Assembly (NCBI RefSeq): GCF_000377345.1
Contig: NZ_KB898037.1
Coordinates: 249,412-313,411, forward strand
Reading direction: 5' to 3'
From: Thioalkalivibrio sp. ALJ16
GTDB lineage: Bacteria > Pseudomonadota > Gammaproteobacteria > Ectothiorhodospirales > Ectothiorhodospiraceae
DNA: 64,000 nt
The position numbers were made by a program, and so were the translations under genes. The first letter of the stretch is position 1. Every line of letters starts with the position of its first letter. Shown here piece after piece: positions 1 to 64,000 of the stretch. The notes under the pieces were generated by a model. The model searched no databases. It was given only the letters and a program-made list of their open reading frames with translations, and was not told the origin of the DNA.

Positions 1-1
1 C

Positions 2-433
2 TTGTGGATGTTCACCACCTTCGGCCCGGATACCCTGCGCGAGTTGCGCGCGGCCTTCGCCGCGGTGGACGGTGGCGGTGTGCACGTGAACGCCTTCATC
101 GACATGCACGACATTGGTGATGCCCTGGTCCGCGCCGGCTTCGCCGACCCGGTGATGGATCAGGAAACCGTGACCCTGACCTATGCGGATCTGACCGGGC
201 TGATCCGGGATCTGCGCGGCATCGGCGTGCGCAACGCCCTCGTGGGGCGCCCGTCGGGCCTGTTCGGGCCGCGACGCCTGATCGCGGTGGCCGAGGCCTA
301 CGCTCGCGAATTCGGGCACAACGGGCGCCTGCCGGCGAGCTGGGAGGTGGTGTACGGCCATGCCTGGGTGCCGGACGCGCCGCCGCCGTCGCGGCCGGAG
401 GGCCGGGTGATCCCGGTGCAGCCGGTTCGTTGA
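2..433 (+). CDS. bioC: Malonyl-ACP O-methyltransferase BioC, C-terminal part (5' truncated by window edge)
   Basis: BioC methylates the free carboxyl of malonyl-ACP with SAM so that fatty acid synthesis can build the pimeloyl precursor of biotin. The 143 visible residues match the C-terminal half of the family. They open with LWMFTTFGPDTL, the strand and loop after the methyltransferase core in BioC, continue through a HVNAFIDMHDIGDALVRAG helix region, and end in a GHAWVP segment. The SAM-binding Rossmann motifs lie upstream, outside the window. The TTG at base 2 is only an in-frame codon, not a start. The stop codon overlaps the FNR-type palindrome that heads the cbb3 operon. Family assignment is firm from the C-terminal pattern, but the missing N-terminus leaves some doubt. 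Confidence 0.8.
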   Translation: MWMFTTFGPDTLRELRAAFAAVDGGGVHVNAFIDMHDIGDALVRAGFADPVMDQETVTLTYADLTGLIRDLRGIGVRNALVGRPSGLFGPRRLIAVAEAYAREFGHNGRLPASWEVVYGHAWVPDAPPPSRPEGRVIPVQPVR

Positions 434-443
434 TCCAGATCAA
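430..443 (+). promoter_or_regulatory. FNR/ANR box upstream of ccoN
   Basis: The 14 bases TTGATCCAGATCAA match the FNR/ANR consensus TTGAT-N4-ATCAA at every defined position. The box overlaps the bioC stop codon and lies about 195 bp before the ccoN ATG. In a class II activator arrangement (box centred near -41.5) transcription would begin near base 478, giving a leader of about 160 nt. No convincing -10 hexamer could be fixed. High-affinity cbb3 oxidases are commonly under FNR/ANR oxygen control, so the site fits its position. Confidence 0.85.
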
Positions 444-637
444 CGATTCCGGCCGTAAAGCCCTCGCTCGGACCCGGGTAAAAGATGTATCCTCCGGCTC
501 AGGAAAAGTTCCGCCGGCGACGCTCAATATCCGAGTGACACAGGCGGTATTGGTTTTTTGTGGGCCCAGAATGGGGTAGAGTTCACGCCCCCGAACCATC
601 GGGACATCCGTGTTCCCCGCAGCAAGGTGGAAAAGTC

Positions 638-2122
638 ATGTCACAAGCAGCCACTACGGCGGGCGCCGCACCCGCAGCGTCAGTCGCTTCAACCGAGCAG
701 TACAACTACGCGATCATCAAGCGTTTCGCGATTGCCGCCGTCCTCTGGGGCGTGTTTGGCATGGCCGCGGGGGTCTGGATTGCCTCGCAGCTGGCATTTC
801 CGTTCCTGAATTTCGACATCGCCCAGATCACCTTTGGCCGCTTCCGGCCGGTGCACACGACGGCGGTGATCTTCGGTTTTGGTGGTAACGCCCTGTTTGC
901 GACGTCCTATTACGTCGTGCAGCGCACCTGTCAGGCGCGCCTGTTCAGCGACTCTCTGGCCAGCTTCACCTTCTACGGGTGGAACCTGGCACTGATCCTC
1001 GGGGTGCTCAGCTACACCATGGGTATCACCCAGGGCCGCGAGTACGCGGAGTTCAACTGGCAGATCGACATCATCATCCTGGTCGTCTGGGTGGCCTACT
1101 TCGTGGTCTACCTGATGACCCTGCTGCGCCGGACCCAGCCGCACATCTATGTGGCGAACTGGTTCTTCATGGCCTTCATCCTGGCGACCGCCCTGCTGCA
1201 CATCTTCAACAACCTTGAAGTCCCGGTCGGCCTCTTCCACCCGCACTCCTACCCTCTGTTCTCCGGGGTGCAGGATGCGATGCGCCAGTGGTGGTACGGC
1301 CATAACGCGGTGGGCTTCTTCCTGACGGCCGCGTTCCTCGGGATGATGTACTACTTCGTGCCCAAGCAGGCCGGTCGACCGATCTACTCGTACAAGCTGT
1401 CGATCATCCACTTCTGGGCGCTGGTGTTCCTGTACATGTGGGTGGGTGCGCACCACCTGCACTGGACCGCCCTGCCGGACTGGGTCTCCACCCTGGCGGC
1501 GACCTTCTCCATCCTGCTGCTGCTGCCCTCCTGGGGCGGCATGATCAACGGCATCATGACCCTGTCGGGCGCCTGGGATAAGCTGCGTACCGACCCGATC
1601 ATGCTGTTCCTGATCACCGCGCTGGCGTTCTACGGCATGTCGACCTTCGAGGGCCCGATGATGTCCCTGAAGAGCGTAAACGCGCTGTCGCACTACACCG
1701 ACTGGACCGTGGGTCACGTGCACTCCGGTGCCCTCGGCTGGGTGGCGATGATCTCCTTCGGCTCGCTGTATCACCTGATCCCGCGGCTGTGGAACGTGAA
1801 TCTGTACAGCCTGAAGCTGGTGTACGTGCACTTCTTCCTGGCGACCATCGGGATCGTGCTGTACATCACCGCGATGTGGGTGGCCGGTATCGGTCAGGGC
1901 CTGATGCTGCGCGCCTTTGACCAGTACGGGAACCTGGCCTACACCTTCACCGAGTCGGTGGTGTTCCTGCACAAGCCGTACGTGGTACGTGCCATTGGTG
2001 GCGGGTTCTTCCTGGTCGGCATGCTGATCATGGCGTTCAACATCGCGATGACCGTTCGCTCGGGCATCAAGGCCGAGGCCCGCGAGGCCCAGGCCGCGTC
2101 CGCCGAAGCCCGCACGGCCTGA
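638..2122 (+). CDS. ccoN: cbb3-type cytochrome c oxidase subunit I (CcoN)
   Basis: CcoN is the catalytic, proton-pumping subunit of the high-affinity cbb3 oxidase in the inner membrane. It carries heme b and the heme b3-CuB site that reduces oxygen. The 494-residue product has about 12 membrane helices. The metal and heme ligand pattern is visible: [15 protein letters not shown] early, [10 protein letters not shown], the double histidine HHLHWTALP (CuB region), and [11 protein letters not shown] near the heme pair. I chose the ATG at 638 because AAGGTGG lies 7 nt upstream. The frame is open for 26 more codons with no membrane or family similarity. ccoO follows after 19 nt in the same operon, which is headed by the FNR box at 430-443. 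Confidence 0.97.
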
Positions 2123-2141
2123 TTAGGGAGAGACTAGATCC

Positions 2142-2876
2142 ATGAAGCATGAAAGCGTTGAAACTAATGCCGGCCTGCTGATCATCCTTACCCTCGCGGT
2201 GATCAGCGTCGGTGGCCTGGTCGAGATCGTGCCGCTGTTCTACATCGACGACACGATCGAGGAAGTGGACGGCGTTCGCCCGTATACCCCGCTGGAACAG
2301 CGTGGGCGCGACATCTACATTCGTGAGGGCTGCTACGCCTGCCATTCGCAGATGGTGCGCCCCTTCCGCGACGAGATGCTGCGTTATGGTCACTACTCGC
2401 TGGCGGCGGAGTCGCAGTACGACCATCCGTTCCAGTGGGGCTCGAAGCGTACCGGCCCGGACCTGGCGCGTGTGGGGGGCAAGTACTCTAACGAGTGGCA
2501 GGTTCAGCACATGATCGACCCGCAGTCGCTGGTGCCGGAATCGATCATGCCGGGTTACCCCTGGCTGGCGACGACCCCGCTGGACTACTCCGATATCGAT
2601 CGTCGCATGATGGCGCTGAAGCGTGTGGGCGTGCCGTACTCGCTCACCGACGAGGAATACCAGGCCAACGTCGAGAGGTTCGGCGAGCAGCACGCGCGGA
2701 TGTTCGACATCCGCGACGCCGAGGACAACCTGGTCGCTCAGGCGCAGGCCGAGAACTTCGACGGCAATCCCGACGTGATTACCGAGATGGATGCCCTCGT
2801 GGCCTATCTGCAGGTACTCGGGACCATGGTCGACTTCAGCGAATACGACGACGGCCACTTTGCCGAATTCCGGTAA
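2142..2876 (+). CDS. ccoO: cbb3-type oxidase monoheme cytochrome c subunit (CcoO)
   Basis: CcoO passes electrons from CcoP or soluble cytochrome c to CcoN. The 244-residue protein has one N-terminal membrane anchor (about residues 10-33) and then a periplasmic cytochrome c domain. The single heme motif is C64-Y-A-C67-H68. A methionine-rich stretch with [14 protein letters not shown] supplies the likely axial Met, as is typical of the family. The C-terminal part (AYLQVLGT) is the last cytochrome helix. Length and motif placement are normal. It sits between ccoN and ccoQ, and AGGGAGA lies upstream of the ATG. Confidence 0.97.
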
Positions 2877-2894
2877 GGGAGCGCGGGTGCCAAA

Positions 2895-3113
2895 ATGACG
2901 GGACTGTGGGAATGGATCACGGACCTGGGCAACAGCAAGATGTTGGCCTTGATCCTCTTCATGAGCACCTTTATCGGGGTCGTGATCTTCCTGTTTTCCA
3001 ATCGTCGACGCGCCCAGAAGTTCGAGACGTATCGCTACATTCCTCTGGACGATGATGATTCGCATCGGGAGCCCGTGGCCCGGCGCGACAAAACCAAGAG
3101 TGACGAGCAATGA
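2895..3113 (+). CDS. ccoQ: cbb3-type oxidase small subunit CcoQ
   Basis: CcoQ is a small single-span protein that stabilises the cbb3 complex. The 72 residues comprise a short N-terminus, one membrane helix (about residues 15-35), a basic cap (NRRRAQKF) and an acidic and charged cytoplasmic tail with DDDDSHRE. The sequence is weakly conserved in the family, so identification rests on size, topology and position between ccoO and ccoP. Its last four bases (ATGA) overlap the ccoP start, implying translational coupling. Confidence 0.93.
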   Translation: MTGLWEWITDLGNSKMLALILFMSTFIGVVIFLFSNRRRAQKFETYRYIPLDDDDSHREPVARRDKTKSDEQ

Positions 3114-4039
3114 GCACACAGGACAACCGTGAAAAGGACCCGAACCAGGTCGAGACCACTGGGCACGTCTGGGACGATAACCTTCAGGAATACAACAATC
3201 CGCTGCCGCGCTGGTGGCTGTGGGGCTTCTACGCCACGATCGTGTTTGCCCTGGTCTACTGGCTGCTCTACCCGGCCTGGCCGATTGGTGACAGTTTCAC
3301 CAAGGGCTTCAATACCATCACCTTCGAACAGAACGGTGAAGAGCGGACCATGCACTGGAACACCCGTGCGCTGCTGGCGCGGGACATGCAGACCGGCACC
3401 TACGCGGTGCGTCAGCGTGAAATGCTCGAGCAGGTCGCGGCGCAGGACTACGAAACCATCCTGCAGGATGCCGAAAGCATGAGCTTCGTGAACGCCTATG
3501 CGCAGGGCTCCTTCGGGACCTGGTGTGCGGCATGCCACCAGGTCGGTGGCGCCGGCGTCGTCGGTCAGTACCCGAACCTGCGCAATGACCATTGGAAGTG
3601 GGGTGGTACCGTCGAACAGATCGAGGAAACCCTGCACAAGGGGCGCCTGGGCTACATGCCGGGTTACCGCGATACCCTCGATGGCGATCAGTTGAACCAG
3701 GTGGCCGCCTATGTCCTCTCGCTGAACGGCTACGAGGTGGACACGGACGCCGCTGACGCCGGCGCGCGGATCTTTACCGGTACCGACGGCGGCTGCTTCC
3801 AGTGCCACGGCATGGACGCGCAGGGCCTGACCTCGCAGGGCGCGCCGAATCTGACCAACGACCTTTGGGGTCTGATCGATGTGCGAGGCGCCGACAGCGA
3901 CTCCGAGCGCCAGCGTCTCGTCGCAAATTTCGTGCGTGACGGCGTCCAGCGCGAGATGCCGGCCTTTGGCGATCGCCTGTCGGATGCGGAGATCAAGATG
4001 CTGACCGCCTACGTGCACTCGCTCGGCGGGGGGCAGTAG
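3110..4039 (+). CDS. ccoP: cbb3-type oxidase diheme cytochrome c subunit (CcoP)
   Basis: CcoP is the diheme electron-entry subunit of the cbb3 oxidase. The 309-residue protein has an N-terminal membrane segment (about residues 34-56, after WWLWGF) and two periplasmic cytochrome c domains. The heme motifs are C139-A-A-C142-H143 and C229-F-Q-C232-H233. Methionine ligand candidates are GYMPGYR after heme 1 and REMPAFGDRLS after heme 2. The start overlaps the ccoQ stop by 4 bp (ATGA). A strong hairpin with a T-run follows the gene, so the structural subunits ccoNOQP appear to form one transcript separate from the assembly genes. Confidence 0.97.
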   Translation: MSTQDNREKDPNQVETTGHVWDDNLQEYNNPLPRWWLWGFYATIVFALVYWLLYPAWPIGDSFTKGFNTITFEQNGEERTMHWNTRALLARDMQTGTYAVRQREMLEQVAAQDYETILQDAESMSFVNAYAQGSFGTWCAACHQVGGAGVVGQYPNLRNDHWKWGGTVEQIEETLHKGRLGYMPGYRDTLDGDQLNQVAAYVLSLNGYEVDTDAADAGARIFTGTDGGCFQCHGMDAQGLTSQGAPNLTNDLWGLIDVRGADSDSERQRLVANFVRDGVQREMPAFGDRLSDAEIKMLTAYVHSLGGGQ

Positions 4040-4098
4040 ACCAGGGATGGAGGCGCTGGCGACTGCCCGGGCGGGCAGTCTGCCAGGCACGCTTCGCT

Positions 4099-4149
4099 AC
4101 AGGGGTGCCCGCCGGGTTTTTTGACGCCCGTCGGCGCCCCTGTTTTTTT
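4099..4149 (+). terminator. Rho-independent terminator after ccoP
   Basis: An imperfect stem pairs ACAGGGGTGCC...GCCGGG (4099-4116) with CCCGTCGGCGCCCCTGT (4126-4142). It is followed by seven T residues at 4143-4149. The loop also contains a TTTTTT tract, so an inner, shorter structure is possible. It separates ccoNOQP from ccoG. Confidence 0.8.
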
Positions 4150-4225
4150 ATGTAAACGGCACATTGTGCCGGGCTGGCGCGCAGGCGCCGACAGCCCTGC
4201 TGCCGGGCGACCCCCGGGAGGTTTT

Positions 4226-5626
4226 ATGTCCCAGTCCCAGCCCCTGTACGAGGCGCGCATCCCGATCCATCCGCGATCGGTCAAGGGGCGCTTCCGCAAC
4301 CTGAAGACCGGCATCCTGCTGCTGGCCTACGGGGTGTTTTTCGGGTTGCCCTGGATTCGCTGGGAACGGGAATACGGACCCAACCAAGCGGTGCTGTTCG
4401 ACATTCCGGGGCGCCAGTTCCACATCTTCGATCTGGTGGTCTATCCGCAGGACATCTTCTGGCTTGCGGGCTTCCTGGTGCTGGCGGCATTACTGCTGTT
4501 CTTCGTGACCGGCGTCGCCGGACGCGTGTTTTGCGGGTATTTCTGCTTCCAGACGTTGTGGACCGATGTCTTCATGTGGCTGGAGCGGAAGATTCAGGGC
4601 GAGCGCCCGGCGCGCCTGCGGCTCGCGCGCCAGCCCTGGAATGCGGAGAAGGCCCTGAAGTACGGGGCCACCCATCTGTCTTGGCTACTGGTGGCCTTCT
4701 CCACCGGTCTGGGCTTCGTACTCTACTGGGGCAACGCGCCGGATATCGTGGCGGCGTTTTTTACCGGCCAGGCGGTCCAGGCGGCGTACATCACCACGGG
4801 GATCCTCACTGCGACGACGTACACCTTCGCCGGGCTTGCGCGCGAGCAGGTGTGCACCTTCATGTGTCCCTACGCGCGCTTCCAGAGCGTGATGTTCGAC
4901 CGCGACACCATGATCGTCTCCTACGATGAGACGCGCGGCGAGGGATCGGCCGGCCGGGCCAAGGTCAAGGCGGGTCTGAAGACCCGGGAAGAACGCCAGG
5001 CCGCAGGTGTCGGCGACTGCATCGACTGCGGTTACTGTGTCCAGGTCTGCCCTACCGGGATCGATATCCGGGACGGACTCCAGTTCCAGTGCATCCACTG
5101 TGCGCTGTGCATCGATGCCTGCGACACGATCATGGACAAGCAGGGCTGGCCGCGCGGCCTGATCGCCTACACCTCCGAGCGCGAGCAGGAGGGCGGCAAG
5201 ACACATTTCCTGAAGGGCAAGAGCATCGGCTACGGCGCCGCAGTCCTGATCGTGATCGTGGCGCTGGTGGGCAGCATCCTCGGGCGCCCACCCGTCGACG
5301 CCAGCGTGAACCAGGTTCGCCAGCCGCTGTACGTGCAGATGTCCGACGGGCGCATCCAGAATGGCTACGAGATTCGTCTGAACAATACGGCCGATCGCGA
5401 GCTCGACTTCGAGATCGGTCTCGCAGGACTGGAGGGCGCCGAGCTGGATCTAGGGCAGCTGGACCGAATCCGTCTCGAGCCCGGCGAGCGGCTGACCGTC
5501 GTCGCGCGCGTGCGTCACGAGGTGCCGGCCGGCACCTCGTCACCGACGCCGTTCCGCTTCGTGATCACCGACCGCGATGGTCATATCGAACCGCTTGAGG
5601 TTTCAAGCCAGTTCAGCCACCGCTAG
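4226..5626 (+). CDS. ccoG: Cytochrome c oxidase accessory protein CcoG (FixG/RdxA family, 4Fe-4S)
   Basis: CcoG is a membrane ferredoxin-like protein acting with CcoS, CcoI and CcoH in cbb3 assembly. It is reported to help reduce copper for delivery. The 466-residue product has several N-terminal membrane helices, a NapH-like FCGYFCFQTLW segment, and two ferredoxin clusters, C-I-D-C-G-Y-C-x3-C-P and C-I-H-C-A-L-C-x3-C. A further helix follows, then a C-terminal periplasmic Ig-like domain (FixG C domain). I took the ATG at 4226 because GGGAGG lies 4-5 nt upstream. The 35 earlier open codons run into the ccoP terminator and have no family similarity. Confidence 0.96.
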   Translation: MSQSQPLYEARIPIHPRSVKGRFRNLKTGILLLAYGVFFGLPWIRWEREYGPNQAVLFDIPGRQFHIFDLVVYPQDIFWLAGFLVLAALLLFFVTGVAGRVFCGYFCFQTLWTDVFMWLERKIQGERPARLRLARQPWNAEKALKYGATHLSWLLVAFSTGLGFVLYWGNAPDIVAAFFTGQAVQAAYITTGILTATTYTFAGLAREQVCTFMCPYARFQSVMFDRDTMIVSYDETRGEGSAGRAKVKAGLKTREERQAAGVGDCIDCGYCVQVCPTGIDIRDGLQFQCIHCALCIDACDTIMDKQGWPRGLIAYTSEREQEGGKTHFLKGKSIGYGAAVLIVIVALVGSILGRPPVDASVNQVRQPLYVQMSDGRIQNGYEIRLNNTADRELDFEIGLAGLEGAELDLGQLDRIRLEPGERLTVVARVRHEVPAGTSSPTPFRFVITDRDGHIEPLEVSSQFSHR

Positions 5627-5732
5627 AGATCCATTGCCCCGGTGGCCGGAGAAACATCAATGCGGCTAACGGAAATCGCGCTTCGCACGGCTTGTGCTTA
5701 GCTTGCCAACACGCAGAATCGAAGACACCAAC

Positions 5733-6566
5733 ATGAGCAATCTGGTTATATCCCTCGGCGTCGGCACGGCTCTTCTGGCCATGCTGTTCATGCTGATCTA
5801 TCGCTTTACTCGCCTGAAGGCCTATAGCACTGCGGCGGTTGTGGTCGCCCTGATGCTGTTTGTCTTTATCCCGTACTCGATCCTGACCTGGCAGGGTGCG
5901 GATGTCTTTGCGATCCACCTCGCGCTGTACATCATCGTGCCCTACGGCCTGGGAATCGTCTTCACCCAGAAAGAGGCCGAAGCGGAGAGCGGCGCGAAGG
6001 CCAAGATGGGTCGACTGCACTGGGCGCCGCTGGTGCTGGTGGGCTTCTTCACCATCGTGGCTTCGGTCCAGGCAGTCCTGATCACGCTGGCGCATAACGG
6101 TATGCCGCAGCAGTTCATCGGTTCCATCCTGCCGGAGCCGGAGAATCGTGCCGAGCGGGTGACCTCCGGGTTCCCCGGCACCGTCGCGGGTATGGAGAGT
6201 CGCGATCAGGCCCTTGCGGTACATCGGGTCTCGGAGCTGCAGGCGCAGCGCCAGATTGGCTGGCAGGTCCGCCAGGGCTGGGTCGAGCGTCCCACCGAGG
6301 GCGAGGCCGCAACTCTGCAGATCGAGGTCCGCGATGCCGCCGGCGAGCCGATTAACGATGCGCGTATCGCCGGCCTGTTCATGTGGCTGGCCGATGAGCG
6401 CCGGGACCAGGGTTTCGAGATGCAGCCGATGGGCGAGGGCCTGTACCAGGTCGAGATCGCCCTGCCGGCACCGGGCCGCTGGGATCTGCGCTTTCAGGTG
6501 AGCCACGACGGCCAGTTACTGGAGCAGCAGGCGCGGACCCGGGTGCGTAGCGCCCAGTCCGGCTGA
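5733..6566 (+). CDS. FixH-family protein with extended N-terminal membrane domain
   Basis: The C-terminal ~100 residues match the FixH/CcoH pattern: GEPINDARI, then a run to GLYQVEIALPAPGRWDLRFQVSHDG, the typical beta-sandwich ending. FixH proteins aid maturation and stability of cbb3 oxidase. Unlike classical ~150-170-residue FixH with one anchor, this 277-residue product has about four predicted helices first (roughly residues 1-25, 30-50, 55-75 and 95-120). It lies between ccoG and ccoI, where fixH/ccoH normally sits, so a cbb3 assembly role is a fair inference. The ATG at 5733 is preferred over one 13 codons earlier because it directly precedes the first membrane helix. No strong ribosome site is visible for either. 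Confidence 0.8.
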   Translation: MSNLVISLGVGTALLAMLFMLIYRFTRLKAYSTAAVVVALMLFVFIPYSILTWQGADVFAIHLALYIIVPYGLGIVFTQKEAEAESGAKAKMGRLHWAPLVLVGFFTIVASVQAVLITLAHNGMPQQFIGSILPEPENRAERVTSGFPGTVAGMESRDQALAVHRVSELQAQRQIGWQVRQGWVERPTEGEAATLQIEVRDAAGEPINDARIAGLFMWLADERRDQGFEMQPMGEGLYQVEIALPAPGRWDLRFQVSHDGQLLEQQARTRVRSAQSG

Positions 6567-6583
6567 CCGCCACCGCGACCTCC

Positions 6584-9124
6584 GTGGCGTCCGTCTCCGG
6601 CTCGCACGCCCCGCCCTCGGCGGAGGCGGATGAGCGCTGCTTTCATTGTGGTCTGCCCGTGCCCGCCGGTGCCCTGTACCCGGTGGAGTTCGAGGGCATC
6701 GCACACCCCACCTGCTGCCCCGGCTGCCAGGCGGTCGCCGGGGCCATCATCGAGCGTGGCCTCGGCGCCTACTATCACCACCGCGACGCACCCCCTGCCG
6801 AGACCGGGAGCCCGCTGGTCCCGGACGAGCTGCGCGAGCTCGAGCTGTTCGACCATCCTGGGGTCCAGCAGCAGTTCGTGACTCCCGCCGGCGCCGGCGG
6901 GGCGCGCCGCGAGGCCGCCCTGATGCTCGAGGGCATCACCTGCGCCGCCTGTGTCTGGCTCAATGAGCGCCACGTGCAGGCGCTGCCCGGTGTCGTGCGC
7001 TTCCGGGTCAATTACTCCACTCATCGCGCCCAGGTCGAGTGGGATCCCGAGCGCATCGCCCTGTCGGACATCCTCAAGGCGATCCGCGATATCGGCTACC
7101 ACGCGCACCCCTACGACCCGGGTACCCGCGAGCAGGCCATCGCACGCGAACGCAGCCTGGCACTGCGTCGGATCGCGGTCGCCGCGCTGGGGATGATGCA
7201 GGTGATGATGCTGGCTGTCGCCCTGTGGCTCGGCGCGGAGGACACCGAGCACGAAGACCTGCTCCAGTTCATGCGCTGGGTGGCCGCCGTGCTGACCACC
7301 CCGGTGGTACTGTACTCGGCCATCCCGTTCTACCAGAGTGCCTGGCGCGACCTGCGTCACCGCCAGCTGGGCATGGATGTCCCGGTCAGCCTCGCGATCA
7401 TTGCCACCTATGTCGCCAGTCTGTATGCCGTGGTGCTGGGTAGCGGCGAGCATGTCTATTTCGAGTCGGTGGTCATGTTCGTGTTTTTCCTCCTGACCAG
7501 CCGCTATCTCGAACTAATCGCGCGCCAGCGCGCCAGCCACGCCATCGACCGCCTCGACCGCCTGGTGCCGGCCATCGCCAACCGCGAGGCTCCCGACGGT
7601 CAGATCGCTGTCGTACCGGTGGGCGAGCTGGTGCCCGGGGACCGCGTCCGCGTTCGCCCCGGCGAGACCATCCCGACCGACGGGGTGGTGCGGGCCGGCG
7701 AATCCACGGTCAACCGCTCCCTGCTGACCGGTGAACCCGAACCGCATCCGGCCCGGCCGGGTGATCACGTGACCGGCGGTACCGTCAACGTCGATGGCCC
7801 GCTCACCATCGAGGTCCAGCGAGTCGGCGCCGAGACCACCCTTGCGGCGATCCAGCGTCTGCTGGATCGGGCGCAAACCGAAAAACCGCGTATGGCGCGC
7901 ATTGCAGAGGCCGGTACCGGCTGGTTCGTGGGCGCGGTTCTGGTGCTCACCGCCGTGGCTGGCCTGGTCTGGTACGCCTGGATCGACCCCGAGCGCGCAC
8001 TCTGGGTGATGGTCGCGATGCTGGTGGCCACCTGCCCGTGTGCGCTTGCCCTGGCCACGCCGGTGGCCCTGACGGCGACGACGGGCGCGCTGTCCCGGCT
8101 CGGCGTGCTGGTCACCCGGGGTAGCGCCCTGGAGACCCTGCCGCGGGTCGATACGATCTGCTTCGACAAAACCGGGACCCTCACGGTCGGCATGCCCCGG
8201 CTGATGGCGGCTACGGACCTTCAGCCGCCCCCGGCGGATACGTCCTGGCACGCCTGGGCCGCGGCGCTCGAGGCGCATTCCGAGCACCCCCTGGCGCGGG
8301 CGCTGGCTGCCCCATCCGACAGCGGGCCGGTTGTCGCAACCGATGTCCGCAATCTCCCGGGGCGCGGAGTCTCGGGCACTATCCGCGGCCAGCGCGTGGC
8401 CATTGGCGGTGCCTCCATGCTGCCCGATGACGCGGCGGCCACCCCGGCGCCGCCACCCGAGTTTCCGCTGGCTACCCCGGTCTGGCTGGTGGTCGATGAC
8501 CGCCCGGTTGCCCTGTTCTGGCTGGCGGATGCGCCGCGTCCCGACGCCCGGGACGTGATCGCGGACCTGCAGGGGCGCGGGTTGCAGGTGGCCCTGCTCA
8601 CCGGCGACCGGCCCGAGGCCGCGCGCGCGTTCGCGGCCCAGATGGGCATCGCGACCGCCGCCGGTGGCCTGACCCCGGAGGACAAGCTCGGCTACGTGCG
8701 TGCCCGCCAGGCCGAGGGCCGTGTGGTGCTGATGGTGGGCGAGGGCATCAATGATGCCCCGGTGCTGGCCGGCGCCGATGTGTCTCTGGCGATGGGTGGC
8801 GGCACCCATCTGGCCCAGACCCAGGCCGACCTGGTCCTGCTGTCGGACCGTCTCGAGCACCTGCCCCAGGCCCTGGAGCAGGCGCGCCACACCCGTCGCG
8901 TCATCCGCCAGAACATCGCCTGGGCGATCGGATACAACGTCGTGGCGCTGCCGGTGGCGGCGTCCGGGCTGCTGACCCCGTGGCTGGCCGCGCTCGGCAT
9001 GTCCCTCAGCTCCCTGCTGGTGGTCGGCAATGCGCTTCGCCTGCGGCCGGGGCGGGAGCTCCCGGCCGTGCCCGACGCGCCACCCGCGCTGGGCGCCGCC
9101 CGTTCCGATTCGCCCCCGGCTTGA
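6584..9124 (+). CDS. ccoI: Copper-translocating P1B-type ATPase CcoI (FixI)
   Basis: CcoI exports copper across the inner membrane for insertion into the CcoN CuB site. The 846-residue protein shows an N-terminal cysteine cluster (C19, C22, C44, C45, C48), as in the FixI-type N-terminus. A heavy-metal-associated domain with C120-A-A-C123 follows. Further motifs are the ion-path CPC in ATCPCALALATP near residue 484, the phosphorylated aspartate in D528KTGT, and the hinge GEGINDAPVLAGADV. About eight membrane helices are present. The start is GTG with a poor ribosome site, 17 bp after the fixH-like stop, suggesting coupling. Length and motifs are typical and nothing essential is missing. Confidence 0.95.
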   Translation: MASVSGSHAPPSAEADERCFHCGLPVPAGALYPVEFEGIAHPTCCPGCQAVAGAIIERGLGAYYHHRDAPPAETGSPLVPDELRELELFDHPGVQQQFVTPAGAGGARREAALMLEGITCAACVWLNERHVQALPGVVRFRVNYSTHRAQVEWDPERIALSDILKAIRDIGYHAHPYDPGTREQAIARERSLALRRIAVAALGMMQVMMLAVALWLGAEDTEHEDLLQFMRWVAAVLTTPVVLYSAIPFYQSAWRDLRHRQLGMDVPVSLAIIATYVASLYAVVLGSGEHVYFESVVMFVFFLLTSRYLELIARQRASHAIDRLDRLVPAIANREAPDGQIAVVPVGELVPGDRVRVRPGETIPTDGVVRAGESTVNRSLLTGEPEPHPARPGDHVTGGTVNVDGPLTIEVQRVGAETTLAAIQRLLDRAQTEKPRMARIAEAGTGWFVGAVLVLTAVAGLVWYAWIDPERALWVMVAMLVATCPCALALATPVALTATTGALSRLGVLVTRGSALETLPRVDTICFDKTGTLTVGMPRLMAATDLQPPPADTSWHAWAAALEAHSEHPLARALAAPSDSGPVVATDVRNLPGRGVSGTIRGQRVAIGGASMLPDDAAATPAPPPEFPLATPVWLVVDDRPVALFWLADAPRPDARDVIADLQGRGLQVALLTGDRPEAARAFAAQMGIATAAGGLTPEDKLGYVRARQAEGRVVLMVGEGINDAPVLAGADVSLAMGGGTHLAQTQADLVLLSDRLEHLPQALEQARHTRRVIRQNIAWAIGYNVVALPVAASGLLTPWLAALGMSLSSLLVVGNALRLRPGRELPAVPDAPPALGAARSDSPPA

Positions 9125-9154
9125 TCGCAGGCGGGCGGTCGTTACACTGACCGT

Positions 9155-9385
9155 ATGTCGATCCTGTATCTGCTGATCCCGCTGGCCATGCTGTTTGCCC
9201 TCGTGGTGGGGCTCGTGCTGTTCTGGGCGATCCGATCCGGCCAGTACGAAGACCTCCAGGGGCCGGCCCACCGGATCCTGATGGATGACGATGATCCGCG
9301 CATCCCCACGGGCAGCGGGCAGGATGCCCACGAGCGTGACGATGCCGGCCACGAGCCGGAAAGGCAGCGGCGAGACGCCGACTGA
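9155..9385 (+). CDS. ccoS: cbb3-type cytochrome oxidase assembly protein CcoS
   Basis: CcoS is a small membrane protein needed for cofactor insertion into cbb3 oxidase. The 76-residue product has the family layout: one N-terminal helix (MSILYLLIPLAMLFALVVGL), the conserved FWAIRSGQYEDLQGPAHRIL block, then DDD. The remaining C-terminus is charged and probably disordered. It follows ccoI by 30 bp and closes the assembly operon. Confidence 0.96.
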   Translation: MSILYLLIPLAMLFALVVGLVLFWAIRSGQYEDLQGPAHRILMDDDDPRIPTGSGQDAHERDDAGHEPERQRRDAD

Positions 9386-9497
9386 AGCGCCCGCTTCGGC
9401 CCGTGCTCCCTCGGGCTGGGCCCGGCCGAACTTGCGTCAGCCCTCGCGCCGGCTTACTCTTGCGCCAATCTGGACGGAAAATTTCGAGGATTACGAG

Positions 9498-9602
9498 ATG
9501 CGTGACTGGTTCACCTTTGAAAACTTCCCGCTGACCTTCACGGCGGGTCTGATCATCTGGTCCTGGATCAGCTTCTTCTCCGTGATCCTGTTCGGCGGCT
9601 GA
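9498..9602 (+). CDS. Putative 34-aa single-span membrane miniprotein
   Basis: This short frame begins with ATG preceded by GAGGA seven bases upstream, a good ribosome site. It encodes 34 residues: a short polar/aromatic start (MRDWFTFENFP), one hydrophobic helix rich in Trp, Phe and Ile, and a stop at TGA. It lies 112 bp after ccoS and directly before the bidirectional terminator, so it would be the last gene of the cbb3 assembly transcript or a small unit of its own. I do not recognise the sequence. It does not resemble the CcoM sequence I recall from Pseudomonas stutzeri, although size and topology are comparable. A role with cbb3 oxidase is inference from position only. Confidence 0.55.
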   Translation: MRDWFTFENFPLTFTAGLIIWSWISFFSVILFGG

Positions 9603-9646
9603 TCGCGCGAAACCCGGCCTTGCGCGGTTCATCTGCGCCTGGCAGC

Positions 9647-9678
9647 AAAAAGGCCCCGGCAGTCGCCGGGGCCTTTTT
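9647..9678. terminator. Bidirectional rho-independent terminator between the cco cluster and rpoH
   Basis: A perfect dyad, AAAAAGGCCCCGGC / GCCGGGGCCTTTTT, surrounds an AGTC loop. The nine-base GC stem with A5 on one side and T5 on the other can end transcription from both the plus-strand cco genes and the minus-strand rpoH. Confidence 0.93.
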
Positions 9679-9714
9679 CGTGGGGCTTGTCGTCGACCGC
9701 GAAGGGCGCTACGG

Positions 9715-10581
<867 letters not shown>

Positions 10582-10614
10582 GCGTTCGGATTCCTCCTGC
10601 TTCATGAATCTAGA

Positions 10615-10641
10615 TTAGCAGTCTGCGGATAAGAGTGCTAA
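10615..10641 (-). promoter_or_regulatory. CIRCE-like operator (HrcA site) at the rpoH promoter
   Basis: The plus strand reads TTAGCAGTC, nine bases, then GAGTGCTAA. The CIRCE consensus is TTAGCACTC-N9-GAGTGCTAA, so 17 of 18 defined bases match with the exact 9-base spacer. It covers the proposed -10 element and start site of the rpoH sigma-E promoter, a placement expected for repression by HrcA. hrcA itself is not in the window. Confidence 0.8.
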
Positions 10642-10657
10642 ACCCTGAAAAAGTTCC
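10630..10657 (-). promoter_or_regulatory. Sigma-E (RpoE)-type promoter of rpoH
   Basis: On the minus strand GGAACTT (10657-10651) is followed after exactly 16 bases by TCTTA (10634-10630). The envelope-stress sigma-E consensus is GGAACTT-N16-TCTGA. Transcription would begin near 10624, leaving a leader of about 43 nt before the ATG at 10581. Enterobacterial rpoH also has a sigma-E promoter, which supports the reading. Confidence 0.7.
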
Positions 10658-10684
10658 GGACGTTTCCCGGGGTAGCCGACCGCG

Positions 10685-11610
10685 TTACGGCGCGTCCCGC
10701 AACGCGTGGCCGCTGCCAAGTCGGGCCCCCAGCCAGCCCAGGAGCAGCCCGGCCAGCAGCAGGGTGAGCAGATGGCTGGCCCCCGGGAGTGCGAGCCGGA
10801 ACGGGAGGTCGAATGCCGCGGCCGCCTGTTCCAGTGGTGCCCGGCTGAGGGCGATCCCGGTCAGCAGCAGCATGCCGGCGAAGACCCCGCCCCCAAGGCC
10901 GGTGATCAGTCCGCCGTACAGCGATGGCCGCCGCAGGAAGCAGTGGGTGGCCCCGCTGATCCGCGAGATTGCGATCTCCTCCTGGCGCTCGCGCAGTTCC
11001 GAGGCGGTCGCCAGGGCCAGAATCAGCACTGCACCCAGCCCCAGCAGGGCGCCCACCACGGCGAGGATGCGCAGCCCCAGCTGGTGCAGGCTGTTTAGCT
11101 GGCGGACCCAGTCATCGTCGCTGACCACGCCGGCCCCCGGCGCGATGGCCGCGAGCGCGTCGCGCAGCGCGCCGAGCGCGGCGGGGTCGGTGGTGGCGGG
11201 CACGACATCGATCACATCCGGCAGCGGGTTCTCGTCCAGCCAGTCCAGCAGGCCTGGATCCGCCAGCCTCTCGCGGTACTGTGCCAGGGCCTCGTCGGCG
11301 TCGATCCAGTCCCAGCGTTCCACACGGGCATCGGACTCCAGGTGGTGCTCCAGCTCGGCGACGGTGTCGGGTTCCACCGCGTCCAGGTAAAGCGCGATTC
11401 GCGGGTCGTGGTCGATGTGCGCGGACAGGGCCCGGGCGTTGTCCAGCAGGACCCAGAGGTAGGCAGGAAGCGCCAGGATGAAGCCGAGTACGGCAATGCT
11501 GATCAGGCTCAGAATCGGTGCCTGCAGCCGGCGCTGGAGGCTCCGCCGGGCCGCATCACGGTGCGCCTCCATCCAGGCCGGGACCGTATCCAGCAGGCGC
11601 CGGCCGGGTC

Positions 11611-11614
<4 letters not shown>
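10685..11614 (-). CDS. ftsX: Cell division protein FtsX (ABC-like permease)
   Basis: FtsX is the integral membrane partner of FtsE in the division-site complex that controls septal murein hydrolases. The 309-residue protein has a cytoplasmic N-terminus, a first helix (about residues 34-56) and a periplasmic loop of about 120 residues. Three closely grouped helices form the FtsX permease domain, where the ELRERQEEIAISRISGAT segment is typical. The start overlaps the ftsE stop by 4 bp, giving coupled expression. Order ftsY-ftsE-ftsX-rpoH is the usual gammaproteobacterial one. Confidence 0.95.
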
Positions 11615-12288
<674 letters not shown>

Positions 12289-12300
12289 GCGGCCAGCTCG

Positions 12301-13308
12301 TCAGTCGCTGTCGCGGCCGAGGAGGGCGCGCACGAAGGCACGGGCGTCGAATACCTGCAGGTCCTCGGCGCTCTCCCCGACCCCGATGAACCGCACCGGC
12401 ACACCGAGTTGCTCGGCCAGCGCGAACAGCACACCGCCCTTGGCCGTGCCGTCGAGCTTGGTGACCACGATCCCGGTCAGGCCCAGCGCTTCGTGGAACT
12501 GGCGGGCCTGGTTCAGCGCGTTCTGGCCGGTGCCGCCATCCACCACCAGCAGGACCTCGTCCGGTGCGTGTTCGTCCAGCCGGCCCATGACCCGCTTCAC
12601 TTTGCGCACCTCTTCCATCAGGTTGGTCTGGGTGTGCAGGCGCCCGGCGGTGTCGGCAATCATCACGTCGATCTCCCGCGCCTGGGCGGCCTGCAGGCCG
12701 TCATAGACAACGGATGCGGAATCCGCCCCGGTGCCCTGGGCGATCACCGGGACCTGGTTGCGCTCGCCCCAGGTCTGCAGCTGTTCCACCGCCGCGGCCC
12801 GGAAGGTATCGCCGGCGGCCAGCAGGACCGAGCGCCCGTCGAGCTTCAGGTGATGCGCCAGCTTGCCGATGGTGGTGGTCTTGCCGGCCCCGTTGATGCC
12901 CACGACCAGGATCGAGAACGGGCGCTCGGCCGCCGGGATCTCGAGCGGGCGCGAGACCGGCTCCAGGATCTCCACCATGGCCGCCTCGAGGGCGTCCATC
13001 AGGGCGTCGGCGTCGTTCAGCTGACCGCGTTTCACCTCGCGGGTGATACGATCCATGATCTGCTGGGTCGCATCCAGGCCCACGTCCGCGAGAAGCAGGC
13101 GCTCTTCGAGCTCCTCGAACAGTTCGTCGTCGATCTTGCGCCGGAACAGAGACCCCAGGTCACCACCCAGGGCTTGCCCGGTCTTGGCCAGCCCCTGGCG
13201 CAGGCGCTGGAACCAGCCCCCGCGGGCGGGCTTCTCCCGCTCGGGGCCGGAGGTCTCCGCGGCGGGCTGGGCGGGTTCTTCGGAGTTCTTCTTGCGGAAA
13301 CCGAACAT
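12301..13308 (-). CDS. ftsY: Signal recognition particle receptor FtsY
   Basis: FtsY is the membrane-associated SRP receptor GTPase that docks ribosome-nascent-chain complexes on the Sec translocon. The 335-residue protein has a short acidic and basic A domain, an NG domain starting near residue 40, and GTPase motifs GINGAGKTTTIGKLA (G1), DTAGRLHTQTNLMEE (G3) and TKLDGTAKGG (G4). I favour the ATG at 13308 (MFGFRKK, typical of FtsY). A TTG five codons upstream is also possible; neither has a clear ribosome site. The A domain is short compared with E. coli FtsY. The gene is divergent from the M16 peptidase pair. Confidence 0.94.
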   Translation of the reverse strand: MFGFRKKNSEEPAQPAAETSGPEREKPARGGWFQRLRQGLAKTGQALGGDLGSLFRRKIDDELFEELEERLLLADVGLDATQQIMDRITREVKRGQLNDADALMDALEAAMVEILEPVSRPLEIPAAERPFSILVVGINGAGKTTTIGKLAHHLKLDGRSVLLAAGDTFRAAAVEQLQTWGERNQVPVIAQGTGADSASVVYDGLQAAQAREIDVMIADTAGRLHTQTNLMEEVRKVKRVMGRLDEHAPDEVLLVVDGGTGQNALNQARQFHEALGLTGIVVTKLDGTAKGGVLFALAEQLGVPVRFIGVGESAEDLQVFDARAFVRALLGRDSD

Positions 13309-13363
13309 GCTCGATGTGGTCAAGTAGAGAGTTCGCCAATGCTAGCACGAGGATTCATGAATC

Positions 13364-14773
13364 ATGCGCGGTAGAAATCTGATTCCAGCACTGTTCGCGG
13401 CGCTCGCGTTCGCCTGGCCCCTGGCGGCGTCGGCGACGATGGCGGAGATCGAATCGGACGTGGTCGAGGCCACGCTCGACAACGGCCTGACGGTCCTGGT
13501 GCTGGAGGACCGGCGCGCGCCTGTCGTGGCCAATATGGTCTGGTACCGCGTCGGGTCCGCTGACGAGCACAGCGGCATCACCGGCATTTCGCACATGCTG
13601 GAGCACATGATGTTCCGCGGCTCCGAGCAATACGAGCCGGGCGAGTTCTCGCGCATCGTGTCGCGCCTGGGCGGGCGCGAGAACGCCTTTACCGGGCGCG
13701 ACTACACCGGTTATTTCCAGGTCATCGGGCGCGACCACTGGGAGACGGTGATGGCGATGGAGGCCGAACGCATGCGGCATCTGCGCCTGCAGGAGGACGA
13801 GTTCCAGCCGGAGCGCGACGTGGTGGCCGAGGAGCGCCGTCTGCGGGTCGAGGACCAGCCCAACTCGCTGCTGCGCGAACAGTTCATGGCGACCGCTTTC
13901 CTCAATCACCCCTATGGCCAGCCGGTGGTGGGCTGGATGACCGACATCCAGGCCTACACCGTGGAGGACAACCAGGTGTGGTATGACCGCTTCTACCACC
14001 CAAACAATGCGGTGGTCGTGGTCGTGGGCGACGTGGATGCCGAGCGGGTGATCGCCGCGGCGCGGGAACACTTTGGCGAGATACCGGCCGGGGACCTGCC
14101 TGAACTCAAGCCGCGTACCGAGACTCCGCAGAGGGGTGAGCGCCGGATTACCGTGGAGGCCCCCGCGGAACTGCCCTACCTGATGATGGGCTGGAAGGCG
14201 CCGGTCCTGAACACCCTGGACGACCCTGCGGACGCCTATGCCCTGCTGGTGGCGGCCGGGGTGCTGGACTCGGGCGAGGCCTCTCGCTTCGCCCGCGAGA
14301 TCGTGCGCGGCGAGGAACTGGCCGGTGCGACCTCGGCGCGTTACAGCCCGTTCAGCCGTCTGGACGATCTGTTCCTGATCGCCGCGGTACCGACCGCCGC
14401 CACCGATGTGGAGACGCTGGAGGCGGCGCTGCTGGACCAGGTCGAACGCCTCAAGGACGAGCCGGTCGGCGCCGGCGAGCTGGAGCGGGTGCAGGCCCGG
14501 GTGATCGCGTCCGAGATCTATCAGCGCGACTCGGTGCGCTCCCAGGCCTTTCAGCTGGGCATGCTGGAGACGGTTGGCGTCGGCTGGCAGGAGGGTGACC
14601 GCTTTGTCGAGCGTGTGCGCGCGGTGACCCCCGAGGACGTGCAGCGCGTGGCCCGCGAATACCTGGTGTCCGAGCGGCGCACCGTGGGGGTCCTCGACCC
14701 GCAGCCCCTGGACGGTGCGGATGCACCGGACCCGGCGGCTCAGCCCTATGGCGACGGCATGGGGGATCTGTAA
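13364..14773 (+). CDS. M16 family zinc peptidase, catalytic subunit
   Basis: This is a secreted insulinase-type metallopeptidase. The 469 residues start with a signal peptide (MRGRNLIPALFAALAFAWPLAASA). The inverted zinc motif HxxEH follows, visible in SHMLEHMMFRG, with the distal glutamate in VVAEERRLRVED. Two M16 half-domains are present. It is paired with the next gene, which lacks the zinc motif. This is the common heterodimer arrangement (PqqL/YmxG-like pairs) in Gammaproteobacteria next to rsmD. The exact substrate is unknown. Confidence 0.9.
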   Translation: MRGRNLIPALFAALAFAWPLAASATMAEIESDVVEATLDNGLTVLVLEDRRAPVVANMVWYRVGSADEHSGITGISHMLEHMMFRGSEQYEPGEFSRIVSRLGGRENAFTGRDYTGYFQVIGRDHWETVMAMEAERMRHLRLQEDEFQPERDVVAEERRLRVEDQPNSLLREQFMATAFLNHPYGQPVVGWMTDIQAYTVEDNQVWYDRFYHPNNAVVVVVGDVDAERVIAAAREHFGEIPAGDLPELKPRTETPQRGERRITVEAPAELPYLMMGWKAPVLNTLDDPADAYALLVAAGVLDSGEASRFAREIVRGEELAGATSARYSPFSRLDDLFLIAAVPTAATDVETLEAALLDQVERLKDEPVGAGELERVQARVIASEIYQRDSVRSQAFQLGMLETVGVGWQEGDRFVERVRAVTPEDVQRVAREYLVSERRTVGVLDPQPLDGADAPDPAAQPYGDGMGDL

Positions 14774-14802
14774 TGGGGGGCTCTGTAATGACCGGAGGAA
14801 AC

Positions 14803-16107
14803 ATGATGCGTGGCGGACTGCTCGCGGTCCTGGGACTGCTGCTGATGCTGGCGATCCCCGCCCAGGCGGTGGAAATCGAGGAGTGGGAGACCGACGAAGG
14901 CCTGCGTGTCCTCTATGTTGCGGCCCCCGACCTGCCAATGGTGGACCTGCGTCTGACCTTTGACGGCGGGGCCTCCCGTGATGGCGACCAGAGCGGGCTG
15001 GCCTCCCTGACCAGCGCGGCGCTGCGGCACGGGACTGCGGATCTCGACGCCGACGCCCTGGCCGAGCGTTTCGAGTCCGTCGGGGCGGAATTCGGCACCA
15101 GCTCGCTGCGCGACATGGCGATCGTCAGTCTGCGCAGTCTGACCGAGCCGGACTGGATGGAGACCGCACTGGACACCCTGGCCTCGGTGCTGGCCGAACC
15201 GGCCTTTCCGGAGTCGGATTTCGAGCGCGCGCGGCGCCAGGCCCTGCAGGGCCTGCAGCGCGAGCGCCAGGATCCGGGCAGTGTCGCCAGCCGGCGGTTC
15301 TACGAGCTGATGTACGGCGATCACCCCTACGCCAACTGGCCCCGCGGCGAGCGCGAGACCCTGGAGGCCCTGCAGCCCGGGGATGCGCACGACTTCTATC
15401 GGCGCCACTACACCTCCGGCAACGGGGCGCTGGCGATTACCGGGGGCGTTGACCGGGCCACCGCCGAGACCATTGCCGCGCGCATCTCCGCGGCCCTGCC
15501 GCAGGGTTCGGCGGTCGATCCGCTGCCGCCGGTGCCGGTGCGCGACGAGCCGGTGGAGGAGCGTATCGCGTTCCCCTCCGAGCAGGCGCATATCCTGATC
15601 GGTACCCCGACCCTGCGACGCGGGGACGAGGACCACTACGCGCTGACGTTGGCCAATCATGTGTTCGGCGGTGGCGGGTTTACCTCGCGGTTGTTCCAGG
15701 AGATCCGCAGTCAGCGCGGTCTGGCCTACTCGGTCAGCAGCCGCCTGCAGCCGATGGCGGTGGAGGGCCCGTTCCGCATCGGGATGCAGACCGGCGTGGA
15801 TCAGGCCGACGACGCCGTGGCGGCGCTGCGCGAGCAGCTCGTGCGCTGGCATGCCGACGGGGTGGATGCCGACGAGCTCGATGCCTCGCGCGAGAACGTG
15901 GTCAACAGCTTCCCGCTGTCGCTGGCCTCGAACAGCGATATCGTCGGCCTGCTGGGCATGATGGCCTTCTACGACCTGCCGCTGGACTATCTGGAACGCT
16001 ACATCGAACGCATACAGGCGGTGGAGCTGGAGGACCTGAACGAGCGCCTGCGCGCGCGCATCCATCCGGATGCGATGGTTACGGTGATCGTGGGTGGGCA
16101 GGAGTAG
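14803..16107 (+). CDS. M16 family peptidase-like protein, non-catalytic partner subunit
   Basis: The 434-residue secreted protein has the M16 fold but no HxxEH in the position where the preceding gene has it (the region reads SGLASLTSAAL). Its C-terminal half holds the R/Y pair segment FTSRLFQEIRSQRGLAYSVSS, used in M16 heterodimers to bind substrate backbone. It is therefore likely the substrate-binding partner of the upstream peptidase. I chose the ATG at 14803 because GGAGG lies 5-6 nt upstream; a signal peptide follows (LLAVLGLLLMLAIPAQA). An open frame begins 30 bp earlier at the end of the preceding gene. Confidence 0.9.
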   Translation: MMRGGLLAVLGLLLMLAIPAQAVEIEEWETDEGLRVLYVAAPDLPMVDLRLTFDGGASRDGDQSGLASLTSAALRHGTADLDADALAERFESVGAEFGTSSLRDMAIVSLRSLTEPDWMETALDTLASVLAEPAFPESDFERARRQALQGLQRERQDPGSVASRRFYELMYGDHPYANWPRGERETLEALQPGDAHDFYRRHYTSGNGALAITGGVDRATAETIAARISAALPQGSAVDPLPPVPVRDEPVEERIAFPSEQAHILIGTPTLRRGDEDHYALTLANHVFGGGGFTSRLFQEIRSQRGLAYSVSSRLQPMAVEGPFRIGMQTGVDQADDAVAALREQLVRWHADGVDADELDASRENVVNSFPLSLASNSDIVGLLGMMAFYDLPLDYLERYIERIQAVELEDLNERLRARIHPDAMVTVIVGGQE

Positions 16108-16705
16108 GCGCGCCCCCGCCGGTCGGCCGTCCCGCATTCGCATCATCGGCGGGGCCTGGCGCCGGCGCTGGCTGCCGGTGCCGGCGGTTGGCGGGCTGCG
16201 GCCCACGGCCGATGCCCTGCGCGAGACGCTTTTCAACTGGCTGCAGCCACGGCTGCCGGGTGCCCGGGTCCTTGATCTGTTCGCCGGTACCGGGGCGCTG
16301 GGCCTGGAGGCGGCCTCGCGCGGGGCGGATACGGTGCTGCTGGTCGAGCGCGACGCCCGGGCGGCGGCGCAGCTCGAGGCCAACTGCGACACCCTTGGCG
16401 CCGGCCAGGTCCGCGTGCGCCGGGACGATGCCCTGCGCGTGCTGGCGGACCCGCCGCCGGAGGGTCGGCCGTACGACCTGGTGCTGGTGGACCCGCCGTT
16501 TCACAAGGGGCTGGTGGCGCCGGTGCTGGCGGCCCTGCGTGCGTCGGGCTGGCTGCATCCCGACAGTTGCGTGTACGTAGAGATCGAGGCCGAGGCTGAT
16601 CTCGGCTTCCTGGCCGCGGACGGTTGGCGGGTCGAGCGCGAACGCCAGGGCGGGCAGGCCCGCGCCCTGTTGCTGGCGCAGGCCGAACCCGACGCCACCG
16701 ACTGA
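16094..16705 (+). CDS. rsmD: 16S rRNA (guanine(966)-N2)-methyltransferase RsmD
   Basis: RsmD methylates G966 of 16S rRNA with SAM. The 203-residue protein has the conserved N-terminal IRIIGGAWRRR and GGLRPTADALRETLFNWL blocks, SAM motif I LDLFAGTGALGLEA and catalytic motif IV VDPPF. It begins with GTG inside the last 14 bases of the M16 partner gene, implying coupling. The neighbourhood ftsY // M16-M16-rsmD is common in Gammaproteobacteria. Confidence 0.95.
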   Translation: MGRSRRAPAGRPSRIRIIGGAWRRRWLPVPAVGGLRPTADALRETLFNWLQPRLPGARVLDLFAGTGALGLEAASRGADTVLLVERDARAAAQLEANCDTLGAGQVRVRRDDALRVLADPPPEGRPYDLVLVDPPFHKGLVAPVLAALRASGWLHPDSCVYVEIEAEADLGFLAADGWRVERERQGGQARALLLAQAEPDATD

Positions 16706-16884
16706 CGCCACAGGGCACGCTGCGCGCGACCGTTCCTTTGCAGCGGCGGGCGTCATTGGTTACGGTATCAGCGTCCTGCCCAGTGCGAAATCGCCCGACG
16801 GGCGCCCCCCCGCGCGGCTTTCGGATCACTCCGGAGTCAGATCGCTCGGTCTTGCGCTTGCCACAAAAATATAAGGGGAAACGA

Positions 16885-18507
16885 ATGGAAGAGCCGTCCA
16901 CTCCTGGTCTGACGCAAACCCGCCTCGGCGGGTTCGGCGTGATCTGCAGCCCGGTGTTCTATACCTCCAGCCTCGTAATCGCGGCCTTCGTGCTGTTCGG
17001 GGCGGTTTTTCCGGATCGCGCCGAGGTGGTCTTTAACCAGCTGCAAAGCGGGATCGGGGAGTATCTCGGCTGGTATTACATGCTGGTCGTGACGATCTTC
17101 CTGGTCTTCTCCCTGTACCTGATGTTCAGCCGCTACGGCGACGTGCGCCTGGGCGACCAGTTCGAGGCTCCGCGTTTCAGCTACACCGCGTGGTTCGCGA
17201 TGCTGTTCTCCGCGGGCATGGGGATCGGGCTGCTGTTCTGGAGTATCGCCGAGCCGATGTTCCACTACCTCAGTCCGCCGCATGCGGAGGGCGAGAGCGC
17301 CGAGGCGGCCACCGAGGCCATGCGCTACACCTTCTTCCACTGGGGGCTGCATGCCTGGGCGATCTACATCGTCGTCGGCCTGTCGCTGGCGTACTACGCC
17401 TACCGCCACAACCTCCCGCTGCTGATCCGCTCGTCGCTGTACCCGTTCATCGGTGATCGGATCTATGGCCCGTGGGGGCACCTCGTCGACGTGGTGGCGC
17501 TGTTCGGCACCATGTTCGGGGTGGCCACCTCGCTGGGCCTTGGGGTCATGCAGATCAACGCGGGCCTGAACTTCGTGTTCGGGATCGAGGAATCCACCTA
17601 CATGCAGATCGTCCTGGTCGCGATCATCACCCTGATCGCCGTCGTCTCGGTGGCGCTGGGCGTCGACAAGGGCATCAAGCGTCTGTCCAACTTCAATATT
17701 GGACTGGCGGCGATCCTGATCGCCTTGCTGCTGGTGATGGGGCCGACCCTGTTCATCCTGCGTCTGCTGGTGGAAAGCACCGGTGTCTATGTGCAGTCAC
17801 TGCCCGCGATGAGCCTGTGGGCCGACACCATCGAGGACTCCGGCTGGGCCACCTCCTGGACCATCTTCTACTGGGGCTGGTGGATCTCCTGGGCCCCGTA
17901 CGTCGGCATGTTCATCGCGCGGGTCTCGCGCGGGCGCACGATTCGCGAGTTTGTTGCCGGGGTACTGCTGGCCCCGACCGCCGCGGCCTTCGTCTGGCTG
18001 GCCGTGTTCGGGGGTACCGCGATGAGCTACGAGCTCGACGGCGTTGCGGACCTGGCCGGCGCCGTTTCGGAAAACGTGTCCACCGCGTTGTTCGTGACCC
18101 TCCAGGCCCTGCCGCTATGGGATTGGCTGGCGCTTGTGGTGATGGCAGCGGCGACCTTGCTGATCGTCACCTTCTTCGTGACCTCCTCGGATTCCGGTTC
18201 GCTGGTCATCGACACCCTGGCCTCCGGCGACGTGCGCAACCCGACCGTCACCCAGCGCGTGTACTGGGCCATCCTCGAAGGGGTGGTCGCCTCCATCCTG
18301 CTGCTGGCGGGCGGCCTGGCCGCGCTGCAGGCGGCCGCGATCAGTGTCGGGCTGCCGTTCTCGGTCATCATGCTGATCATGGTGGTCGGCCTGTGGCGAA
18401 GCCTGCACCAGACCGAGGCGATCACGCCGACCAAGTACCAGAAGGAGGCCGCGCCGCCACATACCCTGTACGGGTATACGGACGATCTGGACGACAAGAT
18501 CAAGTAG
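16885..18507 (+). CDS. BCCT family compatible-solute transporter (betaine/carnitine/choline type)
   Basis: BCCT carriers import glycine betaine, choline, carnitine or ectoine by sodium or proton symport for osmoprotection. The 540-residue product has about 12 helices and the family signature near residue 330: WTIFYWGWWISWAPYVGMFIA in overlapping parts, then RVSRGRTIREF. The glycine-rich AMLFSAGMGIGLLFW segment marks the substrate and sodium region. Substrate cannot be told from sequence by eye. The ATG at 16885 has AAGGGGA 5 nt upstream. The 180-bp leader has an ACTCCGGAGT palindrome at 16828-16837 but no clear promoter. It fits a salt-adapted organism. Confidence 0.93.
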   Translation: MEEPSTPGLTQTRLGGFGVICSPVFYTSSLVIAAFVLFGAVFPDRAEVVFNQLQSGIGEYLGWYYMLVVTIFLVFSLYLMFSRYGDVRLGDQFEAPRFSYTAWFAMLFSAGMGIGLLFWSIAEPMFHYLSPPHAEGESAEAATEAMRYTFFHWGLHAWAIYIVVGLSLAYYAYRHNLPLLIRSSLYPFIGDRIYGPWGHLVDVVALFGTMFGVATSLGLGVMQINAGLNFVFGIEESTYMQIVLVAIITLIAVVSVALGVDKGIKRLSNFNIGLAAILIALLLVMGPTLFILRLLVESTGVYVQSLPAMSLWADTIEDSGWATSWTIFYWGWWISWAPYVGMFIARVSRGRTIREFVAGVLLAPTAAAFVWLAVFGGTAMSYELDGVADLAGAVSENVSTALFVTLQALPLWDWLALVVMAAATLLIVTFFVTSSDSGSLVIDTLASGDVRNPTVTQRVYWAILEGVVASILLLAGGLAALQAAAISVGLPFSVIMLIMVVGLWRSLHQTEAITPTKYQKEAAPPHTLYGYTDDLDDKIK

Positions 18508-18516
18508 GGGGTAAGC

Positions 18517-19401
18517 ATGGCTGCGTCCCGAGTGGCGCTGCTGGGATGCGGGCTCATGGGGCAACCCATGGGCCTGCGTCTTTTGCAGGCCGGGTTTTCT
18601 GTGGTGGCCTACAACCGCACGGTCGCCCGCGCGAGCGATTTGGCGGCCGAGGGGGTCACCGTCCACAACGCCCCCGCCGCGGCCGTTGCGGAGGCCGACG
18701 TGCTGGTGCTGATGCTCAGCGATGCCGGCGCCATCGAAGCGGTGCTCGACGAGCTGCCGGACGGGGCGCTGGACGGGCGCTGCGTGATCCAGATGGCGAC
18801 CATCCTGCCGGCTGAAAGCCGAGCCCTGGCACAGCGGGTCCGCGCCGCCGGGGCCTGCTACCTGGAGGCCCCGGTGCTGGGCTCTATCCCGGAGGCGCGC
18901 GATGGGCGGCTGCTGATCATGGCGGGTGCCGACCGCGAGGCGGACTTTGTCCGGGCGCGGCCGGTGCTGGCGGCCCTGGGCGAGACGCCCCGGCATGTCG
19001 GAGCCGTCGGGCAAGGGGCGGCCCTTAAGCTCGCCTTCAACCAGCTGATCGCGAGCCTGACCGCCGCATTTTCCCTCAGCCTGGGGCTGGTGCGGCGCGA
19101 GGGCGTGGAGGTGGATACCTTCATGGACATCCTGCGCGACAGCGCCCTGTACGCCCCGACCTTCGACAAGAAGCTGGGCAAGATGGTCTCCGGCGACTTC
19201 GGTACGGCCAACTTTCCGGTCAAGCACCTGCTCAAGGATGTGCGTCTGACCGAGCGCGCGGTCGAGGATGCTGGCCTGACGGCGCCCTGGCTGCCGCTAG
19301 TGGCGGGATTGTTGGAGCAGGCCGCTGAAGCGGGGCTGGCCGATGCGGACTACTCGGCCTTGTATACCGCGATTGCCCCGGAGCCCCCGGGGAAGCGTTG
19401 A
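18517..19401 (+). CDS. NAD(P)-dependent beta-hydroxyacid dehydrogenase (HIBADH/GLYR family)
   Basis: The 294-residue protein has the family layout: an N-terminal Rossmann fold with GCGLMGQPMGLRLLQAGF, the substrate loop EAPVLGSIPEARDGRL (usual form D/E-A-P-V-S/L-G), and the catalytic lysine region GQGAALKLAFNQ, followed by the all-helical C-terminal domain. Members reduce or oxidise 3-hydroxyisobutyrate, tartronate semialdehyde, glyoxylate or succinic semialdehyde. The N-terminal NRT after the second beta strand suggests NADP preference, but this is inference. It starts 9 bp after the BCCT gene and may be cotranscribed with it. Confidence 0.88.
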   Translation: MAASRVALLGCGLMGQPMGLRLLQAGFSVVAYNRTVARASDLAAEGVTVHNAPAAAVAEADVLVLMLSDAGAIEAVLDELPDGALDGRCVIQMATILPAESRALAQRVRAAGACYLEAPVLGSIPEARDGRLLIMAGADREADFVRARPVLAALGETPRHVGAVGQGAALKLAFNQLIASLTAAFSLSLGLVRREGVEVDTFMDILRDSALYAPTFDKKLGKMVSGDFGTANFPVKHLLKDVRLTERAVEDAGLTAPWLPLVAGLLEQAAEAGLADADYSALYTAIAPEPPGKR

Positions 19402-19427
19402 TTCATGTATGCGTTGGTGCGAGCCCT

Positions 19428-19436
19428 TTATGCACA
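19428..19436 (+). promoter_or_regulatory. DnaA box (TTATGCACA)
   Basis: Exact match to the R-type DnaA consensus TTATNCACA. It lies in the rpmE upstream gap, 180 bp before a second exact box in the same orientation. Confidence 0.6.
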
Positions 19437-19615
19437 GCGCCGGTGGCCGCAGGGGCGTCGTGGTCGGGGTCGCTGTGGTGTCCGAAGGCGGCCTGTGTAA
19501 AAAATATTTGCGCAATAAAAACAAAGGATTGCGCAGGTGTGCCCTCGGTTTCGGGCGGCAGGCCCTTGACCCCGGCGCCCTGGTTTGAACGGCAGTGGAC
19601 AATTCGTCCACAAAG

Positions 19616-19624
19616 TTATCCACA
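19616..19624 (+). promoter_or_regulatory. DnaA box (TTATCCACA)
   Basis: Exact match to the highest-affinity DnaA box sequence TTATCCACA. Immediately upstream is a GTCCAC/GTGGAC dyad. Read on the minus strand the two give TGTGGATAA, two bases, then a weak box-like TGTGGACGA, resembling tandem boxes. Confidence 0.7.
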
Positions 19625-19714
19625 GGTTTTCGGGGCGGGCAAAACCCCTCTCGTATTCAGGCAGTTGCCGCGCAGTCCTGAAAGGGCTTGTGCACAATGG
19701 CCGCTAACAGGTCC

Positions 19715-19744
19715 TTGCGCCGAATGGTGTGCTGGGGCTATGCT
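19715..19744 (+). promoter_or_regulatory. Possible sigma-70 promoter of rpmE
   Basis: TTGCGC (19715-19720) and TATGCT (19739-19744) are separated by 18 bp. Transcription would start near 19751, 29 nt before the rpmE ATG. The hexamers are only moderate matches. Confidence 0.4.
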
Positions 19745-19779
19745 AGCGAACTTTTCGCCAGAACCTGCGTGAGCCGATC

Positions 19780-19983
19780 ATGAAAGCCGACATCCATCCG
19801 AACTATCACGAAGTCAAGGTCATCTGCAGCTGTGGTACGCAGTTCCAGACCCGTTCCACGCTCTCCGGCGAGGAGATGCACCTGGACGTATGCTCGCAGT
19901 GCCACCCGTTCTACACCGGCAAGCAGAAGATCGTTGACACCGCTGGCCAGGTCGACAAGTTCAACCGCCGCTTCGCATTCTGA
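19780..19983 (+). CDS. rpmE: 50S ribosomal protein L31 (zinc-binding form)
   Basis: L31 bridges the ribosomal subunits. The 67-residue product is the zinc-containing C+ form: cysteines C16 and C18 (VICSCGTQF) and C38 and C41 ([15 protein letters not shown]) form the metal site. Family hallmarks such as MKADIHP at the start and KFNRRF near the end are present. A 12-bp perfect hairpin about 70 bp after the stop may end this transcript, although it has no T-run. Confidence 0.97.
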
Positions 19984-20023
19984 AGCCGCGGCGCGCCGCA
20001 CGGCGCGCGATGCGACCGGACGC

Positions 20024-20875
20024 GTGACCGCTGCGGCGGGCGGTGTCCGACCCGACGAGGGCGCCCTGCGGGGCGCCCTCGTCTGCGTTCTGGGGGTGTG
20101 TCTGGCGTTGGTGGCCACGGCCGCGCATGGCGAGTGCGCGCTGGAGGACCAGGATGCGCGCGACCTGCAGGAGGTGCGGGTCGAAGCCGTTCGCGGCGTG
20201 GACCTCCTGCAGCTGCACGACGGGCGGCACATCCGTCTGCTGGGGCTGGCCGCGGCCGCGCCGCTCCCGGAGACGGCGACCGTGGTGCGCCCGCTGCGGT
20301 TGCACGAGGGCCTGCGGGCCGCGCTGGAGCAGCGGCTGGATGCGGCCGACCGGCGCCTGATGCTGCGCCCGGGGCAGCCGGCCCGGGATGCGGCGGGTCG
20401 CCTGCGCATGCATGCGTGGCTGCCTGACGGCCCGCTGCTGGCGGCCGACCTGATAGCCGCCGGCGCGGCGATGGCCCGTCCCGGCCCGGAGCTTGGCCCG
20501 CTGGACGACTGTTTCGATGCCGCCGAGGCCGCGGCGCGCAGCGCCCCCCGGGGGCTCTGGCTGGAGCGCCCGGCGGCCCTGCCGGTGGCGGCCCTGGAGC
20601 TGCGCGAGCGTACCCGGCCGGCGGGTCGGTTGCGCCTGCAGGGCGAGGTCGTGTCGGTGCGCACCACGTCGCGGCACTGGGTGCTGGAACTGGACGGGCC
20701 GCTGGACGTTCTCATCCAGGCGGTCGACCGCGAACACTGGCCCGCGCCCTGGCCTGATCTCGAGCCCGTGGGGCTGGTCGGCGAGGCGGTCATTCTGCGT
20801 GGTCAGGTGTATCCTTGGAGGGACCGGCTCCGGATGCGCGTCCGGCATCCACTTGATCTCGAGGTAGTTGAATAA
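20024..20875 (+). CDS. Secreted SNase-like (thermonuclease-fold) protein
   Basis: The 283-residue product has a probable signal peptide (LVCVLGVCLALVATAAHG) and a region resembling the staphylococcal-nuclease fold: RVEAVRGVDLLQLHDGRHIRLLGLAAAAP in parts, then GRLRMHAWLPDG and AAEAAARSAPRGLW, where family members read EAQARAARRGLW. The usual catalytic Arg/Asp/Glu set is not obvious; the loop where nucleases have R-L-x-G-I-D-A-P-E reads IRLLGLAAAAPLP, so activity is doubtful. The C-terminal ~90 residues look like an extra beta domain. The GTG start at 20024 lies before a strong hairpin that overlaps the signal-peptide codons, so a later start is possible. Function is unknown. Confidence 0.65.
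   Translation: MTAAAGGVRPDEGALRGALVCVLGVCLALVATAAHGECALEDQDARDLQEVRVEAVRGVDLLQLHDGRHIRLLGLAAAAPLPETATVVRPLRLHEGLRAALEQRLDAADRRLMLRPGQPARDAAGRLRMHAWLPDGPLLAADLIAAGAAMARPGPELGPLDDCFDAAEAAARSAPRGLWLERPAALPVAALELRERTRPAGRLRLQGEVVSVRTTSRHWVLELDGPLDVLIQAVDREHWPAPWPDLEPVGLVGEAVILRGQVYPWRDRLRMRVRHPLDLEVVE
20054..20083. terminator. 12-bp perfect GC hairpin downstream of rpmE, inside the next coding start
   Basis: GACGAGGGCGCC and GGCGCCCTCGTC flank a 6-base loop. No T-run follows, so it may be a factor-dependent stop, an RNA 3'-end stabiliser for rpmE, or a translation-attenuating structure over the start of the SNase-like gene. Confidence 0.45.
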
Positions 20876-21738
20876 TGCGTCTGTTTTCCAAGCCCTGGCG
20901 GACGGGCGGGCGTCCGCTGTCCCTGCTGCTGGTGCTCCTGCTTGCGGCCGGTCTGACTGTGGCCATTCCCGGCTGCACGACCAATCCGGTGACGGGGCGT
21001 TCGCAGCTGATGCTGGTGTCCGAGAATCAGGCGATCAACGCCTCGCGCACAGCCTACGTCGAGATGCTTGCGCCGGCGCGCGACGAGGGCCGCATCAATG
21101 CCGATCCCGAGATGACCGCCCGGGTGCAGGGCATTGCCGAAAAGCTGGTCGCCCAGGCCGTGCGCTATCGACCGGAGACCGCTGACTGGGACTGGGAGAT
21201 TGCCGTGATCGAAGCGCCCGACACCGTCAACGCGTTTGCGATGGCGGGCGGCAAGATGGCCATCTACTCCGGCATCATCGAACAGCTCGAGCTGACCGAC
21301 GACGAGCTCGCGCAGATCATCGGGCACGAAATCGCGCATGCGCTGTCGGCCCATACCGCCGAGAAGATGTCGGTGGCACTGGCCAGTAACATGGCGGTCG
21401 TCGGGTATGCCATGACCGGGGAGCGTTCGCAGATTGCCCTGACCGGGGCCGCGCTGGGCGCGGCACTGGCCGTCCAGCTGCCGCATAGTCGAGCGATGGA
21501 GGCTGAGGCCGACGAGATTGGTATGGAGCTGGCGGCACGCGCGGGCTACAACCCGGATGCTGCGGCCAGCCTTTGGCGCAAGATGGCCGCACAGGCCAAC
21601 GGGCGACATCCCGTCTTTCTGAGCACGCACCCGGCGCCTGAATCACGTCAGCGAGATCTGACCCGTATGGCCGACCGATTCCGCCCGCTCTACGACGAGG
21701 CGCGGCGCGGCTCCGTGCCCACGCACCCGGTCAACTGA
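20875..21738 (+). CDS. M48 family metallopeptidase, predicted lipoprotein (LoiP/BepA-like)
   Basis: The 287-residue protein has a signal sequence ending in a lipobox-like IPGC, with C34 as the lipidation site. The M48 zinc motif H151-E-I-A-H155 follows in IIGHEIAHALSAH, with a third ligand in EAEADEIG near residue 211. Other family features are TNPVTGRSQLML after the lipobox and NAFAMAGGKMAIYSGI before the zinc site. Relatives are periplasmic outer-membrane quality-control proteases (LoiP/YggG, BepA). There is no TPR domain, so LoiP is the nearer match. The start overlaps the end of the SNase-like gene. Confidence 0.9.
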   Translation: MRLFSKPWRTGGRPLSLLLVLLLAAGLTVAIPGCTTNPVTGRSQLMLVSENQAINASRTAYVEMLAPARDEGRINADPEMTARVQGIAEKLVAQAVRYRPETADWDWEIAVIEAPDTVNAFAMAGGKMAIYSGIIEQLELTDDELAQIIGHEIAHALSAHTAEKMSVALASNMAVVGYAMTGERSQIALTGAALGAALAVQLPHSRAMEAEADEIGMELAARAGYNPDAAASLWRKMAAQANGRHPVFLSTHPAPESRQRDLTRMADRFRPLYDEARRGSVPTHPVN

Positions 21739-21815
21739 ATTCCGGCCGGCGCGCCCATGCGTCGGCGCTCGCACCGAACACAACGCAACCGTCCGACAAA
21801 AGGCCCCGCTACACC

Positions 21816-23036
21816 ATGTCCAAGGATTTCAACCAGCGCGCGCTGGAGTACCACGAGCAGCAGCCGGCCGGAAAGCTGGCGATTCACGTGACCAAGCCCA
21901 CCGCCACCCAGGAAGACCTCTCCCTGGCCTATTCGCCAGGGGTGGCGGCCCCGGTCCGTGCCATCGCCAGCGACCCGGAGCTGGCCTATCGCTATACCGG
22001 CAAGGGCAACTTGGTGGCGGTGATTACCGACGGTACCGCGGTGCTGGGCCTGGGCAACGTGGGTGCGCTGGCGTCCAAGCCGGTGATGGAGGGCAAGGGC
22101 GTGCTGTTCAAGGCCTTTGCCAACATCGATGTCTTCGATATCGAGGTGGATGCCCCACAGCCGGAGGATTTCATCAACACGGTCGCGCGTATTGCCGGGG
22201 GCTTCGGCGGCATTAACCTCGAGGATATCGCGGCCCCGCACTGCTTCGAGATCGAGCGCCGTCTGTCGGAACGCCTGGACATCCCGGTGTTCCATGACGA
22301 CCAGCACGGGACCGCGATCATCACGGCCGCCGGGCTGGTGAATGCGCTGGAGATCCAGGGCAAGAAGCTCAGCGAGGCGAAGATCGTCTGCGTTGGCGCC
22401 GGTGCGGCGGGCATCGCGTCCATGCAATTGCTGGTGCGCCTGGGGGCGGCCAAGAAGAACCTGTTCATGGTGGACCGCAAAGGCCTGATCCACAGCCAGC
22501 GTGACGACCTCAACGAATACAAGCAGATCTTCGCGGTGGACACCGACGCGCGCACCCTCGCCGATGCCTGTGCCGGGGCTGATGTCTTTATTGGCCTGTC
22601 CGGGCCGGACCTGCTGACGCCCGAGATGCTGCGCAGCATGGCGCCGAAACCGGTCGTGTTCGCGCTGTCGAACCCGGACCCGGAGATCCGTCCGGAGCTC
22701 GCCCTCGAGACCCGCGATGACCTGATCATGGCCACCGGGCGTTCGGACTACCCGAATCAGGTGAACAACGTGCTCGGCTTCCCGTTCATCTTCCGCGGTG
22801 CGCTGGATGTGCGTGCGCGGCGCATCAATGACGAGATGCTGGTCGCCGCGGTGCATGCGCTCGCCGGTCTGGCCCGCGAGCCGGTGCCGCAGGTCGTACT
22901 GGACGCCTACGGCCTGGAGACGCTCGAGTTCGGGCCCAACTACATCCTGCCGACCCCGTTCGATCCGCGCTTGATCGACACCGTCCCGCCGGCCATCAGC
23001 CAGGCCGCGCGCGACAGCGGGGTCGCACGCCTGTAA
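21816..23036 (+). CDS. Malic enzyme, short form (oxaloacetate-decarboxylating malate dehydrogenase)
   Basis: The enzyme converts malate to pyruvate, CO2 and NAD(P)H. The 406-residue protein contains the malic domain ([36 protein letters not shown]; metal site [11 protein letters not shown]) and the NAD-binding domain ([16 protein letters not shown]). It ends at the point where MaeB-type enzymes continue into a phosphotransacetylase domain of about 320 residues, so it is a free-standing short form. The next gene is malate dehydrogenase, so the pair commands the malate/oxaloacetate/pyruvate node. Cofactor preference cannot be settled by eye. Confidence 0.93.
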
Positions 23037-23064
23037 TCCACTACACGCCTGATCGGGAGCATCC

Positions 23065-23988
23065 ATGCAGAAGATCGCTATCATCGGCGCCGGGCGCGTC
23101 GGCGAATCCACCGCCCAGTTCCTGGCCCGTCGTGACGTGGCCCGCGAGATCGCGTTGCTGGACGTGCGCGAGGGGGCGGCGGCCGGTGCTGCGCTCGATA
23201 TCCAGGAGACTGCACCGCTGCTGCGTTTCGATACCCGCCTGACCGGCAGTCACGAACCTGCAGTCATTGCCGGCGCCGACCTCGTGATCGTCACCGCGGG
23301 GCTGCCGCGCAAGCCCGGCATGTCCCGTTCCGACGTGCTGGACAAGAACGTCGAGATCCTCGACAACATCCTCAGCGACATCCTGGTGCATGCCCCGCAA
23401 AGCCGCATCCTGGTGGTGTCCAACCCGGTGGACGTGCTGACCTACCGCGCCTGGAAGAAGACCGGCTGGAGCCGGGATCGCATCTTCGGTCAGGCCGGGG
23501 TACTGGATACCTCGCGCATGGCCGCCTTCATCGCGCTGGAGACCGGGTTGTCCACCCATGACATCCAGGCGCTGGTCCTGGGCGGGCATGGCGATGCGAT
23601 GGTCCCGATGCTGCGCTATTCGTCGGTCAACGGCGTGCCGCTGGAGCACTTCATGGATCAGGAGACGCTGGACCATATTGTCGAGCGAACCCGCCACGGC
23701 GGGGCCGAGATCCTCGCGCTCAAGCAGACCTCCAGCGCCTACGGTGCGCCGGCCGCGGCCATCGCCGAGATGGTCGAGGCGATTGCCCTGGACCGGCGCC
23801 GGGTACTGCCCACGGTCGCCCTGCTGGAGGGCGAGTACGGCGAGCGCGACGTGGCCATGGGGGTGCCCTGCATCCTCGGCAAGGGTGGCATGGAGCGCGC
23901 CATCGAACTCGACCTGAATGCTGCCGAGCGTGCTGCCTTTGACCAGTCCATCGCCGGCGTGCGGAAGGACCTTGAACGCCTCGCCTGA
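23065..23988 (+). CDS. mdh: Malate dehydrogenase, LDH-like type
   Basis: This enzyme interconverts malate and oxaloacetate with NAD. The 307-residue product is of the LDH-like (group III) type: an N-terminal GAGRVGES dinucleotide loop, substrate loop GLPRKPGMSR with the arginine that selects oxaloacetate, VSNPVDVLTYRAWK, and the catalytic GGHGD. It starts 28 bp after the malic enzyme stop with GGGAGC in front of the ATG. The last codons overlap the start of the following exonuclease-like gene. Confidence 0.95.
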   Translation: MQKIAIIGAGRVGESTAQFLARRDVAREIALLDVREGAAAGAALDIQETAPLLRFDTRLTGSHEPAVIAGADLVIVTAGLPRKPGMSRSDVLDKNVEILDNILSDILVHAPQSRILVVSNPVDVLTYRAWKKTGWSRDRIFGQAGVLDTSRMAAFIALETGLSTHDIQALVLGGHGDAMVPMLRYSSVNGVPLEHFMDQETLDHIVERTRHGGAEILALKQTSSAYGAPAAAIAEMVEAIALDRRRVLPTVALLEGEYGERDVAMGVPCILGKGGMERAIELDLNAAERAAFDQSIAGVRKDLERLA

Positions 23989-24910
23989 ATCCCGCCTGCC
24001 GACCCTGACCCTGGTCGACAGCAGCATCTTCGTGTTCCGCGCCTGGTTCGCCCGCGGCCTGGATCCCGACCCGCAGGGGCGTCCCGGCGGTGCCCTGCAC
24101 GGCCTGGTGCACTCGCTGTGCCAGTGGCTGCCGACCTGCGCGCCTGGGCCGATTGCCTTCTGTCTCGATACCGGCCTGCGCCAGGGGTTTCGCCACCGGA
24201 TCGACCCTGCCTACAAGGCCCACCGGCCGCCCGCCCCGCCGGCGCTGCGCGCGCAGTTTCTGCGCATCCGCGAGCTTCTCGACCGGCTCGGCTTCGCGAC
24301 CCTGGCGGACCCGGAATACGAGGCCGACGACCTGATCGCCAGTCTGGCCCGCTCCGGCCGCGCGGCCGGTTATCGCATCGATGTGAAGAGTGCCGACAAG
24401 GATCTGACCCAGGTCATTCTGGGTGAGGTGGACCGGCTGCATGACCCGGAACGCGGCACCGACCTGGATCGCCGCGCGATCGAGAAGCGCTTCCGCATTC
24501 GGCCGGAACAGGTCGCGGACATGCTGGCGCTGGCCGGGGACGCCAGCGACAACATTCCGGGGATCGATGGGGTCGGCCCGAAAACCGCCTCGCGCATCCT
24601 GTGCCGGCTGCGCGACCTCGACACCGTGCTGGCGGACCCGGCGGCGGTCGCCCGCTGCAATATCCGCCGCGCCCCGGCGGTGGCCACGGCCATTGCCGGG
24701 GCGGCCGATCGCCTGCGGATGTCGCGCCGGCTGACCGGTCTTGCCGACCGTATCCCGGGCCTGCCGACGGTCGGACAGTTGCGCCCCCGGGGCCCGGAAC
24801 CGGATGCGTCCATCTGGCTGCGGGAGCTGGGCGTCGCCCCCGATTACCATGCGCCGCTGCTGGCCGCCGCCAGTGTCTGGCCGCGCGCCGAAACGAGACA
24901 GTCCGCATGA
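23972..24910 (+). CDS. 5'-3' exonuclease / flap endonuclease-like protein (PolA N-terminal domain family)
   Basis: The 312-residue product matches the free-standing 5'-3' nuclease domain of DNA polymerase I. Acidic residues sit in LVDSSIFVFRAWFA and in EYEADDLIASLAR and DVKSADKDLTQ. A basic FRHRIDPAYKAHRPP region follows the helical arch position. The helix-hairpin-helix DNABP segment is GDASDNIPGIDGVGPKTASRIL. It resembles ExoIX/Xni in size. The preferred start is TTG at 23972 with GGAAGGA just upstream; it overlaps the mdh end by 17 bp. An ATG 54 bp further upstream lies well inside mdh and is unlikely. Confidence 0.85.
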   Translation: MNASPESRLPTLTLVDSSIFVFRAWFARGLDPDPQGRPGGALHGLVHSLCQWLPTCAPGPIAFCLDTGLRQGFRHRIDPAYKAHRPPAPPALRAQFLRIRELLDRLGFATLADPEYEADDLIASLARSGRAAGYRIDVKSADKDLTQVILGEVDRLHDPERGTDLDRRAIEKRFRIRPEQVADMLALAGDASDNIPGIDGVGPKTASRILCRLRDLDTVLADPAAVARCNIRRAPAVATAIAGAADRLRMSRRLTGLADRIPGLPTVGQLRPRGPEPDASIWLRELGVAPDYHAPLLAAASVWPRAETRQSA

Positions 24911-25563
24911 TCCGAAACCGGACCGTTTTTGCGATCCTGACCCTGACGGCACTGCTGCTGCCGGCGATCACTCAGGCCCACCCGCACGCCTGGATCGATC
25001 TGCGCATCGACTTTCAGCGCGATGCCGATGGCCAGATCACCCACATGCTTCACCATTGGCGCTTCGACCCGACGTACGGGCAGTACCTCTACGACGACGC
25101 CCAGCAGCACCAGTCCGGTGACACCCCGGAGGCACGCCTGCAGGGGCTGGCGGACGAGATCCTCGATAACCTGGACGAGTACGCCTGGTATACCCATCTG
25201 CGCGTGGCGGACGAGTCTTTGGCGATCGCGGCCGCGTCGGACCCGTCCATGGAGATGGACGCCGGGCTGCTGCACTTTCGCTTCCGCCTGGAGCTGGAGC
25301 GGCCGGTGGACCCGGCCGCGACTCCGCTGGAATACCGGATCTACGATCCGACCTACTTCATCGAGATCCTGCATCAGGAGCCGCACGGCACGCGGATCCT
25401 GTCGGCCTCCGGCCTGGCGGATGCCACCTGCCGCGCGGAGCTCGTGCGGCCGCGCCCGGACCCGGCGCTGGTGGCGCGGGCGCTGGCCCTCGATTATGGC
25501 GCCAGCGTGGACTACGACCTCGGTCAGCATTTCGCTGAACGTGTGACCGTGCGCTGCGAGTAA
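24907..25563 (+). CDS. DUF1007 family periplasmic protein
   Basis: The 218-residue protein starts with a signal peptide ([24 protein letters not shown]) followed by the family hallmark HPHAWIDLR. It has [13 protein letters not shown] shortly after and [11 protein letters not shown] in the middle, both typical of DUF1007. Family members often accompany nickel/cobalt or zinc exporters and may bind metal through the early histidines. No such transporter is in the window. The start overlaps the exonuclease stop by 4 bp. Confidence 0.88.
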
Positions 25564-25568
25564 GGCCC

Positions 25569-26111
25569 ATGGCGCGCATTGTCCTGTTTCACAAGCCCTG
25601 GGGCGTATTGCCGCAGTTCACCGATCCGGAGGGACGTCCGACCCTGGCGGACTACATCGCGATCCCGGGCGTCTATCCGGCTGGGCGTCTCGACCGCGAC
25701 AGCGAGGGCCTGATGGTGCTGACCGACGACGGGCGTCTGAATGCGCGTCTGACCCAGCCGCGGCACAAGACCAGCAAGACCTACTGGGTCCAGGTCGAGG
25801 GCGAGCCGGATGCCGCCGCGCTGGAGGCCCTGCGCCGTGGCGTGGAGCTGAAGGACGGCCTGACGCGGCCGGCCCGGGTGGAGCGCATGGCACCGCCGGA
25901 TCTCCCGGAGCGGGACCCGCCGGTGCGCTTCCGCCGCCATATCCCGACCTGCTGGCTGGCGATCACCCTGCGCGAGGGACGCAACCGGCAGGTCCGCCGC
26001 ATGACCGCGGCGGTCGGCCACCCGACCCTGCGCCTGGTGCGCTACCGCGTCGGCTCCTGGACCCTGGACGGGCTGCCGCGCGGCGAGGTGCGCGTGCTCG
26101 AAACCGCCTGA
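25569..26111 (+). CDS. rluE: 23S rRNA pseudouridine synthase, RluE type
   Basis: RluE makes pseudouridine 2457 in 23S rRNA. The 180-residue protein is a stand-alone catalytic domain of the RsuA/RluB/E/F group without an S4 domain. The catalytic aspartate is D42 in [21 protein letters not shown] and the [22 protein letters not shown] block are standard. Small size and lack of S4 favour RluE. It follows the DUF1007 gene by 5 bp. Confidence 0.92.
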
Positions 26112-26200
26112 GGGACACGAGAATTGCCGCGGCAGGCGGGCGAAACCGGCGGGTTTCCGTTGCGCAGTGCAGGCACCTGGCCGATGATGGAGAACCATTG

Positions 26201-28273
26201 ATGCGAGGGTTGGGCATGCGCCTTTCCGGGAATCGATTCTTCGCGCTGGCGGCCCTGCTGCTGGCCGTGTGGCTGGCACCGCCGGTGGTCGCCGCCGAGG
26301 ACGACCGCTACGTGTTCGAGCGCAGCCTGTTCCTGCTTGCCGAGCGCGCGCTCAACCGCGGTGACATGACGGCCTACCGCGCCGCCCGCAGTACGCTGAT
26401 CGGCTACCCGCTGACCCCCTACCTGGACTACCGCGAGCTGGCGCGCAACCTCGGGCGCGCCGATCCCGGTGCGGTGCGCGAGTTCGTGCGCGAGCACCCG
26501 GATACCCCGCTGTCCGGGCGCCTGTACAGCAGCTACCTGAACTACCTCGCAGACGAGAAGCAGTGGTCGCGGTATCTCGATTTCATCGACGATGATCGCT
26601 CCCTCTCGGTAACCCAGGACTGTCACCGGCGCCAGGCCCTGCTGGAGACCGGCGAGCGCGACGCCGCCCTCGAGGATATGGAGTCGATCTGGCTGCACGG
26701 GCAGTCCCGGCCGTCTGCCTGCGACGCCGCGCTCAAGGCCTGGCGTGATGCCGACCGCCTGACCGACGCCCTGGCGTGGGATCGCTTCGCCCTGGCGATG
26801 GAGGCCGGGCAGAACGGTCTGGCGAGCTACCTGCGTCGCTACCTGGCGGCGGACGACCGCCCCTGGGCGGAGCACTGGCTGCGGCTGGCCAGTCAGCCGG
26901 CGCGGGTGGCGGAGGTCGATTTCGGTGGCGAGGACCACCGTGCCGCCGAGGCGATGCTGGAGCAGGCCTTTACCCGCTGGGTTCGCCAGGATCTGGATGC
27001 CGCGCTGGAGGCCTGGGAGCAGGTTGGCGAGGCGCTGGGACTCGGGTCCGAAGCGGCCGGCCGCGTGCAGCATGCGCTGGCCCTGCGGCTGGCGCTGCGC
27101 TACCGCCCGGAGGCGCTGGGCTTCATGGCGCAGCTGGATGCGGACGTCTTCGACACCCAGCTGCGTCAGTGGCAGGTGCGCTCCGCACTCTACGAGGGCG
27201 ACTGGGAGACGGTGATGGATGCGATCCGCGCGATGGATCGCGAGGTGCGCAGCGAGGCGGCCTGGCAGTACTGGTTTGCCCGCGCCCTGGAGCAGACCGA
27301 ATCCCTGGAGGCGGCGCGCGGCTTCTACGAACGCGCCGCGCGTGAACGCAATTTTTACGGCTTCCTCGCCGCCGACCGCCTGGATCAGCCCTACCGGATC
27401 GGTCATGAGGCGCTGGCGATCGACGACGAGCGGCGCACGGCGACCCGGCAGCATGCCGGCATGCAGCGCATGCACGAGCTGGTGCGTCTGGATCGCTACG
27501 CCGAGGCGCGCCGCGAGTGGACCCATGCGGTGGGCCGCATGGATGCGGACGAGCTCGCGGCGGCCGCGCGCAGCTTTGCCGACTGGGGCTGGCATGACCG
27601 CGCGATCTTCACGGCCGCGCGGGCGCGCGCCTGGGACGACATCGAGCTGCGTTTTCCGCTGGCCTTCCAGGACCTGATCGTCGGCGGGGCCCGCGAACAG
27701 GCCATCGACCCGGCCTGGGCGATGGCGATCGCGCGTCAGGAGAGTGCCTTCCTCCATGACGTGCGTTCCGGCGCCGGTGCCCTGGGGGTCATGCAGGTCA
27801 TGCCGGCGACCGGGCGTTCCATCGCCTCGGCGGCCGGGGTGCGGGTGGCCTCCGACTGGGACATCCTCGACCCGGCGACCAATGCCCGCCTCGGGACCTA
27901 CTACCTGCGACGCAACCTGGACCGGTTTGGCGGGCACAGCATGCTGTCCACGGCCGCCTACAATGCCGGGGCCCACCGGGTACGTTCCTGGCTGCCCGAG
28001 GATCGGGCGTTGGACCCGGACATCTGGGCGGAGCTGATCCCCTTCTCCGAGACCCGTGACTACGTGCGTCGGGTGTTTGCCTACCGCATCCTGTATGCGG
28101 TGCGCCTGGGGCAGGAGCCGCCGTCGCTGTCGACCCTGATGTACCCGGTGACGCCGCAGGACCGCCTGGCCTCGAGCCGCGAACAACACCTGGCCAGCCT
28201 GCAGGGGCCGCAGGGCATTGTCCTCAGCCGCGCCTTCTGCGATGCCCCGGGCTACACCGACACCCCCTGCTAA
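26201..28273 (+). CDS. slt: Soluble lytic murein transglycosylase (Slt70-like)
   Basis: The enzyme cleaves peptidoglycan glycan strands with formation of 1,6-anhydro ends. The 690-residue product has a signal peptide ending near AAE, a long alpha-helical superhelix (about residues 30-480) and a C-terminal SLT domain. The catalytic glutamate is E514 in AIARQESAF. ALGVMQVMPATGR, ATNARLGTYYLR and STAAYNAGAHRV follow in order. The ATG at 26201 directly follows an in-frame TTG; TGGAGA lies upstream. A further ATG five codons on is also possible. It stands before the first ~210-bp repeat element. Confidence 0.94.
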   Translation: MRGLGMRLSGNRFFALAALLLAVWLAPPVVAAEDDRYVFERSLFLLAERALNRGDMTAYRAARSTLIGYPLTPYLDYRELARNLGRADPGAVREFVREHPDTPLSGRLYSSYLNYLADEKQWSRYLDFIDDDRSLSVTQDCHRRQALLETGERDAALEDMESIWLHGQSRPSACDAALKAWRDADRLTDALAWDRFALAMEAGQNGLASYLRRYLAADDRPWAEHWLRLASQPARVAEVDFGGEDHRAAEAMLEQAFTRWVRQDLDAALEAWEQVGEALGLGSEAAGRVQHALALRLALRYRPEALGFMAQLDADVFDTQLRQWQVRSALYEGDWETVMDAIRAMDREVRSEAAWQYWFARALEQTESLEAARGFYERAARERNFYGFLAADRLDQPYRIGHEALAIDDERRTATRQHAGMQRMHELVRLDRYAEARREWTHAVGRMDADELAAAARSFADWGWHDRAIFTAARARAWDDIELRFPLAFQDLIVGGAREQAIDPAWAMAIARQESAFLHDVRSGAGALGVMQVMPATGRSIASAAGVRVASDWDILDPATNARLGTYYLRRNLDRFGGHSMLSTAAYNAGAHRVRSWLPEDRALDPDIWAELIPFSETRDYVRRVFAYRILYAVRLGQEPPSLSTLMYPVTPQDRLASSREQHLASLQGPQGIVLSRAFCDAPGYTDTPC

Positions 28274-28320
28274 CCGCCCCGCGCGTGTGCGCCGGATTTT
28301 TATCGCGCAGCATCACGGAT

Positions 28321-28528
28321 GCACGAAGAAGGTCAAGGGCGGTTTACAGGAAGGTTCGAAGATCAGAAGGAAAGCAGACGCATGGCTCGGGGGCGGGGTA
28401 CGACGCTCAGGGCCAGGCGGTCTCCGTGAGCGCTCCCCCTGGGCGCCGCATCACCAGAGGAATCCTTCTTCTCTTCCCGCCTTCCTGTGAATCGCTTTTG
28501 CCCCGGCCCTTCTGCGTGCGCTTCGTGG
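28321..28528. repeat. ~210-bp non-coding element with inverted-repeat ends, copy A
   Basis: The left arm opens with CACGAAGAAGGTCAAGGGCG and runs to ACAGGAAGG. The right arm, CCTTCCTGTGAATCGCTTTTG to GCTTCGTGG, is its imperfect reverse complement (CACGAAG outside, ACAGGAAGG inside, with further AAGATCAGAAGGA-like pairing). The middle ~80 bp is GC-rich and shows no gene. A second copy at 29921-30132 shares about 30 of 31 left-end bases and 21 identical bases on the right. The element fills the convergent gap between slt and the globin gene, so it may also act as a terminator. Confidence 0.75.
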
Positions 28529-28544
28529 CGCACACAAGGGCCGG

Positions 28545-28928
28545 TCAGCCGCGGATGATGTCCTCGCGCATGCGGCTGGCGATGCCGTTGGCCAGTTGCT
28601 GCCACTCGGCCGCCAGGGGGGCTTCCAGGTGTTCCTCGGTGGTGGCCTTGAAGTGGCGCATCCAGACCGCCAGGTCGGCCTCGGTCAGCTGCAGGGGCGC
28701 GTGCTTGCCCACCATGTCGATGGTCGGTGGCTGCTCCAGGCGGCCCCCCAGGTTCATGCACCAGAAGTCGGTGATGCGCCGCACGTGATCCGGGAAGTCC
28801 TGGATGCGCTCGAAGTGATGACCGATCTCGGGGTCGTCCGAGAGGCGGCGGTAGAAGTCGTCGATCACCGTGCGGATGCGCTCGGCGCCGATCTTGTCGC
28901 AAAGGGGTTCCAGCTTGCGAAAGGCCAT
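28545..28928 (-). CDS. Truncated hemoglobin, group III type
   Basis: The 127-residue product fits the small TrHb3 (Ctb-like) globins. F25-Y26 occupy the B9/B10 region (IDDFYRRL), HHFERI is the end of the CD region, F55-W56 mark the E helix (TDFW), the predicted proximal heme ligand is H76 in GKHAPL, and W89 is in the G helix (AVWMRHF). Such proteins bind oxygen or nitric oxide and are linked to nitrosative stress or microaerobic life. The start has AGGAGA upstream. An in-frame extension beyond 28928 is non-coding. It is divergent from the fructosamine-kinase gene across a 67-bp gap. Confidence 0.85.
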   Translation of the reverse strand: MAFRKLEPLCDKIGAERIRTVIDDFYRRLSDDPEIGHHFERIQDFPDHVRRITDFWCMNLGGRLEQPPTIDMVGKHAPLQLTEADLAVWMRHFKATTEEHLEAPLAAEWQQLANGIASRMREDIIRG

Positions 28929-28995
28929 GAGGGTCTCCTGACGAATCCTGCGGCAGCCGCTACCCTGCACCCAGGAGCGCAACCGGATACCGAGG

Positions 28996-29904
28996 ATGAA
29001 CCGATTCGATTCAGCGGGCCCCGATGCCGTGGCGGCGGCGGTGGCCCAGTGCATTGCCGACCATACCGGAACGCCGTTCGAGCCGACAGGAAGCCAGGCC
29101 TGTTCCGGGGGCTCCATCAACCAGGCGCAGCGCCTGACCGGGACCGACGGCCGCGAATTCTTCGTGAAGCTGAGTGGCGCGGGCGGCGCCGCGATGTTTG
29201 CGGCCGAGGCGCGCGGGCTGGAGGAACTGGCGCGCTGCGAGCGGCTCACGATCCCGGCGGTGATCGGTACCGGCGCGGCGGGGGGCACCCACTTCCTGGT
29301 GCTGGAGTATCTGGCCCTGGGCGGGCCGCGGGACGGCGAGGCCCTGGCGCGGGGTATCGCCGACATGCACCGGAAGACCCGACCCCGCTTCGGGCTGGAC
29401 CACGACAACTACATCGGCACCACGCCGCAGTCGAATACCGAGCACGATGACTGGGTGTCGTTCTATCGGGACGAGCGCCTGGGCTTCCAGCGCCGACTGG
29501 CGCGCGAGCGCGGGGCGGCCGCGTCCCTGCTGGGGGCGCTGGAGGAGCTGGAGTCCGCGCTGGGCGGATTCTTCAGCGACTACCGGCCACAGCCGTCGCT
29601 GCTGCATGGCGACCTTTGGAGCGGCAACTGGGGATTCCTGGCGGACGGGCGTGCCACCATCTTCGACCCCGCCGTGTACTACGGGGACCGCGAGGCCGAT
29701 CTTGCGATGATGGAGCTGTTCGGACACCCGGGGCAGGACTTCGTCGCGGCCTACGATGCGATCCTCCCGATCGACCCCGGCTTCGGGGTACGGCGCACGC
29801 TCTACAACCTCTATCACATCCTCAATCACGACCACCTGTTCGGCGGCGGCTACGGTGCTCAGGCCGAGCGCATGATCCGCCAGCTCCTCGCGGAGCTGCG
29901 CTGA
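28996..29904 (+). CDS. Fructosamine kinase family protein (FN3K/YniA-like)
   Basis: Members phosphorylate fructosamines or ribulosamines on glycated proteins or free sugars-amines, a deglycation repair step. The 302-residue protein has the aminoglycoside-phosphotransferase fold: SGGSINQAQRL (P-loop-like), FFVKL (ATP-binding lysine), catalytic H204-G-D206 in LLHGDLWSGN, and the metal-binding FDPAVYYGDREADLAMMELFG, which is diagnostic. Length is normal. It lies between two copies of the ~210-bp repeat together with the globin gene. Confidence 0.93.
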   Translation: MNRFDSAGPDAVAAAVAQCIADHTGTPFEPTGSQACSGGSINQAQRLTGTDGREFFVKLSGAGGAAMFAAEARGLEELARCERLTIPAVIGTGAAGGTHFLVLEYLALGGPRDGEALARGIADMHRKTRPRFGLDHDNYIGTTPQSNTEHDDWVSFYRDERLGFQRRLARERGAAASLLGALEELESALGGFFSDYRPQPSLLHGDLWSGNWGFLADGRATIFDPAVYYGDREADLAMMELFGHPGQDFVAAYDAILPIDPGFGVRRTLYNLYHILNHDHLFGGGYGAQAERMIRQLLAELR

Positions 29905-29920
29905 TTGCTTGGCCCGAGGC

Positions 29921-30132
29921 TCACGAAGAAGGTCAAGGGCGGTTTTACAGGAAGAAGGGAAGTCAGGAAGCGGTCTTGTGGTGCGGCTGCGGGGTGCGGC
30001 CCCGTGCTGTCGTCTTTGCGTGCGGTTGCGGCTGGCGGCGGCCCTAGCCCTCCAGCCCATTTTCTCCTTCCGATCTTCCAACCTTCCTGTGAATCGCTTT
30101 TGACCTGGCGCTTCTTCGCGGGCTTCGTGGTG
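29921..30132. repeat. ~210-bp non-coding element with inverted-repeat ends, copy B
   Basis: Same orientation as copy A. The left end reads CACGAAGAAGGTCAAGGGCG, then GTTTTACAGGAAG; the right end contains CCTTCCTGTGAATCGCTTTTG and ends GCTTCGTGGTGA. The interior differs from copy A, so the ends are conserved and the middle is free to drift. It fills the convergent gap between the fructosamine kinase and proC. Confidence 0.75.
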
Positions 30133-30142
30133 AATCAGGGTT

Positions 30143-30961
30143 TCAGCGGCCGAGTTCGCGCGAGCGCTCGGCGGCGGCGGCCATCGCGCGGCGCATCAGC
30201 CCACGCAGGTCGCCTTCCTCCAGCACCTGCACGGCGCGTTCGGTGGTGCCTCCGGGGGACGTTACGCGGTGGCGCAACTCGGCGGCGCTCTCATCGCTTT
30301 CCGCCGCCAGTCGGGTGGCGCCGGCCAGGGTGCCGAGGGTCAGCTCCAGGGCGGTGTCTGCCGGCAGGCCCAGCGCCTGCGCCGCCTCCTGCATGGCCTC
30401 GATCATCAGGAACACGTAGGCGGGGCCGCTGCCGGAGGTCGCGGTGACTGCGTGCATCTGCTCCTCGTCGTCCACCCAGATGGCGCGCCCGGCAGCTTCC
30501 AGCAGCCGGGTGGCCGTGGCCCGATCCTCGTGGCTGGCCGTGGCGGCGGCATACAGGCCGGTAACCCCGGCGCCCACCAGCGCGGGGGTGTTCGGCATCG
30601 CGCGTACCAGCCGCGTGGACGCGCCGAGCCAGCCGGACAGCTGGCCCGTGGTGATGCCCGCCGCCACCGAGATCACCAGCGGCTGCCCGCGGTCGGTCGC
30701 GGCACGCAGCGCAGGGGCCAGGTCGGGCAGCGTCTGCGGCTTGACCGCCAGCACCAGGGTGGCGCAGTCGGCGGCAAGGTCCTCGGCCTCGGCGCTGGCC
30801 AGGCCCGGATAGCGCCCCTGCAGGTCACGTACGCGCTCTGCGTTCTTGTCCGCGATGGCGATGCCGCTGGCGGCATGGCCGGACTGGATCAGCCCCTGGA
30901 TCAGGGCCTCGCCCATGTTGCCGGCTCCGATGAAGCCGACCTCGTATCGATGCTCGGTCAT
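30143..30961 (-). CDS. proC: Pyrroline-5-carboxylate reductase
   Basis: ProC catalyses the last step of proline synthesis with NAD(P)H. The 272-residue protein has the N-terminal dinucleotide motif GFIGAGNMGEALIQGLIQSG, VLAVKPQTL, RAMPNTPALVGAGVTGL, and the C-terminal signature region ATSGSGPAYVF and VTSPGGTTERAVQVLEE. It begins within the yggS stop (4-bp overlap). The yggS-proC pair is conserved next to pilT in Pseudomonas. Confidence 0.97.
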   Translation of the reverse strand: MTEHRYEVGFIGAGNMGEALIQGLIQSGHAASGIAIADKNAERVRDLQGRYPGLASAEAEDLAADCATLVLAVKPQTLPDLAPALRAATDRGQPLVISVAAGITTGQLSGWLGASTRLVRAMPNTPALVGAGVTGLYAAATASHEDRATATRLLEAAGRAIWVDDEEQMHAVTATSGSGPAYVFLMIEAMQEAAQALGLPADTALELTLGTLAGATRLAAESDESAAELRHRVTSPGGTTERAVQVLEEGDLRGLMRRAMAAAAERSRELGR

Positions 30962-31671
30962 TTGGACTCCTTGTGTCCCGGGCGGGGGCCGAACAGGGCC
31001 GTGCCGATGCGGATCAGAGTGGCGCCCTCGAGGATGGCGGCCTCAAGATCGCCGGACATCCCCATCGACAGGGTGTCCAGCGTATGGCCACGTTCGTTCA
31101 GGGTATCGCGCAGGGCGCGCAGGCGTGCAAACGGTTCGCGCTGGCGCTGCCGGTCTTCCTCCGCGGCCGGCAGCGTCATCAGGCCGCGCAGTTGCAGCCG
31201 CGGCAGTTCGGCGACGCAGGCGGCGAGGGCCGCGCATGCCTCCGGAGTGACACCGGCCTTCTGCGGTTCCTCGCTGATGTTGACCTGCAGGCACACCTGC
31301 AGCGGCGGCATGTCGGCCGGGCGCTGTTCGGACAGTCGCCGGGCGATGCGTTCGCGGTCGATGGTGTGTACCCAGGCCGCGCGTTCGGCCACCGCGCGGG
31401 TCTTGTTCCCCTGCAGGGCCCCGACGAAATGCCATTCCAGTCCGAGCGGCTCCGGGGGTGCCTCGAGGCCATCGTACTTGGCGACCAGTTCCGGCACGTA
31501 GTTCTCGCCGAAGGCCGTCTGGCCCAGTGCGTGCAGGGCACGGATCTCGTCGCTGTCGCGCGTCTTGCTGACGGCCAGCAGGCGGACCGAGGCAGGGTCG
31601 CGCCCGGCCTCGCGGCAGGCGCTCTTGATGCGGCCGCGAACGGCCTTCAGGGCATGGTCTGGTGCGGTCAT
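30958..31671 (-). CDS. yggS: Pyridoxal phosphate homeostasis protein YggS (PROSC family)
   Basis: YggS binds PLP and tunes vitamin B6 and amino acid metabolism without known enzyme activity. The 237-residue product is a single alanine-racemase-like barrel. The PLP lysine is in LLAVSKTRDSDEI, followed by FGENYVPEL, WHFVGALQGNK, VCLQVNISEEPQKAG and the end motif LSMGMSGDLEAAILEGATLIRIG. The start at 31671 is chosen by homology to the usual MTxx start; an open frame upstream overlaps the divergent pilT promoter. It is coupled to proC by an ATGA overlap. Confidence 0.95.
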   Translation of the reverse strand: MTAPDHALKAVRGRIKSACREAGRDPASVRLLAVSKTRDSDEIRALHALGQTAFGENYVPELVAKYDGLEAPPEPLGLEWHFVGALQGNKTRAVAERAAWVHTIDRERIARRLSEQRPADMPPLQVCLQVNISEEPQKAGVTPEACAALAACVAELPRLQLRGLMTLPAAEEDRQRQREPFARLRALRDTLNERGHTLDTLSMGMSGDLEAAILEGATLIRIGTALFGPRPGHKESK

Positions 31672-31678
31672 TTCCCTA

Positions 31679-31687
31679 TGATATAGT
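31679..31687 (+). promoter_or_regulatory. Extended -10 promoter for pilT
   Basis: TGATATAGT is an extended -10 (TGN then TATAGT, 5 of 6 to TATAAT). Transcription would begin near 31694, giving a leader of about 114 nt to the pilT ATG. A small CCGTG/CACGG hairpin (31707-31721) lies in the leader. No good -35 is present. Confidence 0.5.
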
Positions 31688-31807
31688 CCGGAAGAACTCA
31701 ACGGCACCGTGGTTTTCACGGGGCTGCCAGGCGACAGGGGGTAGCGGTTGCGGCTGCCGCCGGGTGTTCGGCGCGGCCGGGCGCCAAGCCCGACCACAGG
31801 GGGATGC

Positions 31808-32842
31808 ATGGATATCACGCAGCTGCTGGCGTTTTCGGTCAAGAACGGGGCCTCCGACCTGCACATCTCCGCGGGGATGCCGCCGATGGTGCGCATCGAC
31901 GGCGATATGCGCCGGGTGAATGTGCCGGTCATGGACCACAAGGAGGTCCAGGGCCTGATCTACGACATCATGAACGACCGCCAGCGCAAGGACTACGAGG
32001 AGTTCCTGGAGACGGACTTCTCGTTCGAGGTCTCGGGGCTGGCGCGTTTCCGTGTCAATGCCTTCAACCAGGACCGTGGCGCGGCCGCGGTGTTCCGGAC
32101 CATCCCCTCCAAGGTCCTGACGCTGGAGGAGCTGGGCGCCCCGCGCATCTTCGAGGAGATCTCGAACTACCCGCGCGGCATCGTACTGGTCACCGGCCCC
32201 ACCGGCTCGGGCAAGTCCACCACGCTGGCGGGCATGGTCAACCACCGCAACGAGAATGACTACGGCCATATCCTCACCATCGAGGACCCGATCGAGTTCG
32301 TGCACGAATCGAAGAAGTCGCTGGTCAACCAGCGCGAGGTGCACCGCGATACCCACGGCTTTTCCGAGGCCCTGCGCTCGGCCCTGCGCGAGGACCCGGA
32401 CACCATCCTGGTCGGCGAGCTGCGTGACCTCGAGACGATCCGCCTGGCGCTGACCGCGGCTGAGACCGGCCACCTGGTCTTCGGCACCCTGCATACCAGT
32501 TCGGCGGCCAAGACCATCGACCGTATCGTCGATGTCTTCCCGGCGGCGGAGAAGGACATGGTCCGCGCGATGTTGTCCGAATCGCTGCGCGCGGTCATCG
32601 CGCAGACCCTGATGAAGAAGATCGGTGGCGGGCGCATCGCGGCGCACGAGATCATGCTCGGCACGCCGGCGATCCGGAACCTGATCCGCGAGAACAAGAT
32701 CGCGCAGATGTACTCGACCATCCAGACCAGTGCCGGCACCGGCATGCAGACGCTCGACCAGTGCCTGAAGGACATGCTGGCGCAGGGCGTGATCAGTCGC
32801 GAGGATGCCCGCCGCAAGGCGGCCAACCCGGATTCCATTTGA
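31808..32842 (+). CDS. pilT: Type IV pilus retraction ATPase PilT
   Basis: PilT powers disassembly of type IV pili at the inner-membrane base, giving twitching motility and DNA uptake. The 344-residue length equals that of Pseudomonas PilT. Motifs are an N-terminal SDLHISAGMPPMVRIDG (PAS-like domain), Walker A GPTGSGKST, Asp box ILTIEDPIEFVH, Walker B ILVGELRDLETI, His box TLHTSSAAKTIDRI, and the retraction-specific AIRNLIRENK at the C-terminus. The ATG at 31808 follows GGGGGATGC; an earlier in-frame ATG lies in the leader. Confidence 0.97.
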   Translation: MDITQLLAFSVKNGASDLHISAGMPPMVRIDGDMRRVNVPVMDHKEVQGLIYDIMNDRQRKDYEEFLETDFSFEVSGLARFRVNAFNQDRGAAAVFRTIPSKVLTLEELGAPRIFEEISNYPRGIVLVTGPTGSGKSTTLAGMVNHRNENDYGHILTIEDPIEFVHESKKSLVNQREVHRDTHGFSEALRSALREDPDTILVGELRDLETIRLALTAAETGHLVFGTLHTSSAAKTIDRIVDVFPAAEKDMVRAMLSESLRAVIAQTLMKKIGGGRIAAHEIMLGTPAIRNLIRENKIAQMYSTIQTSAGTGMQTLDQCLKDMLAQGVISREDARRKAANPDSI

Positions 32843-32895
32843 TCGATACGGCCCGCTTGGCGTGAACGCCGCACCGGGTATCAGGGGAGAGCGCC

Positions 32896-34068
32896 ATGGA
32901 TCGTGACAAGGCGATCAAGTACATGCATGACCTGCTGCGGGCCCTGGTGGACCGGGGCGGGTCGGATCTGTTCATTACCGTGGGGATGCCGCCGGCGGCC
33001 AAGATCGACGGCCGCGTGGTGCCGATGACCGAGCAGAAGCTGACGCCTTCGCACACCCAGGCGCTGGTGCGCTCGCTGATGAACGACAAGCAGTCGGCGG
33101 AGTTCGAGCGCCACCAGGAGTGCAACTTCGCGATCGGGTTGACCGGGGTCTCGCGCTTTCGCGTGAACGTCTTCACCCAGCGTGGCAGCCCGGGCATGGT
33201 GCTGCGCACCATCAATTCGGTGATCCCGAGATTCGAGGATATCCAGATGCCGCCGCAGCTGGAGAAGATCACCCAGGAGCGGCGCGGGCTGGTGATCTTT
33301 GTCGGTGGCACCGGGTCGGGCAAGTCCACCTCGCTGGCAGCGATGATCGGCTACCGTAACCGCACTGCGGCCGATCACATCGTCACCATCGAGGACCCGA
33401 TCGAGTTTGTGCACGAGCACGACAAGAGCATCATCACCCAGCGCGAGGTCGGGGTGGACACCGAGGGCTACGAGATCGCGCTGAAGAACACCCTGCGCCA
33501 GGCGCCGGACGTGATCCTGATCGGCGAGATCCGCGACCGCGAGACCATGGATTACGGGATTGCCTTTGCCGAGACCGGGCACCTGTGTCTGTCCACGCTG
33601 CACGCCAACAGCACCAATCAGGCGCTGGATCGCATCATCAACTTCTTCCCCGAGGACCGGCGCGAACAGCTGCTGATGGACCTGTCGCTGAACCTGAAGG
33701 CGGTGATCTCGCAGCGCCTGGTGCGCAAGGAAAGTGGCGAAGGCCGGGTGCCGGCGGTGGAGATCATGATCAACACCCCGCTGATGTCGGACCTGATCCT
33801 GAAGGGCGAGGTGCACGAGATGAAGGAGCTGATGTCGCGTTCCCGCGAGCAGGGGATGCAGACCTTCGACCAGGCCCTGTTCGATCTCTACGAGAAGCGC
33901 CAGATCAGCTACGACGAGGCGCTGCGCAACGCCGACTCGGTGAACGATCTGCGCCTGCGCATCAAGCTCGACAGCCAGCGTGCCCAGGACGACGGGGCGC
34001 CGGCGGTGAAGGATGAAGGCAAGGGCCTGGCGGTGGACGAGCACCCCGAGGACTTCAACCTGCGCTAG
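32896..34068 (+). CDS. pilU: Type IV pilus retraction accessory ATPase PilU
   Basis: PilU works with PilT to increase retraction force. The 390-residue protein has SDLFITVGMPPAAKIDG, Walker A GGTGSGKST, IVTIEDPIEFVHEHDKS, Walker B ILIGEIRDRET and TLHANSTNQALDRIINFFPE (His box), and lacks the PilT-type AIRNLIRE motif, having EIMINTPLMSDLI instead. An extended C-terminal tail after residue 350 is PilU-like. It lies 53 bp after pilT with GGGGAGAG before its ATG. Confidence 0.95.
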   Translation: MDRDKAIKYMHDLLRALVDRGGSDLFITVGMPPAAKIDGRVVPMTEQKLTPSHTQALVRSLMNDKQSAEFERHQECNFAIGLTGVSRFRVNVFTQRGSPGMVLRTINSVIPRFEDIQMPPQLEKITQERRGLVIFVGGTGSGKSTSLAAMIGYRNRTAADHIVTIEDPIEFVHEHDKSIITQREVGVDTEGYEIALKNTLRQAPDVILIGEIRDRETMDYGIAFAETGHLCLSTLHANSTNQALDRIINFFPEDRREQLLMDLSLNLKAVISQRLVRKESGEGRVPAVEIMINTPLMSDLILKGEVHEMKELMSRSREQGMQTFDQALFDLYEKRQISYDEALRNADSVNDLRLRIKLDSQRAQDDGAPAVKDEGKGLAVDEHPEDFNLR

Positions 34069-34093
34069 CGCGTCGGGTCAGGGAAGCAGACAT

Positions 34094-35212
<1,119 letters not shown>

Positions 35213-35250
35213 GCGCCGGCTGGCCGGCGAAGCCCCTGCCAATGTCGGGC

Positions 35251-36159
35251 CTAGGCGCGTTCCGGCTCCGGAAAGACGTCGGCGGCCGCAAACACCGGCC
35301 CGTCCACGCAGACCCGTTTCATGGCCACGCCCTCGGGGGTTCGAACCGGTACCGTGCAGCCGGCACAGCCGCCCACTGCGCAGGCCATGAACTCCTCCAG
35401 CGAGACCTGGCAGGGCAGGTCGAACTCCGCCGCCAGCTCCGCGCAGGCCGCGAGCATCGGATGCGGGCCGCAGGCAAAGAGCTCGACCTGATCCCGTTCT
35501 GCCGGTGCGAGCGTCTTGAGCCAGGCCCGGGCGAGATCGGTCACGAAGCCGTCGTGGGCGCCGGGGATGCCGGCCTTCGAGGTCAGGCGGCAGGCGACAC
35601 CCCAGTCCTCCAGCAGCGGCAGGGTCGCGATCGCGCCGTGCGGCAGGCCGGGCCAGAGGATCTCGGACGGGCGCGGATGAAACGGAAATGGCACTTCCGA
35701 GCCGAGGACCGCGTGGGTCTGGCCGGCCTCGCCCCGCAGGTGCAGGTGGTGGGCCAGAAAGATCATCGGCGGGATGCCGACGCCACCGCCCAGCAGCAGC
35801 CGTTTCGGACGCTCCGGGTGCAGCCGGAACGGCTGCCCGATCGGGCCGAGCACGCTCAGGGTGTCGCCCTGCGCCTGCTGTGACAGCGCGAGGGTGCCGT
35901 CGCCGACCACCTTGTAGAGAAACTCCACCCAGCCGGCCTCGCGGTCCACGCGCTGGATCGACAGCGGGCGTCGCATCAGCAGGCGTGGCGCGCACTGGAG
36001 GTGGGCGAACTGTCCGGGCTGCGCCGCCCGGGCGCATTCGGGCGCATGCACGCGCAGGATCCACTGGTCGGCGCCGGCGTCGTGATGGTCCAGGATACGG
36101 CCGTTTTCCTGGAAGATCGTGCCGCGGTGGGGGCGTGAGGCGGTCTCGGGCACAGTCAT
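35251..36159 (-). CDS. pyrK: Dihydroorotate dehydrogenase electron-transfer subunit PyrK
   Basis: PyrK is the FAD and [2Fe-2S] subunit that links class 1B dihydroorotate dehydrogenase to NAD. The 302-residue protein has the FAD motif RRPLSI (residues 63-68), the GGGVGIPPM NAD-binding turn (124-132), the FACGPHPML block, and iron-sulfur cysteines C260, C265, C268 and C284 in CAVGGCAGC and KRVC. Its start overlaps the pyrC' stop by 4 bp. No pyrD gene lies nearby. Most Gammaproteobacteria use a quinone-linked class 2 PyrD, so its partner is unclear; it could serve another flavoenzyme. Confidence 0.85.
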   Translation of the reverse strand: MTVPETASRPHRGTIFQENGRILDHHDAGADQWILRVHAPECARAAQPGQFAHLQCAPRLLMRRPLSIQRVDREAGWVEFLYKVVGDGTLALSQQAQGDTLSVLGPIGQPFRLHPERPKRLLLGGGVGIPPMIFLAHHLHLRGEAGQTHAVLGSEVPFPFHPRPSEILWPGLPHGAIATLPLLEDWGVACRLTSKAGIPGAHDGFVTDLARAWLKTLAPAERDQVELFACGPHPMLAACAELAAEFDLPCQVSLEEFMACAVGGCAGCTVPVRTPEGVAMKRVCVDGPVFAAADVFPEPERA

Positions 36160-37448
36160 GCGGTGTCCTCGGTGGGCAGGGTCCAGACCGGCCGACCGGC
36201 CACCCAGGTCTCGCGGACCTGGCCGGCGAAGGTCCAGTCGAAGAAGGGGGAGTTGTGGCCTGCGCTGAGCCAGTCCGCGTGGCGTACCTCGTGCATCGCT
36301 TCCGGGTCCCAGAGCACGAAGTCGGCGCGCGCCCCGGGGGTCAGCCGGCCCTGGGCGAAACCTAGGATGTCCGCCGGTCCGGTGGTCACCCGGGCCAGGG
36401 CCTCGTGCAGGCCCATCAGGCCGTCCTCGACCAGGCGCAGGGTCAGCGGGAGCAAGGTCTCCAGGGCGGAGATGCCGGGTTCGGTGCTGGCGAACGGGCC
36501 CAGCTTGCTGTCCGGCTCGTGTGGCTGGTGATCGGAGCAGATCGCGCTGATGTCGCCGCGCGCGACCGCGGCACGCAGCCCGTCGCGGTCGCGCTGGCCG
36601 CGCAGCGGCGGGATCACGTGACCGTTCGGGTCGTATTCGGCGACATCGACCTCGGTCAGGAACAGCTGGTGGGCGGCCACGTCCGCGCTGACGGGCAGGC
36701 CTTCGGCGCGGGCCTTGGCGATCATCTCCGCGCCGCGCCGGGTCGACAGCCGTGCCACGTGGACCCGCGCGCCGGTCTGTTCCACCAGTGCCAGGATCGC
36801 GCCCAGTGCGGCAGTCTCGGCGGCCTCGGGGATGCCGGCCAGGCCGAGACGGGTGGATACCGCACCCTCGTGCATGCACCCGGAACCGGTCAGTGACGGG
36901 TCCTGGGCCGCGAGCACGGTGGTCAGACCAAAGGTGTTCGCGTACTCCAGGGCGCGCCGCAGGACCAGCAGGCTGGCCAAGGGTCGGCTGGCGTTGCTGA
37001 CGCCACGTGCCCCGGCCTGTACCAGGGCGGCCATCTCCGCAAGCTGCTGCCCTTCGAGCTGGTGGGTCAGCGCGCCGAGTACGTACACGCGGACGCCGCA
37101 GGCCTGGCGCGCCCGCCGGTTGATCAGTTCCACCTCGGCGGGCGAATCGATGGGTGGCTCGGTATCCGGCGGCACGACCACGCTGGTGATGCCGCCGCGG
37201 GCGGCCGCAAGGGTCTCGCTGGCGATGGTGGCCTTGTGCTCCTGGCCTGGTTCGCGCAGGCGTGCCGCGAGATCGATCAGGCCGGGCATCAGCCAGAGCC
37301 CGCGCGCGTCGATCCGCCGGCGGGGCTCGAAGCCTTCGGGGATCTGGCCGCGCGCGAGGATCTCGCTGCCCTGCACGCAGAGGGAGCCGATGGTGTCGAA
37401 ACCGTCCACCGGGTCGAGGATGCGGGCGTTCTCGATCAGTACGCTCAT
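36156..37448 (-). CDS. pyrC': Dihydroorotase-like protein lacking zinc ligands (PyrC', ATCase partner)
   Basis: The 430-residue protein is homologous to dihydroorotase, but the zinc signature D-x-H-x-H-x-R-E-P reads D59-L-A61-A-R63-L-R-E-P. Both histidines are lost, and the bridging lysine region (GARGVSNA) and the later histidine (HVARLST) are altered as well. This matches the inactive PyrC' of Pseudomonas, which stays bound to PyrB as a structural subunit of the ATCase. It is 4-bp coupled to pyrB and to pyrK. A functional dihydroorotase must be encoded elsewhere. Symbol used in the Pseudomonas sense; also called PyrX. Confidence 0.88.
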
Positions 37449-38458
37449 GCCTGATGCGCCCCCATGACCATGGACATCACGGCCATGCGTACGGAGATCC
37501 CGTAGGTGACCTGTTCCAGGATCACCGAGTGGGGTCCATCGGCCACGGCGGATTCGATCTCCACGCCGCGGTTGGCCGGGCCCGGGTGCATCACCAGGCA
37601 GGTGGGATGGGCCAGCTGCAGGCGGCGCGAGGTCAGGCCGAACAGCTGGTAGTACTCGTGTTCGGAGGGCAGGTGAGCATGCTCCATGCGCTCGCGCTGC
37701 AGGCGCAGCATGATGATCACGTCGACGTCCTTGAGCCCCGCGTCGAGGTCGTTGTAGACGTGCACGCCGAGCTGGTCGACATCCGCCGGCAGCAGCGAAC
37801 AGGGCGCGACCACGCGCACCTCGCCGGTCTGCAGGATGTTGAGCGCGTGGATCTGCGAGCGCGCGACGCGCGAATGCAGGATGTCGCCGACGATCGCGAC
37901 CTTCAGCTTGGTGAAGTCGCCCTTGTGGCGGCGGATAGTGAACATGTCCAGCAGGGCCTGGGTGGGGTGCGCGTGGCGGCCGTCGCCGGCATTCAGCACG
38001 CTGATCCCGGGGGCCACGTGGCGGGCGATGAAATGTGCGGCTCCGCTCTCTTCGTGGCGAACGACGAACATGTCGACGTTCATGGCCTCGATGTTGCGCA
38101 GGGTATCCAGCAGGCTTTCGCCCTTCACCGCGGAGGAGGTGCTGATGTTCACGTTCAGCACGTCGGCGGACAGGCGCTTCGCGGCCAGCTCGAAGGTGGT
38201 GCGGGTACGGGTGCTGGCCTCGAAGAACAGGTTGACGATGGTCTTGCCGCGCAGCAGCGGAACCTTCTTCACCGCCTTCTCGTTCATATTCGCGAACGAC
38301 TCGGCGGTGTCCAGGATCTCGTTCAGGAGGTCGCGGTTCAGCCCTTCGATGGTCAGCATGTGGCGCAGCTGACCGTCGTCGGTCAGCTGCAGGCGATTCG
38401 GCAGCGGGCCCGGCTGCGGGAGCCGCGCGCCCGGGTGGGCGATCTGGGAGTCATTCAT
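37445..38458 (-). CDS. pyrB: Aspartate carbamoyltransferase catalytic subunit
   Basis: PyrB condenses carbamoyl phosphate and aspartate, the first committed step of pyrimidine synthesis. The 337-residue protein has the carbamoyl-phosphate loop [16 protein letters not shown], the second [12 protein letters not shown] motif and the aspartate-binding end [14 protein letters not shown]. Upstream pyrR and downstream pyrC' with 18-bp spacing and 4-bp overlap show an operon. In Pseudomonas the active enzyme is a PyrB/PyrC' dodecamer, and the same is likely here. Confidence 0.97.
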
Positions 38459-38476
38459 CCTGCTGTGTCCGGCCGC

Positions 38477-38995
38477 TCAGGCTTCCGGCTCCTCGGGGTC
38501 GATGGCCACCCGCTCCAGGCGCAGCGGTTCGGGGCCGCGCAGCTTGATCTGTTCGCTGCCGCCGAGCTCCATGTGGGCCCCCACGATCGCGGCCTCGATG
38601 GGCAGTTCGCGGCCGTCGCGCTCCACCAGCACGGCCAGGGCCACCGATGCCGGCCGGCCGTAGTCGAACAGCTCGTTCAGCGCCGCGCGGATCGTGCGTC
38701 CGGTAAACAGCACATCGTCGACCAGCAGGACATGTTCGCCGTCGAGATCCTCCGGGAGCTCCGAGGGCCGCACCTGGGGGTGCATGCCGATGCGCGAAAA
38801 GTCGTCGCGGTAGAAGCTGATGTCCAGCCGCCCCAGCGGGCGCTCCACGCCCAGGCGATTGCGCAGGTGTTCGGCGATCCATACCCCGCCGGAGTGGATG
38901 CCCACTACAACGGGGTTCTCGATCCCGCGGACCTTGAAGTAGTGGCGGGCCTGTTCGGCCATGTCGTCGAGCAGGGTCGGGACGTCCGGCGTCAT
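38477..38995 (-). CDS. pyrR: Bifunctional pyr operon regulator / uracil phosphoribosyltransferase PyrR
   Basis: The 172-residue protein is a type I phosphoribosyltransferase with the PRPP loop VLLVDDVLFTGRTIRAALNEL. The N-terminal VVVGIHSGGVWIAEHL and SFYRDDFSRIG segments are PyrR hallmarks. It is 4-bp overlapped with ruvX. No obvious anti-terminator/terminator pair was found before pyrB (only 18 bp remain), so if it regulates the operon it acts elsewhere in the long transcript or by another way. Confidence 0.93.
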   Translation of the reverse strand: MTPDVPTLLDDMAEQARHYFKVRGIENPVVVGIHSGGVWIAEHLRNRLGVERPLGRLDISFYRDDFSRIGMHPQVRPSELPEDLDGEHVLLVDDVLFTGRTIRAALNELFDYGRPASVALAVLVERDGRELPIEAAIVGAHMELGGSEQIKLRGPEPLRLERVAIDPEEPEA

Positions 38996-39387
38996 GATGC
39001 GTTCTCCAGAAACCAGCCTTCGAGGATGACCGCGGCGGCGTGGGCATCCAGCCCCGGGTCGTTGCGCCCCGGCCGGCTGCGCTCGCGGGCCAGGTGGGAT
39101 GTCAGATGCTCGTCGCACCAGTATACCGGCAGGCGGTAGCGCTCTTCGAGCGCGCGGGCAAAGGCCCGGATGCGTCGCGCCAGCGGGGTCGGCTTGCCGT
39201 CCGCCTGGGTCGGCCAGCCGACCACGAAGCCCTCGGGGCCCCACTCGGCGATCAGGCGGTCCAGGGTCGGCCACAGGTCGGGTGCGTCGGTGGCCAGGGT
39301 GCGCAGTCCGCGCGCCGCGCCGGTCAGCTCTTCGCCGACCGCGATGCCGATGCGGCGCCGGCCGTAGTCGAACGCCAGCAGTCCCAC
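38992..39387 (-). CDS. ruvX: Putative pre-16S rRNA nuclease YqgF/RuvX
   Basis: YqgF is an RNase H-fold nuclease active in 16S rRNA 5' processing. The 131-residue protein has the strand-1 acidic motif LLAFDYGRRRIGIAVG, VVGWPTQADGKPT, DEHLTSHLA and the late aspartate DAHAAAVILEGWF. It starts 2 bp after yqgE. The yqgE-yqgF-pyrR-pyrB order is conserved from Pseudomonas. Confidence 0.95.
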   Translation of the reverse strand: MGLLAFDYGRRRIGIAVGEELTGAARGLRTLATDAPDLWPTLDRLIAEWGPEGFVVGWPTQADGKPTPLARRIRAFARALEERYRLPVYWCDEHLTSHLARERSRPGRNDPGLDAHAAAVILEGWFLENAS

Positions 39388-39389
39388 GC

Positions 39390-39968
39390 TCAGGCGTGGC
39401 CGGAGGCCGGGCTGATCAGGTTGACGTCGATGCCGATCAGTTCGGCGGCGGCGCGCCAGCGTTCGGCACTCGGGCGGTCGAACAGGATGTCGGGGTCGGC
39501 GCGGGTCGTGAGCCAGGCGTTCTCGGCCAGCTCGCTTTCCAGCTGGCCGGGGCCCCAGCCGGCATGGCCCAGCGCGATCAGGACCCGGCGCGGGCCCTGC
39601 CCGGCGTTGATGGCCTCGAGGACGTCGCGCGACGTGGTCAGCACGATGGAGTCGGTGATGGGCTGGCTGCCGCGCCAGGTCTGTTCCGCGGAGTGCAGCA
39701 CGAAGCCGTGTTCCGGCTGTACCGGGCCACCGCGGAAGACGGGGATCTCCGGCAGGTCTTCGCCGGGCTCCAGTTCCACGTGCTGCAGGAGTTCGCGCAG
39801 GGAGAATTCCGTGGGCTGGTTGATGACCAGGCCCAGCGCGCCCTCCTCGTCATGGTCGCAGACATAGGTGACCGCATGGCCGAAATAGCCATCGTTGAGA
39901 CTGGGCATGGCGATCAGGAAGTGATCGCGCAGGCTGTCGGGTTCATGGCGGGCGCCGCTGGACATCAT
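39390..39968 (-). CDS. yqgE: UPF0301/AlgH family protein YqgE
   Basis: The 192-residue protein has the family marks LRDHFLIAMPSLNDGYFGHAVTYVCDHDEEGALGLVINQP (in parts) near the start, VFRGGPVQPEHGFVLH, and LIALGHAGWGPGQLESEL. Biochemical function is unsettled; it is tied to alginate regulation in Pseudomonas (AlgH). It stands between tonB and ruvX in a conserved gene order. Confidence 0.95.
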   Translation of the reverse strand: MMSSGARHEPDSLRDHFLIAMPSLNDGYFGHAVTYVCDHDEEGALGLVINQPTEFSLRELLQHVELEPGEDLPEIPVFRGGPVQPEHGFVLHSAEQTWRGSQPITDSIVLTTSRDVLEAINAGQGPRRVLIALGHAGWGPGQLESELAENAWLTTRADPDILFDRPSAERWRAAAELIGIDVNLISPASGHA

Positions 39969-40031
39969 GCCCTCAGTATCGACCCTGTCCCGGCGGGCCG
40001 CAAGAAACGGTTCGCACGCATCCGCGTCTCG

Positions 40032-41009
40032 TTACCGGACCTGTTCCATCTGGTCGCGGCGGAAGGCCCAGGTGCGGGTGATCACCAGTTCGTCGTACTG
40101 CTCCCGCATCGCGTCGGTGAAAGGGGCATACGGGGCGGCCAGCTCCACGATGCGGATCGCGGCCTGATCGAGCACCGGTTCCCCGGAGCTGCGCGCGACC
40201 TGGATATCGATCAGTTCGCCCTCGGGGTTCAGGCGTACCGACAGCACCAGGGTGCCGGACAGCCCGCGCCGGCGTGCCTCGTCCGGGTAATTGAGGTTGC
40301 CCAGCCGTTCCACCTTGTTGATCCAGGCCTGCAGATAGGCGGCCTCGGGGGCGCTGCGCGCGGCCAGGCTGTCCAGGTAGCGGGTGCGGGTGGCGCGGGT
40401 GGAGAAGGTCTGGCGTTCCTCGGCCGGGGCCGCGCGGGCACTCTCCAGGCCACGGTTCATCAGGGCCGCGGCGGAAGGCGCGTCCTCGGCCTCGGGGGCC
40501 TCCAGTGGTTCGGGTTCGGCGAGCTCGGGGGCGACCGCGGCCTCGTCCCGGGTCTCGGCGGTGACCTGTTCCGGCTCCGGTTCGGGTGCCGCCGGGGTCG
40601 GCTCCAGGAGCGGCTGGGCGGCTTCCGGTAGCGGGGCTTCGAGGCCTTCGGGCTCGGGCTCGCCTACCCCGGCGTCGTCGGCATCCGGGGCCTGCGCCTC
40701 GCGGGCCTCGTCGCCCTCACCGCTGGCGGCCTGATCCTGGGTAGCAATGTGTTCCACGCTGTCGTCGAGTTCCGGGGGCGGGGCGTCGGGATCGGTGACC
40801 CAGGTGATGTCCAGCGGCTCGCGCGCGGGCGGGTCGATCGCATCCACGGCAAAACCGATCCCCAGGATGATCAGGGCATGGGCCATCACCGCGAGGAAGA
40901 TCATCGTCCCCAGGTGGTCCTGTGCGCGGGGCGGCCCCGGCGGGGGCGAGCCGGGCACGCTGGCGGCGGGGTTCGCGTTCACGCCGGCACCCGCCGGCCC
41001 CGGACGCAC
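40032..41009 (-). CDS. TonB-family energy-transducing protein (TonB3-like)
   Basis: The 325-residue protein has a cytoplasmic N-terminus, one membrane helix (about residues 35-58), a long Pro/Glu/Ala-rich linker (about 60-195) and a C-terminal TonB domain with NYPDEARRRGLSGTLVLSVRL in parts and ARSSGEPVLDQAAIRIVELAAPYAPF. No exbB or exbD is adjacent. In Pseudomonas the tonB gene at this position, between gshB and yqgE, is tonB3 and is needed for normal twitching, which fits the pilus genes around it. The GTG at 41009 is used; another GTG nine codons on is possible. Confidence 0.88.
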   Translation of the reverse strand: MRPGPAGAGVNANPAASVPGSPPPGPPRAQDHLGTMIFLAVMAHALIILGIGFAVDAIDPPAREPLDITWVTDPDAPPPELDDSVEHIATQDQAASGEGDEAREAQAPDADDAGVGEPEPEGLEAPLPEAAQPLLEPTPAAPEPEPEQVTAETRDEAAVAPELAEPEPLEAPEAEDAPSAAALMNRGLESARAAPAEERQTFSTRATRTRYLDSLAARSAPEAAYLQAWINKVERLGNLNYPDEARRRGLSGTLVLSVRLNPEGELIDIQVARSSGEPVLDQAAIRIVELAAPYAPFTDAMREQYDELVITRTWAFRRDQMEQVR

Positions 41010-41054
41010 GCCGCAGCGCCGTGCACGCGAGCGCGTGCACGGGTCCGTGTTTCC

Positions 41055-41603
41055 CTAGGGGTCGGATTTGCGGGTGCGGACATGGCGCTGGATTCGCGGA
41101 TCGCCGAGGACATGGGCTGCCAGTATACCGGTCAGGCCGCCGGTGATCAGCGCGGCCAGCAGCAGCGGGGGCAGCAGCAGCGGCAGGTTGGGGTGCGGGA
41201 TGATGACCGCCCAGGCCAGCAGGAACTGGCCGCTGGTGTGTGCCAGGGCGGCGGCGATGGCCAGTCCGACCGGGCCCAGGTGGCGCGGCGCCAGCGGCCG
41301 CAGGACGGCGAGCATGGCGAGGCTGGCGATTGCGCCCGCGAGCGACAGCCAGAACGCGGGGCTGAGAAGCGTGCCCAGCAGCAGGCTGCTGCCGAGCACC
41401 CGGATCAGGGTGACGGCGGCAGCGGCGCGCCAGCCAAGCACGAGCAGCGCCACCAGCGTGACGATATTGGCAAGGCCCGGCTTGATGCCGGGGACGGGGC
41501 TGGGGATCGCGGCCTCGAGGATCTGGATCCCGATGGCGATGGCGGCCAGGGCGGCGATGGCGCGGTCGCGCTGTGCGGGGTCGGGGGGTGGATTCCCGGG
41601 CAT
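41055..41603 (-). CDS. Gx transporter family protein (heptaprenyl-diphosphate-synthase-component-I-like)
   Basis: The 182-residue protein is very hydrophobic with five to six helices. It shows the family pattern GIQILEAAIPSPVPGIKPGLANIVTLVAL in parts, where PGIKPGLANI is the diagnostic core, and LIRVLGSSLLLGTL. Despite the database name it resembles small membrane substrate-binding (ECF S-like) proteins. It sits 9 bp after a NusG_II protein and apbE, a recurrent trio in flavin-linked extracytoplasmic electron-transfer loci. Substrate is unknown. Confidence 0.8.
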   Translation of the reverse strand: MPGNPPPDPAQRDRAIAALAAIAIGIQILEAAIPSPVPGIKPGLANIVTLVALLVLGWRAAAAVTLIRVLGSSLLLGTLLSPAFWLSLAGAIASLAMLAVLRPLAPRHLGPVGLAIAAALAHTSGQFLLAWAVIIPHPNLPLLLPPLLLAALITGGLTGILAAHVLGDPRIQRHVRTRKSDP

Positions 41604-41612
41604 CGGGGCGGA

Positions 41613-41987
41613 TCAGTAGTGCAGGCTGTCGAAGCCGGGTTCCGACCCCAGGACTTGCAGCGTCAGGCGATTGGGCAGGCTTACGGCGATGTCGCCGTGC
41701 GCCTGCAGCCAGCCACTGCCCTCGCAGATGTTGCGATATCCGGGCGACTCGGCGCAGCGTGCCCGGCCGGGTTCGATCTCGATCCGGGTGATACCGGCGG
41801 GACCGGTCACTTCCAGTGTCCGGCGCCGGTCCAGGGGTTCGTGCTGGGGGGCGGCCCCGGCCTGGCTGATCACCAGCACCCGGGCCCCGCCGGCCGGGAA
41901 ATAGGCCAGCGCGAAGGCCGCGATGACGAGCGCGGAGGCCAGGGCGCCGATCACGGCGTCGCCCCACCGCAGGCCGATCGGATTCAC
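41613..41987 (-). CDS. NusG domain II-containing membrane-anchored protein
   Basis: The 124-residue protein has one N-terminal membrane helix (about residues 10-30) and a periplasmic NusG_II-type beta domain (LEVTGPAGITRIEIEPGRARCAES in parts, ending with ICEGSGWLQAHGDIAVSLPNRLTLQV). The paired cysteines (RC...IC) around the middle are typical of this family. It is unrelated in role to the transcription factor NusG. Overlap of 4 bp with apbE. Confidence 0.82.
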   Translation of the reverse strand: MNPIGLRWGDAVIGALASALVIAAFALAYFPAGGARVLVISQAGAAPQHEPLDRRRTLEVTGPAGITRIEIEPGRARCAESPGYRNICEGSGWLQAHGDIAVSLPNRLTLQVLGSEPGFDSLHY

Positions 41988-43030
41988 GGCAGTTCGCGTA
42001 CCACGAGGGGCTCGTGGTCGGGGTCGAGCGCGACGCGTTCGGCCAGGCCGGCGGTTGCTTCGATGCGGTCATCCAGTACCAGCAGGGCGTACTCGACCCC
42101 CATCCTGCGGGCGTATTCGGGCCAGGCTTCGGGGCCGGCGATCATCAGTGTCGTGGCGGCGCCGTCGGCCAGGGCCGGGTCGTGGTGCAGTACGGTGGCG
42201 CTCGCCACCCCCTGGCTCGGGCGCCCGCTGCGCGGGTCGATGACGTGATGGATGTATTCCCCTTCCCAGTCGTAGCCGCGTTCGTAATCGCCCGAGGTGA
42301 ACAGCGCCTCGCCCGCCCCCAGTTCGATGCTGCCGAGCGTTCCGCCCCGCGGGTGGCGGATGCGGACGCGCCACGCGCGCTCCTGTGGTCGCCCCAGGGT
42401 CATCAGGTCGCCGCCCGCGTTGAAGATGGCCGCCTCGACCCCGAGTTCGCCCAGCAGCTCCAGCACGCGTTCCACGGCCAGTCCCTTGGCGAGGCCGCCG
42501 AAGTCGAGCTGCAGGTCCGGGTGGGTGCCGCGCAGCCGCACGCCGTTGCGTTCGATGTCCCCCATGCCGGGCGGGTTGTCCAGCAGTGCGTCCAGGGTCG
42601 CGGCGTCCGGTGGCGGTCCGGCGGGTTCGTCCTGGTGGAAGCCCCAGGCCGCCACCAGCTTGCCCAGCGCCGGGTTGAACAGGCCGCCGCTGAGGTCTTC
42701 CATCTCGCGGCCCCGCTCGATCAGCGGCAGTACCGACGGCGGGGCGCTGAACTCGCCCTGCAGGGCGAGCAGTTCGTTGGTCCGGCCAAGGGAGCCCGGC
42801 TCCCAGGCGTGCCAGGAGCGGTGCAGGACCTCGAGCTCATCCTGTACCGCGGACTCGATCTGTTCGATGTCATAGGCCCCCGGGGGGTGCAAGGTGAGTT
42901 CCACCAGGGTGCCGAAGGCGTAGAAACTCAGCTGCTCGGTGTCGGGCTCGTCTCGGCCGCAGGCCGTCAGCAGGCTGGCGGCGAGCAGCAGGGTCAGGGC
43001 GCGTATCAGCATGCGGGACTCGGTGCTCAT
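41984..43030 (-). CDS. apbE: FAD:protein FMN transferase ApbE (lipoprotein)
   Basis: ApbE attaches FMN covalently to threonine of extracytoplasmic flavoproteins such as NqrB/C, RnfG/D and related proteins. The 348-residue product has a lipoprotein signal with lipobox LTAC (C24), the DFGGLAKGLAVERV flavin/magnesium motif, FNAGGDLMTLG, and HHVIDPRSGRPS. No FMN-binding target domain is encoded in the window, so its substrate lies elsewhere. It overlaps gshB and the NusG_II gene by 4 bp each. Confidence 0.95.
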   Translation of the reverse strand: MSTESRMLIRALTLLLAASLLTACGRDEPDTEQLSFYAFGTLVELTLHPPGAYDIEQIESAVQDELEVLHRSWHAWEPGSLGRTNELLALQGEFSAPPSVLPLIERGREMEDLSGGLFNPALGKLVAAWGFHQDEPAGPPPDAATLDALLDNPPGMGDIERNGVRLRGTHPDLQLDFGGLAKGLAVERVLELLGELGVEAAIFNAGGDLMTLGRPQERAWRVRIRHPRGGTLGSIELGAGEALFTSGDYERGYDWEGEYIHHVIDPRSGRPSQGVASATVLHHDPALADGAATTLMIAGPEAWPEYARRMGVEYALLVLDDRIEATAGLAERVALDPDHEPLVVRELP

Positions 43031-43986
43031 CTCGGGTTCGGTGCGCTGGGGCCAGTGAGGTAGTCGATGTACTGCCCGGCCAGGTCCTGCCCGCCGGCCG
43101 CGTCCAGTTCGCGCACGCCAGTCGGGCTGGTCACGTTGATCTCGGTGAGGAAGTCCCCGATCACGTCGATACCGACGAAATCCAGCCCGCGGGCCTGCAG
43201 CTCCGGGGCGATCTGCTCGCAGATCCAGCGATCGCGCGCGGTCAGCATTACCGCCTCGCCGCGGCCCCCGGCGGCGAGGTTGGCGCGGCTTTCACCGGCT
43301 GCCGGAATGCGCGCCAGGGCGTGGCCGTAGGGCTCGCCGCCGATCAGGATGATGCGCTTGTCGCCAGCGGTAAACTCCGGCAGAAAGCGCTGCGCGACTA
43401 CGCTGCGGCAGTCGAATTCGGTGATGGTCTCGAGGATCACCGAGGTATTCGGGTCGCCCTGGCGGACGCGAAAGACCGAGGCGCCGCCCATGCCGTCCAG
43501 GGGTTTCACGACGATGTCGCCCTGCGCCTCCAGAAAGCCGCGAATGCGCTGGCGATCGCGCGTGATCAGGGTCGGCGGGCAGCATTGCGGGAAATGCGCG
43601 GTGAAGGCCTTTTCATTCACGTCGCGCAGCGCGCCCGGACGGTTCGAGACGCGCACGCCGTCGCGCTCGGCCAGGTCGAGGGCGTATGTCGCGTAGATGT
43701 ATTCCAGGTCGAACGGCGGGTCCTTGCGCATCAGCAGCAGGTCGAAGCGCTGCGCGGGCCCGGCCTCGGGCTCGCCCAGGCGGTAGAAGTCGCCGCTGTC
43801 GTCGAGCACGCTGACCGGGCGGCTGCGGGCCATGGCGCGACCCTCCTCGATCCACAGGTCGCCGGGTTCGAGATAGTGCAGCCGGTGGCCGCGGGCCTGG
43901 GCCGCCAGCATCATCGCGAAGGTGGTGTCCTTCGCCGGTTTGATGCCCTGGATCGGGTCCATCAGGATGGCAATGTTGCGGGTCAC
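43027..43986 (-). CDS. gshB: Glutathione synthetase
   Basis: GshB joins gamma-glutamylcysteine and glycine with ATP. The 319-residue protein has the N-terminal IAILMDPIQGIKPAKDTTFAMM in parts, the RKDPPFDLEYIYATY segment, ATP-grasp residues VVKPLDGMGGASVFR, and FVGIDVIGDFLTEINVTSPTG at the end. I use the GTG at 43986 because GGACGAGG precedes it and the length then matches E. coli GshB. A GTG 13 codons earlier is less likely. Glutathione may also serve sulfur oxidation or alkaline stress here. It heads a minus-strand operon, divergent from pilG. Confidence 0.96.
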   Translation of the reverse strand: MTRNIAILMDPIQGIKPAKDTTFAMMLAAQARGHRLHYLEPGDLWIEEGRAMARSRPVSVLDDSGDFYRLGEPEAGPAQRFDLLLMRKDPPFDLEYIYATYALDLAERDGVRVSNRPGALRDVNEKAFTAHFPQCCPPTLITRDRQRIRGFLEAQGDIVVKPLDGMGGASVFRVRQGDPNTSVILETITEFDCRSVVAQRFLPEFTAGDKRIILIGGEPYGHALARIPAAGESRANLAAGGRGEAVMLTARDRWICEQIAPELQARGLDFVGIDVIGDFLTEINVTSPTGVRELDAAGGQDLAGQYIDYLTGPSAPNPR

Positions 43987-44111
43987 GTTGCCTCGTCCAA
44001 GCAGGGTGTGCCGCGAGTATGCCACGCCGCCCGGGGGTGGCGCGGCCTCGGGGCGGCACCCCCGGGCACCGCGTGTTGCCGCTGCCGGCCTGCAATATCA
44101 TGGGGCGCTGT

Positions 44112-44140
44112 TTGTCACGCGGGCCCGCTTCCGCTAGATT
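44112..44140 (+). promoter_or_regulatory. Sigma-70 promoter of the pilG-chp operon
   Basis: TTGTCA (44112-44117, 5 of 6) and TAGATT (44135-44140, 4 of 6) are separated by exactly 17 bp. Transcription would begin near 44147, about 22 nt before the pilG GTG. Confidence 0.6.
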
Positions 44141-44168
44141 CGGTGCGAAATGACCTCAGGGGGAGAAC

Positions 44169-44585
44169 GTGTCTAACGCGCTTGCCGAAGCGGACTCGGC
44201 CACCGAGTTTCAGGGGCTCAAGGTCATGGTGATCGATGACAGCAAGACGATTCGGCGCACGGCCGAGTCCTTGCTGCAAAAGCACGGGGCCGAGGTCATC
44301 ACCGCCGTGGACGGCTTCGAGGCGCTGTCCAAGGTCGCCGAGTCGCGTCCGGACATTATCTTCATTGACGTCATGATGCCGCGCCTGGATGGTTACCAGA
44401 CCTGTGCGCTGATCAAGAACAACAAGCAGTTCCGCGCCACCCCGATCATCATGCTGTCGAGCAAGGACAGCGTGTTCGACAAGGCGAAGGGACGCGTCGT
44501 AGGGTCGGAGGATTACCTCACCAAGCCTTTCACCAGGGACGACCTCCTGGGTGCCATGCGTCAGTACGCCCACCCGTCGGCATGA
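44169..44585 (+). CDS. pilG: Twitching motility response regulator PilG (CheY-like)
   Basis: PilG is the CheY-type output regulator that promotes pilus extension in the Chp system. The 138-residue protein has one receiver domain: acidic pair DD in VMVIDDSKTIRR, the phospho-acceptor aspartate in IIFIDVMMPRLDGY, IIMLSSKD and the KPF motif in YLTKPFTRDDLL. A short N-terminal extension is typical of PilG. It starts with GTG preceded by GGGGGAGA. Confidence 0.95.
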   Translation: MSNALAEADSATEFQGLKVMVIDDSKTIRRTAESLLQKHGAEVITAVDGFEALSKVAESRPDIIFIDVMMPRLDGYQTCALIKNNKQFRATPIIMLSSKDSVFDKAKGRVVGSEDYLTKPFTRDDLLGAMRQYAHPSA

Positions 44586-44622
44586 CGCGCCAAGTGACTA
44601 CTACCAAGGAAAGACCAAGCCC

Positions 44623-44988
44623 ATGGCCCGCATTCTGATCGTTGACGATTCGCCGACCGAGATCCACGTCCTGCGAACGATGCTCGAGAAGCACGGGCAT
44701 TCGGTGACGACCGCGGAGAGCGGCGAGGACGGTGTGGCGGCCGCGAAGTCGCAGGTCCCGGACCTGATCCTGATGGACGTCGTGATGCCCGGGCTGAACG
44801 GATTCCAGGCCACCCGCCAGCTGTCGCAGGCGGAGGAGACCTCGCACGTGCCGGTGGTGGTGGTCAGCACCAAGGATCAGGCCACGGACCGCGTCTGGGC
44901 GATGCGTCAGGGCGCGCGGGACTACATCACCAAGCCCGTGGCGGAGAAGAACCTGCTGGAAACCATCGGAAAATACCTGTCGGCATGA
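44623..44988 (+). CDS. pilH: Twitching motility response regulator PilH (CheY-like)
   Basis: PilH is the second stand-alone receiver of the Chp system, associated with pilus retraction. The 121-residue protein has RILIVDDSPTEIHVL, the phospho-acceptor in LILMDVVMPGLNGF, VVVVSTKDQATDR and DYITKPVAEKNLL. I chose the ATG at 44623 (MARILIVDD, the usual start). It is 37 bp after pilG, and its stop overlaps the pilI start by 4 bp. Confidence 0.95.
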   Translation: MARILIVDDSPTEIHVLRTMLEKHGHSVTTAESGEDGVAAAKSQVPDLILMDVVMPGLNGFQATRQLSQAEETSHVPVVVVSTKDQATDRVWAMRQGARDYITKPVAEKNLLETIGKYLSA

Positions 44989-45566
44989 ACACCGATCTGT
45001 CCTCGCCGTATGCCCTGCTCGCGAGCCTTGATCGCGAAGGGCGACGCGTCAATCGCGAACTGCGGCGGGACATCGGCACCGGCTGGCGCGGGGTGCTGCT
45101 CCGGGTCGGGGATTTCCGCTTTTTGGTCGACATGGACTCGATCGCCGAGGTCACCGATCCCATGGCGCTGACCCGGGTGCCGCTGGCCGATTCCGCAGTG
45201 CTGGGCGTTGGCAACCTGCGCGGACTGGTGCTGCCGGTGTTCGACATGGGCAAGCTGCTGCTGGACCGGCCGCTGGCCGACGAGGCCACCGGTCAGCGGG
45301 TCGTGGTCGCGGCCCAGGGCCAGGGCGTCGCTGGGCTGCTGGTCAGCCAGGTCGAGGGCATGCGTCGCTGCATCCCGTCACAGCGGCGGCTCGAGGTCTC
45401 GGTCCCGGAGACGGTGCGACCATTTATTACTGGCGGGTTCGATCTTGGCCACCGGTTGCACCCGGTGCTGGATCTGGATCTGCTGCTGAATGACAACAAT
45501 CGCTTCACCGGCACAGGCTTGGCCGGGGCAACCAATAGCGAACAGACCGCAGCCGCCGCCGGATAG
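44985..45566 (+). CDS. pilI: CheW-like adaptor PilI
   Basis: PilI couples the receptor PilJ to the histidine kinase ChpA. The 193-residue product is a single CheW domain with a short N-terminal extension: LLRVGDFRFLVDMDSIAEV, LGVGNLRGLVLPVFDMGKLL, and GLLVSQVEGMRR. It is coupled to pilH by a 4-bp overlap and followed by pilJ after 36 bp. Confidence 0.93.
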   Translation: MNTDLSSPYALLASLDREGRRVNRELRRDIGTGWRGVLLRVGDFRFLVDMDSIAEVTDPMALTRVPLADSAVLGVGNLRGLVLPVFDMGKLLLDRPLADEATGQRVVVAAQGQGVAGLLVSQVEGMRRCIPSQRRLEVSVPETVRPFITGGFDLGHRLHPVLDLDLLLNDNNRFTGTGLAGATNSEQTAAAAG

Positions 45567-45602
45567 TGCGGGGCGCGGGCCTGTAACAGGGGGTATTAAC
45601 TG

Positions 45603-47693
45603 ATGGGATCGAGTCGTCGCGCACGTAATTTCGTCCTCGGGGGCCTGCTCGTGCTCGCCCTGATCGCGACCGGCGGGGCCTTCACCTATCATGAGTACGA
45701 GCAGGGCCAGTACCGTGACCGTATCGCCCTCGCCAATGACCTGCGACTGCTGTCGCAGCGGATCGCAACCAGTTCGCTCGAGGCGGCTGCCGGGTCCGAG
45801 CAGGCATTCCGCAACCTGCAGGCCCTGCGTGATGACTTCGAGACCCGCCTGGATCGTATCCGTGACGGGGGCGACGGGCTGCAGCCGCTGCCGGAGGGTC
45901 TGCAGGACGATATCGCCGAGGTCGATCGCGAGTGGTCGGCCTACCGCGATCACGTGAACACCGTCATCCTCGGGCGCTCGGATATCCAGCTGATTACCGA
46001 GTTCTCGGATGCGGTGGCGGCGTTCTCGCCGGAGCTGTCGCGGCTGTCCGATGATGTCGTACGGCGCATGACCCAGACCGGCGAACCGGCCGAGCAGATC
46101 TACGTGGCGGCACGGCAGACCATGCTGATCCAGCGGATCGCCAACAACCTCGGGCGCGTGCTGCAGGGCGGTGCCGAGGCGGCCGCCGCCATCGAACGGT
46201 TCGAGCGCGATGCGACTCTCTACGGCCGGGTGCTGGATGGCCTGATCGAGGGCTTTGCGCCGCTGGGTATCGAGCCAGTGGATGATCCCCAGGCCCGGGC
46301 CCTGCTGCAGGAGATCGCCACCTTGTTCGTGGCATTCAGCGAGGCGGTCGAGGGCGTGCTGGATACCTCCACGCAGGTGTTCGAGGTGAACGCGGCGGCC
46401 GCCAGTGTCGAGGCCAGCAGTGGTGCGATGCTCGATACCACCAGCGAATTCGAGAACGCGATCACCCAGAAGGCCGAGCGTGCCGGCGCCATCGCGCTGA
46501 TTGGCTTCGGCTTTGCCGGTCTGGCCCTGCTGCTGCTGTTCGCGATGGGTCTGTTCCTCTACCGCGATACCAAGCGCGAACTGGCGGAGACCGAGGCCCA
46601 GAACGAGCGTAACCAGCAAGCGATCCTGCGCCTGCTCGACGAGATGATGAATCTCGCCGACGGGGACCTCACCGTGAACGCGACCGTGACCGAGGACTTC
46701 ACCGGCGCGATCGCGGACTCCATGAACTACGCGATCGAGAACCTGCGCACCCTGGTCGCCACTATCAACACGGTGTCTGCCGACATCAGCGAATCCTCGG
46801 CTACCACCCGCTCGCAGGTGCTGGGCCTGGCCGAGAAATCCGAGGAGCAGGCGCGCGAGATCCAGCGTGCGGACGACGCGATCGACGAAGTGTCGCGCTC
46901 GGTGGATACGGTCGCCAGGGACGCCGAACAGTCGGCCTCCGTGGCACGTAACTCGGTGGAGATCGCGTCCCGCGGGGCCGGCACCGTGCGCCGCTCGATC
47001 GAGGGCATGGACAGCATCCGCGAGCAGATCCAGGAGACCGCGAAGCGGATCAAGCGCCTGGGCGAGTCCTCGCAGGAGATCGGCGACATCATCGGCCTGA
47101 TCAACGACATCGCCGAACAGACCAACGTGCTCGCTCTGAACGCGGCGATCCAGGCATCCGCCGCAGGCGAGGCGGGACGTGGCTTCGCGGTCGTGGCCGA
47201 CGAAGTCCAGCGCCTCGCGGAACGTTCGTCCTCCGCGACCCGTCAGGTCGAGGGCCTGGTCAAGGCGATCCAGGCGGATACCAGCGAGGCCGTCAGCTCG
47301 ATGGAGCAGAGTACCGCCAACGTGGTTCAGGGGGCCGAGCTGGCCCAGGCCGCGGGCGAGGCGCTGTCCGAGATCGAGCAGGTCTCCGCGGACCTGGCCG
47401 ACCTGATCGACGGGATCTCCTCCTCCGCTCGCAAGCAGTCCGAGATGGCGCAGGACGTGACCTCCATCATGGCGCAGATCCGCGACATCACCTCCGAGAC
47501 GACACAGGGCACGCAGTCCACCGCGGCCGCGATCGGCGATCTGGCACAGCTGTCTGCGCAGCTGCAGTCCTCGGTGTCGGACTTCAAGCTCCCGGATCCT
47601 GGTGCCGCGACCGATGCCCTGGGCACGGTTTCCGAAGAGGGCGGCACGGACCCCGAATCCGAAACGACGCCTTCCGACGAACAGCGGGCCTGA
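45603..47693 (+). CDS. pilJ: Methyl-accepting chemotaxis protein PilJ
   Basis: PilJ is the receptor of the Chp pathway. The 696-residue protein has an N-terminal helix (about 10-30), a periplasmic region with two PilJ-type domains of helical repeats (about 35-295), and a second helix ([23 protein letters not shown] in parts, about 298-318). A HAMP-like linker and the cytoplasmic signalling hairpin follow, with [20 protein letters not shown] as its core and [18 protein letters not shown] next. Methylation is uncertain, because no CheR/CheB gene follows in this operon. Confidence 0.95.
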
Positions 47694-47708
47694 CGGCGGA
47701 CGCGGCCG

Positions 47709-50700
47709 ATGGCATCCAGCGCACTGAACTGGGTCCGCGACGAACTCGACAAGCTCTTTGTCGAGGTCCAGGACGCATTGCGACGGTATTCGGAAGATTC
47801 GTCCTGCCACGACTGCCTGGCCGAGGCCCGCAGCCGGATCCAACAGATCCGCAATACGCTGGTCATGGTGCAGGTCGAGAGCGTGGTCCTGATCCTGGAC
47901 GAAATGCTCCAGGTCCTCGGGCAGCTTGAACAGGCCGAGGATCCTAGCCCGTCCGCCGCGGAGCCGCTGCTGCGCGCCGCGCTGCAGCTACCCGACTATC
48001 TCGAAAACGAAGGGGACGGCGAGCTGCCGTCGCCGATGATCCTGGTGCCGCTGCTGAACGAGCTGCGCAGCAGTCGCGGTGCCTCTCTGCTGCTGGATGT
48101 GGCGGCGCTGATGCCCGACCCGCAGGATGTGGACGATGCGCGCGTCGGTTCCGGCGGCGAGGTCCTGGAGCCGGCGGCACGGGTTGCCGCGCTGCAACAG
48201 GCGCGCAGGGGCTTCCAGCGCGACCTGCTGGAGCTGGTCCGCAGCGATGACCCGGCGACCGCGGCCGCCCGCATGCAGGCCACCGCACGCACAGTCGGCG
48301 AGGCGGTGCCGGCGGGTGATGCGCGGCGGCTGTTCTGGGTGGCCGGTGCCGTGCTCGAGGCGGTTGCCGAGGGCGGGGTCGAGGCGGATACCGACGTGCG
48401 CCGCCTGATTGGCCGCGTCGACCGCGAGCTGGGGCGATACCTGAATCTGCTGGCCGCCCACGTCGAGACCGCCGGGGATGGCTCCGAGCCCGAGTACGCG
48501 GCACCGGAAGAACTGGTCAAGACCCTGCTGTTCCACGTCGCCTGCGCGACCTCCGAGGGTGAACAGACCCGGGCCGTACGCGAGGTGTTCGGGCTCGACC
48601 GTCTGAATCTCGAGGATGACAGCGGCAGCGTGGGGCGCTCGGTCTACGACAACCTGCGCCAGGCCCTGGAGGACGATCTTGCGGAGGTGCGCGAGCGCCT
48701 GGATGTGATCATGCGATCGCCCGTGCGCGACCCCGAGGGGCTCGCCACGCTGCGCGAGCAGGTCGAGCGCATCGGTTCCACGCTCAGCCTGCTCGGGCTG
48801 GACGCCGGGCAGGACCATACCGACGCGCTCGCCGCCTCGCTGACCCCGGAGCGTGCGGGCGCCGCGGACGAGCAGGTTGACATGGTGCTGGCCGAACACC
48901 TGCTGGCCCTGGAGTCGCTGCTGGAATCCGGGCTGCGCCGTCGCAGCAGCAGCCCGACACCGCAGGCCGAGTTCGACCGCGCTCTGGCGGCTGCGGTCTA
49001 CAAGGAGGCCCTGGTCGATGTGCGCCGGGTCCGCGATACCTTCCTTGGCTTTCTCGACCCCTCCGCCGAGGCGACCGGTGACGGCATGGACGAGGCCCGT
49101 GCCGGGCTGCGCCGCATCGAGGGTGCGATGGCGATGTCCGGGTTCGAGGCCCTGCATGCGTTGCTGGGCCCGCTGATCCGGCATCTCGATTCCCGTGCCG
49201 GCATGCAGGCCGGCGAGCTCGACGAGGGCGAGGTCGAGGCCCTGGCCGAGGTCCTCAGCAGTATCGAGGTCGCTCTCGAGTCCTCCGGTCAGCCGTGGCG
49301 CGAGCTCGACAGCGTGCACGAGCGCGGGATTGCCGCGCTGCAGCGCATCGGCGCAATCTCGGGTGGCGAGCGTGACGACGTCGACGCGGGCGCCGCAGCC
49401 GACAGGGCCGAACCCGAGGCCGAGCCGGACCTGCCCGAGTTGGCGCACGCCACCACAGACGCTGAGCCGGGTGCCGCGTACGTGCCGGAGCCCGAGTCGG
49501 ATGCACCCGCGGGCACGCCAGTGACGCCTGCTCGTGCGGCGGGCCCGCTGCCCGCGCGCGGCCGCGATTCCCTGCCCTTCGACGACCAGGTGCTGGCGGA
49601 GCAGGTACGCGGGCCGGACGTCGATCCGGAGATCCTGGAGATCTTCCTGGAGGAGGCCGACGAGGAGGTCGCCAGTCTGGGCGAGCATTTCCCGCGCTGG
49701 CAGGCCAATCCGGGCGATCTGGATACCCTGACGGTCATCCGCCGCTCCTTCCACACCCTGAAGGGTTCCGGGCGACTGGCCGGTGCCCTGCGCCTGGGCG
49801 AGTTTTCCTGGGCCGTGGAATCCTTCCTCAATGGTCTGCTGGATTCGGGCTACGAGGCCGATCACGCCACGCTGCAGGTGATCGAGGACGCCATTGCGGT
49901 GCTCCCGGGGCTGGTGGCCGAGGTGCGCGACGACACCGCCGCCGAGACGCCGGTGCTGGATATCGCCCTGCGCCTGCGCGCCCTCGCCGGAGGCGAGGCC
50001 GAGCCAGAACCCGAAGAGGAAGCCGAGGTGCCGGAGGGTGCCACGGAAGAACTCGAGGCCCTGGCGCGCACCCTGGACGAACTCGACGTGGTGGACGATG
50101 TCGCGGCGCCGGAAGACGAGCCGGTCTCCGCGGATCACGAGGACCTGACCGGCGAGATGCTGCAGGAGCCCGGCGCCTTCGTTCCGGACCTGCCCCCCGA
50201 GGCCATGGAGCCGGATGCAGTGCCGGAACCGGGCGAGCCCGAGTCCGGGCTGGAATTCACCGCGGACGCGGGGGGCACTCCCCCGCCGGCTGCGGCGCTG
50301 GAGCCCGGGACGGCGCCGGATGAGCCGGAGCCGCTGGATCTGGATGCCCTGGAGCTGCCCGCCGATGCCCTGGAGGTGGCGGAGACGGCGCTGGAACCGG
50401 CCGCAGAGGAAGACGCCCCCAAGGCCGACGAGCCGCCCGAGGTCACCGAGTTCGAGCAGGTTCCGGATTTCGCGGAGATCAACGCCGACCTTGCGCTACC
50501 GGAGGAAGCCGAGGAGGTGGAATCCGACCTGCCCGAGGCAGCGGAGGAGGTAGAGCCCGCGGCGGCCGCCCGCATGGAGATCGACCCGCAGCTTTGGCAG
50601 GTATTCGCCGCCGAGGCGCAGGTGCATCTGCTGACGTTGCGCGGCTGGCTGGAGGAGTCCCAGTGGCGTCCGGACCGGATCCCGAACCACGACCTGGAAC

Positions 50701-53459
50701 GCGCTCTGCACACCCTGAACGGGAGTGCGCGAACGGCCGATATTCGCGGAATTTACTCGGTCTGCGGCCCGTTCGAGCGTCTGATCCGGATTCATCGCGA
50801 CATGGAGTGGGCGCTGCCGGCGGAGGCCGTGGCGTTGCTGCGGCAGATCGAGGTCTACGTCGCGAGTGCTGTAGGCGATGACGAGCCGGATCCAGCCAAG
50901 CTGCTGGACCCGCCGCCCTGGGCCCCCGAGGTGTATGCGCTGCTGGATCAGGCCACCGCCGAGCAGTTGCTGCGTGCCGCGGAAGATCAGCACGAGGAGG
51001 AAGCCGCGGAGCCGGAATTTCCGGATGCCGAAGAACCGGCCGCGCCTGCCGCGGTGGTCGAGGCACCGGTGGAGCCCGAACCCGCGGAAGCGGCGACGGA
51101 CGAAATCGACTGGGAGTTTGCCGAGGTCTTCATCGAAGAGGCGCGGGACATCCTCGAAGCGGCATTCGCCGCGCTGCATGGCTGGCGCGAAGCCGGGGGG
51201 CGGCCGGGGCCTGACCAGAACACTTTCCAGCGCGAGCTGCACACGTTGAAAGGCAGTGCGCGCATGGCCGGCTTCACGGTGGTCGGTGCCATCGCACATG
51301 CGCTGGAGAGTGCGCTGAGCGTGGAGACCGAGACCGGGCTCGAGCCGCGCGATGGGTTTTTCCAGCTTGCCGAGCGCGCGCTCACCGACGTTCAGCGCCT
51401 GGTCGAGCGCGGTGTGGGCGCCTGGCAGATGGACGAATCGGCCAGCGAATCGTTGCCGGCCCTGCGCAACTGGGCTGCGGGCGACAGTGACGAGTCGCCC
51501 GCGGCGGACGAGCCGTTGCTTGCGGTCGATGCCGAAGAGGCGGGGGACGCACCGGGGTCCGGTCCCGAAGAGACGGCGCCGGCAGCCCCGGAGGCAGACC
51601 AGCGCAGCCACGAACCGCCGGAATCCGAAGGGCGTCGCATTCAGGACCAGGTCCGTATGGATGCCGATGTTCTGGACAGCCTGGTCAACAACGCGGGCGA
51701 ACTGGCGACCTTCCATCGCCGCTTCGAACAGACGGTCGGGCGCGTCGAGGGTCAGGTTGACGAACTCGAACGTACCATCTCGCGTCTGCGCGACCAGCTG
51801 CGCAAGCTGGAGATCGAGACCGAGGCCCAGATCCTGTTCCGGGTCGAGGAGGAGAGTGGCGAGGAGGCCCTCGACTTCGACCCGCTGGAGATGGACCGCT
51901 ATTCCGGTATCCAGCAGCTCTCGCGCGCGCTCGCGGAGAGTGTCAGTGACCTTGAAGCTCTGAAACAGGAGGTCTACGACGAGCTGCAGAATGCCGGCGG
52001 CATTCTGCTGCAGCAGCGCCGCGTCGGGACGGACCTGCAGGACCAGCTGATGCGGCAGCGCATGGTGCGCTTCGCGCGAATGGCCCCGCGTCTGCGCCGG
52101 GTCGTGCGCCAGGCGGGCGAGGACCTTGGCAAGCCGGTGCGCGTGGAGTTCACCGGCCAGGGTGCCGAGCTCGACCGGGCCTTGCTCGAGCGCCTGGTCG
52201 CGCCACTGGAGCACCTGCTGCGCAACGCGATCGCGCACGGTATCGAGAGCCCGGAAGAGCGCGAGCGGGCGCGCAAGCCGGCGCAGGGCCAGATCGATGT
52301 CAGCCTCGAACAGTCCGGCAGCGAGATCCGCCTGCAGGTGACCGACGATGGCAAGGGCATCGATGCAGAGGCGATCCGTGCCCGCGCCGTCGAGCGCGGC
52401 CTGATCGCCGCGGACGCCGAGGTCAGCGATGCCCAGGCCCTGCAGCTCATCCTGCAGTCCGGGTTCTCCACCGCCTCGGAGGTCTCGCAGGTTGCGGGGC
52501 GCGGGGTTGGGCTGGATGTGGTGAACAGTGACGTGAAGCAGCTGGGTGGCACCCTGGACATCCAGTCCACACCGGGTCGCGGCTCGCGCTTCACCATGCG
52601 TTTGCCGTTTACCCTTGCGATCTCCCAGGCCCTGCTGGTGCAGGTGGGCGAGGAGACCTTCGCCGTGCCGATGGCCTCGGTGGAGGGGGTGGTTCGGGCA
52701 CGCGCCGAGGAGATCGACGCGCGCGACGATGCGGCCTTCTACAACTACATCGGTCAGGACTATCAGGTTCGTGGTCTGGGCGACCTGATGGGCGTCGAGA
52801 GCCAGGCTGGGGTGGATCACTTCCCGGAGCACCCGTTCCCGCTGTTGCTGGTGCGCGCCGACGATCAGCGCGTCGCGTTGCGCATCGACGGTCTGCTCGG
52901 CAGCCAGGAAGTGGTCGTGAAATCGGTGGGCCCGGTCCTGAGCCGTATCCCGGGCGTGGCTGGCGCCACCCTGCAGGGCGACGGCTCGGTGATGCTGATT
53001 CTCGACCTGAGCATGCTGGTCCGTTTCGCCGCAGCCGCGGCGGCGCTGCCGGATGCGGTCCAGCCGGCGCACGAGCCGGCAACTGCGCGCCGCATTATGG
53101 TGGTGGACGACTCGATCACCATCCGCAAGGTCACTGCGCGCCTGCTCGCGCGCCACGGCTACGATGTGGTTACGGCCCGCGACGGCCTGGATGCGGTGGG
53201 TCTGCTCGACGAGCGGCGCCCGCAGCTGATCCTGCTGGATGTGGAGATGCCGCGCATGGACGGCTTCGAGTTCGCCGCCCACGTGCGCGATCACCCGGAC
53301 TTTGCCCAGGTGCCGATCATCATGATTACCTCGCGCAGCGGTACCAAGCACCGCGAACGAGCCGACCGTCTTGGGGTCAACGCCTATCTCGGCAAGCCCT
53401 ATCTGGAGAATGACCTGCTGGCTGCCATCCGCGAGCAGTTGCAGGAGGTGCCGGCATGA
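47709..53459 (+). CDS. chpA: Hybrid chemotaxis histidine kinase ChpA (PilL)
   Basis: ChpA is the CheA-type kinase controlling twitching and surface sensing. The 1916-residue product begins with a FimL-like helical domain (about 1-85). Three Hpt domains follow, with phospho-histidines H682 (FHTLKGSGRLAG), H1001 (LHTLNGSARTA) and H1178 (LHTLKGSARMAG), separated by acidic Pro/Glu/Ala linkers. Next come a dimerisation region and HATPase (HLLRNAIAHGIE, DDGKGID, GRGVGLDVV), a CheW domain (about 1640-1770) and a C-terminal receiver with D1844 in LILLDVEMPRMDG. A degenerate Hpt-like region near 430-500 has arginine (R468) at the histidine position. Pseudomonas ChpA has more Xpt modules, so this is a reduced form. 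Confidence 0.95.
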   Translation: MASSALNWVRDELDKLFVEVQDALRRYSEDSSCHDCLAEARSRIQQIRNTLVMVQVESVVLILDEMLQVLGQLEQAEDPSPSAAEPLLRAALQLPDYLENEGDGELPSPMILVPLLNELRSSRGASLLLDVAALMPDPQDVDDARVGSGGEVLEPAARVAALQQARRGFQRDLLELVRSDDPATAAARMQATARTVGEAVPAGDARRLFWVAGAVLEAVAEGGVEADTDVRRLIGRVDRELGRYLNLLAAHVETAGDGSEPEYAAPEELVKTLLFHVACATSEGEQTRAVREVFGLDRLNLEDDSGSVGRSVYDNLRQALEDDLAEVRERLDVIMRSPVRDPEGLATLREQVERIGSTLSLLGLDAGQDHTDALAASLTPERAGAADEQVDMVLAEHLLALESLLESGLRRRSSSPTPQAEFDRALAAAVYKEALVDVRRVRDTFLGFLDPSAEATGDGMDEARAGLRRIEGAMAMSGFEALHALLGPLIRHLDSRAGMQAGELDEGEVEALAEVLSSIEVALESSGQPWRELDSVHERGIAALQRIGAISGGERDDVDAGAAADRAEPEAEPDLPELAHATTDAEPGAAYVPEPESDAPAGTPVTPARAAGPLPARGRDSLPFDDQVLAEQVRGPDVDPEILEIFLEEADEEVASLGEHFPRWQANPGDLDTLTVIRRSFHTLKGSGRLAGALRLGEFSWAVESFLNGLLDSGYEADHATLQVIEDAIAVLPGLVAEVRDDTAAETPVLDIALRLRALAGGEAEPEPEEEAEVPEGATEELEALARTLDELDVVDDVAAPEDEPVSADHEDLTGEMLQEPGAFVPDLPPEAMEPDAVPEPGEPESGLEFTADAGGTPPPAAALEPGTAPDEPEPLDLDALELPADALEVAETALEPAAEEDAPKADEPPEVTEFEQVPDFAEINADLALPEEAEEVESDLPEAAEEVEPAAAARMEIDPQLWQVFAAEAQVHLLTLRGWLEESQWRPDRIPNHDLERALHTLNGSARTADIRGIYSVCGPFERLIRIHRDMEWALPAEAVALLRQIEVYVASAVGDDEPDPAKLLDPPPWAPEVYALLDQATAEQLLRAAEDQHEEEAAEPEFPDAEEPAAPAAVVEAPVEPEPAEAATDEIDWEFAEVFIEEARDILEAAFAALHGWREAGGRPGPDQNTFQRELHTLKGSARMAGFTVVGAIAHALESALSVETETGLEPRDGFFQLAERALTDVQRLVERGVGAWQMDESASESLPALRNWAAGDSDESPAADEPLLAVDAEEAGDAPGSGPEETAPAAPEADQRSHEPPESEGRRIQDQVRMDADVLDSLVNNAGELATFHRRFEQTVGRVEGQVDELERTISRLRDQLRKLEIETEAQILFRVEEESGEEALDFDPLEMDRYSGIQQLSRALAESVSDLEALKQEVYDELQNAGGILLQQRRVGTDLQDQLMRQRMVRFARMAPRLRRVVRQAGEDLGKPVRVEFTGQGAELDRALLERLVAPLEHLLRNAIAHGIESPEERERARKPAQGQIDVSLEQSGSEIRLQVTDDGKGIDAEAIRARAVERGLIAADAEVSDAQALQLILQSGFSTASEVSQVAGRGVGLDVVNSDVKQLGGTLDIQSTPGRGSRFTMRLPFTLAISQALLVQVGEETFAVPMASVEGVVRARAEEIDARDDAAFYNYIGQDYQVRGLGDLMGVESQAGVDHFPEHPFPLLLVRADDQRVALRIDGLLGSQEVVVKSVGPVLSRIPGVAGATLQGDGSVMLILDLSMLVRFAAAAAALPDAVQPAHEPATARRIMVVDDSITIRKVTARLLARHGYDVVTARDGLDAVGLLDERRPQLILLDVEMPRMDGFEFAAHVRDHPDFAQVPIIMITSRSGTKHRERADRLGVNAYLGKPYLENDLLAAIREQLQEVPA

Positions 53460-53950
53460 GCGAACAGGCAACGGATACCGCCCTCGAGGCCGTGATCGTG
53501 CAGCTGGACCAGGGCTCGATCCTGCTGCCGCGCAGCGCCTTTCTGGAGGTCACGACACGGGCCGGGGCGGTGGAGCAGGATTCGGAGCATCCGGAGGTCC
53601 CGTGGCTGGAACCGAGCCTGATCTGGCAGGACGTCCAGGTCCCGGTCATCAACGTCAGCCAGTTGCTGGATCCGAGTCGGGACAGTGGCCAGGACCGGCG
53701 TCGTTTCCGCCGCCTGCTGGTGATGCAGGCAGTCATGAAGCCGGAACACCTGCCGTTCTACGCCCTCGAGGTCCGCGGGACTCCGCACCCGGTGCAGATC
53801 ACGCCACAAAACATCTACGCCCTGGAGGATGCGGAGGCGACGCCGTGGTCGTGGCGCGTGAAGGCCTCCGGGGTGACGACCCACCTGCTGCGGCTGGACT
53901 CGATTGAGCGCCGGTTGCTGGAGATCGCGGAGGCCAGCGCCTCGGCCTGA
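53456..53950 (+). CDS. chpC: CheW-like protein ChpC
   Basis: The 164-residue product is a single divergent CheW-type domain, as expected for ChpC, the second adaptor of the Chp system: VIVQLDQGSILLPRSAFLEV, VPVINVSQLLD and FYALEVRGTPHPVQI. It overlaps the chpA stop by 4 bp. It is the last gene of the operon; the convergent rsmE gene follows after 44 bp. Confidence 0.9.
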   Translation: MSEQATDTALEAVIVQLDQGSILLPRSAFLEVTTRAGAVEQDSEHPEVPWLEPSLIWQDVQVPVINVSQLLDPSRDSGQDRRRFRRLLVMQAVMKPEHLPFYALEVRGTPHPVQITPQNIYALEDAEATPWSWRVKASGVTTHLLRLDSIERRLLEIAEASASA

Positions 53951-53994
53951 GGCCGACACGGCTGGCTCCGCCCGGCTGGCTACTGCTGCGGCAG

Positions 53995-54741
53995 TTAGCC
54001 GCGCAGGTCGCCAAGGCGCGCCTGCAGCAGGGTCAGCAGGGCAATCGTCGCGGTTTCCGTGCGCAAGGTGCGTGGCCCCATGCGGATGCCGGTAAACCCG
54101 CTGGCATGCGCCTGATCCCTCTCCTCGGGCGTCAGCCCACCCTCGGGGCCGACATAGAGCACGACGGCCGGCAGCGGGCCTGGCTGGGCCTGCAGGCATT
54201 GATCCAGCCCGGAACCGTCGCCATCTGCCAGCAGTCGCAGTCCCTCGGGGAGGTCGCTCAGGACCTGGTCCGGGGGCAGGGCGTCGTGCAATGCGGGCAG
54301 TTCATTGCGCCCGCACTGCTCCGCGGCCGCCTGCAGGATGCCCTGCCAGTGGCGCTGGCGCTTTTCCAGGCCCTTGTGCGCCGCCGCCGAGCGCGAGCGT
54401 TCGCAGAGTACCGGCCGGATGGAGGCCACACCCAGTTCCACGGCCTTCTGGACCGCCAGGTCCATGTGGTCGCCACGGGCGACTCCCTGGAGGAGGTGGA
54501 TCGGGAATGCGGGCCAGGTCGGCGCGGCGGCCCGCTCGCCCAGATGAAAGCTGCCGTGGCGGCGATCAGTGAGTTCGAGGGTGGCGTGGAATTCGTTGCC
54601 GCAGCCGTCGAACACGCGGCAGGAGGCGCCGCTCTTGAGCCGCAGGACCGTGGTCGCGTAATGCAGGCGATCCTGCGGGGCGGGGAGGGACTGCCCCGCG
54701 GCCAGTGGCTCGGAATCCAGCAGTAGCCGGGGGCAGCGCAT
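53995..54741 (-). CDS. rsmE: 16S rRNA (uracil(1498)-N3)-methyltransferase RsmE
   Basis: RsmE methylates U1498 of 16S rRNA. The 248-residue protein has an N-terminal PUA-like region and the SPOUT trefoil-knot motifs: LYVGPEGGLTPEERDQA, FTGIRMGPRTLRTETA and AVELGVASIRPVLCERS. The 6-bp gap after metF suggests joint transcription. Confidence 0.95.
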   Translation of the reverse strand: MRCPRLLLDSEPLAAGQSLPAPQDRLHYATTVLRLKSGASCRVFDGCGNEFHATLELTDRRHGSFHLGERAAAPTWPAFPIHLLQGVARGDHMDLAVQKAVELGVASIRPVLCERSRSAAAHKGLEKRQRHWQGILQAAAEQCGRNELPALHDALPPDQVLSDLPEGLRLLADGDGSGLDQCLQAQPGPLPAVVLYVGPEGGLTPEERDQAHASGFTGIRMGPRTLRTETATIALLTLLQARLGDLRG

Positions 54742-54747
54742 GCGGCG

Positions 54748-55602
54748 TTATTTCCGGTTGGCGAGGTCCAGGGCCTTCCAGATCTGTTCGGTCGGACCGG
54801 CCTGGTTCATCGAATAGAAGTGGATCCCGGGAGCGCCCTTGTTCAGCACGTCATCGGTCAGACGCGTGGCAACCTCGATGCCGAATTTGCGGATCGACTC
54901 CTTGTCGTCGCCGTAGGCCTCCATCCGCTTGCGGATGTAGCGCGGGATTTCGGCGCCGCACATCTCGGAGAAGCGTACGATCTGGGTGTAGTTGGTGATC
55001 GGCATGATCCCGACGATGATCGGGATGGTGATGCCCATCTTTTCCACCCGCTCCATGAAGGCCTCGTAGGCGTCCACGTTGTAGAAGTACTGGGTGATCG
55101 CGGCGTCGGCGCCGGCATCCACCTTGGTCTTGAAGTTCTGCAGGTCCTTCTCGGCGTTCGGAGCCTGCGGATGGAACTCCGGATAGGCCGCGACCTCGAT
55201 CTTGAACTGGTCGCCGAACTCGGCGCGCACGAACTCGACGAGTTCGGAGGCGTAGCGGAAGTCGCCGCCGGAGTTTCGGGTGCCGGACGGCAGGTCACCG
55301 CGCAGCGCGACGATGCGGTTCACTCCGATGTCGCGGTAGCTCGACAGCAGCTCGTGCAGCTCGCCCTTGGTCGAGGAGATGCAGGAGACGTGCGGAGCGG
55401 CCGGGATGCCGTCCTTGTTGATGATGTCCCGAACCGTCTCGAGAGTGCGGTCGCGGGTGGAGCCGCCGGCCCCGAATGTGACCGAATAGAACTCGGGATT
55501 CAGGGCGCCCAGACGCTTGCGGGCCTTGGCCAGTCGTTCGGCCCCGGCCTCGTCCTTGGGCGGGAAGAATTCAACGCTGTAGACGCGTTCTTGTGCAGGC
55601 AT
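54748..55602 (-). CDS. metF: Methylenetetrahydrofolate reductase
   Basis: MetF reduces methylene-THF to methyl-THF for methionine synthesis. The 284-residue protein has the family marks SVEFFPPKDEAG, YSVTFGAGGSTRDRTLETV, ALRGDLP, AAYPEFHPQA and TQYFYNVDAYEAFMERVEKMGI in parts. Its ATG follows TGGAGGACAAAC. It lies downstream of ahcY across a hairpin with a T-tract. Confidence 0.97.
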   Translation of the reverse strand: MPAQERVYSVEFFPPKDEAGAERLAKARKRLGALNPEFYSVTFGAGGSTRDRTLETVRDIINKDGIPAAPHVSCISSTKGELHELLSSYRDIGVNRIVALRGDLPSGTRNSGGDFRYASELVEFVRAEFGDQFKIEVAAYPEFHPQAPNAEKDLQNFKTKVDAGADAAITQYFYNVDAYEAFMERVEKMGITIPIIVGIMPITNYTQIVRFSEMCGAEIPRYIRKRMEAYGDDKESIRKFGIEVATRLTDDVLNKGAPGIHFYSMNQAGPTEQIWKALDLANRK

Positions 55603-55617
55603 GTTTGTCCTCCAGAC

Positions 55618-55653
55618 AAAAAGAAGGCGGACCGCACGAACATGCGGCCCGCC
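55618..55653 (-). terminator. Terminator between ahcY and metF
   Basis: On the minus strand GGCGGGCCGCA (55653-55643) and TGCGGTCCGCC (55636-55626) form an 11-bp stem with one G-U pair and a TGTTCG loop, then TTCTTTTT. It ends about 16 nt before the metF ATG, so it may act as a partial terminator that lowers metF relative to ahcY. A second inverted repeat TCACATT/AATGTGA (55661-55687) precedes it. Confidence 0.75.
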
Positions 55654-55697
55654 CCGGCGTTCACATTAACAACGAATTGAAATGTGAGGCTGGCCGA

Positions 55698-57110
55698 TCA
55701 GTAGCGGTAGTGTTCCGGCTTGAACGGGCCATCCACCGGCAGACCCAGGTACTTGGCCTGTTCGTCAGTCAGGCGGGTCAGGTTGGCACCCAGCTTCTTC
55801 AGGTGCAGCTGCGCGACCTTCTCGTCCAGGTGCTTCGGCAGCACGAAGACGTTCTTGTCGTACTGGTCACCCTTCGTCCACAGCTCGATTTGGGCCAGGG
55901 TCTGGTTGGTGAAGGAGTTGGACATCACGAAGCTCGGATGACCGGTGCCGCAGCCCAGGTTCACCAGACGGCCTTCGGCCAGCATGATGATCCGGTTGCC
56001 GTTCGGCAGGATGATGTGGTCAACCTGCGGCTTGATGTTCTCCCACTCGTACTTGCGCATCGCGGCCACGGCAATCTCGGAGTCGAAGTGACCGATGTTG
56101 CAGACGATGGCCTGGTCCTTCATGCGGGTCATGTGATCTTCGGTGATCACGTCCTTGTTACCGGTGGCGGTAACGAAGATCTCGGCCTTGTCGGCGGCCT
56201 CGTCCATCGTAACCACGCGGAAGCCTTCCATGGAGGCCTGCAGGGCGCAGATCGGGTCGATCTCGGTGATCCACACGGTGGCACCGAGGCCGGCCAGCGA
56301 CTGGGCGGCACCCTTGCCGACGTCACCGTAACCGGCGACCACGGCGATCTTGCCCGCGATCATCACGTCGGTGGCGCGCTTGATGGAGTCCACGGTGGAC
56401 TCGCGGCAGCCGTACAGGTTGTCGAACTTGGACTTGGTGACCGAGTCGTTGACGTTGATCGCCGGGAAGGCCAGCTCGCCGTCCTTCGCCATCTGGTACA
56501 GGCGATGGACACCGGTGGTGGTCTCTTCGGTCACGCCCTTGATCTTGGCGAGCTGCTCGGAGTACCAGGTCGGCTGCTTGGCCAGACGATCCTTGATCGA
56601 GGCGAACAGGGCGACTTCTTCTTCGTTCTCCGGGTTGGAGATGACGGACGGGTCCTTCTCGGCCTTGGCGCCGATGTGCAGGAGCAGCGTGGCGTCACCG
56701 CCGTCGTCCAGGATCATGTTGGCGCCGCCGTCGAATTCGAAGATGCGGTGGCAGTAGTCCCAGTACTCTTCCAGGGTCTCGCCCTTCACGGCGAAGACCG
56801 GGGTGCCGTTGTCGGCAATCGCGGCCGCGGCGTGGTCCTGGGTGGAGTAGATGTTGCAGGAGGCCCAGCGCACGTCGGCACCCAGGGCTTCCAGGGTCTG
56901 GATCAGCACCGCGGTCTGGATGGTCATGTGCAGGGAGCCGGCAATCTTGGCGCCCTTCAGCGGCTTGGAGGCCGCGAACTCTTCGCGGGTCTGGATCAGA
57001 CCGGGCATCTCGGTCTCGGCGATCGCAATTTCCTTGCGGCCGAACTCGGCAAGGTTGATGTCCTTGACGACGTAATCGGTCGTTTTCTTGTCGTTCATCA
57101 CAGCATTCAT
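55698..57110 (-). CDS. ahcY: Adenosylhomocysteinase (SAH hydrolase)
   Basis: AhcY hydrolyses S-adenosylhomocysteine to homocysteine and adenosine, removing the product inhibitor of methyltransferases. The 470-residue protein has [17 protein letters not shown] near the start, the substrate region [15 protein letters not shown], the NAD-binding [28 protein letters not shown] and the C-terminal HYRY end needed for NAD and tetramer formation. The ATG at 57110 follows GGAGAAG. A clear SAH riboswitch sits just upstream. Confidence 0.98.
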
Positions 57111-57134
57111 GGATTAACTTCTCCGTTTATCTGG

Positions 57135-57214
57135 ATGAGCGCCGTGTTCATATTTCAGGGGGCATCCGGCTGAGCCTGACGGTAAAACCGCTGCAGCGCT
57201 CCTCAGCCGGATGG
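57135..57214 (-). ncRNA. S-adenosylhomocysteine (SAH) riboswitch controlling ahcY
   Basis: The minus-strand leader contains the SAH-riboswitch pattern: outer stem CATCCGGCTGA pairing with TCAGCCGGATG, the conserved GAGGAGCGCTGC internal block, CAGGCTC on the returning strand, and a downstream GGCGCTCA (about 57143-57135) able to pair with GAGCGC to form the pseudoknot. It ends about 25 nt before the ahcY ATG and just before GGAGAAG. Known SAH riboswitches are ON-switches that raise ahcY expression when SAH builds up. Confidence 0.92.
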
Positions 57215-57243
57215 GTATTTCGCTTACAAAATGTCGGGCGCTC

Positions 57244-58416
<1,173 letters not shown>

Positions 58417-58432
58417 TAGGCGTTCCTTTGTG

Positions 58433-58465
58433 GGTCGTTTCGATTTAGTTTTGCGCAAAACGACC
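58433..58465. promoter_or_regulatory. Nested dyad in the metK leader (possible operator)
   Basis: GGTCGTTT (58433-58440) and AAACGACC (58458-58465) form an 8-bp inverted repeat. Inside the right arm lies a 12-base palindrome TTTTGCGCAAAA (58449-58460). The dyad starts 17 nt before the metK ATG. It could be an operator or an RNA hairpin; no known SAM riboswitch pattern was recognised. Confidence 0.45.
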
Positions 58466-58823
58466 AGTACTGTAACGCAACTCGCCGGATTTTTCTAAGC
58501 CCCTACCCGCCAGTGGACGGGCGATCCGCGTGCCGGCGGGCGGCCAGGGCGCGGCGTGACGCGGTCTGCGGGCGACTTGCCCCGCCGCGCGAAAGTGGCC
58601 AAAATGCACCGCCTTTGATGGGGAGCGCCGTCCGCCGCGCGTTCGCGTGGCCGGAAAAGGGGCGACGCTCCCGCAGGCTGCTCGGGCCATGTTGTGCCCT
58701 CGGAGCGCCGGCCGGTACCGGTAAACCTCGATCGGCCGACTCGTCCGGGTCGGCCGCCGCTGGCGCCTCGCGCCGCTGCCCGCCATCAGCCGAACCCAAT
58801 ACTACTTAGAGCAGGAGATCAGC
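58466..58823. other. 358-bp GC-rich divergent gap between metK and tkt
   Basis: No gene was recognised. Features seen are an imperfect inverted repeat GGGAGCGCC (58621-58629) with GGCGACGCTCCC (58661-58672) and runs of GC-rich dyads near 58690-58780. The tkt ribosome site AGCAGGAG lies at its end. A LysR-type (CbbR) site is possible before tkt but none could be fixed. Short open frames here have composition like non-coding DNA. Confidence 0.5.
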
Positions 58824-61864
<3,041 letters not shown>

Positions 61865-61870
61865 GGCCGA

Positions 61871-61903
61871 ACGGCCGGGTCCCTTGCGGGGCCCGGCCGT
61901 TTC
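61871..61903 (+). terminator. Hairpin after gap (attenuator-like)
   Basis: ACGGCCGGGTCCC and GGGGCCCGGCCGT form a 13-bp stem with one G-U pair and a TTGC loop, followed only by TTT. It begins 6 nt after the gap stop and may be a weak terminator or an mRNA 3' stabiliser. Confidence 0.6.
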
Positions 61904-61928
61904 CCTTCCCGGGCAGAGGCCTGGGGCG

Positions 61929-61960
61929 AGCCCCGAACGGGGCTGGCCCGAAGCCTTTTT
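61929..61960 (+). terminator. Second hairpin between gap and pgk
   Basis: AGCCCC and GGGGCT flank a GAAC loop (61929-61944), followed by GGCCCGAAGCC and five T residues (61956-61960). Outer bases GGC/GCC can lengthen the structure. With the preceding hairpin it suggests reduced readthrough into pgk. Confidence 0.5.
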
Positions 61961-61990
61961 CTTTCCAAACGTATTTCGAGAGGTACTCCC

Positions 61991-63169
61991 ATGTCCGTCA
62001 TCAAGATGACCGATCTCGACCTGCAGGGTCGCCGCGTGCTGGTGCGTCAGGATCTGAACGTCCCCGTCAAGGACGGCAAGGTCACGTCCGATGCCCGCAT
62101 CCGTGCGAGCCTCGAGACCGTGCAGAAGGCGCTGGACGCCGGTGCCGCGGTGATGCTGATGTCGCACCTGGGCCGCCCGACCGAGGGCGAGTTCTCCGAA
62201 GAGAACTCGCTGGCCCCGGTCGCCGAGCACATGGGTGGCCTGCTGGGCCGCGAGGTGCGCCTGGTGCGGGATTACCTCGATGGCGTGGACGCCAAGCCGG
62301 GTGAAGTCATCCTGCTCGAGAACGTCCGCTTCAACGCGGGCGAGAAGAAGGACGACGAGGCGCTGGCGAAGAAGTACGCCGCCCTCTGCGACGTGTTCGT
62401 GATGGATGCCTTCGGCACCGCCCACCGCGCTCAGGCCTCGACCCACGGTGTGGCGAAGTTTGCCCCGCAGGCCTGCGCCGGCCCGCTGCTGGCCAAGGAA
62501 CTCGAGGCCCTCGGCAAGGCCCTGGAGACCCCGAAGCGCCCGCTGGTGGCCATCGTGGGTGGTTCCAAGGTCTCGACCAAGCTGACCGTGCTGGAGTCGC
62601 TGTCCCAGGTCGTCGATCAGCTGATCGTCGGTGGTGGCATCGCCAACACCTTCATCGCGGCCCAGGGCCACGGTGTCGGCAAGTCGCTGTACGAGGCCGA
62701 TCTGGTCGACGAGTCCAAGCGCCTGATGGAGGCGGCCCGCGCCAAGGGCGGCGAGATCCCGGTGCCGACCGATGTGACCGTGGGCAAGGAATTCTCCGAG
62801 TCCACCCCGGCCGAGACCAAGTCGGTGGATGCCGTGGCCGATGACGACATGATCTTCGATGTCGGCCCCGAGACCGCCGCCACCTATGCCGAGGCCCTGC
62901 GCAATGCCGGCACCATCGTCTGGAACGGCCCGGTCGGCGTGTTCGAGTTCGATCAGTTCGCCGGCGGCACCAAGGCCCTGGGCGAGGCCATTGCCGAGAG
63001 CAATGCGTTCTCCATCGCCGGTGGCGGCGATACCCTGGCCGCGATCGACAAGTACAATCTGGCCGATCGCATCAGCTACATCTCCACCGGCGGTGGCGCC
63101 TTCCTCGAGTTCCTCGAAGGCAAGACCCTGCCGGCCGTGGCCATGCTGGAAGAACGGGCAAAGGGCTAA
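61991..63169 (+). CDS. pgk: Phosphoglycerate kinase
   Basis: Pgk transfers phosphate between 1,3-bisphosphoglycerate and ADP. The 392-residue protein has [22 protein letters not shown] in parts, [20 protein letters not shown]-like [29 protein letters not shown]-like [13 protein letters not shown] and GGGDTLAAI. Its ATG follows GAGAGGTAC. It sits 126 bp after gap. Confidence 0.98.
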
Positions 63170-63206
63170 TGCCTGCTGCCCGCGCCCCTTACGGAGAGAC
63201 GCGCGG

Positions 63207-64000
63207 ATGAGACGTACCAAGATCGTTGCCACCCTCGGGCCGGCCACGGATACCGACGAGGGCATGGAGGCCATCATCCGCGCCGGCGTGGATGTGGTCC
63301 GGCTGAACTTTTCGCACGGCGACCCGGATGACCATCGCCAGCGGCTCGCGCGCCTGCGTGCCGCCGCTGGGCGTGTGGGCCGCTGCGTCGGGGTCCTCGG
63401 TGACCTCCAGGGCCCGAAGATTCGCATTGACCGCTTCCAGCAGGGCAAGGTGCATCTGGAAGAGGGTGCGCCGTTCGCGCTGGACGCCGAGCTCGACCGC
63501 GACGCCGGCGACCAGACCCAGGTCGGCCTGACCTACAAGGAGCTGCCGGCCGACGTGCATCCGGAAGACATTCTCCTGCTGGATGACGGCCGGATCGTGC
63601 TCAAGGTCACGGCGGTCAACGGCAGCCGGATCGAGACCACGGTGGAGGTCGGTGGCGAGCTGTCCAACAACAAGGGCATCAACCGTCAGGGCGGCGGTCT
63701 GTCCGCCCCGGCGATCACGGACAAGGACCGCGAGGACATCCGCCTGGCCGCCGAGCTGCAGGTGGACTACCTGGCCGTCTCCTTCCCGCGCTCCGCGCAG
63801 GATTTGCACCTCGCGCGCAGCCTGCTGAAGGATGCCGGCTGGGAGGCCGGGATCTGCGCGAAGATCGAGCGTTCCGAGGCACTGGAGGTGATCGACGAGA
63901 TCATTTCGGCCTCGGAGGTGATCATGATCGCCCGCGGCGACCTCGGCGTGGAGATCGGCGATGCCGAGCTGCCGGGCGTGCAGAAGACCCTGATCACCCG
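63207..64000 (+). CDS. pyk: Pyruvate kinase (3' truncated by window edge)
   Basis: Pyruvate kinase makes pyruvate and ATP from phosphoenolpyruvate. The first 264 residues are visible, with no stop before the window ends. They include [71 protein letters not shown] and the catalytic [13 protein letters not shown], preceded by [14 protein letters not shown]. The pattern is closer to PykA-type enzymes. It follows pgk by 37 bp with GGAGAG upstream of the ATG. Confidence 0.96.

Follow-up and report, generated by a model that had tools for sequence, protein, structure and literature searches.

A sigma-E-type promoter overlapped by a predicted HrcA operator upstream of rpoH in Thioalkalivibrio sp. 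ALJ16 and other Gammaproteobacteria

In E. coli, chaperones act on the sigma-32 protein, and extreme heat brings additional transcription of rpoH by sigma-E. It was through the P3 promoter of E. coli rpoH that RpoE was first identified, according to the available part of PMC8103513. Like the promoter described here, P3 is an RpoE-type promoter of rpoH with a GGAACTT-like -35 box, but only in the present case does a CIRCE element overlap the -10 box. The control genomes in which hrcA was found do not include E. coli. A CIRCE element upstream of rpoH has been predicted in Geobacter sulfurreducens (PMC545781, available in part). There, as here, an HrcA operator stands before rpoH; that organism belongs to another class, the accessible text names no sigma-E promoter, and the two are likened by description and not by sequence. 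GroE stimulates the binding of HrcA and is titrated by unfolded protein in B. subtilis, Chlamydia and H. pylori, as stated in the accessible part of PMC6032397. The HrcA/CIRCE control of the groESL and dnaK operons involves the same operator shape and the same repressor, and groESL of the present genome has its own CIRCE; the difference is that here a sigma-factor gene is the target, with a promoter of sigma-E type. Further cases of CIRCE before rpoH may be listed by Permina and Gelfand (2003). A joint sigma-E/CIRCE promoter of rpoH was not found described in the literature searched, which left most subscription papers outside, nor in the accessible portions of PMC10696704, PMC3135505, PMC3989490, PMC10490939 and PMC11764788. 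Sigma-E control of rpoH and CIRCE before rpoH are known separately, and their overlap may be the new part.

Organization of the rpoH upstream region

The window is the whole stretch of DNA analysed, 64,000 nucleotides long. Its features around rpoH are as follows.

9715 to 10581, minus strand: rpoH coding sequence (heat-shock sigma factor); likely start ATG 10581, open frame extending to ATG 10605
10591 to 10597, minus strand: ribosome-binding site GGAGGAA, predicted from sequence
10615 to 10641, no strand: predicted CIRCE (HrcA operator), matching the consensus at 17 of 18 positions
10622 to 10624, minus strand: predicted transcription start within the right half of CIRCE, placed by the usual distance from -10 box to start
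10630 to 10634, minus strand: sigma-E-type -10 box TCTTA, whose TC closes the left CIRCE arm and whose TTA opens the CIRCE spacer
10651 to 10657, minus strand: sigma-E-type -35 box GGAACTT, assigned by its position and by GGAAC being kept near CIRCE across the order
10685 to 11614, minus strand: ftsX-like gene (FtsX_Gneg, 206 bits, under its cut-off of 255)
11611 to 12288, minus strand: ftsE (FtsE, 277 bits, cut-off 265)

The genes are arranged in the order ftsE, ftsX-like gene and rpoH, the last being identified by TIGR02392 (383 bits against a cut-off of 323). ATG 10581 is the likely start of rpoH, chosen instead of the first ATG (10605) because GGAGGAA precedes it and because the first ATG is missing in some close relatives (e.g. 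G009 and G014). The gene-side end of CIRCE is separated from this likely start codon by 33 bases. No Rfam element was found at gathering scores in 9500-11500.

An earlier note on this DNA had claimed that GGAACTT-N16-TCTTA fits an RpoE promoter and that a CIRCE with 17 of 18 consensus positions overlaps its -10 box. Both readings stood: the boxes lie 16 bases apart, with a -35 conserved in relatives, and the CIRCE was located at 10615-10641, where dinucleotide shuffles give a chance expectation of 0.01 matches per window. Read towards rpoH, the element is TTAGCACTC TTATCCGCA GACTGCTAA, with one mismatch in 18 to the inverted repeat TTAGCACTC-N9-GAGTGCTAA of the HrcA/CIRCE operator. It is the only match with up to three mismatches in the window, and the plus reading of the window holds no further site with up to four. 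A chance CIRCE is ruled out by the expectation given above, and a CIRCE serving another gene by its place upstream of rpoH in 46 of 46 loci of the order. It is also unlikely that the whole CIRCE acts as an mRNA stem-loop, because the predicted transcription start would fall within it.

The boxes agree with the P3 type of RpoE promoter at rpoH, GGAAC(TT) as -35 and TCNNA as -10 about 16 bases apart, and both are conserved. A 16-base spacing between the boxes is P3-like. The overlap of the -10 box with CIRCE is visible directly in the sequence, in a register that is kept at rpoH; other registers occur too. GGAACTT-N16-TCTNA with up to one mismatch was not enriched in the own genome (12 matches against 11 for the reversed control), so the claim for the sigma-E boxes rests on their conservation at a fixed distance from CIRCE. 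An exact GGAACTT-N16-TCTAA occurs elsewhere in the window (57244-57271, minus strand), upstream of a gene which we take to be ahcY-like; it resembles the tail of a reading frame and was set aside as probable chance.

Conservation in the order and regulators of the genome

The order was sampled by 47 genomes of one family and five genera. rpoH was found in 46 of them, the 47th (G020) being 58% complete, and a CIRCE with 0-2 mismatches is present upstream of rpoH at every one of the 46 loci. GGAAC starts 16 bases before CIRCE in 36 of the 46 and 17 bases before it in 8, while the remaining two loci have AGAAC (G036) and GAAAC (G014) as -35. The earlier note had made its reading depend on the persistence of the CIRCE half-sites and the sigma-E boxes in close relatives, and with CIRCE in 46/46 and GGAAC in 44/46 it survived that comparison.

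The separate conservation of each element was shown with a divergent set of 36 upstream regions of the order, less than 75% alike in their outer upstream part. GGAAC stands at -16 or -17 in 34 of the 36, with 3 occurrences at all other offsets together, and the bases between GGAAC and CIRCE have diverged (0.2-0.56 bits each). The left CIRCE arm does not vary in any of the 36 regions. The right arm has one free position (C in 21, G in 14, one other), and two more positions vary in 2/36. Spacer positions 1-3, mostly T, A and A, hold 0.64, 1.12 and 1.41 bits; positions 4-8 are nearly free (0.13-0.32 bits) and position 9 holds 0.73. Such a pattern in spacer and arms would fit two overlapping constraints, a sigma-E -10 box and an HrcA dyad.

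Genes for both regulators are present. hrcA, on whose presence the earlier note had also staked its reading, was found at G000:C16:8204-8863 (E 4e-67) and heads a run of frames reading as hrcA-grpE-dnaK-dnaJ, the last three names being our assumption. rpoE lies at C19:32754-33323 (E 2e-92) and is adjoined by the anti-sigma gene rseA (C19:32487-32708, E 8e-17). A gene of the rpoE cluster, presumably degP/mucD, is preceded by GGAACTT-N16-TCTAG. The RpoE family model matches the genome at one more place, more weakly. A candidate sigma-E box, GCGAACTT, was noticed before rpoE itself.

Beyond rpoH, a CIRCE with up to three mismatches was found in the own genome at groESL only. The sigma-32-like pair before groES, CTTGACT-N13-CCCTAT, agrees at 10 of 13 positions and is weak evidence, because pairs with at least 9 of 13 arise about 0.4 times per 300 bases. 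A degenerate CIRCE with four mismatches lies right before the hrcA start (L036:2845-2871, contig C16), and the two relatives checked (G007 and G028; L033 and L034) have a CIRCE with three mismatches at the same place. This suggests a weak autoregulation of hrcA.

Distribution over the class and alternative readings

The class was sampled by 369 genomes of 271 genera, drawn evenly from it. The composite was searched as GGAAC, 11 bases, TTAGCACTCNAA, 9 bases and TGCTAA, with up to two mismatches. It is present in 134 of the 369 genomes and 99 of the 271 genera, and in 54 of 157 genomes when one is taken per family; the printed counts of the reversed-pattern control over the same 369 genomes were all zero. 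The local feature seen in the window is, by these data, a layout shared by many families of the class. A draw of 398 genomes from the phylum gave 12 composite matches, all from this class; as well over a hundred class members were in that draw, the composite share is lower in it than in the even class draw.

For 79 of the 134 composite genomes the position of rpoH was among the best 150 loci, the 55 others being outside the count, and in 77 of these 79 a composite stands 61-348 bases upstream of rpoH, on its strand. Composite sites away from rpoH were seen at G112:C77, G118:C8 and G314:C40. The composite-like site at G112:C77:14923-14965, the second in that genome, stands upstream of hrcA (C77:13894-14553). 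A stricter composite without any rpoH sequence, scanned exactly over genome contigs, matched 87 stretches, of which 80 were listed. rpoH is directly downstream in 79 of the 80 listed, and the 80th, with only 64 bases available downstream, could not be judged. This count comes from a comparison with eight proteins of the own genome, rpoH being the first found downstream; a short protein motif in place of the own rpoH protein recognised 53/80. The majority of the contig matches are MAGs; isolates under the names Thioalkalivibrio denitrificans and Deefgea chitinilytica are also present. Taken over these genomes and contigs, the composite is shown to be tied to rpoH.

The composite goes together with hrcA, which was found in 268 of the 369 genomes and in 130 of the 134 with the composite; 138 have hrcA without the composite and 97 have neither (Fisher p 2e-18, shared ancestry ignored). 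The four composite genomes without an hrcA match are 62-85% complete. Counts at the rpoH locus refer to the best-scoring 150 of 346 genomes with an rpoH match, for which 77 CIRCEs were taken from the composite pattern match and 73 other upstream regions were fetched. Among these 150, a CIRCE with up to four mismatches stands upstream of rpoH in 118 of the 127 genomes that have hrcA and in 8 of the 23 that lack it (p 2e-9, ancestry ignored). Five of these last eight genomes are less than 80% complete, and the other three (G121, G140 and G248) are 97-99% complete.

One genus of another family offers a comparison of genomes with and without hrcA. Three of its members (G318, G694 and G785) have hrcA together with the sigma-E boxes and CIRCE at rpoH. 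In a fourth, G210, listed as 100% complete, no hrcA match was found. Its rpoH upstream region still aligns and GGAACTT-N16-TCCAAT is kept at the same spacing, while the outer left CIRCE arm is gone and the best CIRCE match has 8 mismatches. By its sequence, the hrcA-less genome has lost CIRCE and kept the sigma-E boxes, as a single event. Sigma-E-like boxes without CIRCE are also seen in the hrcA-less G205, G207 and G296. In the three members with hrcA (L270, L271 and L272), both arms of the rpoH CIRCE are changed symmetrically, TTAGCAGTC-N9-GACTGCTAA, hinting that HrcA in this family tolerates the change or has shifted at that position.

These observations bear on the possibility that the sigma-E promoter is used while the rpoH CIRCE has little or no effect, HrcA in practice controlling groESL alone. 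The binding of HrcA at rpoH is a prediction; among the best 150 of 346 loci, 9 of 127 genomes with hrcA have no CIRCE at rpoH and the 8 of 23 mentioned above keep one without detected hrcA. Against this, the right arm, which is dispensable for the promoter, is conserved across the order apart from one free position. Over the class the rpoH CIRCE tracks hrcA, and in the genus described the member without hrcA has lost it. We regard an inert operator as improbable.

An RpoE match over the cut-off was obtained in 267 of the 369 genomes, with 128 of the 134 composite genomes against 139 of the 235 others (p 4e-16, ancestry ignored); the 128 were read by eye from the printed E-values, as were the 6 of 134 without such a match, and the 139 are the remainder. 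Of 126 CIRCE-bearing rpoH loci (best 150 of 346), 99 have a -35 in the register of the window, 77 by the composite pattern and 22 by GGAAC or NGAACT at -15 to -18. At nine further loci (G089, G101, G113, G136, G145, G201, G229, G314 and G335) the -35 lies 31-32 bases before CIRCE, so that the whole sigma-E promoter is upstream and CIRCE covers the presumed start. The remaining 18 comprise 4 with a -35 at -36 or -43, 3 with GAAAC in the register of the window and 11 without a sigma-E -35 by the rule used. The pairing in more than one register argues for function and not for a fossil sequence.

It may also be asked whether the operator is real and the promoter beneath it is used by another ECF factor, by sigma-70 or by sigma-32, GGAAC/TCTAA being no RpoE promoter. 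The lack of genome-wide enrichment over the reversed control, the second RpoE-family match in the own genome and the 11 of 126 loci (best 150 of 346) without such a -35 are in line with this. Several points speak against it: the -10 box and the 16-base spacing are P3-like, the gene of the rpoE cluster has GGAACTT-N16-TCTAG, a simple scan found no sigma-70 consensus promoter in 10500-11000, and RpoE is over the cut-off more often in composite genomes, in the proportions given above. The -35 is also identical to GGAACTT, given as the E. coli RpoE -35 in the available part of PMC8103513. We consider use by another sigma factor unlikely, to about the same degree as an inert operator. That rpoH is transcribed mainly by read-through from the ftsX operon, with HrcA on CIRCE as a roadblock and the sigma-E boxes of little matter, is more improbable still: the ftsX-like gene ends 27 bases before the -35 box on the same strand with a single weak terminator-like match between them (0.3 expected), but read-through leaves the fixed GGAAC distance and the -10 kept in the CIRCE spacer unexplained.

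Proposed control of rpoH

The reading preferred here, which is very probable in our judgement, is a sigma-E-dependent rpoH promoter with a built-in HrcA operator, which RpoE would drive and HrcA would block. From the elements described we infer, as the earlier note did, a joint control of rpoH by RpoE and HrcA. Under envelope stress, RNA polymerase with RpoE would start rpoH, the transcript beginning near 10623, inside CIRCE. In a healthy cytoplasm free GroEL would keep HrcA active, and HrcA would cover the -10 box and the start and block rpoH. When unfolded proteins occupy GroEL, HrcA would be released and rpoH and groESL would rise together; sigma-32 would then drive the rest of the heat-shock response, and newly made GroEL would re-arm HrcA, closing a negative loop. 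The promoter would work as a gate that opens rpoH to transcription when envelope stress coincides with an occupied GroEL. As the -35 box belongs to sigma-E alone and the right CIRCE arm to HrcA alone, single-site mutants can separate both inputs.

A wider reading, tentative and held at a little under even confidence, is that the composite may be ancestral to the rpoH promoters of Gammaproteobacteria (GTDB sense, including the beta group). HrcA would then read the chaperone status of the cytoplasm at the rpoH promoter in much of the class and gate the envelope-stress input, beside the feedback on the sigma-32 protein, and E. coli P3 would be a remnant after the loss of hrcA and the operator. 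Judged from sequence, the rpoH promoter of many families would bring a chaperone-sensing repressor and an envelope-stress sigma factor together on a shared handful of bases. With the composite, an ancestral wiring of the heat-shock response could be put to the test, and there would be an explanation why this wiring went unseen in a model species without hrcA.
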